From Bradyrhizobium cosmicum (lineage in GTDB: Bacteria > Pseudomonadota > Alphaproteobacteria > Rhizobiales > Xanthobacteraceae): 64,000 bases of DNA. The notes beneath the pieces are model-generated. The model saw nothing but the letters and a program-made list of their open reading frames with translations. It was not told where the DNA came from and searched no databases. Below, in pieces: positions 1 through 64,000 of the stretch (position 1 is the first letter of the stretch; every line of letters starts with the position of its first letter). The stretch spans positions 6,076,001 through 6,140,000 of the forward strand of contig NZ_CP041656.2 of NCBI RefSeq assembly GCF_007290395.2, given 5' to 3'. The translations under genes and the position numbers were made by a program.

Positions 1-572
<572 letters not shown>

Positions 573-587
573 TCCTTACGTTTACCC

Positions 588-653
588 GCGAGCCCCCAGG
601 GGCTCGCTCCTCCCAGCCTGGACCCCGCCGCAAATGGCGGGGTTTTGTTTTTT
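588..653 (+). terminator. Tandem hairpins ending ctrA; second is a rho-independent terminator
   Basis: Two perfect hairpins follow the ctrA stop. The first pairs GCGAGCCCC (588-596) with GGGGCTCGC (599-607). The second pairs CCCCGCC (623-629) with GGCGGGG (636-642) and is followed by a T-rich run (643-653). The second has the classical intrinsic terminator form. Confidence 0.85.
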
Positions 654-740
654 GGACGCCAACGCGGCCTCGTCGTCCTCCCTGAATTGAACCGCCACCC
701 TCCCCCAGCCGACGAATGGTCGCTGCACGATGGGGAAACG

Positions 741-1145
741 ATGATCCTGCAATCACTCGCCGGCCTGCCCGCCTTCCTGGTCTATTTCTGCACCGGCCTG
801 ATCGCGATCGTGGCGTATCTGTTCGTCTACACCCGCATCACCCCGCACGACGAATTTCAGCTCATCCGCGACAACGAGCCGGCCGCGGCGATCGCGCTCG
901 GCCTCAGCCTGCTCGGCTTCGTGGCGCCGCTGGTCAGCGCGATCGCGCATTCGGCCAATGTGCTGGACTGCCTGATCTGGGCCGTGATCGCCCTGATCGT
1001 GCAGATCATCGTGCTGTTCCTGGTGAAGGTGCCGGTGCCGAACCTGTCGGCGCGGATCGCCGCCGGCGAGCTTGCCCCGGCGATCTGGCTCGGACTGTCC
1101 TCGCTCGCCGCCGGCCTGTTGAACGCCGCCTGCATGATCTACTGA
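741..1145 (+). CDS. DUF350 family inner-membrane protein (YjfL-like)
   Basis: Integral membrane protein of about 134 residues with four hydrophobic segments (roughly residues 8-28, 45-65, 75-95 and 110-130). The start at 741 (MILQSLAGLP) is chosen over an in-frame ATG at 645, because the extra N-terminus lies over the ctrA terminator. In E. coli a DUF350 gene (yjfL) sits beside a DUF1190 gene and a glutathionylspermidine-synthase-like gene, and the same three-gene order follows here. The biochemical role is unknown; the arrangement suggests a shared envelope or polyamine/peptide ligation function. Confidence 0.8.
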   Translation: MILQSLAGLPAFLVYFCTGLIAIVAYLFVYTRITPHDEFQLIRDNEPAAAIALGLSLLGFVAPLVSAIAHSANVLDCLIWAVIALIVQIIVLFLVKVPVPNLSARIAAGELAPAIWLGLSSLAAGLLNAACMIY

Positions 1146-1159
1146 CGTGATCAACTGAC

Positions 1160-1534
1160 ATGGCTGACAAACCCTCCAGCAAACAGTTCGGCAAACGCCG
1201 GCCGCCGGCCGAGCCGCCGCCGCGCCCTTCGGCGAAGCGCTCCGGCCATGTCGCGCTGCTGGTGATGGGCACGATCGCGGTCGGCACCACCGCCTACACG
1301 CTGATGCCGCGGCAGCATTGCGAGCCCGCGCCCGCCGGCACGGATCCAACGGTGCAGACGACGTGCAGCAGTAGCAGCGGCCGCGGCCCCTCCGGCGGCT
1401 CGTCGCGATCGAGCTTCTTCAGCAGCGACTCCTCGAGCCACTCCTCGTCGGGAACGTCGTCCGATTCCGGCCATAGCAGCGTGAGCCGTGGCGGCTTCGG
1501 CTCGTTTGGCCACGGCTTCTCGGGCGGCGGCTGA
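1160..1534 (+). CDS. DUF1190-like Ser/Gly-rich membrane-anchored protein
   Basis: A 124-residue protein with a basic Pro-rich N-terminus, one hydrophobic segment (about residues 29-50, GHVALLVMGTIAVGTTAYTL) and a C-terminal half made almost entirely of Ser, Gly, Phe and His. The segment after the membrane helix contains two cysteines. Position between a DUF350 gene (15 bp upstream) and a glutathionylspermidine-synthase-like gene (3 bp downstream) matches the YjfM/YgiB (DUF1190) slot of the enterobacterial units. The low-complexity tail makes a sequence-only family call uncertain. Confidence 0.65.
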   Translation: MADKPSSKQFGKRRPPAEPPPRPSAKRSGHVALLVMGTIAVGTTAYTLMPRQHCEPAPAGTDPTVQTTCSSSSGRGPSGGSSRSSFFSSDSSSHSSSGTSSDSGHSSVSRGGFGSFGHGFSGGG

Positions 1535-1537
1535 TCC

Positions 1538-2698
1538 ATGCGGCGCATCGTCTGTCCCGAGCGCGACGATTGGCGGCAGACCGCCGCGCAATGCGGCTTC
1601 GTCTTTCATACCATCGACGGCGAGCGCTATTGGGACGAAAGTGCCTATTACGGCTTCACGCTCGACGAGATCGAGCGCGGCGTCGAGACGCCGACCGGCG
1701 AGATCGACGCAATGTGCCTTGAGCTTGCCGGCCGCGTGATCGGCGATGAGCGCCATCTGCGGCGTTTGAAAATACCGGAAGCGTTCTGGAGCTTGATCGC
1801 CGAGAGCTGGAAGCGACACGATCGCAGCCTGTACGGCCGGCTCGACCTCAAGTTCGACAGCAAGGGGCCGGCCAAGCTGCTCGAATACAATGCGGATACA
1901 CCGACCTCGATCTTCGAGGCCGCCGTGTTTCAATGGATCTGGCTCGAGCAGGCGATCGAACGCCGCATCGTTCCGGCACGAGCCGACCAGTTCAACTCCA
2001 TCCACGAGCGGCTGATCGCGGCGTGGAAAGAGATTGCCGCCGGCCGCCATGTCCATCTCACCGGCACCACCGGCAACGAGGAGGACGCCGGCACACTCGC
2101 TTATCTCGAGGACACCGCGCGCCAGGCGGGGCTATCGACCACGCTGCTCGACATCGAGCAGGTCGGCTGGCGCGACGAGTCCGCCGGCTTCGTCGATCTC
2201 GACGATCGCGATATCGCGTTCGCCTTCAAGCTCTATCCATGGGAATGGATGTTCCACGATGCCTTCGGCGCAAAGCTCGCATGCGCGCCGACGCGCTGGA
2301 TCGAGCCACCGTGGAAGGCGGTGCTCTCCAACAAGGGCATCCTGCCACTGCTCTGGGAGATGTTTCCAAACCATCCCAATCTGCTGCCGGCCTTCTTCGA
2401 GGACGATCCGCGCGCCGCCGAACTCGGGACATCCTACGTGCGCAAGCCGCTGCTGTCGCGCGAAGGCGCCAATGTCACGCTGGTGTCCGGCGGCATGCCG
2501 CTCGACCAACAGGAAGGTCCCTATGGCGCAGAAGGGTTCGTGCGGCAGGCATTGTCGCCGCTGCCGAATTTTTCCGGCTTCTATGTCGTGGTGGGCAGCT
2601 GGCTGGTGAACCACCAGCCGTGCGGCCTGTCGATCCGCGAAGACGAGAGCCCGATCACGGGCAACCGCTCGCGGTTTCTGCCGCACGCGATCTTGTGA
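1538..2698 (+). CDS. Glutathionylspermidine synthase family protein (YgiC/YjfC-like)
   Basis: A 386-residue ATP-grasp ligase of the glutathionylspermidine synthase C-terminal family. Visible family features are the opening MRRIVCPERDDWRQTAAQCG, the substrate/nucleotide stretch LLEYNADTPTSIFEA (about residues 113-127), the ATP-grasp block LPLLWEMFPNHPNLLPAFF and the end YVRKPLLSREGANV...IVGSWLV-like region. E. coli YgiC and YjfC are standalone ligases that do not make glutathionylspermidine, so the true substrate here is unknown. The gene starts 3 bp after the DUF1190-like gene and is surely cotranscribed with it. Confidence 0.85.
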   Translation: MRRIVCPERDDWRQTAAQCGFVFHTIDGERYWDESAYYGFTLDEIERGVETPTGEIDAMCLELAGRVIGDERHLRRLKIPEAFWSLIAESWKRHDRSLYGRLDLKFDSKGPAKLLEYNADTPTSIFEAAVFQWIWLEQAIERRIVPARADQFNSIHERLIAAWKEIAAGRHVHLTGTTGNEEDAGTLAYLEDTARQAGLSTTLLDIEQVGWRDESAGFVDLDDRDIAFAFKLYPWEWMFHDAFGAKLACAPTRWIEPPWKAVLSNKGILPLLWEMFPNHPNLLPAFFEDDPRAAELGTSYVRKPLLSREGANVTLVSGGMPLDQQEGPYGAEGFVRQALSPLPNFSGFYVVVGSWLVNHQPCGLSIREDESPITGNRSRFLPHAIL

Positions 2699-2706
2699 GG
2701 CGCTCG

Positions 2707-2744
2707 GTCATTCGGGGCGCGACAAAGTCGCGGCCCGGAATGAC
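2707..2744. repeat. Palindromic repeat between convergent genes
   Basis: Outer arms GTCATTC and GGAATGAC enclose an inner stem GCGCGAC/GTCGCG. The outer arms match the ends of the longer element at 46305-46388. It lies between the convergent ends of the ligase and cheR and may also stop transcription, although no T-run is seen. Confidence 0.6.
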
Positions 2745-2754
2745 GAGGAGAAAA

Positions 2755-3627
2755 TCACCTTGCGGCGGCAATCTTCAGCGCTTGCGGCATCAATCCGCCC
2801 ATGGGACGGCCGGATCGCGCGGGGTTGAGCTGATAGAGACCGCGGCGGTCGGAGATGGGACGGAATGCATCGGTGATACCGACGACGGATTCGGCGGCCC
2901 CGAGCAGCAGCGTGCCGTCGGCCTCCAAGCACTTCGCCATGCGCTCGAAGATCACCGCCTTGGTGTCCTGGTCGAAATAGATCAGCACGTTGCGGCAGAA
3001 GATGACGTCGAACGTGCCGAGATGGGAGAAGTCCTGCAGCAGATTGAGCTGGCGGAACTGCACCATCGCGCGGATATCGGCATTGAGCTGCCAGATTTCG
3101 CCAGCTTGCGAGAAATACTTCACCAGGTGCTGGATCGGCAGCCCGCGCTGCACCTCGAACTGGCTGTAGACCCCCGCCCTGGATTTCTCCAGCACCTCCT
3201 GCGACAGATCGGTGGCGACGATCTCGATGCGCCAGCCGGCGAAGGCTGCGCCCATCTCCTTCACGCACATCGCGATCGAATAAGGCTCCTGCCCCGTCGA
3301 CGACGCCGCCGACCAGATCCGCAACGACTTGCGCGCCGCCCGGGCCTGGAGCAGGCCCGGCAGGATGGTTTCGCGCAGATGATCGAACGGGATCTTGTCG
3401 CGATAGAAGAAGGTCTCGTTGGTGGTCATCGCTTCGACCACGTCGGTCGCAAGCCGGCCATCGCCATTCCTGATCTTCAACACGAGATCGGGAATGCCGG
3501 GAAGACTTGCCCTGCGAGCAAGTGGCAGGAGCCTGCTCTCGACCAGATATTGCTTGTCGGCGGACAGATCGAGGCCGGAGCGCTCTTTCAGGAACTTGCG
3601 CAGATATTCGTAGTCCGCGGGCGTCAC
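2755..3627 (-). CDS. cheR: Chemotaxis protein methyltransferase CheR
   Basis: Transfers methyl groups from S-adenosylmethionine to glutamates of chemoreceptors. The 290-residue protein has the N-terminal CheR helical domain (about residues 3-55) and the SAM-binding methyltransferase domain with [18 protein letters not shown] (motif I), an acidic ATDLS strand and [14 protein letters not shown]. The start is a GTG that overlaps the cheB stop codon (GTGA), so translation is probably coupled to cheB. No VxR-type pentapeptide-binding receptor gene is in this window. Confidence 0.95.
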
Positions 3628-4820
3628 GTGCGGTCCCCCGCGAACAGGCGATTGACCTTGGAGCCAATCTGGTTGAGCGGCAGGATCGCCGAACAGATGC
3701 CGGCATTGGCAGCCGCGCCCGGCATGCCCCAGACGACACTGGAGGCTTCATCCTGCGCGATCACGCTGCCGCCGGCCGCGACGATGTCCTTGCCGCCGCG
3801 CATGCCGTCCGAGCCCATGCCCGTCAGGATCACGGAGAGGATGTTGCCGTGCCAGATGTCGATGGCGGACGTGAAGAGCGGATCGACCGCGGGCTTGCAG
3901 AAATTAACGGCGGGGCCGTCGTCGAGTGCGATCGCTGCGTCCGCGCCGTTGCGTACGACGCGCATGTGCTTGCCGCCGGGCGCCAGATAAATCCGTCCCG
4001 GCTTGACCAGCTCGCCGTCGACCGCCTCGGCTGCCGGCTTGCGGCTGGAGCGCGCCAGATGCTCGGCAAGAATGGTGGTGAAGGTCGGCGGCATGTGCTG
4101 CGTGATCAGCACCGGGACGCGGTCGATCACCGGGCCGAGTTCGGTGACGAGCGCCATCAGCGCCTGCGGGCCGCCGGTCGAGGAGCCGATCAGCAGCACC
4201 TTAGGTGCCTGGCTCGAGAACGGGCGCGTGGACAGTGTCCCCGACGACGGCGCGGGCACGGCAGGCGCCGGCGCAGCGGGCCGCGCGACTGGTCCGCGTG
4301 CGGCCGGAGCCGGGCTCGGGCTCGCGGGCGCCAGCGGCGGGCTCCCAACGGCGGGCTTGCGGCGCAGCCGTGCACCGAGGTGACGGATCTTCTGGATCAG
4401 GTCGTGGTGGAAAATGTCCGCGGCCGACGCCTCGCGCGTCGACTCCGGCTTCGGAATGTAATCGGCCGCGCCGAGCGACAGCGCCTTGAAGCTGATCTCC
4501 GCGTTGCGGCGCGTCAGCGTCGAGGCCATGATGATAACGAGATCGCGCTTCTTCGCCAGCAGTTGCGGCAGCGCCGAGATGCCGTCGAGCTCGGGCATTT
4601 CGATGTCGAGCACGGCGACGTCGGGGTTGATGCGTTCGATCTGGTTGACCGCCTCGAGCCCGGTGCGCAGCGAAGCTGCGACCTCCATGTCGTGCTCGGC
4701 TCCCACCCAGCGCGAAATCAGGCCGCGTATGACGACGGAGTCGTCGACGATCATCACCCGCAGCGGCCCGGCTTCGCGCGACGGGCTGGTGGTCGAATTA
4801 CCTGCGAACGCAACACTCAT
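3624..4820 (-). CDS. cheB: Chemotaxis protein-glutamate methylesterase/deamidase CheB
   Basis: Removes methyl groups from receptors when phosphorylated by CheA. The 398-residue protein has an N-terminal receiver (phosphoacceptor D72 in LDIEMPE, K124 in IPKP), a long Ala/Pro-rich linker (about 155-200), and a C-terminal esterase domain. The catalytic set is visible: S214 in GSSTGG, H242 in TQHMPP and the aspartate in TGMGSDG. The linker is longer than in enteric CheB. It overlaps cheR by 4 bp and follows cheY by 75 bp. Confidence 0.96.
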
Positions 4821-4895
4821 TACTCACCAACTCAGACTGAAACGGTTCAGTTGAAAACAATCGCCGAAGGATCCGTTCAGCCTCCGGATGTTCGC

Positions 4896-5261
4896 TCAGA
4901 TTAGTCCGACTTCCTGAAATTTCGCCGTCACGATGTCCTTGTCGAAGGGCTTCATGATGTATTCGTTGGCGCCGGCATGCAGCGCACGCGCGATATGCGC
5001 GACGTCGTTCTCGGTGGTGCAGAACACCACCTTGGGCTGGTCACCGCCCGGCATGCGGCGCAAATGGCCGAGGAATTCGTAGCCGTCCATGACCGGCATG
5101 TTCCAGTCGAGCAGCACCGCGTCGGGAAGCCCGCGCTTGCAGGCCTCCAGCGCCTTCTCACCGTCCTCGGCTTCGAGGATCTGGAAGTCGAGGCCCTCCA
5201 GGATCCGGCGCGCAACCTTGCGGATGACGCTGGAATCATCAACGACGAGACAAGTTCGCAT
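4896..5261 (-). CDS. cheY: Single-domain chemotaxis response regulator CheY
   Basis: A 121-residue standalone receiver, start MRTCLVVDDSSVIRK. The acidic pocket (D8, D9), phosphoacceptor D52 (LLDWNMPVMDGYEF), conserved Thr in FCTTEND and Lys in MKPFDKD are present. The start at 5261 gives the normal CheY length; an upstream ATG at 5303 would add 14 residues with no family support. Position between cheW and cheB in the operon supports a role as the output to the flagellar motor, or as a phosphate sink for the hybrid CheA. Confidence 0.93.
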   Translation of the reverse strand: MRTCLVVDDSSVIRKVARRILEGLDFQILEAEDGEKALEACKRGLPDAVLLDWNMPVMDGYEFLGHLRRMPGGDQPKVVFCTTENDVAHIARALHAGANEYIMKPFDKDIVTAKFQEVGLI

Positions 5262-5334
5262 GTGAACCTCTGCTTCCTGTCCCCTTTGCGGGGGCACTTC
5301 CAATTACTGGCACGTCGGCGGCGGTGCCGCCGTA

Positions 5335-5805
5335 TCAGGCCGCCATCATCTCAGGTGCAAGCTCGAGGACGCGGTCGACGTCGAGGACGACCATGAGCTG
5401 TCCGTCGAGGCGATGGACGCCGCCGGCAAGCTTCGCCATGCGGGGATCGAGGTTGACGGGGTTCTCTTCCTTGCCGTCTTCGGCGAGCCGCAGCACTTCG
5501 CCGATCTGGTCGATCAGCAGGCCATAGGATTCACCGCGGAGGTCGACGCCGACCGCCATCGGGGTCTTGCCATCCTCCGGCTTGGGCAGGCCGAGCCGGG
5601 CGCGCATGTCGACCACGGTGACGATGCGGCCGCGCAGGTTCAGCACGCCCGCGATCTCGCGCGAGGACAGCGGAACGCGGGTGACGCGCTCGGGCATGAA
5701 CACGTCCTGGACGCGGGAGATCGGCAGCCCGAACAGCTGCCCGCCGATCATCGCGGTGACGTATTCGACCATGGCGCCTTCGGTGGTCTGCATCTTGTTG
5801 GTCAT
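5335..5805 (-). CDS. cheW: Chemotaxis coupling protein CheW
   Basis: Scaffold that joins receptors to CheA. The 156-residue protein is a single CheW/SH3-like domain: EYVTAMIGGQLFGLPISRVQDVF at the start, then IAGVLNLRGRIVTVVDMRARLGL, the classic CheW signature, then YGLLIDQIGEVLRL. It begins 21 bp after the cheA stop on the same strand. An internal ATG (MVEYVTAM) is a possible alternative start 11 residues in. Confidence 0.95.
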   Translation of the reverse strand: MTNKMQTTEGAMVEYVTAMIGGQLFGLPISRVQDVFMPERVTRVPLSSREIAGVLNLRGRIVTVVDMRARLGLPKPEDGKTPMAVGVDLRGESYGLLIDQIGEVLRLAEDGKEENPVNLDPRMAKLAGGVHRLDGQLMVVLDVDRVLELAPEMMAA

Positions 5806-5826
5806 GTGCGTGTTCCCCTGGTCCCG

Positions 5827-8631
5827 TTACGCCGCAGCCCGGCTCAGCTCGGAGGCGCCGGCAGCGCCCGCGGTCTGTTCCTTCAGCGCCGCGATCAGAC
5901 CGGGACGGTCGAACTTGGCGACATAGTCGTGGAAGCCGGCCTGACGGCCGCGCTCGATCGCCGCCGGCGACACCAGGGCGGAGAGGCCGATGATCGGCAT
6001 CGAGCCGAGATTGTTGTCCGAGCGGATGGTCTCGGCGAACTCGAACCCGTTCATGTCGGGCATCTCGATGTCGGTCAGGACCACGTCGAAGCTCTGCGCA
6101 CGCAGCGCAGCCAGGCCCTCCTGCGCGGTCGGCGCGGTGCGGACGCGGTAGCCGGCGGCCTTGAGCACCGGCGCCAGCATGTTGCGGAAGAACGCAGAGT
6201 CGTCGACCAGCAGCACCGACTGCGAGTGCATCGACGGCTTCATCTCCTTGCGGGTGAACCAGTCGGAGAACGCCATCGGCAGGAAGTGGCCGACGTCGAT
6301 CACTTCGGTGGCCTGGCCCTTGATCACGGCCGAGCCCAGGATGCCCTGGCTGGCGCCGCCGACCTCGATGTTGAGCCGCTCCTCGACGATGTCGATGATC
6401 TCGTCGACGACCAGGCCCATGGAGCGGCCGTCATCGGAGAACACCAGGATCGGCTGGGCGCCCTGCGAGGCGATGGTGACGCTCTCCATGGCGACGAGCG
6501 GCATCAGCTGCTCGCGGTACTGCACCATGTAGCGGCCGTTGGAGAACTCGATCTTGTCGGCGGGAAGCTCTTCCAGGCGGGTGACGAGCCCGAGCGGCAC
6601 CGCCTTGGGCTGGCTGGAGCCGGCGCGGAACACCAGCAGCGAGGTGGTCTGCTCGCCCGAGGAGGCGTGGTGGGCCGAGGCGTCGTCGCCCATCTCGTGA
6701 GCCGAGGAGCCGGCGGCGCCGAGCGCCTTGGCGATGCCGTTGGGGTCGATGATCATGATCACGGCGCCGTCGCCCAGGATGGTGTTGCCCGAGAACATGT
6801 CGATGTGACGCAGTTTCGTCGACATCGGCTTGACCACGATTTCCTCGGTGTGGAACACGCCGTCGACGACGATGCCGAAGGTCTGGCTGCCGACCTGCGT
6901 CACCACGATGAAGCCGTTCTCGGGATCGCTGGCCGCGCCGTCGTCGATCTTGAGCAGCTTCTTGAGGTGGATCAGCGGCAGCAGCTTGTTGCGCAGGCGA
7001 AGCACCGCGGTGTCCTTGATGCGCTCGATGCGGTGCTCGCTGTTGGCGCGGGCACGGACGAGCTCGACCACCGAGAGCTGCGGGATCGCAAAGCGGTCGC
7101 CGGCCGCTTCCACGATCAGCGCCGAGACGATGGCGAGCGTCAGCGGGATCTTGATGGTGACCGAGGAGCCCTCGCCGGCCACCGACTTGATGTCGATGGT
7201 GCCGCCGATCTGGTCGATATTGGTGCGGACCACGTCCATGCCGACGCCGCGGCCGGAGACCGAGGTGATGGCGGCCGCGGTCGAGAAGCCCGGCGCGAAG
7301 ATGAACTTGTGGATCTGGGCTTCGCTCATCTTCTCGAGCTCGGCCTCGGTGACCAGACCGGAGGAGATCGCCTTGGCCTTGATCTTCTCGGTGTTCAGCC
7401 CGCGGCCGTTGTCGGCGATGCAGATGATGATGTGGCCGCCCTCGTGATAGGCGGACAGGCGGATGGTGCCCTGCTCGCCCTTGCCGCTCGCCAGCCGCTC
7501 GGCCGGGGTCTCGAGGCCATGGTCGGCGGAGTTGCGCACCATGTGGGTGAGCGGGTCCTTGATCAGGTCGAGCACCTGCCGGTCGAGCTCGGTGTCGGCA
7601 CCGTGCATCTCCAGATCGATCTGCTTGCCGAGTTCGCTCGAGAGGTCGCGGACGATGCGGGGCAGCTTCTGCCAGGCATTGCCGATCGGCTGCATGCGCG
7701 TCTTCATGACGCCTTCCTGCAGCTCGGCGGTGACGTTGGACAGGCGCTGCAGCGGCACCTTGAACTCGGTGTCCTCGTTGCGGCGGGAGATCTCCAGCAG
7801 CTGGTTGCGGGTCAGCACCAGCTCGGAGACCATGGTCATCAGATGCTCCAGCGTATCCACGTTGACGCGGATCGACTGGTTGGCGACGCGGTCGCCCTCG
7901 CCTGCGGCCTCGTCGGCCACCGATTTCTTCGGCGCGGCCTTGTCCTTGGGCGCTTTTTCGCTGGAAGCCTTGACGACTTCCTTGACGACTTCCTTGGCAA
8001 CCGGCGCCGGCGCTTCAGCGACGGGCTCGGCCTTGACCTCGGCAACGGGCGCTTCGATCGCGGTCTCGCGGAAGGCGCGCTCGAGCTCGTCGAGCGACAC
8101 TTCGCCCGGACGCAGCGGACGCTCCAACGTCTGGTCGATCAGCGAACCTTGCGTCATTTCCTTTGCAGGCGCAGCCGCAGCGGCGGCCGGCGCTTCCGGC
8201 ACCAGCGGCGGCGCCTCAGCCACGGGAGCAGCAGCTGCAGCAGCCATCGCCGCCATGCCCTGCTCGACCATCGCCTCCAGCTGGTCGATGAGATCTCGGT
8301 CGGTGCCCTCGGGCTCGGCTTCGGTCGCCTCGAGGCCCGCCAGGATCTCCTTGATGCGGTCGATCGAAGCCAGAATCAGCGACACCGCGTCCGCCGTCAC
8401 CGGCATGCCGTCGCGGAATTTGCTCATCAGGGTCTCGCCGGCATGCGCCAGCGCTTCCAGCCGCGGCAGTCCGAGGAAGCCGCAGGTACCCTTGATGGTG
8501 TGGACCAGGCGGAAGATGTTATCCAGGATCTTGGCGTTGTTCGGCTCCTGCTCGAACTTCACCAGCTGATTGTCGACGGTGTCCAGGCTCTCGCTGGTCT
8601 CCGTCAAAAACTCCCGCAACAGATCATCCAT
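5827..8631 (-). CDS. cheA: Hybrid chemotaxis histidine kinase CheA with two CheW-like domains and a C-terminal receiver
   Basis: 934 residues, much longer than E. coli CheA (654). Domains in order: Hpt with phosphorylated H44 (LVHTIKGTCGF); an Ala/Pro/Lys-rich linker that takes the place of a clear P2 domain (about 130-250); dimerisation helices; HATPase_c with MVRNSADHGLE, DNGRGL and GRGVGMDVV; a first CheW-like domain; a second, divergent CheW-like domain (about 660-790); and a receiver (about 803-930) with phosphoacceptor D854 in LTDIEMPD. The fused receiver probably acts as an internal phosphate acceptor. The gene leads cheW-cheY-cheB-cheR. Confidence 0.95.
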   Translation of the reverse strand: MDDLLREFLTETSESLDTVDNQLVKFEQEPNNAKILDNIFRLVHTIKGTCGFLGLPRLEALAHAGETLMSKFRDGMPVTADAVSLILASIDRIKEILAGLEATEAEPEGTDRDLIDQLEAMVEQGMAAMAAAAAAPVAEAPPLVPEAPAAAAAAPAKEMTQGSLIDQTLERPLRPGEVSLDELERAFRETAIEAPVAEVKAEPVAEAPAPVAKEVVKEVVKASSEKAPKDKAAPKKSVADEAAGEGDRVANQSIRVNVDTLEHLMTMVSELVLTRNQLLEISRRNEDTEFKVPLQRLSNVTAELQEGVMKTRMQPIGNAWQKLPRIVRDLSSELGKQIDLEMHGADTELDRQVLDLIKDPLTHMVRNSADHGLETPAERLASGKGEQGTIRLSAYHEGGHIIICIADNGRGLNTEKIKAKAISSGLVTEAELEKMSEAQIHKFIFAPGFSTAAAITSVSGRGVGMDVVRTNIDQIGGTIDIKSVAGEGSSVTIKIPLTLAIVSALIVEAAGDRFAIPQLSVVELVRARANSEHRIERIKDTAVLRLRNKLLPLIHLKKLLKIDDGAASDPENGFIVVTQVGSQTFGIVVDGVFHTEEIVVKPMSTKLRHIDMFSGNTILGDGAVIMIIDPNGIAKALGAAGSSAHEMGDDASAHHASSGEQTTSLLVFRAGSSQPKAVPLGLVTRLEELPADKIEFSNGRYMVQYREQLMPLVAMESVTIASQGAQPILVFSDDGRSMGLVVDEIIDIVEERLNIEVGGASQGILGSAVIKGQATEVIDVGHFLPMAFSDWFTRKEMKPSMHSQSVLLVDDSAFFRNMLAPVLKAAGYRVRTAPTAQEGLAALRAQSFDVVLTDIEMPDMNGFEFAETIRSDNNLGSMPIIGLSALVSPAAIERGRQAGFHDYVAKFDRPGLIAALKEQTAGAAGASELSRAAA

Positions 8632-8828
8632 GAAAACAGGCCTTCATACAGGGAGGGCGCGCACGATGTGTGATGCGCCATTTCGGAATGAGGCCAGCTT
8701 CACCGCAAAGCGTTTAATATTGGTTGAGTATGTGGAAAAGAACGGGACCAACAAAGAGATAAGGCGCCACGGACAAGCCGAGGCGCCTCGTAAAGGATGG
8801 GTTAACGACTTGCGAGCGTCAGGCGCGT

Positions 8829-9482
8829 TTACGAAGCGGTAACGGTGATGGCCTCGCCCTCATGCGCAAGCTTCACGGTGACCCCGCAAGCCTGTGCCAA
8901 CAGCCGCGTATAATAAGGCTGGATCGCGTGCGCATCCGCAGCCGGGCCGCGCTCGCCGCTCAGGAGCTCCGAGATGTTCTGCGGCAGGCGCGCATTATGT
9001 CCGGTCGCGGTGATGCGGAAGCTCATGGTCTCGCCGTCGCCGATCGGATCGACCGTCAGCGTGCCGCCGCGCGGGATCGTATGCTGGGAGACGACCAGCA
9101 TATTGAGCAGCAGCTTGACGCGATTCTTCGGCAGCAGCAGCCGCGGCAGATTCCACGTGATCGTGCACTTGCCGTCCTCGATGTGGCCGCGCGCCATGGT
9201 CTGGGCATCGCCGAGGTCGATCTGGGCGCCGGACGAGCCGGCCGCGCCGAAGGCGAGGCGGCAGAACTGGAGGCGGGCGGACGCCGTCTTGGCGCTCTTG
9301 CGAATCAGGTCGAGCGCGAACTCGCGATCCTCGGGCTTGGGATCGTCGTCGAGCACTTCGAGCCCATTGACGATGGCGCCGACCGGGCTGATGAGATCGT
9401 GGCAGACCCGCGAGCACAGCAACGCCGCGAGTTCGAGCGCATCTGGGGTGGTAGCGGTAGCGGGTGACGAAACGTCAGACAT
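8829..9482 (-). CDS. chpT: Histidine phosphotransferase ChpT
   Basis: Relay protein that moves phosphate from the hybrid kinase CckA to CtrA (and CpdR). 217 residues; the start MSDVSS at 9482 is preceded by an AGGAA ribosome site, better than the ATG 14 codons upstream. The N-terminal four-helix dimer has LALLCSRVCHDLISPVGAI-type sequence with phosphorylatable H28, and the C-terminal half is a degenerate HATPase-like fold (KNRVKLLLNMLVVSQ...), as in Caulobacter ChpT. It lies 197 bp upstream of cheA on the same strand, which places two relay systems side by side. Confidence 0.92.
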   Translation of the reverse strand: MSDVSSPATATTPDALELAALLCSRVCHDLISPVGAIVNGLEVLDDDPKPEDREFALDLIRKSAKTASARLQFCRLAFGAAGSSGAQIDLGDAQTMARGHIEDGKCTITWNLPRLLLPKNRVKLLLNMLVVSQHTIPRGGTLTVDPIGDGETMSFRITATGHNARLPQNISELLSGERGPAADAHAIQPYYTRLLAQACGVTVKLAHEGEAITVTAS

Positions 9483-9653
9483 AAAGGGTTCCTGGAATTG
9501 CACGGCGCGGACGCGGCGAATCACGCATGCTTGACGAATGCCGCAGGTTCTAACATTCGCAAGCCCGTGGCAGCTAGCTTGCGATCGGTTCGAAGCGGCC
9601 CTAAAGCCGCGGGCGAATCAGTTGCGTGGGATGGAATTGCCGATGAATGAGGC

Positions 9654-10484
9654 ATGCAGGTGAAGCGGATCATCGACGGCCAAGCCGCATCCGGCCTGAT
9701 GGAGCCGCTCACCGCGCTGGTGGTGAAGGCGGGCGAAGCGATCCTCGCGGTCAACCGCTCCGCAATGCGGGTCGACGGCAAGCAGGATGGCTCGCCCGTG
9801 ACCGAGGCCGACCTTGCCGCCGACCGCATCGTCGCGGACGGCCTGGCGCAGCTTGCGGGCGACGTGCCGACGCTATCGGAAGAGCGAACCCACCTCGCCT
9901 CGCCGCCATTTCTGGACAGCTTCTTCCTGATCGATCCGCTCGACGGCACCAAGGAGTTCGTCGCCGGCCGCGACGAGTTCACGGTCAACCTCGCTCTCGT
10001 CACCCGGGGCGTGCCGCTGCTCGGCATCGTCAGCGCGCCCGCGCTCGGGTTGCTCTGGCGCGGCATCGTCGGCCGCGGCGCCGAGCGCGTCAGATTCGAC
10101 GGCGCGACCATCGGTGCCGCCGAGCCGATCCATACCCGCCGGCTGCCGATTGCGGGCGAGCCCTGGATCGCGGCGGTGAGCCGCTCGCATGGCGACCCGA
10201 AGACCGAGGCGTTCATCGATGGCCGGCCCAATGCGGTCAGAAAGACCGTCGGCTCGGCCGTGAAATTCGGCCGGATCGCGGAGGGCAGCGCGGACATCTA
10301 TCCCCGTTTCGGACCCACCTGTGAATGGGACGTCGGGGCCGGCTGCGCGGTGGTCACCGCCGCCGGCGGCCGGGTCACCGACGGCAAGGGCGGCGAGCTC
10401 CGGTTCGGCCAGCGTGGCGATACCGGCTTTATCATCCCGGACTTCATCGCCTGGGGCGACCCGCAGGCGGCAGGCAGCTACTGA
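9654..10484 (+). CDS. cysQ: 3'(2'),5'-bisphosphate nucleotidase CysQ
   Basis: Hydrolyses 3'-phosphoadenosine 5'-phosphate (PAP), the by-product of sulfate assimilation, to AMP. The 276-residue protein belongs to the inositol-monophosphatase fold. Metal-site motifs are visible: SPVTEADLAAD (48-58), SEE (75-77), DPLDGTKEF (94-102) and the C-terminal CEWDVGAGCAVV. Divergent from chpT with a 171 bp gap. An earlier ATG a few bases upstream is out of frame, and the start at 9654 gives a normal length. Confidence 0.92.
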   Translation: MQVKRIIDGQAASGLMEPLTALVVKAGEAILAVNRSAMRVDGKQDGSPVTEADLAADRIVADGLAQLAGDVPTLSEERTHLASPPFLDSFFLIDPLDGTKEFVAGRDEFTVNLALVTRGVPLLGIVSAPALGLLWRGIVGRGAERVRFDGATIGAAEPIHTRRLPIAGEPWIAAVSRSHGDPKTEAFIDGRPNAVRKTVGSAVKFGRIAEGSADIYPRFGPTCEWDVGAGCAVVTAAGGRVTDGKGGELRFGQRGDTGFIIPDFIAWGDPQAAGSY

Positions 10485-11011
10485 CTGAGTTGTTTCTGCA
10501 GCGCCGGCCAGCGCTTGCGCACTTCATAGAGGAAGCGCTCCGGATCGGCGGCGAAGGCGTCGCGATTGGCCTCCCGGCTGAACAGATAGAGCCGCTGCGC
10601 CGAGATCACGTAGAAGCGGGGATTGGCCGCGATGGCGATGCCGCGGGCGATGTCGGCCGGATCGTAGCCGCCGAACTGCGGCCCATAGACCTCGGGATGG
10701 GCGAGGAAGGACGCGCGGTTGCCCTCGTTCCGGAAGCGCCAGACCGCGCCCCAGAGGTTCGCCTCGAACTCCGCCGTCCCCTGCACGGCCGCGCCGTCGA
10801 CGAAATAGGCGACCGGGTCGAAGCCCTCGATGGCCACGCCGCTGAAGCGGTTGACGACGATCCGTTCGGTGGTGGCGGCCTGAGCCGGCAACCCCGCGCA
10901 GGTGAGCCCAATGCCCGCCAGCAGGCAGACCAGGAAGCCGATCAAGGCAATTCCGGGGCGCAAAGGGCTATCTTCCTGCCGTTGTGCCGTCATAGTTGCT
11001 GCGGATAACAT
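10478..11011 (-). CDS. Secreted or anchored YHS-domain protein
   Basis: 177 residues with a hydrophobic N-terminal signal or anchor (about 19-46) followed by an exported domain. The core reads FSGVAIEGFDPVAYFVDGAAVQG, then WRFRNEGNRASFLAHPEVYGPQFGGYDP, the pattern of YHS-domain proteins in alphaproteobacteria. These are often called YHS or twin-arginine-type proteins of unknown function and are suspected to bind metal. Its last 7 bp overlap the end of cysQ on the other strand. An ATG at 10993 is an alternative start. Confidence 0.78.
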   Translation of the reverse strand: MLSAATMTAQRQEDSPLRPGIALIGFLVCLLAGIGLTCAGLPAQAATTERIVVNRFSGVAIEGFDPVAYFVDGAAVQGTAEFEANLWGAVWRFRNEGNRASFLAHPEVYGPQFGGYDPADIARGIAIAANPRFYVISAQRLYLFSREANRDAFAADPERFLYEVRKRWPALQKQLSQ

Positions 11012-11102
11012 CCGAGTCGAGGGGACATCCGGCGCAACCTAGGGCCGTGCCTGTTGGCGTCAGGTTAAGGAAGCGGCGGGATTCGATACCAGGGGTTCTT
11101 TT

Positions 11103-11711
11103 ATGACTTTCGCATCACGCCTTGCCGCAGTGGCGCTCATCGCGCTGGCTGGCTGGATCGTGCCGGCTTCCGCCCAGACGGCCGAGCCGGCGCCCAATCT
11201 GCCGCCGCCGCAGCGGACCCCGACGCCCAGCACCTACGGGCCGGACGAACTCGTCAACGCCGGCCACCGCTTCTTCGGCAACGTCTCGCGCGGGCTCGCC
11301 TCGATCATCGAGAAGGCGGTCAGCCAATGGGGCCTGCCGAACGGCTACATCCTGGGTGAGGAAGGCTCCGGCGCCTTCGTCGCCGGCCTGCGCTACGGCG
11401 AAGGCACGCTCTACACCAAGAACGCCGGCGACCTGCGCGTCTACTGGCAGGGCCCCTCGCTCGGCTTCGACTGGGGCGGCGACGGCGCGCGCACCATGAC
11501 GCTGGTCTACAACCTGCCCGCCACCAATGCGATCTACCAGCGCTTCGCCGGCCTCGACGGCTCCGCCTATATCATCGGCGGCTTCGGCATGACGGCGCTG
11601 ACCGCCAACAACATCGTGCTGGTGCCGATCCGCTCGGGCCTCGGCCTGCGCCTGGGAGCCAATATCGGCTATTTGAAATTCACCCCGCGCGCGACCTGGA
11701 ACCCGTTCTAG
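11103..11711 (+). CDS. eipA: Periplasmic envelope-integrity protein EipA (DUF1134)
   Basis: 202 residues with a signal peptide (cleavage near SAQTAEP, about residue 25) and a DUF1134 domain. The domain is recognised by GHRFFGNVSRGLASIIEKAV, YGEGTLYTKNAG, VYWQGPSLGFDWGGDGART and the C-terminal LGANIGYLKFTPRATWNPF. Brucella EipA is a soluble periplasmic beta-barrel needed for envelope stress resistance, and its gene is known to be activated by CtrA. A TTAA half-site lies about 37 bp upstream (11065-11068), but a single half-site is weak evidence. Confidence 0.88.
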   Translation: MTFASRLAAVALIALAGWIVPASAQTAEPAPNLPPPQRTPTPSTYGPDELVNAGHRFFGNVSRGLASIIEKAVSQWGLPNGYILGEEGSGAFVAGLRYGEGTLYTKNAGDLRVYWQGPSLGFDWGGDGARTMTLVYNLPATNAIYQRFAGLDGSAYIIGGFGMTALTANNIVLVPIRSGLGLRLGANIGYLKFTPRATWNPF

Positions 11712-11829
11712 GCGTCCTCCTCCGCTCAAGTTCCGGATTCACGTTAACAACAGGGCGGGGCTGGCTTTTTGCCGGCCCGCCATGCATTGTCCTTGGTGAA
11801 TTTTTCCTAAAGTCTGGGAGTTGTGGCCC

Positions 11830-13128
11830 ATGGTCGAACCGATCATGTACCTTGCGATCGGTTTCCTGCTCTCGATGCTGTGCGGGCTCGCCATCGTGCC
11901 GTTGGTGCATAACCGCGCAGTCCGCCTGACCACGCGGCGGCTCGAGGCCGCCACGCCGCTGTCGATGGCGGAGATCCAGGCCGACAAGGACCAGCTCCGC
12001 GCCGAATTCGCCATGTCGGCGCGGCGGCTCGAGATGAGCGTCGACCAGCTCAAGAACAAGACCACGAGCCAGCTCGCCGAGCTCGGCAAGAAGAGCGACG
12101 CCATCAACCGCATGAAGATCGAGCTCGGCGAGAAGAACGCCACGATCTTCGCGCTCGAGGCGCGCGAGAAGGCGGTGAAGGAACAGCTCCGCGCCACCGA
12201 GGAGGAATTCAACGCCAAGACCGAGGCGCTCCGCGCCGCCGAAATCGCGCTGACCGACAAGCAGAGCGAGCTTGCCAAGATCAACTCCGAACTGTCCGAC
12301 CGCTCGATGATGGCGGAGACCCGCCAGGTCGAGCTGGTCGCCGTGCGCGCGCAGATCGAGGAGCTCAAGAACCGCGTCGGCGATGCCGAGAAGGAATTCA
12401 CCGCGACGCAGGCGCGCCTCGCGCAGGAGCGGACCGAATCCGAGACCGCCTCGCGCGAGCTCGGCGAGGCCCGCGGCCGCGTCGAGAATCTGAGCCAGCG
12501 CGTCACCGAGCTCGACCGCCAGCTGATGCTGCAGGTCAAGGAAGCCGAGATGCTGTCGAGCCGCGTCGCCGACCTCGAGGGCCGGCTTGCCACCCAGGGC
12601 AAGCTGCTCGCCGAGCGCGACTACGAGAACAACCAGCTCCGCCAGGCAAGCGAGAACTCCGAACGCACCATCAAGGAGCTGCGCGTCGAGATCGCGGCCC
12701 TGAGCGGCGGCAGGTCCTCGGCTGCGGTCGAAGCGCTTCGCGCGGAAAAGGCCGCGCTGGAGGAACAGCTCGGCACCGCCCGCGACGAGCGCGCAAAGCT
12801 GCAGCGCGACCTCAATGCGATCCAGCAGCAGGCGGAAAGCTCCTGGGCGACCGAGCGCATGGAGAACGCGCTGCTGCGCGAGCGCATCAACGACATCGCC
12901 GCCGAAGTGGCCAAGCTCGCGATGCAGCTCGAAGGCCCGAACTCGCCGATCGAGGCGCTGCTCGCCGCCGAAGCCGGCCAGCCGCCGCGGCCGGCGCCTC
13001 GCCCGGCCAATGACGCCGCGACCAACGGCGCGGCCACCCCCAGCCTGCCCGAAGGCGGCGGAACGCTGGCCGACCGCATCCGCGCACTGCAGGCCCACGC
13101 CTCCCGCGCCCGCCAGCAGGGCGCGTGA
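11830..13128 (+). CDS. Membrane-anchored long coiled-coil protein, function unknown
   Basis: 432 residues: one N-terminal transmembrane segment (about residues 5-26, MYLAIGFLLSMLCGLAIVPL), then about 300 residues of Glu/Lys/Gln/Ala-rich heptad sequence (SELAKINSELSDRS, LSQRVTELDRQL, RDERAKLQRDLNAIQQQ), and a Pro/Ala-rich tail. The ATG at 11830 is preferred over an in-frame TTG at 11821, since GGAG (11817-11820) is well spaced only for the ATG. The architecture suggests a cytoplasmic scaffold tethered to the membrane. No enzymatic motif is visible. Confidence 0.8.
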   Translation: MVEPIMYLAIGFLLSMLCGLAIVPLVHNRAVRLTTRRLEAATPLSMAEIQADKDQLRAEFAMSARRLEMSVDQLKNKTTSQLAELGKKSDAINRMKIELGEKNATIFALEAREKAVKEQLRATEEEFNAKTEALRAAEIALTDKQSELAKINSELSDRSMMAETRQVELVAVRAQIEELKNRVGDAEKEFTATQARLAQERTESETASRELGEARGRVENLSQRVTELDRQLMLQVKEAEMLSSRVADLEGRLATQGKLLAERDYENNQLRQASENSERTIKELRVEIAALSGGRSSAAVEALRAEKAALEEQLGTARDERAKLQRDLNAIQQQAESSWATERMENALLRERINDIAAEVAKLAMQLEGPNSPIEALLAAEAGQPPRPAPRPANDAATNGAATPSLPEGGGTLADRIRALQAHASRARQQGA

Positions 13129-13202
13129 GCCGGCCGAACCCCGGTTTCCTGCGGATTGCACAATTGACGGCAGCTTTTCCGGGCCTCGGACGGCCTGGAA
13201 AC

Positions 13203-13231
13203 TTGACACTTTCGGCCCGCACTTCTAAATC
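13203..13231 (+). promoter_or_regulatory. Sigma70-type promoter of tRNA-Val
   Basis: A perfect -35 TTGACA (13203-13208), a 17 bp spacer and a -10 TAAATC (13226-13231). It lies about 54 bp upstream of the tRNA 5' end, in the right direction, with no other gene to serve. Confidence 0.75.
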
Positions 13232-13284
13232 GCGGGCTCGATGCGCCGGCCGGGCCAAAGTCCGGCCGCCTGCATGATGGTCCC

Positions 13285-13359
13285 GGGCGCATAGCTCAGC
13301 GGGAGAGCGTTCCCTTCACACGGGAGAGGTCCAAGGTTCGATCCCTTGTGCGCCCACCA
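13285..13359 (+). tRNA. tRNA-Val (anticodon CAC), CCA encoded
   Basis: The cloverleaf folds by eye. The acceptor stem GGGCGCA (13285-13291) pairs with TGCGCCC (13349-13355). The D-arm is GCTC...GAGC. The anticodon stem TTCCC/GGGAG encloses the loop TTCACAC, giving anticodon CAC for valine GTG codons. The T-arm has GGTTCGATCC. Discriminator A13356 is followed by an encoded CCA (13357-13359). Confidence 0.95.
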
Positions 13360-13728
13360 CGCTTCGCCAAAAGGCTTCGCGTGGCGCAGCCACGCCAATG
13401 ATGGCGAAGCGTGTCCGGCATAGCTCGAAGAGCGTCGACGGACTGGTGCGTCTTGCTCCCGCTCAAAATGTCGAAAACAACCCCATGCACAGTAGCCGAC
13501 ATCCGTCGGATCAAGATATTGCGCATTTTCCGAAATTTGCTTGCGCCGTCGGGCGAAACAGGGGCATGATGGCATCGTCCGGGAAGTGTCGTGGTACATC
13601 GGCTTTTTGTTTTGCGCATGAGGCTTCGTCGTCTTGCGAGCGCAGCGAAGCAATCCAGATTCTTTCCGCGGAGACAGACTGGATTGCTTCGCTGCGCTCG
13701 CAATGACGGAGCAAGGGTCGAGACCGCC
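13360..13728. other. 369 bp intergenic region without a gene
   Basis: Between tRNA-Val and the DedA-like gene I see no supportable coding sequence. Open frames here run through the palindromic repeat at 13634-13703 and have no ribosome site or family resemblance. A short palindrome follows the tRNA CCA end (CGCTTCGCC...GGCGAAGCG, about 13360-13410) and may end the tRNA transcript. Confidence 0.7.
13634..13703. repeat. RPE-type palindromic element, copy 1
   Basis: Perfect 25 bp inverted arms, 13634-13658 (starting TTGCGAGCGCAGCGAAGC) and 13679-13703, separated by 20 bp. The same arms occur at 35789-35868 and 41894-41973. This is a dispersed palindromic element, with no coding capacity. Confidence 0.9.
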
Positions 13729-14406
13729 TCAACCAACCCGCTGCGGCCGCAGGGCCGCGTAGAGACCGACCAGCGTTCCGATCCCGACCAGCGCTGCCGC
13801 CAGCAGCACCTGCAATTCGCCATCATCGGTCGTGCCGACCGACGACACCAGTCTGGTTACGACGACGAACAGGATGCCCACGGCGGCTGCTGCGCCCACG
13901 CTGAGATAGGCGAGTTCGCGCGTCAGGCTGCGGCCGAGAAGTCCGAGTGCCGTGAAATACATCGCGCAGGCGTTGGGATGAACGAACAGGGCGACGCGCG
14001 CGTAGCGGCCGTAGGCGTCGAGGAGAGACTCGCAGCGGTGCAGTGCCGCTTTCGAGGCCACCCGCTGCAGGAGCGGCCTGAAAAAACGCGCCTGTCCGTA
14101 ACTGAGAATGGCGCCCGCGATGATGGCGAGCCACGCCACGATGAACACGGAGGTATCCGCGGGCTTCGGATTGAGCGCCACGGACATCAGGATCAGGGCA
14201 GTGCCGGGAAAATAGCCGAAATACGGGAAGACCGACTCCAGCAGCACGCAGACGAACATGAAGACCAGAAACCACGACGACCCGGTCGCGCCCTGGACGA
14301 TGGCGTTCAGGTCGAACAGGTTCGTCCTGTACAGGACGAGGTACATGCAGGTGGCCAATCCGGCCAGCGCATAGAACGGCAATGCCCCCGACAGAAACCG
14401 TCTCAT
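13729..14406 (-). CDS. DedA/VTT-like integral membrane protein
   Basis: 225 residues with about six hydrophobic segments. The stretch LLESVFPYFGYFPGTALILMSVAL followed by an Ala/Gly-rich helix with GAILSYGQARFF resembles the re-entrant core of DedA/VTT proteins, which are linked to lipid scrambling or membrane homeostasis. The next part, YARVALFVHPNACAMYFTALGLLGRS, fits the second half of that core. The start codon overlaps the stop of the GreA-like gene (ATGA), so the two are translationally coupled. The family call is tentative because key DedA charges are not clearly conserved. Confidence 0.6.
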   Translation of the reverse strand: MRRFLSGALPFYALAGLATCMYLVLYRTNLFDLNAIVQGATGSSWFLVFMFVCVLLESVFPYFGYFPGTALILMSVALNPKPADTSVFIVAWLAIIAGAILSYGQARFFRPLLQRVASKAALHRCESLLDAYGRYARVALFVHPNACAMYFTALGLLGRSLTRELAYLSVGAAAAVGILFVVVTRLVSSVGTTDDGELQVLLAAALVGIGTLVGLYAALRPQRVG

Positions 14407-14915
14407 TCAGTCATCGGGCTTTGTTGCGCGGGCAGCCCGATCGACAAGATCTCGATCTCCTGCGAGCCGGAGCCCACGACATCGCCGACTGCCTTCCCCA
14501 TCAGCGACTTCGCGACGGGCGCCACGAACGAGATCGATCCTTCCTTCGGATCGGCCTCGTCCTCGCCGACGATACGATAGGTCTGCACGCGGCCGTCGGC
14601 GCGGCTGAAGGTGACGCTGCTGCCAAAGGCGACGATATCGGTCGACGTAGGGGTGGGCATGAGCTGCACCGTGCGCAGCCGTTCGGTGAGATAGCGGGCA
14701 TCACGCAACGGCACCGCCGACTGCCGGCGCTTTTCGTTGACGTCCTCGATGGCTTGCGCGGCTTCATAAGCCTCGCGCGCCGCCTGGAGCTGCGCCTGCA
14801 ATGCCTGCAGGCCCGTTTCCGTCACGAGGTTTGGATGCGGCGAGATCGGCCGATCCGGCAACAGCGTCTCTGACGCAGTCTCGGCGCTCTCTTCCTTGGT
14901 AAAGGCGACGCTCAA
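14403..14915 (-). CDS. GreA/GreB-family transcription elongation factor
   Basis: About 170 residues. An N-terminal coiled-coil stretch (TETGLQALQAQLQAAREAYEAAQ...) is followed by an FKBP-like C-terminal domain, with VAFGSSVTFSRADGRVQTYRIVGEDEADPKEGSISFVAPVAKSLMGKAVGD being the GreA/GreB C-terminal signature. These factors bind RNA polymerase and help cleave backtracked RNA. I place the start at a TTG at 14915 (LSVAFTKEES..., matching the usual MSVAFTKE N-terminus of this subfamily, with GGGA upstream); an in-frame ATG at 14963 would overlap the preceding gene. It is coupled to the DedA-like gene downstream. Confidence 0.85.
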   Translation of the reverse strand: MSVAFTKEESAETASETLLPDRPISPHPNLVTETGLQALQAQLQAAREAYEAAQAIEDVNEKRRQSAVPLRDARYLTERLRTVQLMPTPTSTDIVAFGSSVTFSRADGRVQTYRIVGEDEADPKEGSISFVAPVAKSLMGKAVGDVVGSGSQEIEILSIGLPAQQSPMTE

Positions 14916-14952
14916 CTCGAAAATCCCGTCGAACAGTTTCGTAAGGTGCGGA

Positions 14953-15477
14953 CTATACCTCAAGTTCGACGAAGCGGCGCAGCTTGAACACGATATCCGG
15001 CAGGGCCTGGCGGAACCGGGTCGCGTTGGGGAAACTGGTCGAGAACGGCGCGAAGGTGATCATCGCGTTCCAGTTCCGGTAACCGTAGACCGTGACGGAA
15101 GCGCCGGTCGCCGGAAAATCCTCCAGCTTGCGCAGCTCGCCAAGCACGAGATCGGCAATCGCGTCCGCGGGCAGCAACTGCTTGCCGTCCGCAGTCGTGG
15201 CGATTTTCGGCGGCGGCTCGACCGGCTTCTCGACCGGCCCCGTGGCGACCGGCGTGGCACTTGGCGCGAAACTTGGGGCGTTCTCGGAGGGGGCGTTCCC
15301 GGATTCGGCCGGTGCCTCATCGGGAATGGCGGCCGCGACCTGCTCAAATCCGTTGGTCGGCGCTGTCGGTGGAACCTCGGTCAGCGGCGGCGGTGCGATG
15401 GTATCTGCGCGCTTGTTGCCACCCAGGATGCTGCTGATCATGGCCACAAGGCCAGCATCCTTCACGTCGTCACTCAT
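14953..15477 (-). CDS. Conserved hypothetical protein with Pro-rich linker
   Basis: 174 residues, start ATG at 15477 with a strong GGGGGAG ribosome site. The N-terminal 25 residues (MSDDVKDAGLVAMISSILGG) and a compact C-terminal domain (about 95-174: ADAIADLVLGELRKLEDFPATGASVTVYGYRNWNAMITFAP...) flank a Pro/Ala/Ser-rich linker. No signal peptide is apparent. I do not recognise a family. It ends 38 bp before the chosen GreA-like start, so it may form an operon with the GreA-like and DedA-like genes. Confidence 0.7.
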   Translation of the reverse strand: MSDDVKDAGLVAMISSILGGNKRADTIAPPPLTEVPPTAPTNGFEQVAAAIPDEAPAESGNAPSENAPSFAPSATPVATGPVEKPVEPPPKIATTADGKQLLPADAIADLVLGELRKLEDFPATGASVTVYGYRNWNAMITFAPFSTSFPNATRFRQALPDIVFKLRRFVELEV

Positions 15478-15627
15478 TACTCCCCCCGGCTTCGGGCTAT
15501 TCTACACTCCTCTGGCGGACCGCCACAACGGATGTGTGGCCGGGCCCCGCCTGTCCAAGGCCGTCTTCAGGTCCTCGATGGCATCGGCAGTGCGGCGTCT
15601 GGTCACGCCGCGCCGCCGTGCGATCCG

Positions 15628-15975
15628 TCACTGCTTATCGAACGGAATATACTGCTGGTACTGCTTGGGCACCGAGCTGCGGTAGCGCGCCGGAACGGTG
15701 CCGCTGTCGACCGAATGATCGATCTCCTGCTGCCGGGTCATCTTCTTCTTCGGCTGCTTCTTCGACGCGCTCTTTTTGGAGTCGGTCGGCTGGCTCGAGG
15801 TGTCGGTGGTTGCAGCCGGCGCCGCTGTCGTCGGCGTGGAGGTCGCGGCCGGCGCAGCGGTCGCCGCGGGCGCTGCCGTTGCTCCGGCGGCCGGGGCGGT
15901 CTGCGCCAGCGCGAACGATGTTTGCACGAGAAGCGCCAGCGCTGCGGTCGCAGCCAGCACATATGATTTTTGCAT
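15628..15975 (-). CDS. Small secreted Ala/Pro/Thr-rich protein
   Basis: 115 residues, start MQKSYVLAATAALALL at 15975 with GGAGG 6 bp upstream. A signal peptide (cleavage after ALAQ, about residue 24) precedes an Ala/Pro/Thr-rich stretch and a basic segment (DSKKSASKKQPKKKMTRQQE). The C-terminus reads SGTVPARYRSSVPKQYQQYIPFDKQ. Tails of this type occur in many small exported rhizobial proteins. Function unknown. Confidence 0.72.
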   Translation of the reverse strand: MQKSYVLAATAALALLVQTSFALAQTAPAAGATAAPAATAAPAATSTPTTAAPAATTDTSSQPTDSKKSASKKQPKKKMTRQQEIDHSVDSGTVPARYRSSVPKQYQQYIPFDKQ

Positions 15976-16270
15976 CAAAACCTCCAAAATGACCTGATCC
16001 CGAATGAGGCAAAGCGTCGGCCCCGGGATCGAATTGTTCAAGCCCGGCCACGATAGGGCGGAAGCCGGCCGCGAACTGTGGCCGAGATCACATAGCTCAC
16101 CGCGGCTTGCTCCATCATAGACTCATGTCGAACGCCGCGCCCACTGCGGACACCAAGACAAGCACGACAAAGTGTCGGGCTCGCCCTGGAACATGCGGAC
16201 TGAGCTGATGTTCCACATTCAAACATTCCTGTCCTCAAGCGTTCTTGCACCCACTCCAAAGGAGATCGAC

Positions 16271-16504
16271 ATGCGTCGCACCATCCTCACCCTCGCATCG
16301 TTCGCGGCCCTGATCGCCGCGACCGTCCCGGCAACCCAGGCCCACGCCGCCAACGACAGATACTGCCTGCAAGGCCGCATGTGGGGTTATCCCGGCAACT
16401 GCCAGTTCGCGAGCTACCAGCAGTGTCAGGCCACGGCCTCCGGCACGTCGGCCTATTGCGGCGTCAATCCGCGCTACGCTTACTCACAGCAGCGCGCTTA
16501 CTGA
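16271..16504 (+). CDS. Small secreted DUF3551 protein
   Basis: 77 residues, start at 16271 directly after GGAG (16261-16264). A signal peptide (MRRTILTLASFAALIAATVP, cleavage near HAA) precedes the domain NDRYCLQGRMWGYPGNCQFASYQQC, with four cysteines that could form two disulfides. DUF3551 proteins are numerous in Bradyrhizobium and have no known function. A longer open frame from 16172 is rejected because it lacks a ribosome site. Confidence 0.82.
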   Translation: MRRTILTLASFAALIAATVPATQAHAANDRYCLQGRMWGYPGNCQFASYQQCQATASGTSAYCGVNPRYAYSQQRAY

Positions 16505-16809
16505 CGAGACGACGCCTGAAAACATGCGGCGTGCCGGATAGCGCACGCCGCTCGCCAGGCGGGCCAAGGCTCAGGCTTGCGCCGTACACTTCATCTCCAC
16601 ACCACCGCCGAGCGCCTCCGCGAGCTGTTGACCGGCGCTGAAGCCATATCGTCGTGGGCAGGTATGGTGCGAACTTGCCACAACCGGGCGCGAAAACCCT
16701 GCGCGCTCGAGGCTGCGGGTTGTCCCGTTTCTGCAAGTCATGACAATCGGCATCAGGATGCTCATTCCGATTCGCAGGGCATCATGACAGGCAGGCTGAG
16801 GACGTCGTC
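16505..16809. other. 305 bp intergenic region with a GC-rich hairpin
   Basis: No credible gene. A perfect hairpin pairs GCGGCGTGC (16526-16534) with GCACGCCGC (16543-16551) just after the DUF3551 stop; without a T-run it is at best a weak terminator. The rest is probably the promoter and leader of the outer-membrane protein gene. Confidence 0.55.
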
Positions 16810-17754
16810 GTGCACAGGGCAGCATTCATCGCATCCGGCCTCTTCCTGCTCACCGCTCCGGCAATCGCCGCCGATCTGCCGATCAAGGCCGTCAGGCCCG
16901 AGCCGCCCAATCTTTGGCAGATCGAGGTCGGCGCACGGTACTGGTACAGCATCGGCCGCACCGCTTACGATTTGCACACCAGCGGCGCGAGATCTTCCCC
17001 GGTCATCTCGAGGCTCGACTATCACAACATGAGCACGCATTCGGGAGAAGTCTTCTTCCGGATCGACAGCCCCACGAAGTTCTTCGTGAAGGGCTACGGA
17101 GGCTATGGAGGCATCACCGGCGGCACCATGAACGACGAGGATTTTCCGCCGTTCTTCAACGGGCCGTACACGAAGACGGAGAGCCAGACGCGCGGATTCC
17201 TCGGCTACGCCAATCTCGATCTCGGCTATTCATTCTACGAGTCCCACCCCGTCAATGCGGAGCCGCGCCTTCGTCTGGGTGCCTTCGTCGGCTACCATTA
17301 CCTCGGCGAAATGGCCAATGCATGGGGCTGTCGACAGACCGAGCCTGGCGGCGATATCTGCGAAGGCGCCCGCGTCCTCGCCGGCAACGTCAAGGTCATC
17401 ACCGAGCGCGACATCCTGCACTCCGCCCGCGCGGGCGCCGTGGCCGATCTCTGGTTTACGCCGGCACTCAAGCTGACGGTCGACGCCGCCTACACTTATT
17501 CCGACGTGAGAGCTTTCGACACGCACTACTTCACCTTCGGCACCGAGCCCTCTCGCGGCTACGGCCATGGCTTCCAGCTCGAGACGGTGATTTCCTACGC
17601 CGTGACGCCCAACGCAAATGTCGGAATTGGCGCCCGGTACTGGTACACCGGAATCAACAACTTCACCGAGCCTGCGAGCGGCACAGCGGGGCAGGCGGAG
17701 ACCTATCAGGTCGACCGATACGGCACCTTCATCCAAAGCAGCTTCAAGTTCTGA
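16810..17754 (+). CDS. Outer-membrane beta-barrel protein
   Basis: 314 residues from a GTG start at 16810. A signal peptide (MHRAAFIASGLFLLTAPAIAADLP) precedes a mature part of alternating beta strands with many Tyr and Gly residues (VGARYWYSIGRTAYDL, FVKGYGGYGG, LRLGAFVGYHYLGEM, NANVGIGARYWYTGI). The chain ends in phenylalanine (SSFKF), the usual recognition signal for outer-membrane barrel assembly. The strand pattern suggests 10-12 strands. Substrate or role unknown; omptin-like or porin-like possibilities cannot be separated by eye. Confidence 0.78.
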   Translation: MHRAAFIASGLFLLTAPAIAADLPIKAVRPEPPNLWQIEVGARYWYSIGRTAYDLHTSGARSSPVISRLDYHNMSTHSGEVFFRIDSPTKFFVKGYGGYGGITGGTMNDEDFPPFFNGPYTKTESQTRGFLGYANLDLGYSFYESHPVNAEPRLRLGAFVGYHYLGEMANAWGCRQTEPGGDICEGARVLAGNVKVITERDILHSARAGAVADLWFTPALKLTVDAAYTYSDVRAFDTHYFTFGTEPSRGYGHGFQLETVISYAVTPNANVGIGARYWYTGINNFTEPASGTAGQAETYQVDRYGTFIQSSFKF

Positions 17755-18021
17755 CCGCGGAAGCGCGGACTCGCGTCTATACCGGCAAGCACGCGCTGTT
17801 CGCCGGTCGATGACGAGAATGTTATCCGTCACCGCCGCGCAGCAAATTCACGATGCGCCGCCGTGGCTTGTTTGCAGGCACCTCCCTCCGAAAAGTCGTT
17901 GACCCCGGGCAATTGTGATCCATCTCGCTCGTGGCGGGCGTGATCGCTCCTAGGCTGCAAACTCCAGCGCAGAAAACCCAGGCCCGATCTGTTTCATCTC
18001 GACTTTTCAGGGAGGTTCTTC

Positions 18022-19560
18022 ATGAGCAGCCGCCACGCTATTGTTCCGCGCGGTCTGAACGCCACGCGTTCGTCGCTTTCCCAAGGCCGCTTCGGCCGCA
18101 TGTTCCGCAAGCTCGCACCGGCTAAATTCGGCTCGAACGATGCCAACACCGTCGCCAATCTTTCGGCGCTGGCCGACAAGATGGTCGCCGGCTTCGATGG
18201 GCCGAAGGACGGACCGGACGCGGAGGAGAGCGGCATTCCCTCGCTCTACACTTATTTCGGCCAGTTCATCGACCACGACATCACGTTCGATCCGGTCAGC
18301 TCGCTGACCAAGCAGCAGGATCCCGACGGGCTGGTCGACTTCCGCACCCCGTCGCTCGACCTCGACAATCTCTACGGCCGTGGTCCGAACGACCAGCCCT
18401 ACATGTATGACGGCATCAAGTTCCGGCTCGGCGAGAAGCTGACCGGCGCGGGCGTCGCCGATGCCAGCGACCTGCCGCGCTTCAAGGGCCGCGCGCTGAT
18501 CGGCGATCCCCGCAACGACGAGAACAGCATCGTCTCGCAATTCCAGGCCCTGATGCTGCGCTTTCACAACCGCATGGTCGACGACAATGACAGCCTGTCG
18601 TTCGAGGAGGTGCAGCAGCGCGTCCGCTTCCACTATCAATACGTCGTGCTGAACGACTTCCTGCCGCGCATCGTTCACGCCAGCGTGCTCGACGAGCTGA
18701 AGACCGCGGGCCACTACGACCGCGGCAAGCTCGCCTATTACCATTGGAAGACTTTTCCGTTCATGCCGGTCGAGTTCTCGGTCGCGGCCTACCGGCTCGG
18801 TCACTCCATGATCCGCCCCGGCTACCGGCTGAACGATTCGGACAACATGCTGCTGCAGATCTTCCCCGATCCGAACAACCCCGACCACAACGCGCTGACC
18901 GGCTTCCGCGCGATGGGCCCCGGGCGCGCGATGGATTGGGGCCGCTTCATCGATCTCGACACGCGCGCCTACGGCGTCGAGGACGACGACACCAATCCCG
19001 ACAACAAGCGGCGGCTGCAATTCGCCTATCGCATCGATGCATCGCTGGTCGACCCGCTGCGCAAGCTGCCGCCGGAGGTCGCGTCCAATCCGTCGTCGCT
19101 GGCGCTGCGCAACCTCGAACGCAGCTGGCGGCTCGGCCTGCCGTCCGGACAGGCCGTCGCGAAAGCGATGAACCTGACGCCGCTGACCGACGATCAGATC
19201 ATCATCGGCAAGGCGGTCGACGAGCCCGGCGCGGGCGATCCGCAGACCAAGATCGCAAACATCGCCAACGGTGTGTTCGCCGGCAATTGTCCGCTCTGGG
19301 CCTACATCCTCGCGGAGGCCAGGCAGTTCCAGGTCGCGGTGACGATCCCGGCCACCGGCGCGCCGGCCGGCGGAATCAACACACCGCAGCTCGGCCCCGT
19401 CGGCGGCCGCATCGTCGCCGAAGTCTTCCTCGGCATGATGTTCGGCGACAATTCCTCAGTGCTGTCGCAGGACCCGCAATGGACGCCGGTGACCGGATCG
19501 AACTTCGCGCTGAAGGATCTCGTCGCCTACGCGCTGGGACAGGGCGATCCGCTGCATTGA
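18022..19560 (+). CDS. Animal-type heme peroxidase
   Basis: 512-residue member of the peroxidase-cyclooxygenase superfamily, which oxidises halides or organic substrates with hydrogen peroxide. The heme-site residues known from myeloperoxidase line up: distal H85 and Ca-binding D86 in GQFIDHDITFDP, catalytic R164 and E167 in GDPRNDEN, LRFHNRM, and proximal H261 in AYRLGHSMIRPG. No signal peptide or Ca-binding repeat domain is visible, so export would need another route. Start ATG follows GGGAGG at about 18010. The gene stands alone. Confidence 0.9.
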   Translation: MSSRHAIVPRGLNATRSSLSQGRFGRMFRKLAPAKFGSNDANTVANLSALADKMVAGFDGPKDGPDAEESGIPSLYTYFGQFIDHDITFDPVSSLTKQQDPDGLVDFRTPSLDLDNLYGRGPNDQPYMYDGIKFRLGEKLTGAGVADASDLPRFKGRALIGDPRNDENSIVSQFQALMLRFHNRMVDDNDSLSFEEVQQRVRFHYQYVVLNDFLPRIVHASVLDELKTAGHYDRGKLAYYHWKTFPFMPVEFSVAAYRLGHSMIRPGYRLNDSDNMLLQIFPDPNNPDHNALTGFRAMGPGRAMDWGRFIDLDTRAYGVEDDDTNPDNKRRLQFAYRIDASLVDPLRKLPPEVASNPSSLALRNLERSWRLGLPSGQAVAKAMNLTPLTDDQIIIGKAVDEPGAGDPQTKIANIANGVFAGNCPLWAYILAEARQFQVAVTIPATGAPAGGINTPQLGPVGGRIVAEVFLGMMFGDNSSVLSQDPQWTPVTGSNFALKDLVAYALGQGDPLH

Positions 19561-19584
19561 GCGGGTGATGTGAGATGAGACAAG

Positions 19585-19609
19585 GGCCGCTCGCGTGGTG
19601 CGAGCGGCC
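19585..19609. terminator. Perfect hairpin between heme peroxidase and AraC gene
   Basis: GGCCGCTCGC (19585-19594) pairs with GCGAGCGGCC (19600-19609) around a 5-base loop. It lies between convergent genes. There is no T-run, so termination is likely but not certain. Confidence 0.55.
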
Positions 19610-19660
19610 TGGTGGCCCACCTCGCTCCGACGGCGGGCCACAAGGCACGCCGGGTCGAGA

Positions 19661-20623
19661 TCAATCGGAAACTGTTGCTGCCGAACAGTCCGGCGGCAGG
19701 TGGCTTGCATCAATGTATCGCGCGGCCCGGTAGCGGCCGGGCGACAATCCGTGATGCCGGTGGAACAGTTTTGAAAACGCCGCTGCCGTCTCGTAGCCAA
19801 CCTGGCTCGCAATCCGTGCGATCGGCTCATCGGTGGTTTCGAGCAGGAACGCCGCTTCCGCCATCCGGCGTTCGACCACATAACGATGCATGGACTGGCC
19901 GACGAGCCTGGTAAAACGGGCGGAAAATACCGAGCGGCCAAGCCCCACGCGGTGGCCAAGGTCGCTCAGCGTCCAGGGCCGTTCCGGGTTTTCGTGGATC
20001 AACTTGAGCGCCGGTCCGATATGCGGGTCCGATATGGCCCCGAGCCAGCCGCCTTGTCCGGGACTGAGGGACGCTATCCAGCTTCGGAGCACCTCGACAA
20101 ACAGCACTTCCGTCAGTCGTGAGAGCGCGACGCTTTGGCCGGGACGCTCGAGCGCCGACTCGCTGACCATGCGGCGCAGGATGGCTTCAAGCCAGCCACT
20201 GTCCGCCGTCGGCTTCAGCAGGAGCACGGGCGGAAGCAGCTCCAGCACGCTGCCAAACAGCGGACGTGACACCGTGAAATTGCCGCAGATCATCGTGGAG
20301 AGCGGCTTTGCACGGCCGCCATGACGAACGACGCCCAGACGTGGCGACGATCGATCGATATCCATGATCTGCAAGGGCTTGGCCCGGCGATCCGAATAAA
20401 ACACGTGGGGCTCGCCGCGTGTGATCACGACAAAATCGCCCTCGGTCATCTGGATTTCCTCTCCCTGTTCGAGCGCGAGCGTCGCGGAGCCCCGGCTGAG
20501 ATAGTGAAACAGCGCATAGGGCCGCGCCGGCAGCGCCAGATTCCAGGGATGGCCGAGCTCGAAATGGAAAAGCAGGGTCCCACCGAGGCGAACGCGATCG
20601 AGCACTTGGGCGAGGATATCCAT
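19661..20623 (-). CDS. AraC-family transcriptional regulator
   Basis: 320 residues. The N-terminal cupin-like sensing part (MDILAQVLDRVRLGGTLLFHFELG...GDFVVITRGEPHVFYSD) resembles AraC_binding/cupin_6 proteins. The C-terminal part has two helix-turn-helix motifs (WTLSDLGHRVGLGRSVFSARFTRLVG and PIARIASQVGYETAAAFSKLFHRHHGLSPGRYR), the AraC/XylS hallmark. The ATG at 20623 is chosen over an upstream in-frame TTG (20674), because an inverted-repeat operator overlaps the region upstream. It is divergent from the hydrolase operon, which it probably controls. Confidence 0.88.
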   Translation of the reverse strand: MDILAQVLDRVRLGGTLLFHFELGHPWNLALPARPYALFHYLSRGSATLALEQGEEIQMTEGDFVVITRGEPHVFYSDRRAKPLQIMDIDRSSPRLGVVRHGGRAKPLSTMICGNFTVSRPLFGSVLELLPPVLLLKPTADSGWLEAILRRMVSESALERPGQSVALSRLTEVLFVEVLRSWIASLSPGQGGWLGAISDPHIGPALKLIHENPERPWTLSDLGHRVGLGRSVFSARFTRLVGQSMHRYVVERRMAEAAFLLETTDEPIARIASQVGYETAAAFSKLFHRHHGLSPGRYRAARYIDASHLPPDCSAATVSD

Positions 20624-20661
20624 GCCGCCCAAGCTAATCCGGTGGACGATCGGACACAACA

Positions 20662-20689
20662 TCCGGACGATCAATCCCTATCGTCCGGA
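20662..20689. promoter_or_regulatory. Candidate AraC operator (inverted repeat)
   Basis: Perfect 10 bp inverted arms TCCGGACGAT (20662-20671) and ATCGTCCGGA (20680-20689) with an 8 bp spacer, located 39 bp upstream of the AraC start. Related half-sites occur at 20644-20650 (GGACGAT) and 20811-20818 (TCGTCCGA, just before the hydrolase start). Confidence 0.6.
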
Positions 20690-20836
20690 AAGTCAGCGAA
20701 CTAGGTGATGTCGCGGCGGGCCGACGTCAGTGCGGCAACCATTTCGCCAACGGCGGATGGAAAAACCGCGACCTGACCGGAAACGCCTGTCCATTCCCCC
20801 GGACCTTATTTCGTCCGACTGCCACAGGAACAATCA

Positions 20837-21607
20837 ATGCGAAATCTCCTATTCTCAGCCGCCAGCGTGCTCCTGGCCGGAACGACATTGGTCGGCTCCG
20901 CTCATTCCGCCGAACCGCCCAAGGGAGCAGCCCACAACATCGTGCTCGTGCACGGTGCCTTCGTGGACCAGACGAGTTGGCAGCCGGTTGCCGATATTCT
21001 CACCAAGAAAGGCTACCGCGTCACGCTGGTGGAAAATCCGCTCACCTCGCTCGCCGCCGACGTCGATGCCACCAAGCAGGCGCTCGCGAAGCAGGATGGC
21101 AAAACGGTGCTGGTCGGCCATTCATGGGGCGGCGTGGTGATCACGCAAGCCGGCAACGATCCCAAGGTTTCGGCGCTGGTCTATGTCTCCGCCTTCGCGC
21201 CGGAGGTCGGAGAATCCCTGGCGTCGCTGGCCAAGGCCGGCCCGCCGACCGAAGGCGGCAGCGCGATCCATCCCGACGCGAAGGGCAATCTGTACATCGA
21301 CCCCAAGGTATTTCCGTCGGCCGTCGCGGCTGACCTTCCTCCGGAGATCGCCACGCACCTCGCCAACTCGCAGCTTCCTCTGAACCATGTTGCGTTCGAA
21401 GCCCCGGTCGATGTTGCGGCCTGGCACGACAAGCCGACGTTCTACGTGATCAGCACGAAGGACAAGGTCCTCGCGCCCGAGGCCCAGAAGTCGTTCGCAG
21501 CCAGGATCAAGGCTCAGACGACGGAAGTCGCCGGCAGCCATGCCTCGCTCGTCGTCCATGCCAAGCAGGTCGCCGAGGTCATCGAGAAGGCCGCGCTCGC
21601 GAAGTGA
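20837..21607 (+). CDS. Secreted alpha/beta hydrolase
   Basis: 256 residues with a signal peptide (cleavage near SAHSAEP, residue 25). The alpha/beta-hydrolase core shows the oxyanion strand VLVHGAFVD, nucleophile S96 in VGHSWGG, and a C-terminal histidine in GSHASLVVHAK; an aspartate in STKDKVL is the likely acid. The family includes small esterases of the salicylate/methyl-ester hydrolase type, but the substrate is unknown. First gene opposite the AraC regulator. Confidence 0.85.
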   Translation: MRNLLFSAASVLLAGTTLVGSAHSAEPPKGAAHNIVLVHGAFVDQTSWQPVADILTKKGYRVTLVENPLTSLAADVDATKQALAKQDGKTVLVGHSWGGVVITQAGNDPKVSALVYVSAFAPEVGESLASLAKAGPPTEGGSAIHPDAKGNLYIDPKVFPSAVAADLPPEIATHLANSQLPLNHVAFEAPVDVAAWHDKPTFYVISTKDKVLAPEAQKSFAARIKAQTTEVAGSHASLVVHAKQVAEVIEKAALAK

Positions 21608-21614
21608 CGGCACG

Positions 21615-21640
21615 GCTCCCGGCGCCTTCGCGCCGGGAGC
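21615..21640. terminator. Strong hairpin between the two hydrolase genes
   Basis: GCTCCCGGCGC (21615-21625) pairs perfectly with GCGCCGGGAGC (21630-21640) around a 4-base loop. There is no T-run. It may reduce read-through or protect the upstream transcript, giving different levels of the two hydrolases. Confidence 0.5.
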
Positions 21641-21686
21641 GCGCACGCACCACTCGATTATTTCAAGCCAAGCATCCGGAGATGAC

Positions 21687-22574
21687 GTGACTCAACTCGA
21701 CATCGCGAGCCAGGACGCCGCCACGCTCGAAACGGCGCCGACCCGTTACATCGAAGGCCACGGAATCCGCTTCGCCTATCGTCGCCTCGGCCCCGCGACC
21801 GGAACGCCGCTGGTTCTCCTGCAGCACTTCTCGGGCAACATCGACGCGTGGGATCCCGCCGTCGTCAACGCTCTCGCCACCGATCGCCCTGTCATCGCCT
21901 TCGACAACGCCGGGGTCGGTCGCTCGACGGGCCAAACGCCCGACAACATCGCGGAGATGGCGAGAGATGCAGTTGCCTTCATCAATCTGCTTGGCCTTTC
22001 CGAGGTCGACCTGCTGGGCTTTTCCCTCGGCGGCTGCGTCGCCCAACAGATCGCCGCCGAGCACCAAGGGCTGGTTCGGAAGCTCATCCTCGTCGGCACC
22101 GCGCCGAAAGGCGGGGAAGAACACCTGCTGGCGGTTCTGCAGCAAGCGTTCTCCCAGACCGATGTGCCGGACCCACGCCTGCCGCTGTTCTTCACGAATT
22201 CGTCCGCCAGCCGATCGTCCGGCCTGGCGTTCCTGAAGCGGACCAAGCTGCGCAAGGACGATCGGGACACTGATAACGGCAGCGCGGTCACCGATCCGCA
22301 GGCCAAGGCGCTGATCACCTGGTGCGCCACACCCGACCCCGGGCACGCCACTCTGCGCGCCATCCGCCAACCCGCTCTTGTGGTCAGCGGCAGTCACGAC
22401 ACCATGCTGCCCGCGAACAACGCCTATGCCATGTCCAGGGAACTCGGCAACGCTCAGCTGATCCTCTATCCCGATTCAGGGCACGGCGCCCTGTTTCAAT
22501 ACCACGAGACATTCGTCAGCCACGTCCGGACCTTCCTGGATGCACAGCCGGTGGCTGTAACGGAGGACAAATGA
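21687..22574 (+). CDS. Cytoplasmic alpha/beta hydrolase
   Basis: 295 residues from a GTG start at 21687, preceded by GGAG (21679-21682). It lacks a signal peptide. Motifs: VLLQHFSGNIDAWD (oxyanion region), nucleophile S113 in GFSLGGCVA, acid D in SGSHDTMLP, and histidine in DSGHGALFQ. This is the haloalkane-dehalogenase/epoxide-hydrolase-like or ester-hydrolase group; the substrate cannot be read. It overlaps the DUF302 gene by 4 bp (ATGA). Confidence 0.86.
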   Translation: MTQLDIASQDAATLETAPTRYIEGHGIRFAYRRLGPATGTPLVLLQHFSGNIDAWDPAVVNALATDRPVIAFDNAGVGRSTGQTPDNIAEMARDAVAFINLLGLSEVDLLGFSLGGCVAQQIAAEHQGLVRKLILVGTAPKGGEEHLLAVLQQAFSQTDVPDPRLPLFFTNSSASRSSGLAFLKRTKLRKDDRDTDNGSAVTDPQAKALITWCATPDPGHATLRAIRQPALVVSGSHDTMLPANNAYAMSRELGNAQLILYPDSGHGALFQYHETFVSHVRTFLDAQPVAVTEDK

Positions 22575-23065
22575 CAATCGCGAAAGTCGAAGTCGAGCGT
22601 TTCAGCCTCACGAGCTCGAAACCATTCGACGCCGTGGTCGCCGCGTTGAAGTCGGCGGTCGGGCAACCCAACATGGTCGAATTTTTCAAGGAGACGCGGG
22701 CGACGAATTCCTTCGCGGATCTGGAGCGCGTCGTACGACGCGGCCTCGGTCGGACGGACCTCATGCTCTTCGCGGAATTCGACTTGGGCGACATTCTGCG
22801 TCGCGAAACTGGATCCAGAACACCCAGGATCATACGGCTTGTGGTCGGCAATCCACTCATCATGAAAGAGATGGTCAAGCACGTGCCGGATGCCGGGTCC
22901 TATGCTCCAGTCACGGTGCTCATTGATGAGCGTCCCGATGGCGTGCACGTCTCCTACGACAAAATGGAGAGCTATCTGCTGCCTTATGGCAGCCCGGAAG
23001 CGCTTGCCGTCGCCCGCAATCTCGATACGAAAATCACGACCTTGCTAAGCGAATGTGCAAGCTAA
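22571..23065 (+). CDS. DUF302-like protein
   Basis: 164 residues, start overlapping the hydrolase stop (ATGA). The family pattern is VERFSLTSSKPFDAVVAALKSAVG near the start, FAEFDLGDILRRETG...RIIRLVVGNPLIMKEMVKHVPDAGSYAPVTVLIDERPDGVHVSYDKM in the middle, and PEALAVARNLDTKI at the end, which is typical of DUF302 (TBP-like fold) proteins. No function is established for the family. The tight overlap says it is made with the hydrolase. Confidence 0.78.
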   Translation: MTIAKVEVERFSLTSSKPFDAVVAALKSAVGQPNMVEFFKETRATNSFADLERVVRRGLGRTDLMLFAEFDLGDILRRETGSRTPRIIRLVVGNPLIMKEMVKHVPDAGSYAPVTVLIDERPDGVHVSYDKMESYLLPYGSPEALAVARNLDTKITTLLSECAS

Positions 23066-23111
23066 GAGCGTTGCCATGACGCGAGCTCGACATCGGAAGG
23101 GACATTCCTGC

Positions 23112-23639
23112 ATGTACAAGACACTTCTTGTCACTCTGACTGCTGCGGCTCTTTCCACCGGGTCTGTGGCGTCTGCTCCCGCCGCCGGCCAAGAGCCGTT
23201 GGATGCTGCGACCCTCGGCGCGATCAAATCGAAGTTCGGCAGGCTGATGGAATTGGCCAACAAGCACGATTTCAAGGCTCTGCATGAGATGTTCTGGCAA
23301 TCGCCCTCGGCCCTGCTGGTAGCCAAGAGCGCGATCCCGTCCGAGGGAAACTGGGCCGGCTTTTGGGGCAACGAAGCGATCGATCAGAAGCTGCATGATA
23401 TCGGCAGCTCCGGTCCGGTCGTGCTCGAGCCGGATTATTCGAAGCTGAAGGTTGTCGGCCTGACGCGCGACGTCGCCGAGTCCTACGTGCCGATGAACAT
23501 CACGGTCTCTTATGCGGGGCAGGATGGAACAGCGAGGCCGTTTCTCATGATCATCAACTGGCTTCGCGTCGGGAACGACTGGAAGGTGGCTTCCGAAATC
23601 ATTCTGCCGGTGCCGCCCGCACCCGCCGCGAAGGGCTAG
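23112..23639 (+). CDS. Secreted NTF2/SnoaL-like protein
   Basis: 175 residues with a signal peptide (MYKTLLVTLTAAALSTGSVASAPAAG). The mature part (LMELANKHDFKALHEMFWQSPSALLVAKSAIPSEGNWAGFWGNEAIDQKL...) has the helix plus curved-sheet pattern of SnoaL/DUF4440-type NTF2 folds. No catalytic residues can be assigned. It follows the DUF302 gene by 46 bp and completes the AraC-linked operon. Confidence 0.65.
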   Translation: MYKTLLVTLTAAALSTGSVASAPAAGQEPLDAATLGAIKSKFGRLMELANKHDFKALHEMFWQSPSALLVAKSAIPSEGNWAGFWGNEAIDQKLHDIGSSGPVVLEPDYSKLKVVGLTRDVAESYVPMNITVSYAGQDGTARPFLMIINWLRVGNDWKVASEIILPVPPAPAAKG

Positions 23640-23649
23640 GCGCGAGGCC

Positions 23650-24540
23650 TCACCTGTTCGGCATCGACGCCTCGGCGAGCTTCGGTCCGGATGACGGCAT
23701 CTGCGCGTTGGCTGAAGAGAGCCGTTTCGGCAGCGATGCGGGGTCCGGCAATCGCAGAGCGGCGTCGGCCGGCGCTGGCTGGAATGGCCGGCGGGCAGCG
23801 GTTGCCGGAAGCACGATCACTTTGGCTCCGACCTTCACCCGCTCATAGAGGTCGGTGACGTCGTCATTGGTCAGCCGGATGCAGCCGGACGACACTTTCT
23901 TCCCGATCGTATCGGGGTTGTTGGTGCCGTGAATGCGATATTCGGTCTCGCCGAGATACATCGCCCGGGCGCCGAGCGGATTGCCGGGACCGCCTGCCAT
24001 GAAGCGCGGCAGATAAGGCTGACGCCCAATCATCTCCACGGGCGGATGCCAATCCGGCCATTCCGCCTTGCGGGCCACGGTCTGCTCGCCGGACCATGTG
24101 AAACCTTCGCGGCCGACTCCGATGCCGTAGCGCAGGGCCTGCGTGTCGTTCAGAACGAAATAGAGGAACGTGTTCTTGGTATCGATGATCACGGTGCCCG
24201 GCGTCTGGCGGCTGGCGTAGTCGACCACCTGCCGAACCAATGCTCCGGGACCATCGGCGGCTTTGGGCGGTTCGACCAGAGGCGCGGGGGCCGGAACCGG
24301 AGCCGGGGCTGGAGCCGGAACCGGCGCTGCGACACGAACAGGCGGTGCCACGTACACCGGGGTTGACGACGCCTGGGCTTCGCGCGCGGACGGCTTTCGT
24401 GTCGTTTGCACGCTCATCGGTCCGGACAGCAAACCGTAGCCCAATGCGGCGATGGCGACGGCGCCAACTGCAACTCGCGCGGCCATCGGGAGCGCGAGCG
24501 TCTCTGGCTTTGCCTTTCCGCGCTTGGTCCGCTTCTTCAT
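23650..24540 (-). CDS. L,D-transpeptidase (YkuD domain) with membrane anchor
   Basis: 296 residues. Start MKKRTKRGK at 24540. A membrane anchor (about 20-42) is followed by a long Pro/Ala linker (about 60-95) and the YkuD domain. The catalytic pattern is visible: HGTNNPDTIGKKVSSGCIRLTNDD, with the active-site cysteine in SSGCIR. These enzymes make 3-3 peptidoglycan cross-links or attach proteins to the wall. It shares its domain with the smaller enzyme at 27069-27647. Confidence 0.92.
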   Translation of the reverse strand: MKKRTKRGKAKPETLALPMAARVAVGAVAIAALGYGLLSGPMSVQTTRKPSAREAQASSTPVYVAPPVRVAAPVPAPAPAPVPAPAPLVEPPKAADGPGALVRQVVDYASRQTPGTVIIDTKNTFLYFVLNDTQALRYGIGVGREGFTWSGEQTVARKAEWPDWHPPVEMIGRQPYLPRFMAGGPGNPLGARAMYLGETEYRIHGTNNPDTIGKKVSSGCIRLTNDDVTDLYERVKVGAKVIVLPATAARRPFQPAPADAALRLPDPASLPKRLSSANAQMPSSGPKLAEASMPNR

Positions 24541-24679
24541 ATCTTGTCCCAGGTCACCATGCCTCAAGAGGTAACCAGCAACATTTAAGAAACTTCGAAG
24601 CGATTGGGTCCGGACTGGAACCGTTGGCGATGGTTAACGCGGATTCCCGTTGGCGAGAGGCGGCGACGTCCGCTTGGCC

Positions 24680-25198
24680 CTAACGCGTCGCCGCCAGACC
24701 GCTCTCTTCAAGCCGCGCCGCGAACCAGAGCGACAGCGGCTGATCGAGGCTGCCGCTGACATAGACTTCCGACATCGTGACATGCTGCCTGTCCAGCACC
24801 AGCAGCACGCCGATCCAATAGGCGAACCAGACATCCGGATCGGTCAGCGCACTCAGCTTGTGCTGGTCGTGCTCGAGCGACGTGTGATTGCTCGCCTTGC
24901 GGATCTCGACGCTGAGCAGATTGTTCGGGATCTCGCGCTGATGCACGACGACATCGGGGTAGATCGACTTGCCGAGATGATCGTCGGTCGAGATGATGGT
25001 GCCGTGCGGCAGATGCAGCGTGCGCTCGCCCAGCCGGTCGTAGTTGCAATCGACCGCCCAGCCCGAAAACTGCCGCTCGAGATGGACGGCGAAACGATGC
25101 GTGATCGCCCGCTCGCCGATGTCCTTCTCGAACAAAAATCCTTCGTGGGCGTAGAACTCCCGGAGCGCCGCGATCACCTTGTTCAGCTCGGTCTGCAT
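24680..25198 (-). CDS. Hypothetical protein with a PD-(D/E)XK nuclease-like core
   Basis: 172 residues, no signal peptide. The stretch YPDVVVHQREIPNNLLSVEIRKAS has the spacing of the PD-(D/E)XK nuclease motif: P81-D82, then hydrophobic strand and E98-I99-R100-K101, where the usual lysine position holds arginine with a lysine next to it. An N-terminal helix with ERAITHRFAVHLE could carry the first acidic residue. The remainder (HDQHKLSALTDPDVWFAYWIGVLLVL) also fits that fold. Activity is not certain because of the R100 substitution. Confidence 0.6.
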   Translation of the reverse strand: MQTELNKVIAALREFYAHEGFLFEKDIGERAITHRFAVHLERQFSGWAVDCNYDRLGERTLHLPHGTIISTDDHLGKSIYPDVVVHQREIPNNLLSVEIRKASNHTSLEHDQHKLSALTDPDVWFAYWIGVLLVLDRQHVTMSEVYVSGSLDQPLSLWFAARLEESGLAATR

Positions 25199-25239
25199 GT
25201 CGCCTCCGGGCCTTTGGCGCTCCGCCTCGAAAGAGCGCC

Positions 25240-26787
25240 CTACATCACGACTTCGATCAGCCGCGGACCCGGCTCGGCGACGGCTTCGGCCAGCGCCTTG
25301 TTGAACTCGTCCGCATTGGTGACGGCGCGACCGGGCACGCCCATGCCCTTGGCCAGCGCGACGAAATCCAGCGTCGGCCGGTCGAGCTTCAGCATGTCAT
25401 TGGCGCGCTGGCCGGGTTCGCCGGCGCCGACATTGTCGAACTCGCCGCGCAGGATCTGGTAGATGCGGTTGGCGAACACGATGGTGACGATGTTGAGGTT
25501 TTCGCGGGCCTGCGTCCACAGCGACTGAATCGTGTACATCGCGCTGCCGTCGCCGACCATGCAGATCACCTTGCGATCCGGACAGGCGATCGCGGCGCCG
25601 ATCGACAGCGGCGTCGAGAAGCCGATCGAGCCGCCCATGTTCTGCAGCCAATCGTGTGGCGCGGCCGCCGCCGTCGGCGGGAAGAAGGCGCGGCCGGTGG
25701 TCAGCGACTCGTCCACCATGATCGCGTTCTCGGGGATCGCGTAGGCAATCGCCTGCGCGATCGAGGCATGGGTCAGCGCGCCGGTCGGCTTGACCAGTTC
25801 CTGCAAAGCCTGCGGCTTGACGTCCTTGGCGCTGGCCTTGACGGCGCCGGCGAGCGCTTCGAGCGCCGCGACTGAATTCTCGCCCCACGACGTCATGCGA
25901 TGCACGTCGCAGCCTTCGGGCCGCAGCACGCTCGGCTTGTTCGGATAGGCGAAGAACGCCACGGGATCGTCGGACTCGACCAGCACGATATGGCGGAACT
26001 TCGCCAGCATCGGCAGCGCCTGATCGATGACATAGTGGATGCGGTCGATCGCGTAACGACCACGGCCGCGCGCCATCCTCGGGCGGAAGGTCGGGCCCAT
26101 CACCGTGCAGCCGGTCTTGGCCGCGATGCGCTCGGCCAGCGCCAGGCCCTGCTCGGAGAGCGCGCTGCCGGTCATCAGCAGCAGCGTGCCCTCGCCGTCG
26201 CCGTGGAGGATCTTTGCGGCCTGCTCGACCGCCTGCGGCGAATAGCTCGCGCGCTGCTGCTCGTCGGGCACCTCGGCGATGCCGTCGGCCTCGTTCCAGG
26301 CGGTGTCGGCGGGCAGGATCAGGGTCGCGATCTGCCCCGGCGCACTCTTGGCGGCGGCAATCGCCGCGGCCCCGTCAGCGGCGACCGATTTCGAATCCGG
26401 CGAGGTACGGACCCAGGACGACATCGGCCGGGCAAGGCCCTCGATGTCGGAGGTGAGCGGGGCGTTGTAGCCGATGTGGTAGACGGCATGCTGGCCGACG
26501 ATGTTGACGATGCCGGAATTCGCCTTCTTGGCGTTGTGCAGATTGGCGAGGCCATTGGCGAGGCCGGGGCCGAGATGCAACAGGGTCGAGGCCGGCGTGC
26601 CCTTCATGCGGTAATAGCCGTCGGCTGCTCCCGTCACCACGCCTTCGAACAGGCCGAGCACGCAGCGCATGCCCGGCACCCGGTCGAGCGCTGCGACAAA
26701 ATGCATCTCCGAGGTGCCGGGGTTGGAGAAGCAGATGTCCACCCCACCCTTGACCATCGTCCGCACCAGGCTTTCCGCACCGTTCAT
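25240..26787 (-). CDS. Thiamine-diphosphate enzyme, acetolactate synthase large-subunit-like
   Basis: 515 residues; start MNGAESLV at 26787 with GGAG 7 bp upstream. Three-domain TPP enzyme: PYR domain with SNPGTSEMHFV and the cofactor-activating E48 (GLFEGV), a middle domain, and the PP domain with GDGSAMYTIQSLWTQARENLNIVTIVFAN (GDG...N metal site). Unlike true AHAS it has HLGPG (H71) in place of TSGPG, and no small subunit is nearby. The reaction is therefore unknown; a decarboxylase or carboligase of catabolism is likely. Confidence 0.82.
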   Translation of the reverse strand: MNGAESLVRTMVKGGVDICFSNPGTSEMHFVAALDRVPGMRCVLGLFEGVVTGAADGYYRMKGTPASTLLHLGPGLANGLANLHNAKKANSGIVNIVGQHAVYHIGYNAPLTSDIEGLARPMSSWVRTSPDSKSVAADGAAAIAAAKSAPGQIATLILPADTAWNEADGIAEVPDEQQRASYSPQAVEQAAKILHGDGEGTLLLMTGSALSEQGLALAERIAAKTGCTVMGPTFRPRMARGRGRYAIDRIHYVIDQALPMLAKFRHIVLVESDDPVAFFAYPNKPSVLRPEGCDVHRMTSWGENSVAALEALAGAVKASAKDVKPQALQELVKPTGALTHASIAQAIAYAIPENAIMVDESLTTGRAFFPPTAAAAPHDWLQNMGGSIGFSTPLSIGAAIACPDRKVICMVGDGSAMYTIQSLWTQARENLNIVTIVFANRIYQILRGEFDNVGAGEPGQRANDMLKLDRPTLDFVALAKGMGVPGRAVTNADEFNKALAEAVAEPGPRLIEVVM

Positions 26788-26814
26788 CCCAAAGCTCCTG
26801 CAACCGGCAATTTC

Positions 26815-26839
26815 CAATGATCCGTCCGATCAATCATTG
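26815..26839. promoter_or_regulatory. Possible operator upstream of the TPP enzyme
   Basis: Inverted arms CAATGAT (26815-26821) and ATCATTG (26833-26839), 11 bp apart, 28 bp upstream of the TPP-enzyme start. No regulator gene is adjacent, so this rests on symmetry alone. Confidence 0.35.
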
Positions 26840-27068
26840 TTCGCTCGTGCCGTCAAAGCAATAGGAGGCATCGCCGCCCTGCCCCGCGCGGCGATGCGCC
26901 GTTTTGGCTAATTCTTTCTGGCAAATTGGCGCGGTTGCCGATCCGGGAACGGCATTCATTAACGATGGCCCATTCGGAACGGGCCTGCCTCACGCGGCCG
27001 TGGCTTGCGAAAAGCCGGCGAATATGGCCTCTGGCTGTCGTTGAATCGATTTTTTGCTGGGGGAAACA

Positions 27069-27647
27069 ATGATCCGGTTCTTTGCCGCGCCGATTGCCGC
27101 CATCGCATTGCTGTCGGCCATTACGGGCGGCGCGCGCGCCGAAGAGTTCGACTCGCGCGACATCATGGGCGGCGGCCCGAACTTCTTCCGCTCCGGCGCA
27201 AACCCGGTCCCCCGCACCACCGTCAACTACAACGGCGCCTATGCGCCCGGAACGATCGTGGTGAACACCAGCGAGCGCCGCCTCTATCTGGTGCTGCAGA
27301 ACGGCCAGGCGCTGCGCTACGGCATCGGCGTCGGCCGCGACGGCTTCCGCTGGGGCGGGGTGCACAAGATCACCGCCAAGAAGGAGTGGCCGGACTGGAC
27401 GCCGCCATCGCAGATGCTGGCCCGCCGGCCGGACCTGCCGCGCCACATGAAGGGCGGCGTCGATAACCCGCTCGGCGCGCGCGCCATGTATCTGGGATCG
27501 ACGCTCTACCGCATCCACGGCTCCAACGAGCCGGAGACGATCGGCCAGGCAGTCTCCTCGGGCTGCTTCCGCATGACCAATGACGACGTCAGCGACCTCT
27601 ACGGCCGCGTCGGGGTCGGCACCACCGTGGTCGTGCTGAACAACTAG
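27069..27647 (+). CDS. Periplasmic L,D-transpeptidase
   Basis: 192 residues with a cleavable signal peptide (cleavage near GARAEEF) and a compact YkuD domain: GTIVVNTSERRLYLVLQNGQALRYGIGVG, then HGSNEPETIGQAVSSGCFRMTNDD, with the catalytic cysteine in SSGCFR. The start is the ATG at 27069, with GGGGGAA before it. It is the soluble short counterpart of the anchored enzyme at 23650-24540 and lacks the Pro-rich linker. Confidence 0.92.
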   Translation: MIRFFAAPIAAIALLSAITGGARAEEFDSRDIMGGGPNFFRSGANPVPRTTVNYNGAYAPGTIVVNTSERRLYLVLQNGQALRYGIGVGRDGFRWGGVHKITAKKEWPDWTPPSQMLARRPDLPRHMKGGVDNPLGARAMYLGSTLYRIHGSNEPETIGQAVSSGCFRMTNDDVSDLYGRVGVGTTVVVLNN

Positions 27648-27666
27648 AGCCACGCAGGCGCTGTAC

Positions 27667-27693
27667 TCCCTCTCCCGCTTGTGGGAGAGGTTA
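27667..27693. repeat. Short palindrome after the L,D-transpeptidase
   Basis: CCTCTCCCGC and the partly matching GTGGGAGAGG form a hairpin. The sequence is related to the ends of the repeats at 40407-40579 and 57530-57668. It may serve as a terminator for the transpeptidase gene. Confidence 0.5.
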
Positions 27694-27759
27694 GGAACCC
27701 GTGGGGCGTGGATTTGCGGACTTGTGCGCAGGGCGCGAATGCGGCAGCGTCGCAACACG

Positions 27760-28575
27760 ATGAGCGCATTGAACTCGCCCTCGACTTCCCTGCGCACCGC
27801 CCTGCTGGCGCTCGCAACGTTCGCATCTGTGCCTGACACCGTATCCATGGCTGTCGCGGGGGAAGTGCCCGCGATCGCCGCGCGCCAGCGGTCCGAGAAG
27901 AAGAACTTCACCGACGGCGAGATCGTCGAAGGCTTCCTGAAGACCGCGTTCGGCGCCGAATACCACCTCGCCGGCCGCGTCGACCGCATCCGCAAATTCG
28001 ACGCGCCGGTGCGCGTGTTCGCCGAGAGCGACCGCGCCGACCGCAAGGCGCAGCTGGCCAAGGTCGTAGCCGACATCGGCAAGCGCGTGCAGCATCTCGA
28101 CATTGCCATGATCGAGACCAACGAGGCCGCGAACGTGCGGGTAAAGCTGGTGCGCGACCGCGACCTGTTCCGCACCATCTCGAGCTTCTACGGCGCCGAG
28201 AAGGCGCGCGAGATCCGCACCTCGCTCGATCCGCAATGCCTGTCCGGCTTCCGCAAGAACGACAATTTCGAGATCGAGCATTCCGACGTCATCCTCACCG
28301 TCGACAACGGCGACTTCACCTTCCTCGACTGCGCCTATGAGGAGCTGCTGCAATCGCTCGGACCCATCAACGACACCGCGAGCGTGCCGTGGACGATGTT
28401 CAACGACAACGTCTCGATGGGCTATTTCGACGTCTACGACCAGTACATCCTCAACCTGCTCTACGACCCCCGCATCAAGCCCGGCATGACGGTCGCCGAG
28501 GTCAAGGCGGTGCTGCCCCAGGTGCTCACCGATGTGCGCAGCTGGGTGAAGCGGGTGAATGATTTGAGAGAGTGA
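27760..28575 (+). CDS. DUF2927 exported protein
   Basis: 271 residues from ATG 27760; an in-frame ATG at 27739 is possible. A weak signal sequence (MSALNSPSTSLRTALLALATFASVP) precedes the DUF2927 domain, seen in KNFTDGEIVEGFLKTAFGAEYHL, DAPVRVFAES, NEAANVRVKLVRDRDL, CLSGFRKND and DCAYEELLQSLGPIND. DUF2927 proteins are common in rhizobia, probably metallopeptidase-like in fold, with no proven activity. It lies downstream of the transpeptidase on the same strand. Confidence 0.78.
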   Translation: MSALNSPSTSLRTALLALATFASVPDTVSMAVAGEVPAIAARQRSEKKNFTDGEIVEGFLKTAFGAEYHLAGRVDRIRKFDAPVRVFAESDRADRKAQLAKVVADIGKRVQHLDIAMIETNEAANVRVKLVRDRDLFRTISSFYGAEKAREIRTSLDPQCLSGFRKNDNFEIEHSDVILTVDNGDFTFLDCAYEELLQSLGPINDTASVPWTMFNDNVSMGYFDVYDQYILNLLYDPRIKPGMTVAEVKAVLPQVLTDVRSWVKRVNDLRE

Positions 28576-28828
28576 GCGGCCTCTCGCCCGCCGGTTGCCC
28601 ATCTGCCGGGAGTGTGTATCCTCCGCAAAGGCTTGCGTCGTGACCGACGCAGGACGTCGCGGCAGAAGAATGCGACTGTTGCGAGAGACCAGCAGACATG
28701 ACTTTGTTCGGCGGGCTACCTGGTTTTTAGTCCCGGCCGCGAACCGTTGCAGAACGACGATTTAAGGCATCGCCAAGGATCGATGCCGCCACGACACGAC
28801 ATTTCCAGAATGATCAGGCAATTTACGC

Positions 28829-31081
28829 ATGCACGACGATTCCGTCCGAGTCGGGTGGATATCCCCCAGCACCGAGGCCGATGAGCTTGCTCTCTCATCG
28901 GGGCTGACGGAGGGCCAGCGGCGAATATTTCCTTGGACGCCGTCCCGCTTTGCATTCGGGAATGATCGCGAGGCGCTTCAGGCCATCGACGCCGTCGCGT
29001 CGTCGCATGACGGCTTCGTCGTGTCGGGACTATCGCTCACGGAAGTCGAATCCCTCTTCAATCTCCGCGCGCTGCAGCTGCTCGGTCGCCAGGCGCGGTA
29101 TGACGTGCCCTCGATCATCATCCTCGAACAGGGATCGTCACCGGCGTTCTTTCACCGCCTCGGTGACCGAATGCGCAGCGGCTGGCCGTTCCGGTCGGCG
29201 CTCTTCGTCGGAGATCCAGACTGTGTCGAACGACTGCGCAACGAGGGCCTGGTCGCCCTCGAGCGCGCGGAAGCGAACCGGTACGGCCTTGCTGCGCTGC
29301 TCGAACGTGGGGATGGTGCATTCGAGAGCATGCTGGCGGATCAAGTGCTCGCTGTTCAGTTCCAGCCGGCCTGGTTCTATGGGGGCAGCCATACGGTTTT
29401 CTCCAACCAGGTCGAGGCGATGCTCGACCGCGGATGGTTCGTCCTGCGCGTCATCGTCGAACCGGAAGGCTGCCCCGGCCCGACGATGCGGCGGCGCATT
29501 GCGAAGTTCGTCGCGGAGACAAACGTGGATGCGACAACGCACATCGACACGCTGGCATGCGCCACCGGCTTGCCCGCAATCGTCGACGATCGCGAGGCGG
29601 ACGAATATTTACGCCATGCGATCCGTGGCCGGATCAATCTCGTTATTCCCGACGATCTGATGTCGGATCTCGTCGCGCGCGCCGACATTGCCGTCATCAA
29701 CTATGTCTATCACATGGGCTTCGCACTCACGGCGTGTCCCGCCGCGAAATATGTCCTGGAAACCCACGACGACATCACCTGCATGCGGTTGACACAGTGG
29801 CGCGTGCTGCCCGAAGCGCCCGCATTCTCCGCCCCCGGAACCTTGAAGAGGCATCTCAGGCTGGAGCGGCTCGCCTGGCACACCGTCGACGTCTGCATCG
29901 CGCTGTCGCTCTCGGACCTCAGGAAAATCCGGCGGCACGCGTCCCGATTCGTCTTCGTTCTGCCGAGACCGTACGCGCGCCCGGCCCTCAAGGCCGGACC
30001 CGATGCCCCCTGGGACATCCTGATCGTGATGAACCCTCACCATTTCAACGTCCCGGCGCTCGATCGCTTCCTCAACGACGTCATCGCATGCGATCCCCAA
30101 CTGGCAAAACTCAGGATCGCCATCGTGGGCCGCGTCAACGAGGTCCTCGAAGCGCATTGGAAGAACAGGCTGCCCGCGACGCGATGGTTCGGCTTTGTCC
30201 CGGACATCGATTCCTTGCGCGATTCATCCCGCATCTCGGTGTGCCCCGACGAGCACGGCACGGGCATCGCGATCAAGACGCTGACGGCGATGGCGGCCGG
30301 CCACCCCATCGTCGCCACGCCCACCGCGCTGCGCGGGTTGCCCGACGAAATTCTCGAGCTGATTCCGCCAGCGATTGGCGCTGCCCGAATGCAGGATCAG
30401 ATTCGGACGCTGTTGAGCGACGAGAGCCTGCTGGAACAGCGAAGCAACGCCGTTGCCGTCGCGGCCGGTCTGCTCTGGCCTGCGACGGGTCACGGGCGGG
30501 CACTGAGCATGGCGATGGAAGCCGGACCCGACACGTCGCGACGTCGCGCGGACTTCCTGGCCTCGCTCGGACAGGAATCGCCCCCTCCTCCAATCGACCT
30601 GAATGAGAGGCGCATTCGCTTCGGCGCCGGCGGCAACGACCGCCCTTTTCTCGGCCTCAACTGGCTCAACGACGAACCGGGGGGGCGATGGAGCGACGGA
30701 TCGTCGGCGACCGTCAGGCTTCCAGGCGCCTGGATGACGCAGGCCTGCCGGCTCAAGATCACGTTCATGGAGTCGTTCCAATGCACGAAGATCACGCTCA
30801 GACATCGCGGCGTCTCTCTTAAGGGAAGGGTAAGGTCGCCCGGCGCGATGACATTCAATCTCGACCTCAAGGATCGCGCCCACGACGATTTCGTGGAGCT
30901 GGAGATGTCGTGTCCGGCCGCCTTCTGCCCCAGCGAGAACGGCATCGGCAACGACGAGCGAGTGCTCGGCATGCACATCCGCACGATCGAGGTCGTCCCT
31001 CTGCCCTGGCACGCCGCGCTCGTCGCAAGAGCGCGCAAGATGTTCGGCGACAAAGCGCTGTTTCAGCCAACCAACGCCTGA
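28829..31081 (+). CDS. Large GT4-type glycosyltransferase with extra N- and C-terminal domains
   Basis: 750 residues. The central part is a GT-B glycosyltransferase: VINYVYHMGFALTACPAAKYVLETHDD, RIAIVGRVNEVL, and the donor-binding stretch DEHGTGIAIKTLTAMAAGHPIVATPTALRGLP (about 475-505). About 150 N-terminal residues (MHDDSVRVGWISPSTEADE...) and 180 C-terminal residues (LNWLNDEPGGRWSDGSSATVRLPG..., a beta-rich stretch) lie outside the catalytic fold. The gene stands alone, with 247 bp of non-coding DNA before it. Acceptor and donor are unknown; a polysaccharide role is likely. Confidence 0.75.
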   Translation: MHDDSVRVGWISPSTEADELALSSGLTEGQRRIFPWTPSRFAFGNDREALQAIDAVASSHDGFVVSGLSLTEVESLFNLRALQLLGRQARYDVPSIIILEQGSSPAFFHRLGDRMRSGWPFRSALFVGDPDCVERLRNEGLVALERAEANRYGLAALLERGDGAFESMLADQVLAVQFQPAWFYGGSHTVFSNQVEAMLDRGWFVLRVIVEPEGCPGPTMRRRIAKFVAETNVDATTHIDTLACATGLPAIVDDREADEYLRHAIRGRINLVIPDDLMSDLVARADIAVINYVYHMGFALTACPAAKYVLETHDDITCMRLTQWRVLPEAPAFSAPGTLKRHLRLERLAWHTVDVCIALSLSDLRKIRRHASRFVFVLPRPYARPALKAGPDAPWDILIVMNPHHFNVPALDRFLNDVIACDPQLAKLRIAIVGRVNEVLEAHWKNRLPATRWFGFVPDIDSLRDSSRISVCPDEHGTGIAIKTLTAMAAGHPIVATPTALRGLPDEILELIPPAIGAARMQDQIRTLLSDESLLEQRSNAVAVAAGLLWPATGHGRALSMAMEAGPDTSRRRADFLASLGQESPPPPIDLNERRIRFGAGGNDRPFLGLNWLNDEPGGRWSDGSSATVRLPGAWMTQACRLKITFMESFQCTKITLRHRGVSLKGRVRSPGAMTFNLDLKDRAHDDFVELEMSCPAAFCPSENGIGNDERVLGMHIRTIEVVPLPWHAALVARARKMFGDKALFQPTNA

Positions 31082-31107
31082 GCGCCAACTGCCTCCAGGA
31101 TCGTCTC

Positions 31108-32235
31108 TTACTGCACGAGATCGGCCACGGTGGTCGCAGCCTTCAGGCCGGTGCCGGTGAGGACCGCGACCGTGGTCTCGCTCGCCTTGATGGCGCCGAT
31201 GGCGGAGAGCTTTTCCAGCGCGGCCGCCGCGCTGGCGCTGGTCGGCTCGGCGAACAGGCCCTGGCGCGCAAGACGACGCAAGGCGGCGACGATCTCGTCC
31301 TCGGTGAGCGCAACGGTACCGCCGCCGCTCTCGCGCAGAGCGGCGATGATCTCGCGCAGGCGCAGCGGAGCCTTGATGGCGGTGCCTTCGGCGATGGTCT
31401 TGTTCACCTCGCGCACGACAGGCGTGTCGACGCCGGCCTTGAAGCTCGCATCGATCGGCGAGCAGTTCAGCGGCTGCGCCGCGAACAGGCGCGGCAGCTT
31501 TGCGATCTGGCCTGATTTCAACAACTCGCGGAAGCCGAAGGCGCACCCTAAAAGGCTGCTGCCGGCGCCGACGGGCACGATGACATTGTCGGGCGCGTGA
31601 AAACCGAGGTCTTCCCAGATTTCATAGGCGAGCGACTTGGTGCCTTCGAGAAAAAGAGGCTGCCAGTTGTGGCTGGCATAGAAGGTCTGGCTCGACTGGC
31701 GGATCGCCTCGGCTTCCGACTCCTCGCGCGGGCCTTCGACGAGCTGCACCTCGGCGCCGTAAGCGCGCACCTGCGCGATCTTGGCCGGCGACGTCGAGGC
31801 CGGCGCCAGGATCTTCACGCGGAGGCCGCCGGCGGCGCCTAACCCGGCCATCGACGAGCCGCCGTTGCCGGAGGAGTCCTCCAGAATGGCGTCGACGCCG
31901 ATCTGGCGCAGGAAGGACAGCATCACCGCCGAGCCGCGATCCTTGAAGGAGCCGGTCGGGTTGAACCATTCGAGCTTGAAGAACGGACGCAGGTCGCCCC
32001 AGTCCTGCTGGACCAGCGGCGTGCAGCCTTCGCCGAGCGTGATCGGCTTTGCGATCTCGACCGGCAGCGCTGCGCGGTAGCGCCAGAGCGAGCGCGAGCG
32101 GGGCTCGATGTCCTCGCGCGAAATGCCTGTTCCCGGCATCACCAGCAGCGGCGTGCGCTGGTCCGAGCACCAGCGCGGCTGGTCGAGCGGATAGAGCTGT
32201 CCGTTGCGGGGATCGATGTAGCTGGCGGCGGGCAT
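31108..32235 (-). CDS. thrC: Threonine synthase (PLP-dependent)
   Basis: 375 residues of PLP fold type II. K98 in FNPTGSFKDRG is the Schiff-base lysine; the phosphate-binding loop is VPVGAGSSLLG; EDSSGNGGSSMAG is the substrate loop. Threonine synthase converts O-phosphohomoserine to threonine. This short form resembles the alphaproteobacterial enzymes annotated as threonine synthase, but related PLP lyases differ little in sequence, so the reaction is probable and not proved. Divergent from the VOC gene over 101 bp. Confidence 0.8.
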   Translation of the reverse strand: MPAASYIDPRNGQLYPLDQPRWCSDQRTPLLVMPGTGISREDIEPRSRSLWRYRAALPVEIAKPITLGEGCTPLVQQDWGDLRPFFKLEWFNPTGSFKDRGSAVMLSFLRQIGVDAILEDSSGNGGSSMAGLGAAGGLRVKILAPASTSPAKIAQVRAYGAEVQLVEGPREESEAEAIRQSSQTFYASHNWQPLFLEGTKSLAYEIWEDLGFHAPDNVIVPVGAGSSLLGCAFGFRELLKSGQIAKLPRLFAAQPLNCSPIDASFKAGVDTPVVREVNKTIAEGTAIKAPLRLREIIAALRESGGGTVALTEDEIVAALRRLARQGLFAEPTSASAAAALEKLSAIGAIKASETTVAVLTGTGLKAATTVADLVQ

Positions 32236-32336
32236 GGGGGTCTCCGGGGCAGAGCCGATCCCGTCGATATGTCCGAATATGCACGTTTTATCCAGTCACC
32301 TGTTTGGAGGGTGTGGACGCGGGCAATTTGTGTAAG

Positions 32337-32981
32337 ATGGCGGCCGTGCTTCATCTCGACCACATCACCGTCGCCGCGAACGACCTTGCCGAGGGCGTTG
32401 CCTATGTCGAGAAAGCGCTCGGCATTGCGCCGCCGGCCGGCGGTGCGCATCCGCTGATGGGGACGCACAATCATCTGCTGCGGCTGAGCGAGACGAGCTT
32501 CCTCGAAGTCATCGCGCCGGACCCACAGGCCTCCGCGCCGACTCGGCCACGCTGGTTCGCATTGGACGATCCGCAGACGCACGCGGCGCTCGCATCCTCG
32601 CCGAAGCTGATGACCTGGGTCGTGAGCACGTCCGACATCACATCGGCACTTGTAAAAATCCCGCAGGCCGCCCGGCCGGCGATCACGGTGACGCGCGGCA
32701 ACCTCGAATGGCTGATCTCCGTTCCGCCCGACGGCTCGATGCCGTTCGGTGGCGCGTTTCCAACCCTGATCGAATGGCCGGAAGGCCCGCATCCAGCTTC
32801 GCGCATGCCTGACCTCGGCTGCGCGCTGGTGGCGTTCGAGATCCGGCACCCCGCCGCGGACACGATCCGGACGGCGCTTTCGGGCGTTCTGGACGACCCC
32901 CGCATCCGCTTCCGCCCCGACCCGAAACCATCGTTTCACGCGGTGATCCGGACGCCCTGGGGTGAGCGGGAGTTGGTTTAG
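32337..32981 (+). CDS. VOC/glyoxalase-like domain protein
   Basis: 214 residues. The opening LHLDHITVAANDLAEGVAYVEKALGI is the first beta-alpha-beta motif of vicinal-oxygen-chelate proteins, with the metal-ligand-type histidine in LDHI. The following GTHNHLLRLSETSFLEVIAPDP supplies the usual second half-site, and a second weaker half follows. This matches the Glyoxalase_3 group of unknown substrate. Start ATG at 32337; longer frames extend into thrC and are rejected. Confidence 0.82.
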   Translation: MAAVLHLDHITVAANDLAEGVAYVEKALGIAPPAGGAHPLMGTHNHLLRLSETSFLEVIAPDPQASAPTRPRWFALDDPQTHAALASSPKLMTWVVSTSDITSALVKIPQAARPAITVTRGNLEWLISVPPDGSMPFGGAFPTLIEWPEGPHPASRMPDLGCALVAFEIRHPAADTIRTALSGVLDDPRIRFRPDPKPSFHAVIRTPWGERELV

Positions 32982-33184
32982 CCACAGGCCGCCCCCTTAA
33001 AAAACACAAACAAATTCATATATGTAGTGAGCCATTCCTGGGGGCCACGGCCGGTGCCGGCGCGCCATTCGGGGTCGGCATGGCGATGCTCACATGAACG
33101 GCATCGGCCATGAGACGGCGCTGTCATGCGACACCATTAACTTGTCTGTCGCGGCTCGCCGCTACAATATGTTGGATTGATCTT

Positions 33185-33245
33185 GCGCCGCCGGTAGCGG
33201 CGCGACCGAGCCAGGCCCGTCCGAGCGGCGGGCCGTTGGCTTTTT
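33185..33245 (+). promoter_or_regulatory. Two-hairpin leader ahead of the URC operon
   Basis: Hairpin 1: GCGCCGC (33185-33191) with GCGGCGC (33197-33203). Hairpin 2: AGCCA plus GGCCCG (33209-33219) with CGGGCC plus TGGCT (33229-33241), with a 2-base bulge, followed by TTTTT (33241-33245). The ribosome site GGGAG (33246-33250) follows at once. The second hairpin has terminator form only 12 bp before the start codon, which suggests transcription attenuation. A terminator for the gene 230 bp upstream is the alternative. Confidence 0.5.
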
Positions 33246-33257
33246 GGGAGTTTGGTC

Positions 33258-34514
33258 ATGAGCCGCGCGAACCGTACCGACCACATCCGCCTGACCTCCC
33301 ATCCAGAGCCGGGCCGGAAGGCCGCCTTCCCGATCCATTGGGGTGCCGCAGATGCGCGTGCCCGCGGGCCAATCATCGGCACGGTGTCGCGCGCCGGGGA
33401 TCGCAACGTGATCGGCAGCCATGGCGGCTCCTATGCGATGTACCGCGCGCTCGCCGTTTCCGCCGGCGCGCTCGATCCGATCCGGCGCCCTGACCTCACC
33501 AACACGTTTCCGGCAGCGACCATCGGGCCATTCGAGCAATGGCGCGATCCCGCAAAGATCGTCGCGCTCGATCCCTGGGGGCATCTGGTCGCGGAGAATT
33601 TCGGCAAGGACATCGCCGAGGGAATCGATATCCGTCCGAGCATCGCGGTGACCCGCGCGCGGCTGGACCTGCCGGAGATCCGCGAGGCGCTGGCGGCAAA
33701 GCGGCTGCGCGCCGACGGTGAGGTCGTGCATGCCAATGGCAGCGTCTCCGTGGTGAAGATCGCGATCGATCCGGTCTGGTATCTGCCCGGCCTTGCCGAG
33801 CGCTTCGGCATCGGCGAGACCGAGCTGCGCCGCACGCTGTTCGAGCAGACCGCCGGCATGTTCCCCGAGCTCGTGACCCGGCCGGACATGAAGGTGTTCC
33901 TGCCGCCGATCGGCGGCACCACGGTCTACATGTTCGGCGACGTGACCAAGCTGCCCGATCATCGCACCAAGATCACCTGCCGCGTGCATGACGAGTGCAA
34001 TGGCTCCGACGTGTTCGGCTCCGACATCTGCACCTGCCGGCCCTACCTGATCCACGGCATCGAGGAATCCGCGCGCGGCGCGCAGGAGGGCGGGCTCGGG
34101 CTCGTCATCTACAACCGCAAGGAAGGCCGCGCGCTCGGCGAGGTCACCAAATTCCTGGTCTACAATGCGCGCAAGCGGCAGGAGGACGGCGATGCGGCCG
34201 CCGCCTATTTCGAACGCACCGAATGCGTCGCCGGCGTCCAGGATGCGCGCTTCCAGCAATTGATGCCGGATACGATCCACTGGCTCGGCCTGAAGCGCAT
34301 CGACCGGTTCCTCTCGATGAGCGACATGAAGCACGACGCGTTGACATCGCAGGGCATCGATATCGTCGAGCGCGTGCCGATCCCGCTCGAGCTCATTCCG
34401 GCCGACGCCCATGTCGAGATCGCCGCGAAGAAGGCTGCCGGCTACTACTCGACCGACATCGCGCCCGAGACGGACGTCAACGGCGTGGTCGGGCGATCGC
34501 TGGAAAAATATTGA
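33258..34514 (+). CDS. GTP cyclohydrolase II-like protein of the URC uracil-degradation pathway
   Basis: 418 residues, about twice the size of RibA. The C-terminal half keeps the GTP cyclohydrolase II zinc pattern C-x10-C-x-C (C247, C258, C260 in ECNGSDVFGSDICTC) and the RKEGRALGEVTK arginine/lysine loop. The first 180 residues are an added domain. In the yeast URC pathway URC1 is a GCHII-like protein needed to degrade uracil through a riboside intermediate. The next two genes (DUF1688, Upp) complete that cluster. ATG 33258 is chosen over an in-frame TTG at 33252. Confidence 0.88.
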   Translation: MSRANRTDHIRLTSHPEPGRKAAFPIHWGAADARARGPIIGTVSRAGDRNVIGSHGGSYAMYRALAVSAGALDPIRRPDLTNTFPAATIGPFEQWRDPAKIVALDPWGHLVAENFGKDIAEGIDIRPSIAVTRARLDLPEIREALAAKRLRADGEVVHANGSVSVVKIAIDPVWYLPGLAERFGIGETELRRTLFEQTAGMFPELVTRPDMKVFLPPIGGTTVYMFGDVTKLPDHRTKITCRVHDECNGSDVFGSDICTCRPYLIHGIEESARGAQEGGLGLVIYNRKEGRALGEVTKFLVYNARKRQEDGDAAAAYFERTECVAGVQDARFQQLMPDTIHWLGLKRIDRFLSMSDMKHDALTSQGIDIVERVPIPLELIPADAHVEIAAKKAAGYYSTDIAPETDVNGVVGRSLEKY

Positions 34515-34521
34515 TCAAGCG

Positions 34522-35760
34522 ATGACCGACGCTCTGGAACTGCAGGCCCGCTCGCTGCTCAGTGCAGAAGCGGTTCGCGCGCGGGCCGGCGACATGCTCG
34601 AGATCGGCCTGAACGGCGGTCTCACGCATTTCACCGTCGATCTCGATCACATGGACGCCGTCGCGGAAGCCGTGCTCGCGGTGACGCGAAAGGCCTATCC
34701 GACGCTGGAGATTCCCTTCCATGCGCGGTGGCGGCATTTCGTGCTCGGCGGCATCGACCGCTGGGCGCGGCTGGCGGATGCCGCATCGTGGCCTGACCGC
34801 GCCACACGTGCGCGCGCGGAATTCGACCTCGCCATCGTCAGCGTTCTGCTCGATGCCGGCGCGGGTGCTGTGTGGCGCTACCGCGACGCGGTGACGGGAG
34901 AAGGCATCGGCCGGTCCGAGGGGCTCGCGATCGCGAGCCTCGATATGTTCGCAAGCGGCCTGTTTTCCGGCGATCCGCGCGCCCCCTTCAGGGTCGATGC
35001 GGATGTGCTCGCAACGCTGCCGCTCGCCGCACTGACATCCGCGTTTCAGGTGACGGACGCCAATCCCCTGCTCGGCCTCGAAGGCCGTACGGATCTCCTG
35101 CAGCGTCTCGGCCGGCTCGTCGCGGAGCGCGCGGATGTTTTCGGCCTGCACGACAGCCCACGGCCGGGCGGCCTGTTCGACTACATCGCAGCGCAAGCCA
35201 AGGACGGCGCCATCGCCGCGCCCGCAATCCTCTCCGCGGTATTGAACCAGCTTGGGCCGATCTGGCCGTCGCGACTCGAACTCGCCGGGATTCCGCTCGG
35301 CGATTGCTGGCGCCATCCCGCGCTTCAGACGGATGATGCGACCACCGGCCTGGTGCCGCTGCACAAGCTGTCGCAATGGCTGAGCTATTCGCTGATCGAG
35401 CCGCTCCAGCGTGCCGGCTTCGACGTCACCGATATCGACGGCCTGACTGGGCTTGCCGAATATCGCAACGGCGGCCTGTTCGTCGATCATGCGGTGCTGC
35501 GCCTGCGCGATCCCGCCGACGCCGGGCGCGCGCATGCGGTGGACTCGCTGCTCGTCGTCGAGTGGCGCGCACTGACTGTGGCGCTGCTCGACCGGCTGGC
35601 TGAAATCGTTCGCGCAAAACTCGACCGCACGCCGGCCTCGTTGCCGCTCGCCAGCATCCTGGAAGGCGGCACCTGGGCCGCAGGCCGCGCCATTGCCTTT
35701 GCGCGCCGCCCCGATGGTTCGCCGCCGCTCAAGGTGATCAGCGACGGCACGGTGTTTTAG
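34522..35760 (+). CDS. URC4-type DUF1688 protein
   Basis: 412 residues, start ATG at 34522, 7 bp after the URC1-like gene. Family sequence: ALELQARSLLSAEAVRARAGDML at the start, HARWRHFVLGGIDRW, LLDAGAGAVWRYRD, SEGLAIASLDMFASGLFS, and LDRTPASLPLASILEGGTWAAGR at the end, the DUF1688/Urc4 pattern. In yeast URC4 is essential for the same uracil-degradation pathway; its reaction is not settled. It is found almost only beside URC1-type genes. Confidence 0.9.
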   Translation: MTDALELQARSLLSAEAVRARAGDMLEIGLNGGLTHFTVDLDHMDAVAEAVLAVTRKAYPTLEIPFHARWRHFVLGGIDRWARLADAASWPDRATRARAEFDLAIVSVLLDAGAGAVWRYRDAVTGEGIGRSEGLAIASLDMFASGLFSGDPRAPFRVDADVLATLPLAALTSAFQVTDANPLLGLEGRTDLLQRLGRLVAERADVFGLHDSPRPGGLFDYIAAQAKDGAIAAPAILSAVLNQLGPIWPSRLELAGIPLGDCWRHPALQTDDATTGLVPLHKLSQWLSYSLIEPLQRAGFDVTDIDGLTGLAEYRNGGLFVDHAVLRLRDPADAGRAHAVDSLLVVEWRALTVALLDRLAEIVRAKLDRTPASLPLASILEGGTWAAGRAIAFARRPDGSPPLKVISDGTVF

Positions 35761-35788
35761 ATCATGAACAGAGATTTGCGACCACGCA

Positions 35789-35868
35789 CGTCATTGCGAG
35801 CGCAGCGAAGCAATCCAGAATCTTTCCGCGGTGGGACTCTGGATTGCTTCGCTGCGCTCGCAATGACG
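35789..35868. repeat. RPE-type palindromic element, copy 2, inside the URC operon
   Basis: 31 bp perfect inverted arms, 35789-35819 (starting CGTCATTGCGAGCGCAGC) and 35838-35868, separated by 18 bp. It fills most of the 136 bp between the DUF1688 gene and upp, so the third gene of the operon is separated from the first two by a strong cruciform. Confidence 0.9.
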
Positions 35869-35896
35869 ACTCGATGAATTTCAGGAGCATCCGATC

Positions 35897-36526
35897 ATGG
35901 AAGGCGTCACGATCGTCGATCATCCGCTGGTGCAGCACAAGCTGACGCTGGTGCGGGACAAGTCCATCTCGACCAAATCATTCCGCGAGCTGATCAAGGA
36001 GATCGGCATGCTCTTGTGCTACGAGGTCACGCGCGACCTGCCGCTCGCCGACACCGTGATCGAGACGCCGCTGGCGACGATGCACTCGGCCAAGATCGCC
36101 GGCAAGAAGCTGGTGTTCGTGCCGATGCTGCGTGCCGGCACGACCTTCGTCGACGGCATGATGGATCTGGTGCCGACCGCGCGGGTCGCGCATATCGGGC
36201 TCTACCGCGAGCCGCACAGCTTTGCGGCGGTCGAGTATTTCTTCAAATCGCCATCCGATCTCAGCGAGCGCCTGGCGATCGTGGTGACGCCGGTGGTTGC
36301 CACCGCCAACACGGCCGTGGCCGCAATCGACCGGCTGAAGGAGCGCGGTGCGAAAGACATCCGCCTCGCCTGTTTGATCGCCGCGCCCGAAGGGCTCGAG
36401 CGGCTGCGCGGCTTGCATCCGGACGTACCGATCTGGACGGCGGCGGTTGACGAAGGCCTCGACGAGAACGGTTTTATTTTGCCGGGCCTCGGCGACGCCG
36501 GCGACCGCGCTTACGGGACGCGATAA
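35897..36526 (+). CDS. upp: Uracil phosphoribosyltransferase, URC-linked, with altered PRPP loop
   Basis: 209 residues, aligning with E. coli Upp over the full length. Conserved parts: [52 protein letters not shown] and [12 protein letters not shown] (uracil binding). The PRPP-binding loop departs from the canonical DPMLATGGS: here it reads TPVVATANT (residues 131-139), so the acidic residue and the glycine pair are replaced. In the URC pathway this enzyme supplies the uridine nucleotide. The substitution may alter affinity or indicate a related reaction. Confidence 0.9.
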
Positions 36527-36529
36527 CTT

Positions 36530-37639
36530 TCAGATCTTCCCGCTGCCGCAAATTCCTTTCAGCGCCTGCCACTCCTTGTCCGTCAGCAGCGGCGGGCCGC
36601 TGGCGGGGCGGTCCTCTTTCGTCATGCGGGCGAGCCGGTCCTCGGTGAGCGGATGGCTCGCCAGGATCGACGTGAGGCCGCCGCCTTCCTTGCCGGTGAT
36701 GCGGTACATCAGCTCGGCCGCGGGCTTCGGCGAGCGGCCGAGCTTGTGCATGATCTCGATCGAGAACGTGTCGGCAGCGGTCTCGGCCTCGCGCGAATAG
36801 GAGGCCTCGACCACGCTGCGCGAGGCGAAGATCACGGCGGAGGAACCGGTGACGTCGCCGAACAGCAGGCCGATCAGGAACGAGGTGCCGCCGTTGTAGA
36901 TCAGCCCGCGCATGTTGTCGTAATGCTTGAGATGGCCGAGCTCATGGGCAAGGATGCCGGCGATCTCGTCCGGGTTCTCCGCCTTGTCGAGCAGGCCCTT
37001 CAGCACGTAGACCTTGCCGCCGGGCAGCGCGAACGCGTTTGGCACCGAAGTCGGCAGCACGCCCGCCGTCATGGCATCGTCGTCGAGACCGGCGGCATCA
37101 CGCAGGCGGTTGACAAGCTTCACGAAGGCGGCTTTCCCGGCCGGATCCTCGCATGCCTTGCCGCCGAAGACGGTCTTGACCTGGACCTCCGACGCATCGC
37201 CGATGCGCCGCTCGATCGGTTTCGGCACCAGCGGCGCGAGACGGTCCGCGGCGAGCGGCACGCCGAACAGCACGACACAGACGATGGAGACGGCGGCCGC
37301 CACCGACCAGCCGACGATTTTTGCGATGCCGCGACGCGAGGTCTGGTGCTCGTCGAGACGTAGGCAGCGGGCGGTGACGTCGGCGGCCAGCGCGGCGTCG
37401 CGGATTTCGAGCCGCGCCAGGGACGGCGCGGAGGTGCAGGCAAGACGCAACACTCCGGCCGGGCTGTCGGCGCGGCGGATGTCGGCATAGGCCCAGCGAA
37501 CGGGCGCGACGCCCTCCTCGGCAATCTCGAGCGCGTCGCCGAGCGCCAGCGTCACCTGCCGCCTGCGGCTCGACACGCCATCGAAGAAGATCGTCGGCCT
37601 GGCGGACTGCCTGGGGGACTCAGGTGACAACTCACTCAC
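36530..37639 (-). CDS. Membrane-anchored M48-family metalloprotease
   Basis: 369 residues. N-terminal cytoplasmic part (1-105), one transmembrane segment (about 107-130), and a C-terminal zinc peptidase domain with HELGH at 232-236 and the third ligand Glu in YSREAETAAD. The placement of the anchor resembles BepA/HtpX-like proteins with a single helix. Probably involved in quality control of envelope proteins. It overlaps the DUF898 gene region closely (3 bp gap), so they are likely one transcript. Confidence 0.88.
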   Translation of the reverse strand: MSELSPESPRQSARPTIFFDGVSSRRRQVTLALGDALEIAEEGVAPVRWAYADIRRADSPAGVLRLACTSAPSLARLEIRDAALAADVTARCLRLDEHQTSRRGIAKIVGWSVAAAVSIVCVVLFGVPLAADRLAPLVPKPIERRIGDASEVQVKTVFGGKACEDPAGKAAFVKLVNRLRDAAGLDDDAMTAGVLPTSVPNAFALPGGKVYVLKGLLDKAENPDEIAGILAHELGHLKHYDNMRGLIYNGGTSFLIGLLFGDVTGSSAVIFASRSVVEASYSREAETAADTFSIEIMHKLGRSPKPAAELMYRITGKEGGGLTSILASHPLTEDRLARMTKEDRPASGPPLLTDKEWQALKGICGSGKI

Positions 37640-37642
37640 AGA

Positions 37643-38845
37643 TCAAAATCCCGCGACATCGAGCCCGTCGGCAAAACCCTCGCCGAGCGCGCTGGCAAGC
37701 TCGCCGCTGCCACGCACGTCCGCCGCGGCTCCGATGTTGTGCACCTCGACGGTCTCCAGCACCTTGGCCCAGATATCACGCTGCAGATAGACCCGCATGA
37801 CGATGTTGATCGCGAGCGCGAGGGCAAAATAGCCGATGACCATCATCACGACCATCGGGATGCTCCTGGCAGTATTGCCGGCTTCGAACATTTGATCGGC
37901 CGGAACGCCGCTCAGCTGGACGACGAGCAACGCGGCGCCGCCCATATAGGCGGCGAACACGGTCGTGAGCAGCATCCACCAGCCGATCACTTTCCAGTAC
38001 AGGCCATAGAACGCGTCATGCGGCAATTGCGAGGACAGGCTGACCTCGCCGATGCGGATACCGTCGAGCCACCAGCGCCATTCGCGCGCCTTGAACTCGG
38101 CATAGACGAACGGCGCGAGCGGGAAGATGAGGAGCGCGATCGGGCTCAGCAGCCACAGCCACCACGCACGCTTGAAGAAGGTCCAGCCGTCGCCCTCGAA
38201 ATCGCCGGAGAGATCGCCGTAATGGGTGTGCCGCATCTTGTAGCGTTCGAGCGAGGCCTCGCGCCAGGGCAGCGCCAGGCCGAGGGTGAGGAACACCAGC
38301 AAGCCCCACGCCATGGCGCGGAACGAATAGGCCCAGCCCGAGCCGTCCATCCAGAACCGGACGCCGCGCCAGACCGTGCGCGTCAGCCGATAGCGCCGCG
38401 CGCGAAAGATCGCGAACTGGCCGAAGGCGTAGAAGCTGATGAACAGCGGCGTCGAGGCAAAGCCCTGCCAGCGCTCGAACTCGATACCGACCAGAAAATA
38501 AGCGAGGTAAATCGGCACCAGGATCGCGAGCGCGAACAGGAAGCCGATCAAAAGCTCCTTGGCCCGGCCGGTATATTCGGCGGCGTCACCGTCGATCGCG
38601 GTGTGCGACCACAGATGACGACGAATGTCGGTGACGAGCCAGAACCGGTAGAAGCCGAAGGTGACGAGCTCCAGCAAGGCACCCTTGGTGACCAATTTGC
38701 GGAATTCGGAGCGGTTGCCGGTGAAGTCGACCCGCGTGGGCGGCAGCGGCGGCGGGAGCGGTTCGGAGCCGATCGGGGCCCATTGCATGTCGTTCACGGC
38801 GGCAACCTCGGGATGCGGATCTGTTGCGTTCAAACTATAGATCAA
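37643..38845 (-). CDS. YjgN/DUF898 integral membrane protein
   Basis: 400 residues with about seven to eight hydrophobic helices (first at about residues 98-120, last near 335-360). DUF898 features: FTGNRSEFRKLVTKGALLELVTFGFYRFWLVTDIRRHLWSHTAIDGD at the start, RFWMDGSGWAYSFRAMAW and ALPWREASLERYKMRHTHYGD in the middle. An ATG at 38788 (MQWAPIGSEP) is a likely alternative start, since nothing before it resembles the family. Function unknown; it pairs with the protease downstream. Confidence 0.82.
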   Translation of the reverse strand: MIYSLNATDPHPEVAAVNDMQWAPIGSEPLPPPLPPTRVDFTGNRSEFRKLVTKGALLELVTFGFYRFWLVTDIRRHLWSHTAIDGDAAEYTGRAKELLIGFLFALAILVPIYLAYFLVGIEFERWQGFASTPLFISFYAFGQFAIFRARRYRLTRTVWRGVRFWMDGSGWAYSFRAMAWGLLVFLTLGLALPWREASLERYKMRHTHYGDLSGDFEGDGWTFFKRAWWLWLLSPIALLIFPLAPFVYAEFKAREWRWWLDGIRIGEVSLSSQLPHDAFYGLYWKVIGWWMLLTTVFAAYMGGAALLVVQLSGVPADQMFEAGNTARSIPMVVMMVIGYFALALAINIVMRVYLQRDIWAKVLETVEVHNIGAAADVRGSGELASALGEGFADGLDVAGF

Positions 38846-39101
38846 AGATTAGTCGAGCCCCAAGACGGGCGGGTTCGATTTGGCTCGATTTCCGTCCGCT
38901 TCTTGCATGATTCCACGGGCAACGGCGTGCGGGAGATCACGTTGACAGACCGACGTGACGGCCATCCAACCCTCTCGCAAAGGTTGGATGTGGCGAAACT
39001 CACCCTTGCTCCGGCGCCGACAACGGGCTGTAATTGCAAATCAAATACCGCAGCGCAGAATTCATAAAAAGGCGCGCGGGGAAATGTCAGGGAGAACGGT
39101 C

Positions 39102-40367
39102 ATGCATGGGACCATCGAGAGCGCGGCCAAGCTCGACGCATTGCGCGAGCGTGCGTCATCACTGCCGCTGGAGCAGTTCGATCCGGGCGATCCCGAATTG
39201 TTCAGGACCGATACGTTCTGGCCCTATTTCGACCGCCTGCGCCGGGAAGATCCCGTGCACTATTGCAAGGACTCGATGTTCGGGCCGTACTGGTCGGTGA
39301 CGCGCTACAACGACATCATGGAGATCGAGACCAACCATTCCGTGTTCTCCTCGGCCTCTTCGCTTGGCGGCATCACCATCCGCGACATCGACCCGGATTT
39401 GCGCCGCGAGAGTTTTATCTCGATGGACCCGCCGCGCCATGCCGCCCAGCGCAAGACCGTGGCGCCGATGTTCACGCCGACGCATCTGGACAATCTCGCC
39501 CTCAACATCCGCAAGCGCTCGGCGGAGTGCCTCGACAATCTGCCGCGCGGTGAAGTGTTCGACTGGGTCGATCGCGTCTCGATCGAGCTCACCACTCAGA
39601 TGCTCGCGGTGCTGTTCGACTTTCCCTGGGAGGACCGCCGCAAGCTGACGCGCTGGTCCGATATCGCCACCACCATTCCCGGGCCCGACGGCCTCGTCGC
39701 CACCGAAGACGAGCGGCAGGCCGAGCTTGCGGAATGCGCCGGCTATTTCGCCCGGCTGTGGAAGGAGCGCATCGCGCAGCCGCCGAAAAGCGACCTGCTC
39801 TCGATGATGGCGCATGGCGCCGCGACGCGCGACATGGATGCCAAGAACTTCCTCGGCAATCTCATTCTTTTGATCGTCGGCGGCAATGACACCACCCGCA
39901 ATACCATGTCAGGCTCGCTCCACGCACTGAGCCGGCATCCGGAGCAGTATCGCAAGCTGCGCGACAATCCGGCGCTGCTCGACAGTTTCGTGCCGGAGGT
40001 GATCCGCTGGCAGACGCCGCTGGCGCATATGCGCCGCACCGCGCTCGCCGATTTCGAGTTCCGCGGCAAGCAGATCAGGAAAGGTGACAAGGTCGTGATG
40101 TGGTACGTCTCGGGCAACCGCGACGAGGAGGCGATCGAGAAGCCCTACGACTTCATCATCGATCGCGCCCGCCCGCGCACGCATCTGTCCTTCGGCTTCG
40201 GCATCCACCGCTGCGTCGGCTTGCGGCTTGCCGAACTCCAGCTCAAGATTATCTGGGAAGAGATCCTGAAGCGTTTCGACCATATCGACGTGGTCGGTGA
40301 ACCCAAGCGGGTCTATTCGAGTTTCGTAAAGGGTTTTGAAGCTCTGCCGGTGAAGATTGCGGCGTGA
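39102..40367 (+). CDS. CYP153-like cytochrome P450, first copy
   Basis: 421 residues, start ATG 39102 with GGGAGAA 8 bp upstream; an ATG 18 bp earlier is possible. P450 motifs: I-helix GGNDTTRN (oxygen-activation threonine), ExxR in EVIRWQ, and the heme loop FGFGIHRCVG with C371. The sequence FDWVDRVSIELTTQMLAVLFDFPWEDRRKLTRWSD and MWYVSGNRDEE is characteristic of the CYP153 group, soluble bacterial alkane or fatty-acid terminal hydroxylases. No ferredoxin or reductase gene is adjacent, so electron donors must come from elsewhere. Confidence 0.9.
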   Translation: MHGTIESAAKLDALRERASSLPLEQFDPGDPELFRTDTFWPYFDRLRREDPVHYCKDSMFGPYWSVTRYNDIMEIETNHSVFSSASSLGGITIRDIDPDLRRESFISMDPPRHAAQRKTVAPMFTPTHLDNLALNIRKRSAECLDNLPRGEVFDWVDRVSIELTTQMLAVLFDFPWEDRRKLTRWSDIATTIPGPDGLVATEDERQAELAECAGYFARLWKERIAQPPKSDLLSMMAHGAATRDMDAKNFLGNLILLIVGGNDTTRNTMSGSLHALSRHPEQYRKLRDNPALLDSFVPEVIRWQTPLAHMRRTALADFEFRGKQIRKGDKVVMWYVSGNRDEEAIEKPYDFIIDRARPRTHLSFGFGIHRCVGLRLAELQLKIIWEEILKRFDHIDVVGEPKRVYSSFVKGFEALPVKIAA

Positions 40368-40406
40368 GGAACGATGAGCCCGAATGAAATCCACGGGGAA
40401 GCTGCG

Positions 40407-40579
40407 CCCCCTCCCCCGCTTGCGGGGGAGGGTTGGGGAGAGGGTGTCTCCTCAATCGAGAGCCCCCAAGAGGAGAAAACCCTCACCCGGCGCTGCGCCA
40501 TAGCCGAGGCTTTGCCTCGGCGTTTCTTAAGAGGTCGGCCGCCGGTGGCGGCCGCTGCCTCTCCCGCAAGCGGGAGAGG
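40407..40579. repeat. Palindromic repeat between the two P450 genes
   Basis: The first hairpin (40407-40431) has CCCTCCCCCGC and its complement; the second (40558-40579) pairs CCTCTCCCGC with GCGGGAGAGG. Smaller internal palindromes (GCCGAGGC/GCCTCGGC; GGCCGCC/GGCGGCC) lie between. Related sequence is seen at 27667 and 57530. Confidence 0.75.
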
Positions 40580-40607
40580 TTAGAAACCAACACTGGAGCT
40601 ACCACCA

Positions 40608-41882
40608 ATGAACATCCAGACTCCGGTCAAGACCGACAAGGCCGAACGCATGCGCAGGGCCCGCGAGGAGGCCTATGCGACGCCGCTGGCGCAGTTTCAC
40701 CCCGGCGCGCCCAGGCTGTTCCAGGACGACACGCTGTGGCCGTGGTTCGAACGGCTGCGCGAGGAAGAGCCGGTGCATCACTGCACCAACGCGCCGATCG
40801 AACCGTACTGGTCGGTGGTGAAGTACGACGACATCATGCATGTCGACACCAATCACGGCATCTTCTCATCCGACTCGACGCTCGGCGGCATCGGGATCCG
40901 CGACGTGCCGCAGGGCTATGACTGGCCGAGCTTCATCGCGATGGACCAGCCGCGTCATTCGTCGCAGCGCAAGACGGTGTCGCCGATGTTCACGCCGGCG
41001 CATCTGGACGAGCTGGCAAAACTGATCCGCCAGCGCTCGCAGACCGTGCTCGACAATTTGCCGCGCAACGAGACCTTCAACTTCGTCGAGCGGGTCTCGA
41101 TCGAGCTGACGACGCAGATGTTGGCGACCCTGTTCGACTTCCCCTGGGACGAGCGGCGCAAGCTGACGCGCTGGTCTGATGTCGCGACCGCGCTGCCCAA
41201 GAGCGGCATCGTCGCCTCCGCCGAAGAGCGCCGCCGCGAGATGGACGAGTGCTACGCCTACATGTCGAAGCTCTGGAACGAGCGCGTCAACTCCGCGCCG
41301 CGCAACGACCTGTTGTCGCTGATGGCGCACAACGACGCCACGCGTTTCATGGACCCCGACAACCTCATGGGCAACATCATCCTGCTCATCGTCGGCGGCA
41401 ACGACACCACGCGCAACACCATGACGGGCTCGGTGCTGGCGCTGAACGAGAATCCCGAGCAGTACGACAAGCTCCGCGCCAATCCGGAGCTGATCGATTC
41501 CATGGTGCCGGAGGTGATCCGCTGGCAGACGCCGCTGGCGCATATGCGCCGCACCGCATTGCAGGACACTGAAATCGGCGGCAAGCACATCAAGAAGGGC
41601 GACCGCGTCGTGATGTGGTACGTCTCCGGCAACCGCGACGAGGAGATGTTCGACAAGCCGAACGAGTTCATCATCGACCGCCCGCGGCCGCGCACCCATC
41701 TCTCCTTCGGCTTCGGCATCCACCGCTGCGTCGGCATGCGCCTTGCCGAGCTGCAGCTCAGAATCGTCTGGGAGGAGATGCTGAAGCGGTTCGACCGCAT
41801 CGAGGTGGTCGGCGAGCCGAAGCGGATCTATTCCAGCTTCATCAAGGGATATGAGTCGCTGCCGGTGCGGATACCGGGATAG
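40608..41882 (+). CDS. CYP153-like cytochrome P450, second copy
   Basis: 424 residues, closely similar along its whole length to the P450 240 bp upstream. It carries GGNDTTRN, EVIRWQ and FGFGIHRCVG with C374. The active-site lid region differs (TLGGIGIRDVPQGYDWPSFIAMDQPRHSSQ against SLGGITIRDIDPDLRRESFISMDPPRHAAQ in copy 1), so substrate range may have diverged after duplication. Start ATG 40608 follows a GGAG-type site. Confidence 0.9.
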   Translation: MNIQTPVKTDKAERMRRAREEAYATPLAQFHPGAPRLFQDDTLWPWFERLREEEPVHHCTNAPIEPYWSVVKYDDIMHVDTNHGIFSSDSTLGGIGIRDVPQGYDWPSFIAMDQPRHSSQRKTVSPMFTPAHLDELAKLIRQRSQTVLDNLPRNETFNFVERVSIELTTQMLATLFDFPWDERRKLTRWSDVATALPKSGIVASAEERRREMDECYAYMSKLWNERVNSAPRNDLLSLMAHNDATRFMDPDNLMGNIILLIVGGNDTTRNTMTGSVLALNENPEQYDKLRANPELIDSMVPEVIRWQTPLAHMRRTALQDTEIGGKHIKKGDRVVMWYVSGNRDEEMFDKPNEFIIDRPRPRTHLSFGFGIHRCVGMRLAELQLRIVWEEMLKRFDRIEVVGEPKRIYSSFIKGYESLPVRIPG

Positions 41883-41893
41883 GCTCTATCCAC

Positions 41894-41973
41894 CGTCATT
41901 GCCAGCGCAGCGAAGCAATCCAGAATCCCACCGCGGAGACAGTCTGGATTGCTTCGCTGCGCTCGCAATGACG
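41894..41973. repeat. RPE-type palindromic element, copy 3
   Basis: 31 bp arms, 41894-41924 and 41943-41973, with one mismatch (GCCAGC against GCGAGC), spaced by 18 bp, placed just after the second P450. The remaining sequence to 42109 holds no gene I can support. Confidence 0.88.
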
Positions 41974-42109
41974 AGGTTTTGGCCGCACATGCGCGTCACG
42001 GCCGCAGCGGTGAACGCGGTGCCGGCCCAGCTATAAAATTCCGGCATGACAGGTCGCGCCAGATGCGAAGGCACGATGGCGCGCGGCTGTTCTACGACAC
42101 TGCAAGCAT

Positions 42110-43030
42110 CTAGCTCAGCTTGATGTCCCACAGGCCTTCCTTGCGGCAGGCGGCGACCTCGTCGCGCAGGAGGGCAGTGATGGCGAGCGACGCCGTCGAG
42201 GCCGGGCGGTCGATCGGAGAGGCGAAAATGAGCTCGCGCGTCATCGGCCTGGAGACGACAGCGGTTTCCAGCCGCCCGTCGGCGACCTCGCCGTGCACCG
42301 ACGACGGCGGCAGCAGCGCAAAGCCAAGGCCCTCCTCGACCAGGCTGGTCAGCACGCGAAAAGAATCCGCTTCCAGCTGGACGTTGAGCTTGATCTTGCG
42401 CTGGGCGGCTGCGTGCTCGATCAGCGCGCGGAGGCCATGGGAATGACTGGGCAGCACCAGCCGCTGCCGCAGCAGCCAGCCGATCTCGACGCTCTTCTTG
42501 CGCGCGAGGCCGCAGCCACGCGGGCCGACCGCGACGATGTTGTCGCGGCCAAGGCTCTCGACGTTGAGATGCAGATCGGCGGAGCGGCCGTAGAGGATGG
42601 CGAGGTCCATCTCGCCGCGATGCAGCCATTCGACCAGATGGCCGCTGTAGCTCTCGACGATGCGCAGCGAAATGCCGGGAAATTTTTCGACGCAGCGCCG
42701 CGCAAAGCGCGCCGACAGCACACAGCTCACGGTCGGGACGAGGCCCAGCACGACCTGGCCGGACGGCGGCCCCTTGGCCGACTGGATGTCGTCGCGGATC
42801 TGGTCGATCTGGCGCACGATGCCGGAGGTGCGCGCCAGCAGCAGGCGGCCGGCCTCGGTCAGCACCATGCCGCGGCCGTTGCGCGTGAACAGCTCGACAC
42901 GCAGCTCATGCTCCAGCAGCTTGATCTGCCGGCTCAGCGCGGGCTGCGCCACGCGCAGCGTGTCGGAGGCCTTGGAGAGGCTGCCGAGCTCCGCTACGCA
43001 ACTGAAGGTCCTGAGCTGACGGAAATCCAT
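42110..43030 (-). CDS. LysR-family transcriptional regulator
   Basis: 306 residues; start MDFRQLRTFSCVAELGSLSKASDTLRVAQPALSRQIKLLE at 43030, the standard LysR N-terminus with its winged helix-turn-helix. The rest is the two-lobed effector-binding domain (GQVVLGLVPTVSCVL...). An ATG 16 codons earlier gives a non-family extension and is rejected. It is divergent from the acyl-CoA dehydrogenase gene and very probably controls that cluster. Confidence 0.92.
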   Translation of the reverse strand: MDFRQLRTFSCVAELGSLSKASDTLRVAQPALSRQIKLLEHELRVELFTRNGRGMVLTEAGRLLLARTSGIVRQIDQIRDDIQSAKGPPSGQVVLGLVPTVSCVLSARFARRCVEKFPGISLRIVESYSGHLVEWLHRGEMDLAILYGRSADLHLNVESLGRDNIVAVGPRGCGLARKKSVEIGWLLRQRLVLPSHSHGLRALIEHAAAQRKIKLNVQLEADSFRVLTSLVEEGLGFALLPPSSVHGEVADGRLETAVVSRPMTRELIFASPIDRPASTASLAITALLRDEVAACRKEGLWDIKLS

Positions 43031-43061
43031 GCTTGCCAATCCTGGAAGGCTACTCCATACG

Positions 43062-43080
43062 CTATAGCAAATGAGCATAG
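43062..43080. promoter_or_regulatory. LysR-type T-N11-A binding box
   Basis: CTAT (43062-43065), 11 bases, ATAG (43077-43080): the exact T-N11-A arrangement with dyad symmetry that LysR proteins bind. It lies 32 bp upstream of the LysR start and about 76 bp upstream of the acyl-CoA dehydrogenase start, between the divergent genes. Confidence 0.62.
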
Positions 43081-43155
43081 GGGGCTGGCATTGTTTTCAC
43101 AACGCCAGGGGATCGGCCGGCGTTATCTTGACTGCCGCACCCATTAGGAAACGCC

Positions 43156-44325
43156 ATGAGTGAAGACCACCACACTGAAGATCACGCCGACATCCGCGAG
43201 GCCGTCGCAAAGCTGTGCGCGCAGTTTCCCGGCGAATACTGGCGCAAGCTCGATCGCGAGATGGCCTATCCGAAGGCCTTCGTCGACGCGCTGACGGAGG
43301 CCGGCTATCTCTCGGTGCTGATCCCCGAGGAATATGGCGGCGCGGGGCTGAAACTTTCGGCAGCCGCGGCAATCCTCGAGGAGATCCAGCGCGCCGGCTG
43401 CAACGGCGGCGGCTGCCATGCCCAGATGTACACGATGGGCACGGTGCTGCGGCACGGCAGCGACGAGCAGAAGGCGAAATATCTGCCGAAGGTCGCGAGC
43501 GGCGAATTGCGGCTGCAGGCGTTCGGCGTCACCGAGCCGACCAGCGGCACCGACACGACCTCGCTGAAGACCTTCGCGCGCAAGGACGGCAATGCCGGCT
43601 ACATTGTCAACGGCCAGAAGATCTGGACCAGCCGCGCCGAGCATTCCGACCTGATGCTGCTGCTGGCGCGGACCACGCCGAAGGACGAGGTCAAGAAGCG
43701 CACCGACGGTCTCTCCGTGTTCATCGTCGACATGCGCGAGGCCAAGAACAAGGGCCTGGAGATCCGCCCGATCCGCACCATGATGAACCACGCCACCACC
43801 GAAGTGTTCTTCACCGACATGAAGGTGCCGGCGGAGAATCTGATCGGCGAGGAAGGCAAGGGCTTTCGCTACATCCTCTCCGGCATGAATGCCGAGCGCA
43901 TCCTGATCGCGGCTGAATGCGTCGGCGACGCAAAGTGGTTCATCGCCAAGGCGACGAACTACGCCAAGGAGCGCGCCGTGTTCGGCCGGCCGATCGGCCA
44001 GAATCAGGGCATCCAGTTCCCGATCGCCAAGGCCTACGCCGCGATGCGCGCGGCCGAGCTGATGGTGAAGGAGGCCACGCGCAAATACGAGGCCGGACTC
44101 GATTGCGGCGCGGAAGCCAACATGGCCAAGATGCTGGCGGCCGATGCATCGTGGGAAGCGGCGAACGCCTGCGTCCAGACCCATGGCGGCTTCGGCTTCG
44201 CCGAGGAATACGACGTCGAGCGCAAATTCCGCGAGACGCGGCTCTATCAGGTCGCGCCGATCTCGACCAACCTCGTGCTGTCCTTCATCGCCGAGCACGT
44301 GCTCGGCATGCCCCGCTCGTACTGA
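43156..44325 (+). CDS. Acyl-CoA dehydrogenase
   Basis: 389 residues. FAD-binding beta domain visible as LQAFGVTEPTSGTDTTSLKTFARK (FAD and substrate segment) and IWTSRAEHSD; C-terminal helices with GKGFRYILSGMNAERILIAAECVG, RAVFGRPIGQNQGIQFPIAKAYA, and VQTHGGFGFAEEYDVERKFRETRLYQVAPISTN. Oxidises an acyl-CoA to an enoyl-CoA; chain length or branch is not readable. First gene of a LysR-linked cluster, 9 bp before the CoA-transferase. Confidence 0.92.
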   Translation: MSEDHHTEDHADIREAVAKLCAQFPGEYWRKLDREMAYPKAFVDALTEAGYLSVLIPEEYGGAGLKLSAAAAILEEIQRAGCNGGGCHAQMYTMGTVLRHGSDEQKAKYLPKVASGELRLQAFGVTEPTSGTDTTSLKTFARKDGNAGYIVNGQKIWTSRAEHSDLMLLLARTTPKDEVKKRTDGLSVFIVDMREAKNKGLEIRPIRTMMNHATTEVFFTDMKVPAENLIGEEGKGFRYILSGMNAERILIAAECVGDAKWFIAKATNYAKERAVFGRPIGQNQGIQFPIAKAYAAMRAAELMVKEATRKYEAGLDCGAEANMAKMLAADASWEAANACVQTHGGFGFAEEYDVERKFRETRLYQVAPISTNLVLSFIAEHVLGMPRSY

Positions 44326-44334
44326 GGTCTCGCC

Positions 44335-45438
44335 ATGGGAGCATTGGACGGGATCAGGGTGATCGCGGTCGAGCAGGCGGTGGCGGCGCCGTTCTGCTCG
44401 TCGCGCCTCGCGGATGCCGGCGCGGAGGTGATCAAGATCGAGCGGCCTGAAGGCGATTTCGCCCGCGGCTATGACGCGGCCGCCAAGGGCCAGAGCAGCT
44501 ATTTCGTCTGGCTCAACCGCGGCAAGCAATCGGCGGTGGTCGATCTCGCCACCAAAGAGGGCTGCGCCGAGCTCGAGAAGCTGATCGCGAGCGCCGACGT
44601 GCTGCTGCAGAACCTCAAACCGGGCTCGATGGACAAGCTCGGCTTTTCGCGCGAGCGGCTCTTGAAGGACTATCCCAGGCTGATCTCCTGCACGATCACC
44701 GGCTATGGCGACGAAGGCCCCTACGCGCAGCGCAAGGCCTATGACCTCTTGATCCAGGCCGAGAGCGGACTTGCCTCGATCACCGGCAATCCCGATGGCG
44801 CTTCGCGCGTCGGCATGTCGATCGTCGACGTCGCGACCGGCGCGACCGCGCATGCCGCGATTTTGGAGGCGCTGATCGGGCGCGCGCGCACCGGCAAGGG
44901 CGCCGACATCCGCATCTCCATGTTCGACGTGATGGCGGACTGGTGCACCGTGCCGCTGCTCAACTCCGAGGCCGGCAATCCGCCCAAGCGCATGGGGCTG
45001 CGCCATCCCTCGATCGCGCCCTATGGCGTGTTCACCTCGAAGGACGGCAAGGACATCCTGATCTCGATCCAGAGCGAGCGCGAGTGGAAGACGCTGTGCG
45101 CGAAGGTGCTGGATAACCCCGACCTGCCGAACGATCCGCGCGTCGCCAATGGCGTCGAGCGCGTGCGCAACCGCGACTTCACCGACAAGACGGTGGGCGA
45201 TGCCTTCGGCAGCCTGACCCGCGACGAGCTGCTGAAGCGGCTCTCCGCGGCCGACATCGCCTTTGCCGAGGTCAACACCATGGCCGACCTCACCAACCAT
45301 CCGCATCTGCGCCGCATCGAGGTCGACACGCCGAACGGCCGTGTCAGCTATCCTGCGCCGGCGCCGATCATCGTCGGCGAGACGCGGGCTTACGGCGCTG
45401 TGCCCGCGATCGGCGAGAAACCAGCCAAGAAGTCATAA
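44335..45438 (+). CDS. CaiB/BaiF family III CoA-transferase
   Basis: 367 residues. Opening GALDGIRVIAVEQAVAAPFCSSRLADAGAEVIKIERPEGDFARGYD is the family III signature; the following GQSSYFVWLNRGKQSAVVDLATKEG and QNLKPGSMDKLG support it. The catalytic aspartate of the family is expected near residue 160. It transfers CoA between carboxylic acids. It probably activates the acid that the neighbouring dehydrogenase and hydratase process. Confidence 0.92.
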   Translation: MGALDGIRVIAVEQAVAAPFCSSRLADAGAEVIKIERPEGDFARGYDAAAKGQSSYFVWLNRGKQSAVVDLATKEGCAELEKLIASADVLLQNLKPGSMDKLGFSRERLLKDYPRLISCTITGYGDEGPYAQRKAYDLLIQAESGLASITGNPDGASRVGMSIVDVATGATAHAAILEALIGRARTGKGADIRISMFDVMADWCTVPLLNSEAGNPPKRMGLRHPSIAPYGVFTSKDGKDILISIQSEREWKTLCAKVLDNPDLPNDPRVANGVERVRNRDFTDKTVGDAFGSLTRDELLKRLSAADIAFAEVNTMADLTNHPHLRRIEVDTPNGRVSYPAPAPIIVGETRAYGAVPAIGEKPAKKS

Positions 45439-45453
45439 CAAGAGCGAGGCGTC

Positions 45454-46305
45454 ATGAGCGAGAAGCTCGACATCGACCATTTGCGGCAATGGATCGGCCG
45501 CAGCACCGAGGCCACCGACATCGTCACCGCGCAGCTCGTCATGGGTTTGCGCGCGACGCTGTTCCAGGAGGTTGGCGAGCCCAAAAGGGGCGACGCCGCA
45601 CCGTTCACGGTGCATTGGTGCCTGGCGCAGCCGGTGTTTCCGATGGCGATGCTCGGGCCCGACGGCCACCCGACCCGCGGCGGTTTCCTGCCGCCGGTGC
45701 CGCTGCCGCGCCGGATGTGGGCCGGCGGCGAGATCGAATTCCTGCAGCCGCTGCAGGTTGGCGATGAATCGACGCGAACCTCGCGCATTGCCGACGTGCA
45801 GGTGAAGACAGGATCGACCGGCACGCTGTGCTTCGTGTCGGTCGAGCACAGCATTTCCTCGCCGCGCGGTGTCGCCATCCGCGAGCGGCAGGACATCGTC
45901 TATCGCGAGATGACGAGCAGCGCGCCCGCAAGTGCGAAGGCGCCGCCTCCGCCGCCGAAGGCGCAGCATCGCGAGACCCATGTCTCCGATCCGGTGTTGC
46001 TGTTCCGCTATTCCGCGCTGACCTTCAACGGCCACCGCATCCATTACGACCGCGACTACGTCACCAAGGTCGAGGGTTATCCGGGCCTGATCTTCCACGG
46101 CCCGCTGCAGGCGGCGTTCATCGTCGAGCTGGCGGCGAAGCTGCGCGGCGGCAAGGCACCCAGGAAGTTCACCTATCGCGGCTTGCAGCCGCTGTTCGAG
46201 GGCACGGAGTTCTCCATCAACGCCAACGAGACCGAGGCGGGCATGGAGCTGTGGACCGCGAACGCCGAAGGGCAGCCGACGATGAAGGGGACGGCGGTGT
46301 GGTAG
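45454..46305 (+). CDS. MaoC-type hydratase (mesaconyl-C4-CoA hydratase/HTD2-like)
   Basis: 283 residues, starting 15 bp after the CoA-transferase stop. Two hotdog halves: the first is degenerate (FTVHWCLAQPVFPMAMLGPDGHPTRGGFLPPVPLPRRMWAGGEIEFLQPL), the second carries the hydratase active site FRYSALTFNGHRIHYDRDYV, with the aspartate/histidine pair. This two-hotdog form is known for enoyl-CoA hydratases of the mesaconyl-CoA and HTD2 groups. With the dehydrogenase it gives dehydrogenation then hydration of the same acyl-CoA. Confidence 0.85.
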   Translation: MSEKLDIDHLRQWIGRSTEATDIVTAQLVMGLRATLFQEVGEPKRGDAAPFTVHWCLAQPVFPMAMLGPDGHPTRGGFLPPVPLPRRMWAGGEIEFLQPLQVGDESTRTSRIADVQVKTGSTGTLCFVSVEHSISSPRGVAIRERQDIVYREMTSSAPASAKAPPPPPKAQHRETHVSDPVLLFRYSALTFNGHRIHYDRDYVTKVEGYPGLIFHGPLQAAFIVELAAKLRGGKAPRKFTYRGLQPLFEGTEFSINANETEAGMELWTANAEGQPTMKGTAVW

Positions 46306-46388
46306 GTTCGTCATTCCGGGGCGATGCGAAGCATCGAACCCGGAATCTCGAGATTCCGGGTTCGCTTCGCGCGCCGGAATGACGAACC
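46305..46388. repeat. Palindromic repeat between hydratase and TPP-enzyme genes
   Basis: Outer arms GGTTCGTCATTCCGG (46305-46319) and CCGGAATGACGAACC (46374-46388); inner perfect palindrome CCCGGAATCT/AGATTCCGGG (46339-46360). The outer ends match the element at 2707-2744. Confidence 0.85.
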
Positions 46389-46416
46389 AAACAATAGGCA
46401 TCAGGGGACGGAGACC

Positions 46417-48039
46417 ATGGCCAAGAACGGCAAGAGCGGCACCAAATCCGTCACCGTCAAGCAGGCAACCCTCGACCTGCTGCGCTCCTTCGGCATCGAC
46501 AGGGTGTTCGGCAATCCCGGCTCGACCGAGCTGCCGTTCCTGAGCGACTGGCCCGACGACATCGACTATGTGCTGGCGCTGCAGGAGGCTTCCGCGGTCG
46601 GCATGGCCGATGGCTATGCGCAGGCGACGCGCAATGCGGGCTTCGTCAATCTGCATTCGGCGGCCGGCGTCGGCAACGCGCTTGGCAACATCTACACCGC
46701 GCATCGCAACCAGACGCCGCTCGTGATCACCGCCGGCCAGCAGGCGCGCTCGATCCTCCCCTTGCAGGCGTTTCTCTATGCCGAGCGCGCCTCCGAGTTT
46801 CCCCGACCTTACGTCAAGTACAGCGTCGAGCCGGCGCGGCCCGAGGACGTGCCGGCCGCGATCGCACGCGCCTATTACACCGCGATGCAGCCGCCGTGCG
46901 GGCCGACCTTCGTGTCGATCCCGGTCGACGACTGGGCGCATGCCGCAGCGCCGATCGAGGCGCGCAAGGTCAGCCGCGAGATCGGACCCGAGCCTGACGC
47001 GATGAAGGCGCTGGTTGCGGCGCTCGGCTCAGCAAAGAACCCTGCCCTCGTCGTCGGCCCCGGCGTCGATCGCGCCGGCGCTGTCGATCTGATGGTGCGC
47101 GTGGCCGAGAAGGCCAAGGCCAGCGTCTGGGTCAGCCCGTTCTCGGCGCGGTGCTCGTTTCCCGAACGGCATCCGCAGTTCGCGGGCTTCCTGCACGCCT
47201 CGCCCGCGCAACTCTCCGATGCGCTGCGCGAGCACGACCTCGTCGTCGTGGTCGGCGCACCGGTGTTCACCTTCCATGTCGAGGGCCATGCCGCGATCTT
47301 CGACGGCGGCGCGACCATCTTTCAGATCACGGACGATCCGGATGCGGCGGCGGTGACACCGGTCGGCACCAGCATCATCGCGACGATGAAGCCCGCGCTG
47401 AGCCTGCTGCTCGACTTGCTGCCGGAGAGCAAGCGCGCGACGCCGAAAGGGCGCACGCTGCCGCCGGCGCCGCAAGCGGCCGATCCGCTGCCGGTGGAGT
47501 TTTTGCTCCACTCGCTATCGCAGGCGATGCCGGAAGGTAGCTCACTGGTCGAGGAAGTGCCCTCGCACCGGCCGGCGATGCAGAAGTTCATGCCGATGCG
47601 CGGCCAGGACAGTTTCTACACCATGGCGAGCGGCGGCCTCGGCTATTCGCTCCCCGCCGCCGTCGGCATGGCGCTCGGCAAGCCGAACAGCCGCACCGTC
47701 TGCCTGATCGGCGACGGCTCGGCGATGTATTCGATCCAGGCGCTATGGACGGCCGCACAACGCAAGCTGCCGCTCACCATCGTCGTCATCAACAATTCCG
47801 GCTACGGCGCGATGCGCTCGTTCAGCCAGGTGATGCAGGTGAGGAACGTGCCCGGGCTGGAGTTGCCGGGGATCGATTTCGTGCGGCTGGCCGAAGGCAT
47901 GGGTTGCCACGCGGTACGGGTGAGCAAGGCGGACGAGCTGGGTGAGGCGCTCAAGGGCGGGATGGCGCATGAGGGCACCAGCCTGGTGGAAGTTGTCGTG
48001 GACTCGGCGGTGCCGGTGCTTTACGGGCAGAAGCATTGA
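46417..48039 (+). CDS. Benzoylformate decarboxylase-like TPP enzyme
   Basis: 540 residues aligning with Pseudomonas benzoylformate decarboxylase (MdlC). Active-site equivalents are kept: S36 in FGNPGST, E57 in LQEA, H80 in NLHSAAG and H252 in PERHPQF. The PP domain has GDGSAMYSIQALWTAAQRKLPLTIVVINN (from about residue 432). Decarboxylates an aromatic or branched 2-oxo acid to an aldehyde. It follows the acyl-CoA genes after a repeat; no mandelate genes are seen, so the natural 2-oxo acid is open. Confidence 0.88.
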   Translation: MAKNGKSGTKSVTVKQATLDLLRSFGIDRVFGNPGSTELPFLSDWPDDIDYVLALQEASAVGMADGYAQATRNAGFVNLHSAAGVGNALGNIYTAHRNQTPLVITAGQQARSILPLQAFLYAERASEFPRPYVKYSVEPARPEDVPAAIARAYYTAMQPPCGPTFVSIPVDDWAHAAAPIEARKVSREIGPEPDAMKALVAALGSAKNPALVVGPGVDRAGAVDLMVRVAEKAKASVWVSPFSARCSFPERHPQFAGFLHASPAQLSDALREHDLVVVVGAPVFTFHVEGHAAIFDGGATIFQITDDPDAAAVTPVGTSIIATMKPALSLLLDLLPESKRATPKGRTLPPAPQAADPLPVEFLLHSLSQAMPEGSSLVEEVPSHRPAMQKFMPMRGQDSFYTMASGGLGYSLPAAVGMALGKPNSRTVCLIGDGSAMYSIQALWTAAQRKLPLTIVVINNSGYGAMRSFSQVMQVRNVPGLELPGIDFVRLAEGMGCHAVRVSKADELGEALKGGMAHEGTSLVEVVVDSAVPVLYGQKH

Positions 48040-48042
48040 AGA

Positions 48043-48186
48043 TGTCGTCCCTGCCGGGTGCGCAATTGCGCACGGACGCAGGGACCCATACCCACAGGAA
48101 GACATTTGGCGAAGACTCGTAGTGGGCAGCTTCGCGCCACAATAACTCCCTGTGGTTATGGGTCCCCGCGTTCGCGGGGACGACAC
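48043..48186. repeat. Long palindromic repeat, copy 1 of a second family
   Basis: Ends TGTCGTCCC and GGGACGACA are inverted; inner arms GGGACCCATACCCACAGG (48081-48098) and CCTGTGGTTATGGGTCCC (48149-48166) nearly match. The right end has the same sequence as the element at 49533-49673. Confidence 0.82.
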
Positions 48187-48210
48187 TGAGTTTGTTGCGC
48201 GCGCCGCCAA

Positions 48211-48987
48211 CTAAGACGCCAGGAATCCTCCATCCGCCGCCAACACATGCCCGACGACGTATGACGATGCGTCGGACGACAGCCACACCACGGCCTCCGC
48301 AACTTCCTCCGGCGTTCCCATCCGCCGCAGCGGCAGGCCCGCACTGACGGTTGCGATGTCGCCGACGCCGGCGCGCAGCATCATGTCGGTGACGACGCGG
48401 CCCGGCGCGATGGCGTTGATGCGGACGCCGCGCGGGGCGTTCTCCATCGCCGCAGAGCGGGTCAGCGAGATCGCGGCGGCCTTCGAGGCCGAATAGAGCG
48501 AAAAGCCGGGATTGGGATTGCGCACGCCGCTGACGGAGGCGTTGACGACGATGCTGCCACGGCCTTGCGCGAGCATCGCCGGCAGCTGGTGGCGCAGGCA
48601 CAGGAACAGCGCGCGGACATTGGTGTCGAACACGCTGTCGTAGATCTCCATGCCCTGCTCTTCCAGCGGCGCGCGGCGTTCCTGGAAACCGGCATTATTG
48701 AAGACGACATCCAGCCGGCCGCAACGCTCGACCGCGGTACGGACGAGGCGCACAACGTCGTCCTCCCGCGTGATGTCGGTCTGGATCGCGATCGCGTTCG
48801 CACCGAGTTCGCGGCATGCCGCGGCGGTGGCCTCGATCTCGGCCTCACGCCGGCCCGCAACGAAGATCGCCTCCGCGCCTTCGGCCGCCATCTGCAGGGC
48901 CGTGGCGCGGCCGATGCCGCTGCCGCCGCCCGTGACGAGGCAGACCTTGCCTCTCATCCGCATTCCGGCCGGCAAGGTTTCGCTCAT
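48211..48987 (-). CDS. SDR-family oxidoreductase
   Basis: 258 residues with the Rossmann pattern VTGGGSGIGRAT (TGxxxGIG), NNAG, the catalytic YSASK motif (Tyr/Lys) and serine in NASVSGV. The C-terminal ADGGFLAS ending is the classical short-chain dehydrogenase form. Reduces or oxidises an alcohol/ketone with NAD(P). Divergent from the MarR regulator with a perfect palindrome between the starts, so this is likely the main target of that repressor. Confidence 0.92.
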   Translation of the reverse strand: MSETLPAGMRMRGKVCLVTGGGSGIGRATALQMAAEGAEAIFVAGRREAEIEATAAACRELGANAIAIQTDITREDDVVRLVRTAVERCGRLDVVFNNAGFQERRAPLEEQGMEIYDSVFDTNVRALFLCLRHQLPAMLAQGRGSIVVNASVSGVRNPNPGFSLYSASKAAAISLTRSAAMENAPRGVRINAIAPGRVVTDMMLRAGVGDIATVSAGLPLRRMGTPEEVAEAVVWLSSDASSYVVGHVLAADGGFLAS

Positions 48988-49026
48988 GGCTCACTCCAAA
49001 ACGCTTGCGCGCGCCGCTGCGCGCAT

Positions 49027-49047
49027 ATAGTTGTATGATACAACTAT
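49027..49047. promoter_or_regulatory. Perfect palindromic operator between SDR and MarR genes
   Basis: Arms ATAGTTGTAT (49027-49036) and ATACAACTAT (49038-49047) are exact complements around one base (G). The AT-rich 10+1+10 dyad has the size MarR-family repressors usually bind. It lies 40 bp upstream of the SDR start and 16 bp upstream of the MarR start. Confidence 0.8.
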
Positions 49048-49062
49048 ACTCAGGAAGTCAAT

Positions 49063-49524
49063 ATGGCCGGGCTTTCGCTGATCGACGACATCCGCGCCGC
49101 CTCGCGCCTGATGGTGCGCGAGCTCGGTTTCATGGATGCGACGGTGGCGGCGTCGGACTATCCGCCCTCGGCCGTGCACACCATTCTGGAGATTGGAATC
49201 CGCGGGCCGATGAATTCAGGCGAGCTCGGCGATTTCCTGCGGCTGGAAAAATCCAGCGTCAGCCGCCTGGTGCGCAAGCTGATCGATTGCGGCGAGCTCA
49301 GCGAGACGCCGGACGCGGATGATGCACGCAGCAAGAGGCTGTCGCTGACGGCGAAAGGCCAGCGCACCATGGCGGCGCTGCATGCATTCGGCCGGCAGCA
49401 GGTGAGTGGCGCTCTGGCGGTGCTCACGGAGGCCGAACAGCGCAAGGTGCGCGAGGGGATGATGCTCTATGCGCGGGCGTTGCGGGAGAGCCGGGTGGAT
49501 GAAGGGGTGGAGTCGGTGGCGTAG
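49063..49524 (+). CDS. MarR-family transcriptional regulator
   Basis: 153 residues. Helix-turn-helix with wing: HTILEIGIRGPMNSGELGDFLRLEKSSVSRLVRKLIDCGELSETPDADDARSKRLSLTAKGQ, where the DxRxKRLxLT wing is diagnostic. Dimerisation helices lie at both ends. It sits next to its probable operator and most likely represses itself and the divergent SDR gene in response to a small molecule. Confidence 0.92.
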   Translation: MAGLSLIDDIRAASRLMVRELGFMDATVAASDYPPSAVHTILEIGIRGPMNSGELGDFLRLEKSSVSRLVRKLIDCGELSETPDADDARSKRLSLTAKGQRTMAALHAFGRQQVSGALAVLTEAEQRKVREGMMLYARALRESRVDEGVESVA

Positions 49525-49532
49525 CCCACGGC

Positions 49533-49673
49533 TGTCGTCCCCGCGAACGCGGGGACCCATACCGCGTGATTTATAAGTAAAGCGGAAGTGCCAGTACCGC
49601 GGGAAGGAACAACCACCCGTCTTCGCCAAACTTCTCCCTGTGGTTATGGGTCCCCGCGTTCGCGGGGACGACA
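49533..49673. repeat. Long palindromic repeat, copy 2 of the second family
   Basis: 29 bp perfect inverted arms at 49533-49561 and 49645-49673 (left arm starting TGTCGTCCCCGCGAACGC), spaced by 83 bp. It lies between the convergent ends of the MarR gene and the next SDR gene. Confidence 0.9.
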
Positions 49674-49697
49674 CCGAGTTTTTGGCGCCTGTCTTAT

Positions 49698-50492
49698 CTA
49701 GTTCCCGAACTCTTCCCGCATCCTGGCCTGGATCTTGGCCATGCCACCGATCCAGCGGTCGTAATTCTCGGTCTTCTTGCGCATGTAGCCGAGCACCTGG
49801 GGGTGCGGCAGGATCAGGAACGTCTCCTGATCGAGGCCGGCGAGCACGTCCTTTGCGACCTGCTCGGGCGTCAGATCGCCATCGCCGGATTGCGGGCCCT
49901 TGGGGATCGAGCGCAGCATGTTGGTGTCGACGCCCTGCGGGCAGAGGATCGAGACCTTGATGTTGTCAGCCCTGTGCGAGATCGCGAGGTTTTCGGCAAA
50001 GCCGACTGCGGCGTGCTTGGTGGTGGAATAGGCCGGGCTGCCGACCTGCGAGAGCAGGCCCGCGGCGGAGATGGTGTTGAGGAAATAGCCGCCGCCGCGC
50101 GTCTTCATGCGGGGGATGAGATGCCGCGCGGCATAGACGTGGGCCATGACGTGGATCGCCCAGCTCCGTTGCCACGGCTCGTCCGAAGCGCCGCCGGCAT
50201 TTTGCGACATCGGATCGAAGCCGCCGCCGATGCCGGCGTTGGAGCAGAACAGGGCAATGGGCCCGAACTGCTTCTCGGTCTCCTCGATGACGTGGGAAAT
50301 ATCCCTTTCCTGCGCGACGTCGCATTTGAAGGCGGCACCATCCACCGTGGCGGCGACCGCCCTTGCGTTGTCGGCGTCCATATCGGCGACCACGACCTTG
50401 GCCGCACCGGCGGCGTGGAAGGCCTCGCACATCGCCTTGCCGATGCCATTAGCGCCGCCCGTGACGACCACGACCTTGTCGGTCACCTGCAT
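49698..50492 (-). CDS. SDR-family oxidoreductase, second
   Basis: 264 residues with VVVTGGANGIGKAM, CSNAGIGGG, SAAGLLSQVGSPAYSTTKHAA (catalytic Tyr and Lys) and ILCPQGVDTNML. The longer C-terminus (LPHPQVLGYMRKKTENYDRWIGGM) resembles enzymes annotated as SDRs acting on sterol- or acyl-type substrates. It lies 50 bp from the PAQR gene on the same strand. Confidence 0.9.
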   Translation of the reverse strand: MQVTDKVVVVTGGANGIGKAMCEAFHAAGAAKVVVADMDADNARAVAATVDGAAFKCDVAQERDISHVIEETEKQFGPIALFCSNAGIGGGFDPMSQNAGGASDEPWQRSWAIHVMAHVYAARHLIPRMKTRGGGYFLNTISAAGLLSQVGSPAYSTTKHAAVGFAENLAISHRADNIKVSILCPQGVDTNMLRSIPKGPQSGDGDLTPEQVAKDVLAGLDQETFLILPHPQVLGYMRKKTENYDRWIGGMAKIQARMREEFGN

Positions 50493-50542
50493 GCGACGTC
50501 TCCTCTTGTCTTATCTTGCCTTGTACCGCTTCGCGGAATTCC

Positions 50543-51238
50543 TCAGCTCAACACGAGGTCGAGCACCGCGGTATAATGGCATGCCGCGCCGGCCAAGACA
50601 AAGCCGTGCCAGATCGCATTCTGGAAGCGCAGCCGCCGCCAGGCGTGGAAAATCACGCCAAAGCTGTAGAGCAGCCCGCCCGCAAGGATGAAGCCCAGCA
50701 CCAGCGCGGGCAGCGCCTTGACCACAGCGTCGTACAGCATGATGCCGCTCCATCCCATCGCAAGATAGATGCCGACCGCAACGCGGTCGAACCGGCCGGG
50801 AAAGCGAAGCTTCAACACGATGCCTGATATCGCGACACACCAGACGCAGACCAGCAGCACCAGCGCAAACACGCTGTCCTTCAACTCCAGGATGAACGGC
50901 GTGTAGGTGGAAGCGATCAGAAGATAGATCGCGGAATGATCGAACCGGCGCAGCAGCCATTTGACAGGCGAGACCGGCCAGAGATTATAGGTCGCCGACA
51001 GCACCAGCATCGAGAGCAGGCCGGCGACATAGATCGAGACGCCGACGATGTCGGTGGCGTCGGCATAGACCACCGCAAGCACCACCAGGACCGTCGCGGC
51101 GATGATCCCCGACAGTACACCGATGGCGTGGATGATGCCGTCGGCGATCAGTTCGGCGCGGTCGTAGTGCCAGCCGATCGCGTCGGCCGCGGCATGGACG
51201 GAGTTAGAGGCAAGCTGCTTCAGTTGGAAGACGGTCAT
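50543..51238 (-). CDS. Hemolysin III/PAQR-family membrane protein
   Basis: 231 residues with seven hydrophobic helices. PAQR features: ELIADGIIHAIGVLSGI at the start, LVLSATYNLWP, LLRRFDHSAIYLLIASTYTPF, and WHGFVLAGAACHY near the end, giving the conserved Ser/Asp/His cluster of possible metal hydrolases. Bacterial members such as E. coli YqfA and the hemolysin III proteins have no firmly known role; membrane-fluidity sensing is suspected. Confidence 0.9.
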   Translation of the reverse strand: MTVFQLKQLASNSVHAAADAIGWHYDRAELIADGIIHAIGVLSGIIAATVLVVLAVVYADATDIVGVSIYVAGLLSMLVLSATYNLWPVSPVKWLLRRFDHSAIYLLIASTYTPFILELKDSVFALVLLVCVWCVAISGIVLKLRFPGRFDRVAVGIYLAMGWSGIMLYDAVVKALPALVLGFILAGGLLYSFGVIFHAWRRLRFQNAIWHGFVLAGAACHYTAVLDLVLS

Positions 51239-51415
51239 GACAATCCGTAAAGGCTAAGACAATGCCCTCTTCTATGGGTCTTTCGGCACCCGCGCGTCGT
51301 TCAATCGGTTGATTGCAGACAATGGCGGTGGAAGTATGAAGCTTGATTTTCCTGATGCAATTGCCACTTTTGTGAACAGTCTCACAGTTCCCCGCCTGGG
51401 ATTTCCAGCGTTCAT

Positions 51416-52885
51416 ATGGCATTCACCTTTCAGGATATGGTCGAAGAGGCGCGCCTGTCGGCCCGGGCGCTGATCGACTATGGCGAGCATTTCTTCAATC
51501 CCACGGTGCGGCTCGGAGTCACCGGCCTGTCGCGGGCCGGTAAAACCGTGTTCATCACCGCGCTGATCCACGGTCTGACCCGCGGTGGCCGGTTTCCGGT
51601 ATTCGAGGCCTATGCTTCGGGCCGGATCGCGCGGACCAATCTGGCGCCACAGCCTGACGATGCCGTGCCGCGCTTTGCCTATGAAAGCCATCTGCACGCA
51701 CTGATCGAGGATCGGCACTGGCCGAGCTCGACCGTCGATATCAGCGAGTTGCGCCTCGTGATCGACTACCAGCGCCCGAACGGCGCCGACCGCACCCTGA
51801 CGCTCGACATCGTCGACTATCCCGGCGAATGGCTGCTCGACCTGCCGCTGCTCCAGAAGAGCTTCGAGCAATGGTCCATCGAGAGCCTGGCGCTGTCGCG
51901 CGAGGCGCCGCGCGCGCACGTCGCCGCCGAATGGCACGCACACCTTGCAACGCTCAAGCCCGAGGCACGCGAGGACGAGCAGGCCACGCTCACAGCGGCA
52001 AAGCTGTTCACCGATTATCTGCGCGCCTGCCGCGACGAGCGGTTCGCGATGAGCCTGCTGCCGCCTGGCCGCTTCCTGATGCCCGGCAATCTCGCAGGCT
52101 CGCCGGCGCTGACCTTTGCGCCGCTCGACGTGCCCATCGACGGGCAGGCGCCGGAGGGCTCGCTGTGGGCGATGATGGTGCGCCGCTACGAGGCTTACAA
52201 GGACGTGGTGGTGCGGCCGTTCTTTCGTGATCACTTCGCCCGGCTGGATCGCCAGATCGTGCTGGCCGACGCGCTCGCCGCGTTCAACGCGGGCCCCGAG
52301 GCGCTGCACGATCTCGAAGCCGCGCTTGCCGGCATTCTCGACTGCTTCAACATCGGCCGCAGCACGATCCTCTCCAGCCTGTTCCGCCCGCGCATCGACC
52401 GCATCCTGTTCGCGGCAACCAAAGCGGATCATCTGCATCATTCCAGCCACGACCGGCTAGAGGCCGTGCTGCGGCGTGCGGTCGGCCGCGCCGTGGCGCG
52501 CGCGGAAGATACTGGCGCGGCGATCGACGTCGTCGCGCTGGCGGCCGTACGCGCCACGCGCGAAGCGCAGGTCGCGCATGGCCGCGACAAATTGCCGTCG
52601 ATCCTGGGAACGCCGGCCGCGGGCGAAAGCGCCGGCGGCGAGTTTTTCGACGGCACCACGGAGGTCGCGACCTTTCCGGGTGACCTGCCTCTGGATCCCG
52701 AGGCGCTCTTCAACGGCACGGATGCGTTCCGCGGTCTGTCGACGGAAACCGCCGGGACAAGCGACTTCCGCTTCCTGCGCTTCCGTCCGCCCAAGCTCGA
52801 ACGCGTGGGCGCGGACGAACCGACACTGCCTCACATCCGCCTCGACCGGGCGTTGCAGTTCCTGATCGGAGACAAGCTGTCATGA
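51416..52885 (+). CDS. ycjX: YcjX-family P-loop protein
   Basis: 489 residues. Walker A is GLSRAGKT (37-44), in VRLGVTGLSRAGKTVFITALIHGL, the YcjX signature; a DIVDYPGEWLLDLPLL Walker B/G3-type stretch follows. E. coli YcjX is a stress-induced GTP/ATP-binding protein found beside YcjF. It overlaps the following YcjF-like gene by 4 bp (ATGA), so the two are made together. Confidence 0.9.
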   Translation: MAFTFQDMVEEARLSARALIDYGEHFFNPTVRLGVTGLSRAGKTVFITALIHGLTRGGRFPVFEAYASGRIARTNLAPQPDDAVPRFAYESHLHALIEDRHWPSSTVDISELRLVIDYQRPNGADRTLTLDIVDYPGEWLLDLPLLQKSFEQWSIESLALSREAPRAHVAAEWHAHLATLKPEAREDEQATLTAAKLFTDYLRACRDERFAMSLLPPGRFLMPGNLAGSPALTFAPLDVPIDGQAPEGSLWAMMVRRYEAYKDVVVRPFFRDHFARLDRQIVLADALAAFNAGPEALHDLEAALAGILDCFNIGRSTILSSLFRPRIDRILFAATKADHLHHSSHDRLEAVLRRAVGRAVARAEDTGAAIDVVALAAVRATREAQVAHGRDKLPSILGTPAAGESAGGEFFDGTTEVATFPGDLPLDPEALFNGTDAFRGLSTETAGTSDFRFLRFRPPKLERVGADEPTLPHIRLDRALQFLIGDKLS

Positions 52886-53910
52886 ACGAGCGATCCACGC
52901 CACGGCGGCCGGCGACGTTCCGGCTCGACGATCCCGGCGTCGTCGTCACCGAGGCCGACGAAGCGGCGCGACTTGGCCGCACCACGATCCAGATCACGCC
53001 GGAGCACGATCCTCAGGCGCTGCCGGTGCCGATCGAAGCCACGCTGCCGGCGCGGCGCGGCTTCCCCTGGGGCGCACTGTTCTGGTCCGGGCTCGCCGGG
53101 CTGACGCTGCTCGGCACCGGGCTCGGCGTGGTCCATCTGATCGAGGATCTGTTCGCACGCAGCGAAACGCTCGGCTTCGTCGGCGTTGCCTTTGCCTTCG
53201 TCACCGCGCTGGCACTTGCGGTCGTGATCGGGCGCGAGGCGTTCGGGCTCGCGCGCCTCGCGACCATCGAGAAGCTGCATGCGCGCGCGGCTGCGGTGCT
53301 TGCCAGCGACGACCGCAAGGAGAGCCGCGCCATCGTGCAGGACCTGCTAAAGCTCGCGCACCAGAACCCGCAGCTCGCGCGCGCCCGCGCCGCGCTGGAG
53401 AGCCATACCGGCGAAATCATCGACGGCGCCGACATGATCCGGCTCGCCGAACGCGAATTGATGTCGCCGCTGGATGCGGAGGCGCGTCGGCTGGTGTCGT
53501 CAGCCGCGCAGAAAGTCTCGATCGTCACGGCGGTGAGCCCGCGCGCGGCGATCGACGTGATGTTCGTGTTCGTCGCCGCGCTGCGGCTGATCCGCCAGCT
53601 CGCCTATCTCTATGGCGGCCGGCCCGGCGCGCTCGGCATGATCCGCCTGCTCCGCCATGTCATCGCCCATCTCGCCATCACCGGCGGCATGGCCGCGAGC
53701 GACAGCCTGGTGCAGCAGATGCTCGGCCACGGTATCGCGGCGAAGCTGTCGCAGCGGCTGGGAGAAGGGATCCTCAACGGACTGCTGACGGCGCGGCTGG
53801 GCCTGGCCGCGATCGACGTCACAAGGCCGTTGCCGTTCGCGGCGCTGCCGCCGCCGAAGCTGTCGGATCTGGCGACAGATCTGTTGCGGAAGAAAGACGA
53901 CGAGGCGTAA
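52882..53910 (+). CDS. YcjF-like DUF697 membrane protein
   Basis: 342 residues. Cytoplasmic N-terminus (1-65), two transmembrane helices (about 68-90 and 100-122), then a soluble DUF697 domain (IVTAVSPRAAIDVMFVFVAALRLIRQLAYLYGGRPG...). The pair YcjX-YcjF is conserved across proteobacteria, but its function is not defined; membrane stress is suspected. Starts inside the ycjX stop codon. Confidence 0.87.
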   Translation: MNERSTPRRPATFRLDDPGVVVTEADEAARLGRTTIQITPEHDPQALPVPIEATLPARRGFPWGALFWSGLAGLTLLGTGLGVVHLIEDLFARSETLGFVGVAFAFVTALALAVVIGREAFGLARLATIEKLHARAAAVLASDDRKESRAIVQDLLKLAHQNPQLARARAALESHTGEIIDGADMIRLAERELMSPLDAEARRLVSSAAQKVSIVTAVSPRAAIDVMFVFVAALRLIRQLAYLYGGRPGALGMIRLLRHVIAHLAITGGMAASDSLVQQMLGHGIAAKLSQRLGEGILNGLLTARLGLAAIDVTRPLPFAALPPPKLSDLATDLLRKKDDEA

Positions 53911-53920
53911 GCGGCTCGCG

Positions 53921-54085
53921 CTTACCCTCCCCTGGAGGGGGAGGGTCGCTGCGCATGGAGCGAAGCGCAATGCGTAGCGGGGTGGGGTGACGGTCTCTCC
54001 ACCTCCAACACTGCCCGCGTGGAAAGATCACCCCACCCCGCTCGCGCTTCGCGCGATCGACCCTCCCCCTCCAGGGGAGGGTAAG
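53921..54085. repeat. Palindromic repeat overlapping the 3' end of the GT39 gene
   Basis: 28 bp perfect inverted ends: 53921-53948 (CTTACCCTCCCCTGGAGG...) and 54058-54085. Inner arms GGGGTGGGGTGA and TCACCCCACCCC add a further stem. The last ~54 codons of the glycosyltransferase and its TAA stop lie inside this element. Confidence 0.9.
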
Positions 54086-55649
54086 CCCCCGCCAGCACCT
54101 TCCACTGGAATAGCGGCGAATCCTTCGGCGGTGACAGCTCCGGGGTCCAGCCGCTCAGTTTTTCGATCGCATACGTGTCGATCACGAGGCCGCGCCAGCG
54201 GCGCTCGACCTGGCCAAGCTGCTCGCGCCTGGCAGGGATCGCGTCCCACACCGGGGCGCGATCGTCAGGCTCGCGGCCGACATAGATGCCGGCGTGGCCC
54301 CTGATCCTGTCCATGCCGGGATCGCCAAAATCCTGGAAACGGCCGCGCTCGTTGATCTCGATCACGGGAACGCGGCCGCGGAACAGCCAGCGCATCATCG
54401 CAAAGGTGCGGTAGTCCGTGGTGGCGATCCAGGTCGCGCCGGTCTCGTCGAGTGCGGCCTGCGCGCGCGCCGCGACCTGCTCGTAGCCGGCCTCGGCGCC
54501 GATCGGATCGATCTTGCCGAGGAAATTCCAGGGCGCGGCGACGTAATAGAGGAACACGATCACGACGAAGGCGATGCCCGAGACGACCGCCGTGTTGAGC
54601 CAGAACAGGCTCGACCGGATCAAACGCGCCGATCGATTCTCACGCGACAGCATCACAAGGTTCACCGCGGCCGCGGCGAAACCGACCGGCCACATGAACA
54701 TCGGCCAGGTGTCGCCGACCCTCAGCGTCGTCGATTTGGCAAGGAAATAGAGGAACGGCACCAGCACCGCAGTCGACAGCAGGATCGCGACCGGCTCGCG
54801 CGTGCGATAGCCGCGCCATGCCGTCGTCACCAGCCCGGTCAACACCACCGGCAGCATCACGAAGCCGACCAGGCCGAATTGCAGGCCGATGTAATCGCCG
54901 ATCGTCCGCAGCGAGATGCCGTAATTGGCGGTGGCGCGCACGCCCTGGAAACGGAACGAGGCCCAGTCGTGCTGCGCGTTCCAGATCAGCACCGGCGAGA
55001 ACACCGCGATGGCGACCAGCACCGCGAGGTAAGGATAGGGGCTGCGCAACCAGCGCCAGCGCCAATCCGGCACCAGCAGGAAGGCGGCGACCGCCGGCGC
55101 GAACATGATCGCGGTGAATTTCGACAGCATCGACAGGCCCGCGAACAATCCGGCCGCCAGCCACCAGCGGCCGTCGCCACTCTGCGCCAGCCGCACCAGC
55201 GACCACATCATCGCCATCGCAAACGGGATCATGGCGACGTCGGGCGCGACCTTGGCCATCAGCAGGCCGTAATAAAGCGCGGCCTCCGGCATCAGCACCG
55301 CGAACATGATCGCGCGTGCATCATGGGTGAGGCGGCGGACGATGTCGGCGAGCAACAGCTGCGTCACCAGCATCGCGACGATGCCTCCAAAGCGCACACC
55401 GAGCGTGGTGTCGCCGAAGATCGCGGTGCCCACGCGGATGAACCAGGCGATCATGGGGGGATGGTCGAGGAAGCCGAGCGCGGTCTCTTTCGACCAGGTC
55501 CAGTAATAGGCCTCGTCGGTGCGCAGCTCGATCGCGGAGGCGTAGACGATGCGGAGCACGGTCATCGCCGCGATCACGAGCACGGCCATGACGAGGACAC
55601 GGCGCGCGGCGCCGCGGGTGGGCGTGGTGATGTCGGAAGCTGTCGTCAC
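53922..55649 (-). CDS. GT39-family (ArnT/PMT-like) membrane glycosyltransferase
   Basis: About 575 residues from a GTG at 55649. An in-frame ATG at 55784 would run into the divergent cyclase start and is not preferred. The protein has many hydrophobic helices. The GT39 signature is near the start (ELRTDEAYYWTWSKETALGFLDHPPMIAWFIRVG, with the catalytic DE pair), then LMAKVAPDVAMIPF. These enzymes transfer sugars from a polyprenyl donor to lipid or protein in the periplasm. The final 54 residues (PPLEGEGRSREARAGWG...) come from the repeat at 53921-54085 and are probably not native. Confidence 0.82.
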   Translation of the reverse strand: MTTASDITTPTRGAARRVLVMAVLVIAAMTVLRIVYASAIELRTDEAYYWTWSKETALGFLDHPPMIAWFIRVGTAIFGDTTLGVRFGGIVAMLVTQLLLADIVRRLTHDARAIMFAVLMPEAALYYGLLMAKVAPDVAMIPFAMAMMWSLVRLAQSGDGRWWLAAGLFAGLSMLSKFTAIMFAPAVAAFLLVPDWRWRWLRSPYPYLAVLVAIAVFSPVLIWNAQHDWASFRFQGVRATANYGISLRTIGDYIGLQFGLVGFVMLPVVLTGLVTTAWRGYRTREPVAILLSTAVLVPFLYFLAKSTTLRVGDTWPMFMWPVGFAAAAVNLVMLSRENRSARLIRSSLFWLNTAVVSGIAFVVIVFLYYVAAPWNFLGKIDPIGAEAGYEQVAARAQAALDETGATWIATTDYRTFAMMRWLFRGRVPVIEINERGRFQDFGDPGMDRIRGHAGIYVGREPDDRAPVWDAIPARREQLGQVERRWRGLVIDTYAIEKLSGWTPELSPPKDSPLFQWKVLAGAYPPLEGEGRSREARAGWGDLSTRAVLEVERPSPHPATHCASLHAQRPSPSRGG

Positions 55650-55782
55650 GGCCGCGCTTTTCGCCAACCTGGGAGGGGGAGTCAATGCGGGGCTTGTCGC
55701 GCATGTGATCGGGCCCGCGGTCACCCCCGGGAATGAAACGCCGGGCTGGCTGTTCTCCTTGATGAACTGATACAACCGAATC

Positions 55783-57519
55783 ATGGCCGCCACCGCCGCT
55801 TCACGATTGTCCGAACTCCTCCGTGCGACCAGCGCGCGCCAGGTGCGGCTGGTCTGCGGGATCATCCTGTTCGCTTACGTGGTCAGCCATTTCCTCAACC
55901 ATGCGCTCGGCAATATCTCGGTCGATGCCATGGAGGTCGGGGTCATCTACCATACCCTGTTCTGGCAGTTCCTCCCCGTAGCGCTCGTGTTCTACACCGC
56001 CGCGCTCACCCATATGGGTCTGGGCATCTACGCGCTGTATCAGCGCCGACAGTTCCGCTGGCGGACGATCGAGCCGCTCCAGCTCGTGCTGGGGCTGAGC
56101 ATCCCAGCGCTCGTCATGGCGCATGTGATCGGGGTGCGGCTGGGTCAGACGCTGTACGGACACGAGAAGCTCTATCCGCAGGAGCTTTACCTCTTCTTCG
56201 TCGCGGCGCCCGGCCGGCTCTGGCTGATGACGATCCTGCTCGTCATCGCCTGGATCCATGGCTGCATTGGCATCTATTTCTGGCTCCGCCTGAAACCGTT
56301 GTTCGCCCGCGCTGCGCCCTACCTGCTGGCGGCCGCCGTGCTGATCCCGACGCTGGCGTTGCTCGGCATCTACCAGGGCGGCCGCAGCGTCGCGATCGAA
56401 GCCGACGATGGGGAGTGGCGCACGCACAATCTGACGCGGCGCCAGGTTGGAACGGTCGCCGAGGCCGACACGCTCGACCGCATCTCCGGCGGCCTCACCA
56501 TCGGCTATCTCGGCCTGCTCGCCCTGGCGCTCGCGGCGCGCGGCGTACGCGCCTTGCGCGAACGCCGCGGCGGCATGATCGCGCTGTCCTACGGCAACGG
56601 CAAGACGGTGCGCGTGCCCAAGGGCCTCTCCGTGCTGGAAGCAAGCCTGCGCCATAATCTGCCGCATGCCAGCGTCTGCGGCGGCCGCGCCCGCTGCTCG
56701 ACCTGCCGTATCCGCATCATCGGCGATCATGCCTCCCTGCCCGAGCCGTCGCAGCGCGAAGCTTTCGTGCTCGCGCGGGTCGGCACCGCCGATCCCTCGA
56801 TCCGGCTCGCCTGCCAGCTGCGGCCGGAGACCGACCTCTCCTTCTTCCAGCTCTTCATGCCGCACACATTGTCGGCCAACGCGCATGCTTCGGCGCCCAC
56901 CAGAATCGGCCAGGAGCGCTATCTGGTCAGCCTGTTCGTGGATATGCGCGGCTCGACGCAGCTTGCCGAGAAACGGCTGCCGTTCGACACCGTCTTCATC
57001 GTCAACCGCTTCCTCGGCGCGGTGTCGCAGGCCGTGATCGAGAACGGCGGCCAGCCCAACCAATTCGTCGGCGACGGCATGCTGGCGCTGTTCGGCCTGT
57101 CGGCCGATCCGCAAGAAGCCTGCCGGCAGGCGCTGAAGGCAGCCAGCGGCATCGCCGCGAACATCGACGAGTTGAACCAGCTCCTGAGTCATGATCTGCG
57201 CCAGCCGATCCGCTTCGGCATCGGCGTTCACTGCGGCGAGGTCATCATCGGCGACATCGGCTATCGCGATCACATCGTCTTCACCGCACTCGGCGATGCC
57301 GTCAACGTCGCCGCCCGCCTCCAGGACATGACCAAGATGCTGGCTTGCGAGGCGATCGTCTCGGACGAGGTCCGCCGCACCGCCGGCCTTGCGGACGATT
57401 CGCTGCCGCAGCAGGACGTCGCGATCCGCGGCCGCGACGAGCCGATGGCCGTGCGGGTGGTTGCGGATGCGAGGATGCTGTCGGGACTCGTCGATGGCAG
57501 CGCGCGCGTGGCGGCGTGA
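55783..57519 (+). CDS. cyaC: CyaC-type redox-sensing adenylate cyclase
   Basis: 578 residues in three parts. Residues 20-255 form a six-helix membrane anchor resembling SdhC/diheme-B quinone-reactive domains, with histidines H36/H40, H77, H114 and H159 as heme-ligand candidates. Residues 265-360 are a plant-type 2Fe-2S ferredoxin domain (C299, C305, C308, C344). Residues 380-550 are a class III cyclase domain (metal D387 in VDMRGST, D431 in VGDGMLALF). Sinorhizobium meliloti CyaC has this same make-up and responds to the quinone redox state. Divergent from the GT39 gene. Confidence 0.92.
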   Translation: MAATAASRLSELLRATSARQVRLVCGIILFAYVVSHFLNHALGNISVDAMEVGVIYHTLFWQFLPVALVFYTAALTHMGLGIYALYQRRQFRWRTIEPLQLVLGLSIPALVMAHVIGVRLGQTLYGHEKLYPQELYLFFVAAPGRLWLMTILLVIAWIHGCIGIYFWLRLKPLFARAAPYLLAAAVLIPTLALLGIYQGGRSVAIEADDGEWRTHNLTRRQVGTVAEADTLDRISGGLTIGYLGLLALALAARGVRALRERRGGMIALSYGNGKTVRVPKGLSVLEASLRHNLPHASVCGGRARCSTCRIRIIGDHASLPEPSQREAFVLARVGTADPSIRLACQLRPETDLSFFQLFMPHTLSANAHASAPTRIGQERYLVSLFVDMRGSTQLAEKRLPFDTVFIVNRFLGAVSQAVIENGGQPNQFVGDGMLALFGLSADPQEACRQALKAASGIAANIDELNQLLSHDLRQPIRFGIGVHCGEVIIGDIGYRDHIVFTALGDAVNVAARLQDMTKMLACEAIVSDEVRRTAGLADDSLPQQDVAIRGRDEPMAVRVVADARMLSGLVDGSARVAA

Positions 57520-57856
57520 TTCTTCTTCACCTCGCCCCGCTTGCGGGGAGAGGTCGGATTGCATCGTAGATGCAATCCGGGTGAGGGGGACTCTCCGCGA
57601 GTCTAGCTCTCACCTCCCTTGCGGAGACTCCCCCTCACCCCAGCCCTCTCCCCGCAGGCGGGGCGAGGGAGCGCACCGCCCGCGGGGCTAGGACTCGGCC
57701 CCATTGCATTCCAACCGTAACACCGGCTTGTTGCGCCGCAACGGCATGGGGCTGCTGCGAAAGCACGAATTGACTTCATCCCGCTCGTTGCGACAGATGG
57801 ACACGGGATCGCGGTGATGACCGCGACTCAACGAAAAGCTCCGGGAGGAGACCAGA
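57520..57856. other. 337 bp intergenic region with a large palindromic repeat
   Basis: No gene. It holds the repeat at 57530-57668 and, after it, about 190 bp that should contain the sorA promoter. I see no clear sigma70 hexamers there. A GGGAGGAG ribosome site precedes sorA. Confidence 0.7.
57530..57668. repeat. Composite palindromic repeat downstream of cyaC
   Basis: Ends CCTCGCCCCGC (57530-57540) and GCGGGGCGAGG (57658-57668) are inverted. Inside, GGATTGCATC/GATGCAATCC (57556-57578) is a perfect hairpin and GTGAGGGGGACTCTCCGC (57581-57598) pairs with 57621-57638 with one mismatch. It could fold into a three-way cruciform and also end the cyaC transcript. Confidence 0.88.
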
Positions 57857-59056
57857 ATGTTCGATCGACGCGACCTGCTCAAAGGAGCGGGGCTTGCCGC
57901 GCTTGCGGCCACACTGAATTCCACCAAAGCGCTAGCACTCGACACCGTCACGCTCCCGTTCGCCAATGGCGAGCGGCCGCTGGTGAAATATCCGCAGAAA
58001 CGGCCGATGATCGGCCTGACCAGCCGGCCGCCGCAGCTCGAGACGCCGTTCGCGGTGTTCAACGACGGCCCGATCACGCCGAACAATGCGTTCTTCGTGC
58101 GCTATCACCTCTCCGATCTGCCCTACAATCTCGACCCCGACACGTTCACGCTTCAAGTCAAGGGCAAGGTCGACAGGCCGCTGAAGCTGTCGCTGAAGGA
58201 CATCCGGAAGATGAAGGCGACGGAGATCGTCGCCGTCAACCAGTGCTCCGGCAACAGCCGCGGCTTCGTCGAGCCGCGCGTCGCCGGCGGTCAGCTCGCC
58301 AACGGCGCTATGGGCAATGCGCGCTGGCGCGGCGTGCCGCTCAAGGCGGTGCTGGAGATGGCGGGCGTGCAGAGCGGCGCCAAGCAGGTCACCTTCAACG
58401 GCATGGACGGCCCGGTCAGCGACAAGACGCCTGATTTCGTCAAGGCGCTCGATCTCGATCACGCCACCGACGGCGAGGTGATGCTGGCCTATGGCATGAA
58501 CGGCGAGGATTTGCCGTTCCTCAATGGCTTCCCGCTGCGCCTGATCGTGCCGGGCTATTACGGCACCTATTGGGTCAAGCACCTCAACGAGATCACCGTC
58601 GTCGACAACGTCTTCGACGGCTTCTGGATGAAGTCGGCCTATCGCATTCCGGATACGCCGAACAATGCGATCGAGCCCGGCACGGCGCCGAAGGCGACCA
58701 TCCCGATCAATCGCTTCACCATCCGCTCCTTCATCACCAACCTCAGTGACGGCACCAGGCTGAAGGCGGGACGCACGACGCTACGCGGCATCGCCTTCGA
58801 CGGCGGCAAGGGCATCAAGGACGTCGCGGTCTCCACCGACGGCGGCAAGACCTGGACCAGCGCCAGGCTCGGCAAGGACCTCGGCAAATACTCGTTCCGC
58901 GAATGGAAGCTGCCGGTGAAGCTCGCGGCAGGTAGCTACGAGCTCAAGGTCCGCGCCACCGGCAATGGCGGTGAGACGCAGCCGGATACGCCGCGCTGGA
59001 ATCCCGCAGGCTATTTGCGCAACGTCGTCGAAACCGTCCGCGTCAGCGTGGCCTGA
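57857..59056 (+). CDS. sorA: Sulfite dehydrogenase molybdenum subunit SorA
   Basis: 399 residues. Twin-arginine-type signal (FDRRDLLKGAGLAALAAT). Oxidoreductase molybdopterin domain with the Mo-ligand C130 in VNQCSGNSRGF, the RWRGVPLKAVLEMAG segment and FLNGFPLRLIVPGYYGTYWVKHL, then a dimerisation domain (VSTDGGKTWTSARLG) of the sulfite oxidase family. Oxidises sulfite to sulfate in the periplasm, passing electrons to the cytochrome SorB encoded next. Confidence 0.93.
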   Translation: MFDRRDLLKGAGLAALAATLNSTKALALDTVTLPFANGERPLVKYPQKRPMIGLTSRPPQLETPFAVFNDGPITPNNAFFVRYHLSDLPYNLDPDTFTLQVKGKVDRPLKLSLKDIRKMKATEIVAVNQCSGNSRGFVEPRVAGGQLANGAMGNARWRGVPLKAVLEMAGVQSGAKQVTFNGMDGPVSDKTPDFVKALDLDHATDGEVMLAYGMNGEDLPFLNGFPLRLIVPGYYGTYWVKHLNEITVVDNVFDGFWMKSAYRIPDTPNNAIEPGTAPKATIPINRFTIRSFITNLSDGTRLKAGRTTLRGIAFDGGKGIKDVAVSTDGGKTWTSARLGKDLGKYSFREWKLPVKLAAGSYELKVRATGNGGETQPDTPRWNPAGYLRNVVETVRVSVA

Positions 59057-59068
59057 AGGAGAATGATC

Positions 59069-59377
59069 ATGCAGCGCACCGTTCTCCTCGCGATCTCACT
59101 CGCCTTCGCCGCCGTCGTGGGTTCGGCACTTGCCGCACCGGTCAATTACAAGACACCCGACGAGGTCGCCGCCTTCAAGCCCGGCCCCAACCTCGACGTC
59201 GTGCAGGGCAATTGCACGGCGTGCCACTCGGCCGACTACATCGCGACACAGCCGCCGATGAAAGACAGGAAGGGCTTCTGGCAAGCCGAGGTGACCAAGA
59301 TGATCAAGGTCTATGGCGCGCCGATCGACGATGCCGATGTCGGCAAGATCGTCGATTATCTCGCCGCGACGTATTGA
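59069..59377 (+). CDS. sorB: Sulfite dehydrogenase cytochrome c subunit SorB
   Basis: 102 residues. Signal peptide (MQRTVLLAISLAFAAVVGSALA), heme-c motif CTACH (C49, C52, H53) and M64 as the probable sixth ligand. Small monoheme cytochrome that takes electrons from SorA. The ATG at 59069 is preferred to one at 59063, because GGAG at 59058-59061 is better spaced. The gene begins 12 bp after sorA. Confidence 0.92.
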   Translation: MQRTVLLAISLAFAAVVGSALAAPVNYKTPDEVAAFKPGPNLDVVQGNCTACHSADYIATQPPMKDRKGFWQAEVTKMIKVYGAPIDDADVGKIVDYLAATY

Positions 59378-59585
59378 TGGCTGGCTTGCGGCGCGCGGGC
59401 CGATTGACCGCGAAACGGGCAAAATAGGCAAAAACGCCGCGAAGTTGAGCGGAATTCGGCGAAAGGCCAATGTGGTTTGATCTATGAAGGCCGCAACATT
59501 CCGCGTATCTTATTAGGACCGAACCGGCCGGTTGGCGGGGACTGGCGGTTCGAGATCTCGGAGGAAGACCCGCGGAGAAGTCGTG

Positions 59586-59786
59586 ATGGCTAAAGGTACG
59601 GTCAAGTGGTTCAACCCGACGAAGGGTTATGGATTTATCCAGCCTGCGTCGGGCGGCAAGGATGTGTTCGTGCATATCTCGGCAGTGCAGAAAGCCGGCC
59701 TGTCCTCGCTCAACGAAGGACAGACGGTGGAATACGAAGAGATCGCAAACCGGGGCAAGACCTCCGCAGAAAACCTCAAAGTATAA
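59586..59786 (+). CDS. cspA: Cold-shock domain protein CspA-type
   Basis: 66 residues: [20 protein letters not shown] (RNP1-type KGYGFI) then [14 protein letters not shown] (RNP2-type VFVHIS). Single-stranded nucleic-acid-binding beta-barrel. The 208 bp upstream, without a gene, could hold a long leader as in other cold-shock genes. Longer open frames starting further upstream lack the domain. Confidence 0.95.
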
Positions 59787-59790
59787 GCCC

Positions 59791-59825
59791 GGCAGCCTAT
59801 GCTGCCTCCCGGATTGAACCGGGAG
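59791..59825 (+). terminator. Tandem hairpins after the cold-shock gene
   Basis: GGCAGC (59791-59796) with GCTGCC (59801-59806), then CTCCCGG (59806-59812) with CCGGGAG (59819-59825). The two stems share one base and may be alternative or stacked. No T-run follows. Confidence 0.5.
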
Positions 59826-59956
59826 CGGGCCAAGAAGATTTCAGAAGACGGCCAGTGCATTCGACGACGGGCGTTGCGACTGCACGAGGATAGCTATTTT
59901 GCCTTTGAAGACCGCTTGTTCGACGCCGCAGCAATGACAATCGCGACAGCATTTCG

Positions 59957-60418
59957 TTACTCCACCGGCAACGGTGCGTCGCGCTTGATCTCTTCCATCA
60001 CTGCATAGGTCCGCGTCTCGCGCACCCCCGGCATCGACAGCAGGGTCTCGCCGAGAAAGCGTCGATAGGCGGTCATGTCCGCAAGCCGCGCCTTCACAAG
60101 ATAGTCGAAGCCGCCTGCAACCATGTGACACTCCAGCACCTCGGGCGCGAGTTTCACCGCGCGGGCGAACCGCTCGAAATTGTCGGGCGTGGTCTTGTCG
60201 AGCAGCACCTCGACGAACACCAGCAAGCCGAGGCCAAGGCGGTGCGGATTGAGCCGTGCCCCATACCCCTCGACGAAGCCCTCACGCTGCAGGCGCTTCA
60301 GCCGCTCGCCGATCGACGTCGGCGACAGCCCGATGCGCTCGGCGAGCTCGACATTGGCGATTCGTCCGTCTTGCTGCAGAATCGCGAGGATCTTCCGGTC
60401 GGTTCGATCAAGTTCCAT
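59957..60418 (-). CDS. Lrp/AsnC-family regulator, probable PutR
   Basis: 153 residues: DRKILAILQQDGRIANVELAERIGLSPTSIGERLKRLQREGFVEGYGARLNP (helix-turn-helix) and a RAM ligand domain with VFVEVLLDKTT and HMVAGGFDYLVKARL. It is divergent from putA with 114 bp between, the known arrangement for PutR, which activates putA in response to proline in alphaproteobacteria. Confidence 0.9.
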   Translation of the reverse strand: MELDRTDRKILAILQQDGRIANVELAERIGLSPTSIGERLKRLQREGFVEGYGARLNPHRLGLGLLVFVEVLLDKTTPDNFERFARAVKLAPEVLECHMVAGGFDYLVKARLADMTAYRRFLGETLLSMPGVRETRTYAVMEEIKRDAPLPVE

Positions 60419-60532
60419 ATTTTATACGGCTAAATATCCAATGGTGTTAATTTCCTAAGGCAATATGGCTAACTTGTCTATCGAACTACGGTCGCACCGG
60501 CTTTATCCTGAATTCAGGTCACAGGACACGCC
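60419..60532. promoter_or_regulatory. putR/putA divergent control region
   Basis: 114 bp, AT-rich in its first 60 bases (TTTTATACGGCTAAATATCC; GGCAATATGGC), as Lrp-type sites often are. A perfect 12 bp palindrome CCTGAATTCAGG (60507-60518) sits 14 bp before the putA start and could be a second site or a leader hairpin. Confidence 0.5.
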
Positions 60533-63529
60533 ATGCCGAACATCCCGCCCCCCTTCACCGCCCCCTACGCATCCGATGACGCCGAGATCGCCGCGCGCCT
60601 GTTGCCGGCGTCGCATCTCAGCCCGCCGCAGGAGGCGCGGATCAACCGCACCGCGACGCGGCTGATCGAGGCGATCCGCAAGCGCGACGACCGGCTTGGA
60701 GGGGTCGAGGACATGCTGCGGGAGTTCGCGCTCTCGACCAAGGAGGGCCTCGCCCTGATGGTGCTGGCGGAGGCGCTGCTGCGCGTGCCCGACGCGCGCA
60801 CCGCCGACCGGTTCATCGAGGACAAGCTCGGCGAGGGCGATTTCATCCACCACGAGACCAGGTCCACGGCTTTCCTGGTCAACGCTTCGGCCTGGGCGCT
60901 CGGCCTGTCGGCGCGGGTGATCCAGCCCGGCGAGACGCCCGACGGCACCATCGGCCGGCTGGTGAAGCGGCTCGGCGCGCCGGCCGTGCGCACCGCGACG
61001 CGCCAGGCAATGCGGCTGATGGGCAATCATTTCGTGCTGGGCGAGACCATCGCGCAGGCGCTGGAGCGGGGCCGGCCGTGCTCCGGCCAGTCGCGCTACT
61101 CCTTCGACATGCTCGGCGAAGGCGCGCGCACGGCGGCCGACGCCACGCGCTATTTCGAAGCCTATGCCAGCGCGATTCAGACCATCGGCAAGGCCGCGGG
61201 CAGCTATCCCCTGCCCGACCGGCCCGGCATCTCCGTCAAGCTCTCGGCGCTGCATCCGCGCTTCGAGGCGATCAGCCACGCCCGCGTGATGCGCGAGCTG
61301 GTGCCGCAACTGCTGGACCTCGCGCAGCGCGCCAAGGCGCATGACCTGAATTTCACCGTCGATGCCGAGGAAGCCGACCGGCTGGAGCTGTCGCTCGACG
61401 TGATCGCGGCAACGCTCGCCGATCCCTCGCTCAGCGGCTGGGACGGATTTGGCCTGGCCATCCAGGCCTATCAGAAGCGCGCCAGCGCCGTGATCGACCA
61501 TGTCGATGCGCTCGCCCGCGCCCACGATCGAAAGCTCATGGTGCGGCTGGTCAAGGGCGCCTATTGGGACACCGAGATCAAGCGCGCGCAGGAGCGCGGG
61601 CTCGACGGCTATCCCGTGTTCACGCGCAAGGCGATGACAGATCTGAACTACGTCGCCTGCGCTGCAAAGCTGCTCGCCCTGCGGCCGCGCATCTTCCCGC
61701 AATTCGCCACCCACAACGCGCTGACGGTCGCGACCGTGCTGGAACTCGCCGGGGACTTTGGCGGCTTCGAATTCCAGCGCCTGCACGGCATGGGCGAAGC
61801 GCTCTACGAGCAGCTTGCCAAGGATCACCCCGATATTGCCTACCGCACTTATGCGCCGGTCGGCAGCCATCGGGACCTGCTCGCTTATCTGGTGCGGCGG
61901 CTCCTGGAAAACGGCGCCAACTCCTCCTTCGTGGCGCAGGCCGCCGATGAACGCGTGCCTGTAACGGCGCTGTTGCAGCGTCCCGCGGATGCCATCGTCC
62001 GGCCGCAAGCGGCAACGCATCCGAAGATTCCATTGCCGGCCGACCTGTTCGCGCCAGAGCGGCGCAATTCGCGCGGCGTCGAGTTCGGCGCGCGCGCCGC
62101 GCTCCACCAGTTGCTGACGGACGTCAAGGCGGAGACGGCCGACCTCAAGCCGATCGCCGATGCAACGCCGGATCAGGCCAACGCAGCTGTGACTGCTGCG
62201 CGCGCGGGCTTTGCCGCCTGGAGCCGGACGCCAGCGGGCACGCGCGCGGCCGCGCTGGAGCAGGCTGCGCATTTGCTGGAGAGCCGCGGCGCGCATTTCA
62301 TCGCGCTGCTGCAAGCCGAAGGCGGCAAGACGCTCGACGACGCGCTCTCGGAGCTGCGCGAGGCCGTCGATTTCTGCCGCTATTATGCCGCGCAAGGCCG
62401 CAAGCTGTTCGGCAGCGAGACGGCGATGCCGGGCCCGACCGGCGAAAGCAATGCGCTCGCCTTGCGCGGCCGCGGCGTCTTCGTGGCGATCTCGCCGTGG
62501 AATTTCCCGCTGGCGATCTTCCTCGGGCAGGTCACGGCGGCTCTGATGGCCGGCAACAGCGTCGTGACAAAACCTGCCGAGCAGACCCCGCGCATCGCGC
62601 GCGAGGCCGTCGCCCTGCTGCACGAGGCCGGCATCCCCGCGAGCGCGCTGCACCTCGTCACCGGCGACGGAAGCATCGGCGCGGTGCTGACCGCACACCG
62701 GAATATCGCCGGTGTCGTCTTCACCGGCTCGACCGAGGTGGCGCGCGCCATCAACCGGTCGCTCGCCGCCAAGGACGGGCCGATCGTGCCGCTGATCGCG
62801 GAAACCGGCGGCATCAACGCCATGATCGCGGATGCGACCGCGCTGCCAGAGCAGGTCGCCGACGACGTCGTCACATCTGCGTTCCGCTCGGCCGGCCAGC
62901 GCTGCTCGGCGCTGCGGCTGCTGTTCGTGCAGGAAGATGTCGCCGACCGCATGATCGAGATGATCGCCGGCGCTGCGCGCGAATTGAAGATCGGTGATCC
63001 CTCCGACGTCGCAACCCATGTCGGCCCGGTGATCGACATGGAAGCCAAGCAGCGGCTTGATGCGCATATCGCGCGAATGACGGCCGAGGCGAAGCTGCAC
63101 TTTGCCGGCACCGCGCCGGAAGGCTGCTTCGTCGCGCCGCACATCTTCGAACTCAAGGACGCCGGCCAGCTGACCGAGGAGGTCTTTGGTCCGATCCTGC
63201 ATGTCGTGCGCTACCGCGCCGAAAACCTCGAGCGCGTCCTGACCGCGATCGAGCGCACCGGCTACGGGCTCACGCTCGGCATCCACTCCCGCATCGACGA
63301 CACGGTCGAGGCGATCATCGACCGGGTCCAGGTCGGCAACATCTATGTCAACCGCAACATGATCGGCGCCGTGGTCGGCGTGCAGCCATTCGGCGGCAAC
63401 GGCCTGTCGGGAACCGGCCCCAAGGCCGGCGGACCGCACTATCTGTCGCGCTTCGCCACGGAACAGACCGTGACGATCAACACCGCAGCCGCCGGCGGCA
63501 ACGCCGCCCTGCTTGCGGGGGGTGAGTGA
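60533..63529 (+). CDS. putA: Bifunctional proline dehydrogenase/P5C dehydrogenase PutA
   Basis: 998 residues, the length of the short bradyrhizobial PutA, which lacks the DNA-binding domain of E. coli PutA. The N-terminal half is the FAD proline dehydrogenase barrel (GISVKLSALHPRFE, FTVDAEEADRLELSLDVI, YQKRA, RLVKGAYWDTEIKRAQERGL, FATHNALTVA). The C-terminal half is the NAD aldehyde dehydrogenase, with the catalytic cysteine C791 in SAGQRCSALR and FTGSTEVARAIN. Converts proline to glutamate, channelling the intermediate. Regulation by the separate Lrp-type gene explains the missing DNA-binding domain. Confidence 0.97.
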   Translation: MPNIPPPFTAPYASDDAEIAARLLPASHLSPPQEARINRTATRLIEAIRKRDDRLGGVEDMLREFALSTKEGLALMVLAEALLRVPDARTADRFIEDKLGEGDFIHHETRSTAFLVNASAWALGLSARVIQPGETPDGTIGRLVKRLGAPAVRTATRQAMRLMGNHFVLGETIAQALERGRPCSGQSRYSFDMLGEGARTAADATRYFEAYASAIQTIGKAAGSYPLPDRPGISVKLSALHPRFEAISHARVMRELVPQLLDLAQRAKAHDLNFTVDAEEADRLELSLDVIAATLADPSLSGWDGFGLAIQAYQKRASAVIDHVDALARAHDRKLMVRLVKGAYWDTEIKRAQERGLDGYPVFTRKAMTDLNYVACAAKLLALRPRIFPQFATHNALTVATVLELAGDFGGFEFQRLHGMGEALYEQLAKDHPDIAYRTYAPVGSHRDLLAYLVRRLLENGANSSFVAQAADERVPVTALLQRPADAIVRPQAATHPKIPLPADLFAPERRNSRGVEFGARAALHQLLTDVKAETADLKPIADATPDQANAAVTAARAGFAAWSRTPAGTRAAALEQAAHLLESRGAHFIALLQAEGGKTLDDALSELREAVDFCRYYAAQGRKLFGSETAMPGPTGESNALALRGRGVFVAISPWNFPLAIFLGQVTAALMAGNSVVTKPAEQTPRIAREAVALLHEAGIPASALHLVTGDGSIGAVLTAHRNIAGVVFTGSTEVARAINRSLAAKDGPIVPLIAETGGINAMIADATALPEQVADDVVTSAFRSAGQRCSALRLLFVQEDVADRMIEMIAGAARELKIGDPSDVATHVGPVIDMEAKQRLDAHIARMTAEAKLHFAGTAPEGCFVAPHIFELKDAGQLTEEVFGPILHVVRYRAENLERVLTAIERTGYGLTLGIHSRIDDTVEAIIDRVQVGNIYVNRNMIGAVVGVQPFGGNGLSGTGPKAGGPHYLSRFATEQTVTINTAAAGGNAALLAGGE

Positions 63530-63645
63530 AGCCCTGCGCCTGACGCCGTTGCATCCCGGCAAAACATCGGTCTAATGCTGCCATGATCTGGCCCGCGCCA
63601 ATTCCAGCGCGCGGGAAACAACAAGAGCGAGGGAGCTACGCCGCG

Positions 63646-64000
63646 ATGGAAAAGGGCATTTTTGCAGGCCTGAAGGTTCTGGACTGCGCGAGCTTCATCG
63701 CAGCGCCCGCGGCCGCGACCGTGCTGTCGGATTTCGGCGCCGACGTCGTCAAGATCGAGCCGCCCGGCGCCGGCGATCCCTACCGCAATCTGCCCAACAT
63801 TCCAGGCTATCCAAGCAGCGAGCACAATTTCGCCTGGCTGCTGGAGGCCCGCAACAAGAAGAGCATCGCGCTCGACCTCGCGAAGCCCGAGGCGCAGGCC
63901 GTGCTCTACAAGCTGGTGGAGGAGGCCGACGTCTTCATCACCAACATGCCGCCGCCGGTGCGCGCCAAGCTCGGCATCACCTATGACCACCTCGCCCATC
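63646..64000 (+). CDS. CaiB/BaiF-type CoA-transferase (3' end cut by window)
   Basis: Starts at ATG 63646 after GGGAG (63631-63635). The visible 118 residues read MEKGIFAGLKVLDCASFIAAPA, then LSDFGADVVKIEPPGAGDPYRN and KKSIALDLAKPEAQAVLYKLVEEADVFITNM, the N-terminal signature of family III CoA-transferases. It is a different member from the one at 44335-45438. Substrate unknown. Confidence 0.9.
   Translation, partial: MEKGIFAGLKVLDCASFIAAPAAATVLSDFGADVVKIEPPGAGDPYRNLPNIPGYPSSEHNFAWLLEARNKKSIALDLAKPEAQAVLYKLVEEADVFITNMPPPVRAKLGITYDHLAH

Follow-up and report, generated by a model that had tools for sequence, protein, structure and literature searches.

A URC-type pyrimidine-catabolism operon of Bradyrhizobium with a conserved two-hairpin leader, a predicted glycosidase-like fold in Urc4 and an altered uracil phosphoribosyltransferase

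Attenuation of the PyrR type is known in pyrimidine operons, where the regulator, PyrR, belongs to a phosphoribosyltransferase family other than that of uracil phosphoribosyltransferase (UPRT). QNG1, of the DUF2419 family, is a queuosine-5'-phosphate N-glycosidase, and the UTP cyclohydrolase of a paper in ACS Catal 2021 reportedly acts on UTP, to judge by the title. The closest described pathway is the URC route of yeasts, represented by URC1, URC4 and URC6 in L. kluyveri and by urg1, urg3 and urg2 in S. pombe; the latter genes are clustered and uracil-induced according to the passages of PMC2174524 that deal with them. The same three protein families make up the Bradyrhizobium locus considered here, which differs from its yeast counterparts in being an operon with a leader hairpin and in encoding a UPRT with an altered motif. 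The urea step presumably differs as well, falling to urease in Bradyrhizobium, whereas the urea amidolyase URC3/URC5 handles urea in the L. kluyveri model as outlined in part of PMC7530994.

The window is a 64,000-nucleotide stretch of Bradyrhizobium cosmicum, and searches of the genome covered a single contig of 7,271,215 bases. Three adjacent genes lie on the plus strand of the window: urc1 (33258..34514), encoding a probable UTP cyclohydrolase-type protein of 418 aa with the domains GTP_CH_N (PF12471, E-value 2.3e-79) and GTP_cyclohydro2 (PF00925, 5.2e-12); urc4 (34522..35760), separated from it by seven bases and encoding a DUF1688 protein of 412 aa (7.9e-145); and a gene for a UPRT paralogue of 209 aa (35897..36526; PF14681, 3.5e-71; TIGR01091). 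This is a URC pyrimidine-catabolism operon, a kind already known. The Pfam matches confirm the three families, their order and their single strand as read in a first-pass annotation, which also had the end of the operon (36526) right; the start that it gave, 33185, must be replaced, as an in-frame TAG stands at 33195-33197 and the conserved ATG is at 33258. Its assignment to the URC pathway is backed by family matches and gene order, and by co-occurrence: PF07958 (DUF1688) and PF12471 were each found in 26 of the 398 genomes of a phylum draw, the same 26 in both cases and close together, which is not a matter of chance. When open reading frames (ORFs) were clustered across 89 loci (80 named loci, eight fetched regions and the window), the URC families were the most widely shared, with 83, 81 and 75 loci against 34 for the next family, the shortfalls from 89 being due in part to mechanical ORF choice. 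The operon had also been called complete, which is doubtful, the UPRT being devoid of the canonical PRPP-motif Asp and urea use being encoded elsewhere. A palindromic dispersed repeat (35790..35867, no strand assigned) fills much of the 136-bp gap between urc4 and the UPRT gene, for which reason a UPRT promoter in this gap was rejected. The 30-nt arm of the repeat has five matches within the window, with none expected, the gap folds with a z-score of -9.86, and the repeat probably stands outside the mechanism of the operon.

A full-length relative of Urc1 in the PDB is 7ej3/7eev (571 bits, residues 10-417), which we infer to be the UTP cyclohydrolase of ACS Catal 2021. The domain make-up of the two is the same as far as seen, the substrate of Urc1 being predicted. 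Both depositions carry the name 'GTP cyclohydrolase II', as does the NCBIfam equivalog NF005536, which Urc1 matches with 746 bits. By alignment with chain 2bz0, in the 420-aa reading from 33252, the residues C249, C260, C262, Y304, D331 and R333 correspond to C54, C65, C67, Y105, D126 and R128, the Cys triad and the catalytic residues of the cyclohydrolase, which Urc1 keeps; C249-C260-C262 is the C-x10-C-x-C zinc pattern noticed earlier. The name of the equivalog and these aligned catalytic residues would suit a riboflavin-type GTP cyclohydrolase II. Against that reading, a separate site in the genome outscores urc1 for PF00925, Urc1 falls below the cut-offs of the RibA models (57.9 v 148; 48.2 v 205.85), and the family of its N-terminal domain accompanies DUF1688 in every one of the 26 genomes from the phylum draw, so that we regard a riboflavin-type enzyme as extremely improbable. 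The extra N-terminal domain of about 180 residues described in the first-pass annotation is real (residues 11-199) and not unique to this protein; it corresponds to PF12471, which every one of the 26 genomes with DUF1688 in the draw also has. It was accordingly rejected as a new domain, and from the shared occurrence of the families across genomes and loci it follows that this domain is a regular part of the Urc1 family.

The chemistry of Urc4 had been called unsettled, and a concrete prediction is now at hand. The predicted fold of Urc4 resembles that of DUF2419/QNG1, which suggests a nucleotide N-glycosidase. The two differ in pathway, identity over the aligned parts is 16-21%, and the predicted substrate of Urc4 is a ribosylurea. 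Urc4 has an invariant K282 and an invariant E313, 31 apart, and the titles of DUF2419/QNG1 entries name mutations of K199 and D231, 32 apart, a pair of spacings for which no residue-level alignment was obtained; the Urc4 motif may resemble the active-site Lys and acidic residue of DUF2419/QNG1. Matches to the Pfam model Q_salvage are weak. The model had no match to the Urc4 of the window, its best E-value among 58 Urc4 relatives was 0.00064, eight of ten relatives scanned singly gave none, and the other two reached 12.9 and 10.9 bits, below the cut-off of 25; PDB sequence searches with Urc4 found no DUF2419 chain. A DUF2419/QNG1-like fold does not by itself establish the reaction. Among the 120 relatives listed, those with names are Bradyrhizobium proteins, several of them called 'URC4/urg3 family protein', and the closest beyond the genome's own is 96% identical. 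Nothing on the fold of Urc4 came up in the literature searched, and the likeness between DUF1688 and DUF2419 may be in print elsewhere.

Elsewhere in the genome, the urease alpha-subunit has two matches over the cut-off. RutA has none, and the Rut system was rejected as an alternative route for uracil on that ground. D-hydantoinase/dihydropyrimidinase has two matches over the cut-off, and the URC pathway therefore need not be the sole route of uracil breakdown, a reductive route being possible as well; one dihydropyrimidinase-type match (L140) clusters with a hydantoin racemase and a nitrilase-type domain and looks hydantoin-type. In rhizobia, uracil breakdown has been tied to beta-alanine in connection with pantothenate, in the relevant passage of PMC7142369. 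Genes of similar appearance by eye (families f16, f29 and f30) lie near the urc genes in the loci L061, L064, L069 and L093.

Upstream of urc1, a strongly conserved block extends from about 33130 to the ATG in 32 leaders (those of the window and 31 loci) and comprises, in order, TACAAT, P1, P2, five T, GGGAG and ATG, all on the plus strand. Weak promoter-like elements within this block (33142..33168) consist of TTGTCT, a 15-nt spacer and TACAAT. Hairpin P1 (33185..33203), recognized by folding, is variable in sequence; hairpin P2 (33209..33245), of the form GGCCCGTC-CGAGC-GGCGGGCC with a lower stem, is followed by five T and is terminator-like; GGGAG (33246..33250) is the likely ribosome-binding site of urc1, from a reading of the sequence and the leader alignment. 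The segment 33182-33246 has a folding energy of -40.6 kcal/mol, the mean of its shuffles being -29.66 (z -3.41). A standard consensus promoter scan of the leader found none, and none of 4227 Rfam families matched 33000-33300 with an E-value up to 5. With its five T, P2 forms a terminator-like hairpin, a possible control element of the operon, and attenuation is the most likely function of the two-hairpin leader. Nothing on the regulation of bacterial URC genes came up in the literature searched.

Of 81 loci, 50 have the exact P2 pattern, once each, 41-95 nt before urc1 and nowhere else in those loci, with the position of urc1 missing for four loci; it is missing in the other 31, including the Bradyrhizobium loci L070 and L091. 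A covariance model built from the alignment of 27 loci gave 27 matches with E-values up to 1.2e-7 in 60 relatives, all of them on the same strand as urc1 and, as computed from coordinates, 26-29 nt before its domain match. Among 36 genomes of the same genus, urc1 is present in 28 and the model matches in 27 of these, the sole exception (G430) having a different type of leader without the P2 pattern; the eight genomes without urc1 have no strong match, with one weak match in G401 (2.2e-4). Eight weaker matches overall (2.5e-5 to 8.6e-4) are located elsewhere, and no match lies beside urc1 in G447 and G449, which belong to other families. The searches of the 60 genomes used stricter filters, at which weak matches are lost, and a follow-up took in 41 of the 60. 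The genome of B. cosmicum itself has one match.

Beyond the P2 pattern, a stem with at least 7 G-C pairs no more than 80 nt from the start precedes 45 of 61 urc1 genes as compared with 27 of 651 other ORFs, a count that covers the 61 leaders found among 89 loci and in which control ORF starts are mechanical; none of 47 control families reaches one half. Folding z-scores below -2 were obtained for 22 of 37 leaders outside Bradyrhizobium, as against 21 of the 234 other ORFs from these loci, the median of 40 Bradyrhizobium leaders being only -1.58. From these surveys it follows that several other lineages carry different hairpins in this position and that some carry none. Outside the nearest Bradyrhizobium, the T-run does not lie beside the core stem.

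Two other readings of the hairpin have to be weighed. P2 might be an inverted repeat serving as the DNA operator of a regulator instead of an RNA element: its core stem hardly differs among the 27 aligned loci, as expected of a protein-binding site, and promoter-like elements are close by. This invariance is partly a product of selecting loci by pattern, and it is because the core hardly varies that no two-sided change is seen there. The spacer between the arms does vary, and a T-run follows the stem. The flanks that form the lower stem co-vary: for 27 distinct pairs, 0 of 5000 permutations paired as well, and for a set thinned to 13, 240 of 20000 did. P1 varies with its pairing mostly kept (93.8% of cells paired, two-sided changes in three of ten pairs); its covariation score was reached by 0 of 500 shuffles and its count of two-sided pairs by 94 of 500. 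We thus consider an operator unlikely. The hairpin might also be a mere terminator of the upstream gene, which its shape and its place in the terminator listing of the standard scan would allow. The upstream neighbour, however, is not the same gene from lineage to lineage and in many loci is transcribed divergently, while the hairpin stays, so that the hairpin is unlikely to be its terminator. The motif TA[TC]A[AGT]T, moreover, occurs in the 95 nt before the hairpin in 11 of 19 loci, chosen out of the 50 with the hairpin, the figure for random windows being 85 of 4000. The 25 nt after the hairpin lack it in all 19. Simple termination of an upstream transcript is, on this evidence, very unlikely, and an attenuator of urc1 and the genes behind it is the preferred reading. 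PyrR-type attenuation likewise brings together a UPRT-like protein and a pyrimidine operon whose leader is terminator-like; the phosphoribosyltransferase family differs, and binding of RNA by the linked UPRT is hypothetical.

The linked UPRT has TPVVATA at the PRPP motif in place of the canonical D-P-M-[LV]-A-T-G, Thr131 replacing the Asp. An unlinked second UPRT of the same genome, identical to the linked copy at 128 of 209 positions, has DPMLATG (DPMLATGNSA). Among 115 UPRTs, a set inflated by close relatives and possibly counting some genomes twice, another residue stands at the Asp position in 47 of the 87 urc-linked proteins (Thr in 28, Ser in 12, Val in three, Asn in two, His in one and Ala in one) and in none of 28 others, which include the 21 non-URC full-length UPRTs of a 60-genome draw, all with the Asp. 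Change of the motif Gly to Ala was rejected as a URC-specific trait, being found in three of those 21 as well. On a tree built by a quick method without the motif columns, from 81 rows that remained after thinning at 97% identity, loss of the Asp maps as three changes, in a 19-row clade of Bradyrhizobium and kin (support 88), in L105 (Caulobacter sp.) with G256, and in L108 (Pseudolabrys MAG). Median dN/dS within Bradyrhizobium is 0.042 for the linked UPRT (30 sequences), 0.066 for urc1 (32), 0.128 for urc4 (32) and 0.073 for the unlinked UPRT (8), and the low value of the linked copy speaks against decay.

An ordinary UPRT that tolerates Thr or Ser at position 131 and supplies UMP to the pathway is a serious possibility, if a somewhat less probable one than a changed role. 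The linked protein keeps LRAG from 78, LYRE from 102 and GDAGDR from 199, and with them the PRPP Arg residues and Asp200; in the parts of PMC3570474 that treat the aligned residues of M. tuberculosis and B. caldolyticus, roles are proposed for these positions, with Asp200 of B. caldolyticus as the catalytic residue. Purifying selection on the linked copy is strong, and a second full-length UPRT is missing from G217 and G200. On the other side, the Asp is invariably kept in the non-URC UPRTs read, Val and Ala are among its replacements, and its loss is accompanied by Met133 to Val in 44 of the 47 and Tyr193 to Phe in 40. Of the ten genomes in the phylum draw whose linked UPRT was read and lacks the Asp (a set that excludes the linked copy of G111, at a contig end, and one unlinked copy of G246), seven have an intact second UPRT, and G217, G200 and G256 have no second full-length one; the proposal that the Asp is lost only where a second UPRT provides backup was rejected accordingly. 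We favour a changed role, in which the second UPRT, with its motif intact, probably carries out the canonical formation of UMP and the linked copy would retain another selected function.

In the pathway proposed, transcription would cross the attenuator-like leader of two hairpins just before urc1. Urc1 would open the ring of uracil in a uridine nucleotide, which for the published enzyme is UTP by the title of its paper, giving a C3 fragment together with a phosphorylated ribosylurea. Urc4 would then hydrolyse the N-glycosidic bond of phosphoribosylurea, as DUF2419/QNG1 does with its own substrate, to yield urea and ribose-5-phosphate, and the urea would pass to the urease or ureases encoded elsewhere. 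UMP would be formed by the intact second UPRT, the linked, Asp-less copy serving in some other selected role. This account as a whole, which joins a URC operon, a glycosidase Urc4, an attenuator and a UPRT of changed role, we consider probable. Gene content and order, the predicted fold of Urc4, the conservation of the leader and the loss of the Asp are observations; the reactions, the attenuation and the changed role of the UPRT are inferences drawn from them. No counterpart of the Urc4 fold, the leader or the altered UPRT appeared in the literature and libraries searched, though all three may be in print elsewhere. A bolder and decidedly speculative version, which we think improbable, would make the operon a self-gated overflow valve for uridine nucleotides: in a new kind of attenuator, the U-tract terminator would be read through when UTP is plentiful, or when a UPRT paralogue, turned from an enzyme into a sensor of UMP or uracil, binds it, and Urc1 would open the ring of UTP before a DNA-glycosylase-like cut of phosphoribosylurea by Urc4.

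Urc4 has so far been a URC enzyme without a mechanism, and a DUF2419/QNG1 fold would give it one substrate and two products, all of which can be assayed. The predicted fold would also connect pyrimidine breakdown with base salvage and with DNA-glycosylase folds. As a candidate regulatory RNA, the leader is compact and has one target in each genome, and the change in the linked UPRT means that annotation by family alone may wrongly call the pathway complete in many Bradyrhizobium.

Two urc loci carry a urc1 leader of another kind: in L112 (genome G338) and L114 (G379), the strong hairpin before urc1 is replaced by TACATTGCATTTTTTGAGG, near the ATG. This leader reads as a -10 followed by A-T6-G, an arrangement that resembles the UTP-sensitive initiation regions of Escherichia coli pyrimidine genes.

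In another pair, L070 and L091, a canonical uracil phosphoribosyltransferase (UPRT) gene, whose product keeps the Asp of the PRPP motif, lies immediately upstream of urc1 and divergent to it, and a search of the urc loci for the terminator-like GGCCCG hairpin of the urc1 leader gave no match in either. L070 also has an Asp-less UPRT downstream, and thus holds both paralogues in a single locus.

Two adjacent cytochrome P450 genes (38955-40367 and 40608-41882) belong to a family of 56 ORFs present in 28 of the 89 urc loci compared. The family of the 750-aa glycosyltransferase-like gene upstream of the operon (28829-31081) adjoins urc1 only in the window and L043 among these 89. In six Microvirga loci (L076, L078-L081 and L086), the urc genes have as neighbours ORFs whose first residues suggest an ABC transporter of the oligopeptide type, a phosphopentomutase and a thymidine phosphorylase. 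Within the window, a dispersed palindromic repeat with GTCATTGCGAGCGCAGCGAAGCAATCC arms occurs as two full copies (35790-35867 and 41895-41972) and one lone arm (13678-13707), the first copy largely occupying the urc4-UPRT gap of this B. cosmicum strain. Elsewhere, 55783-57519 encodes a protein combining a 2Fe-2S domain with an adenylate/guanylate cyclase domain.

The urc1 product (33258-34514) is labelled 'GTP cyclohydrolase II' by the NCBIfam equivalog model NF005536, a name that is probably misleading for the URC-linked enzyme.
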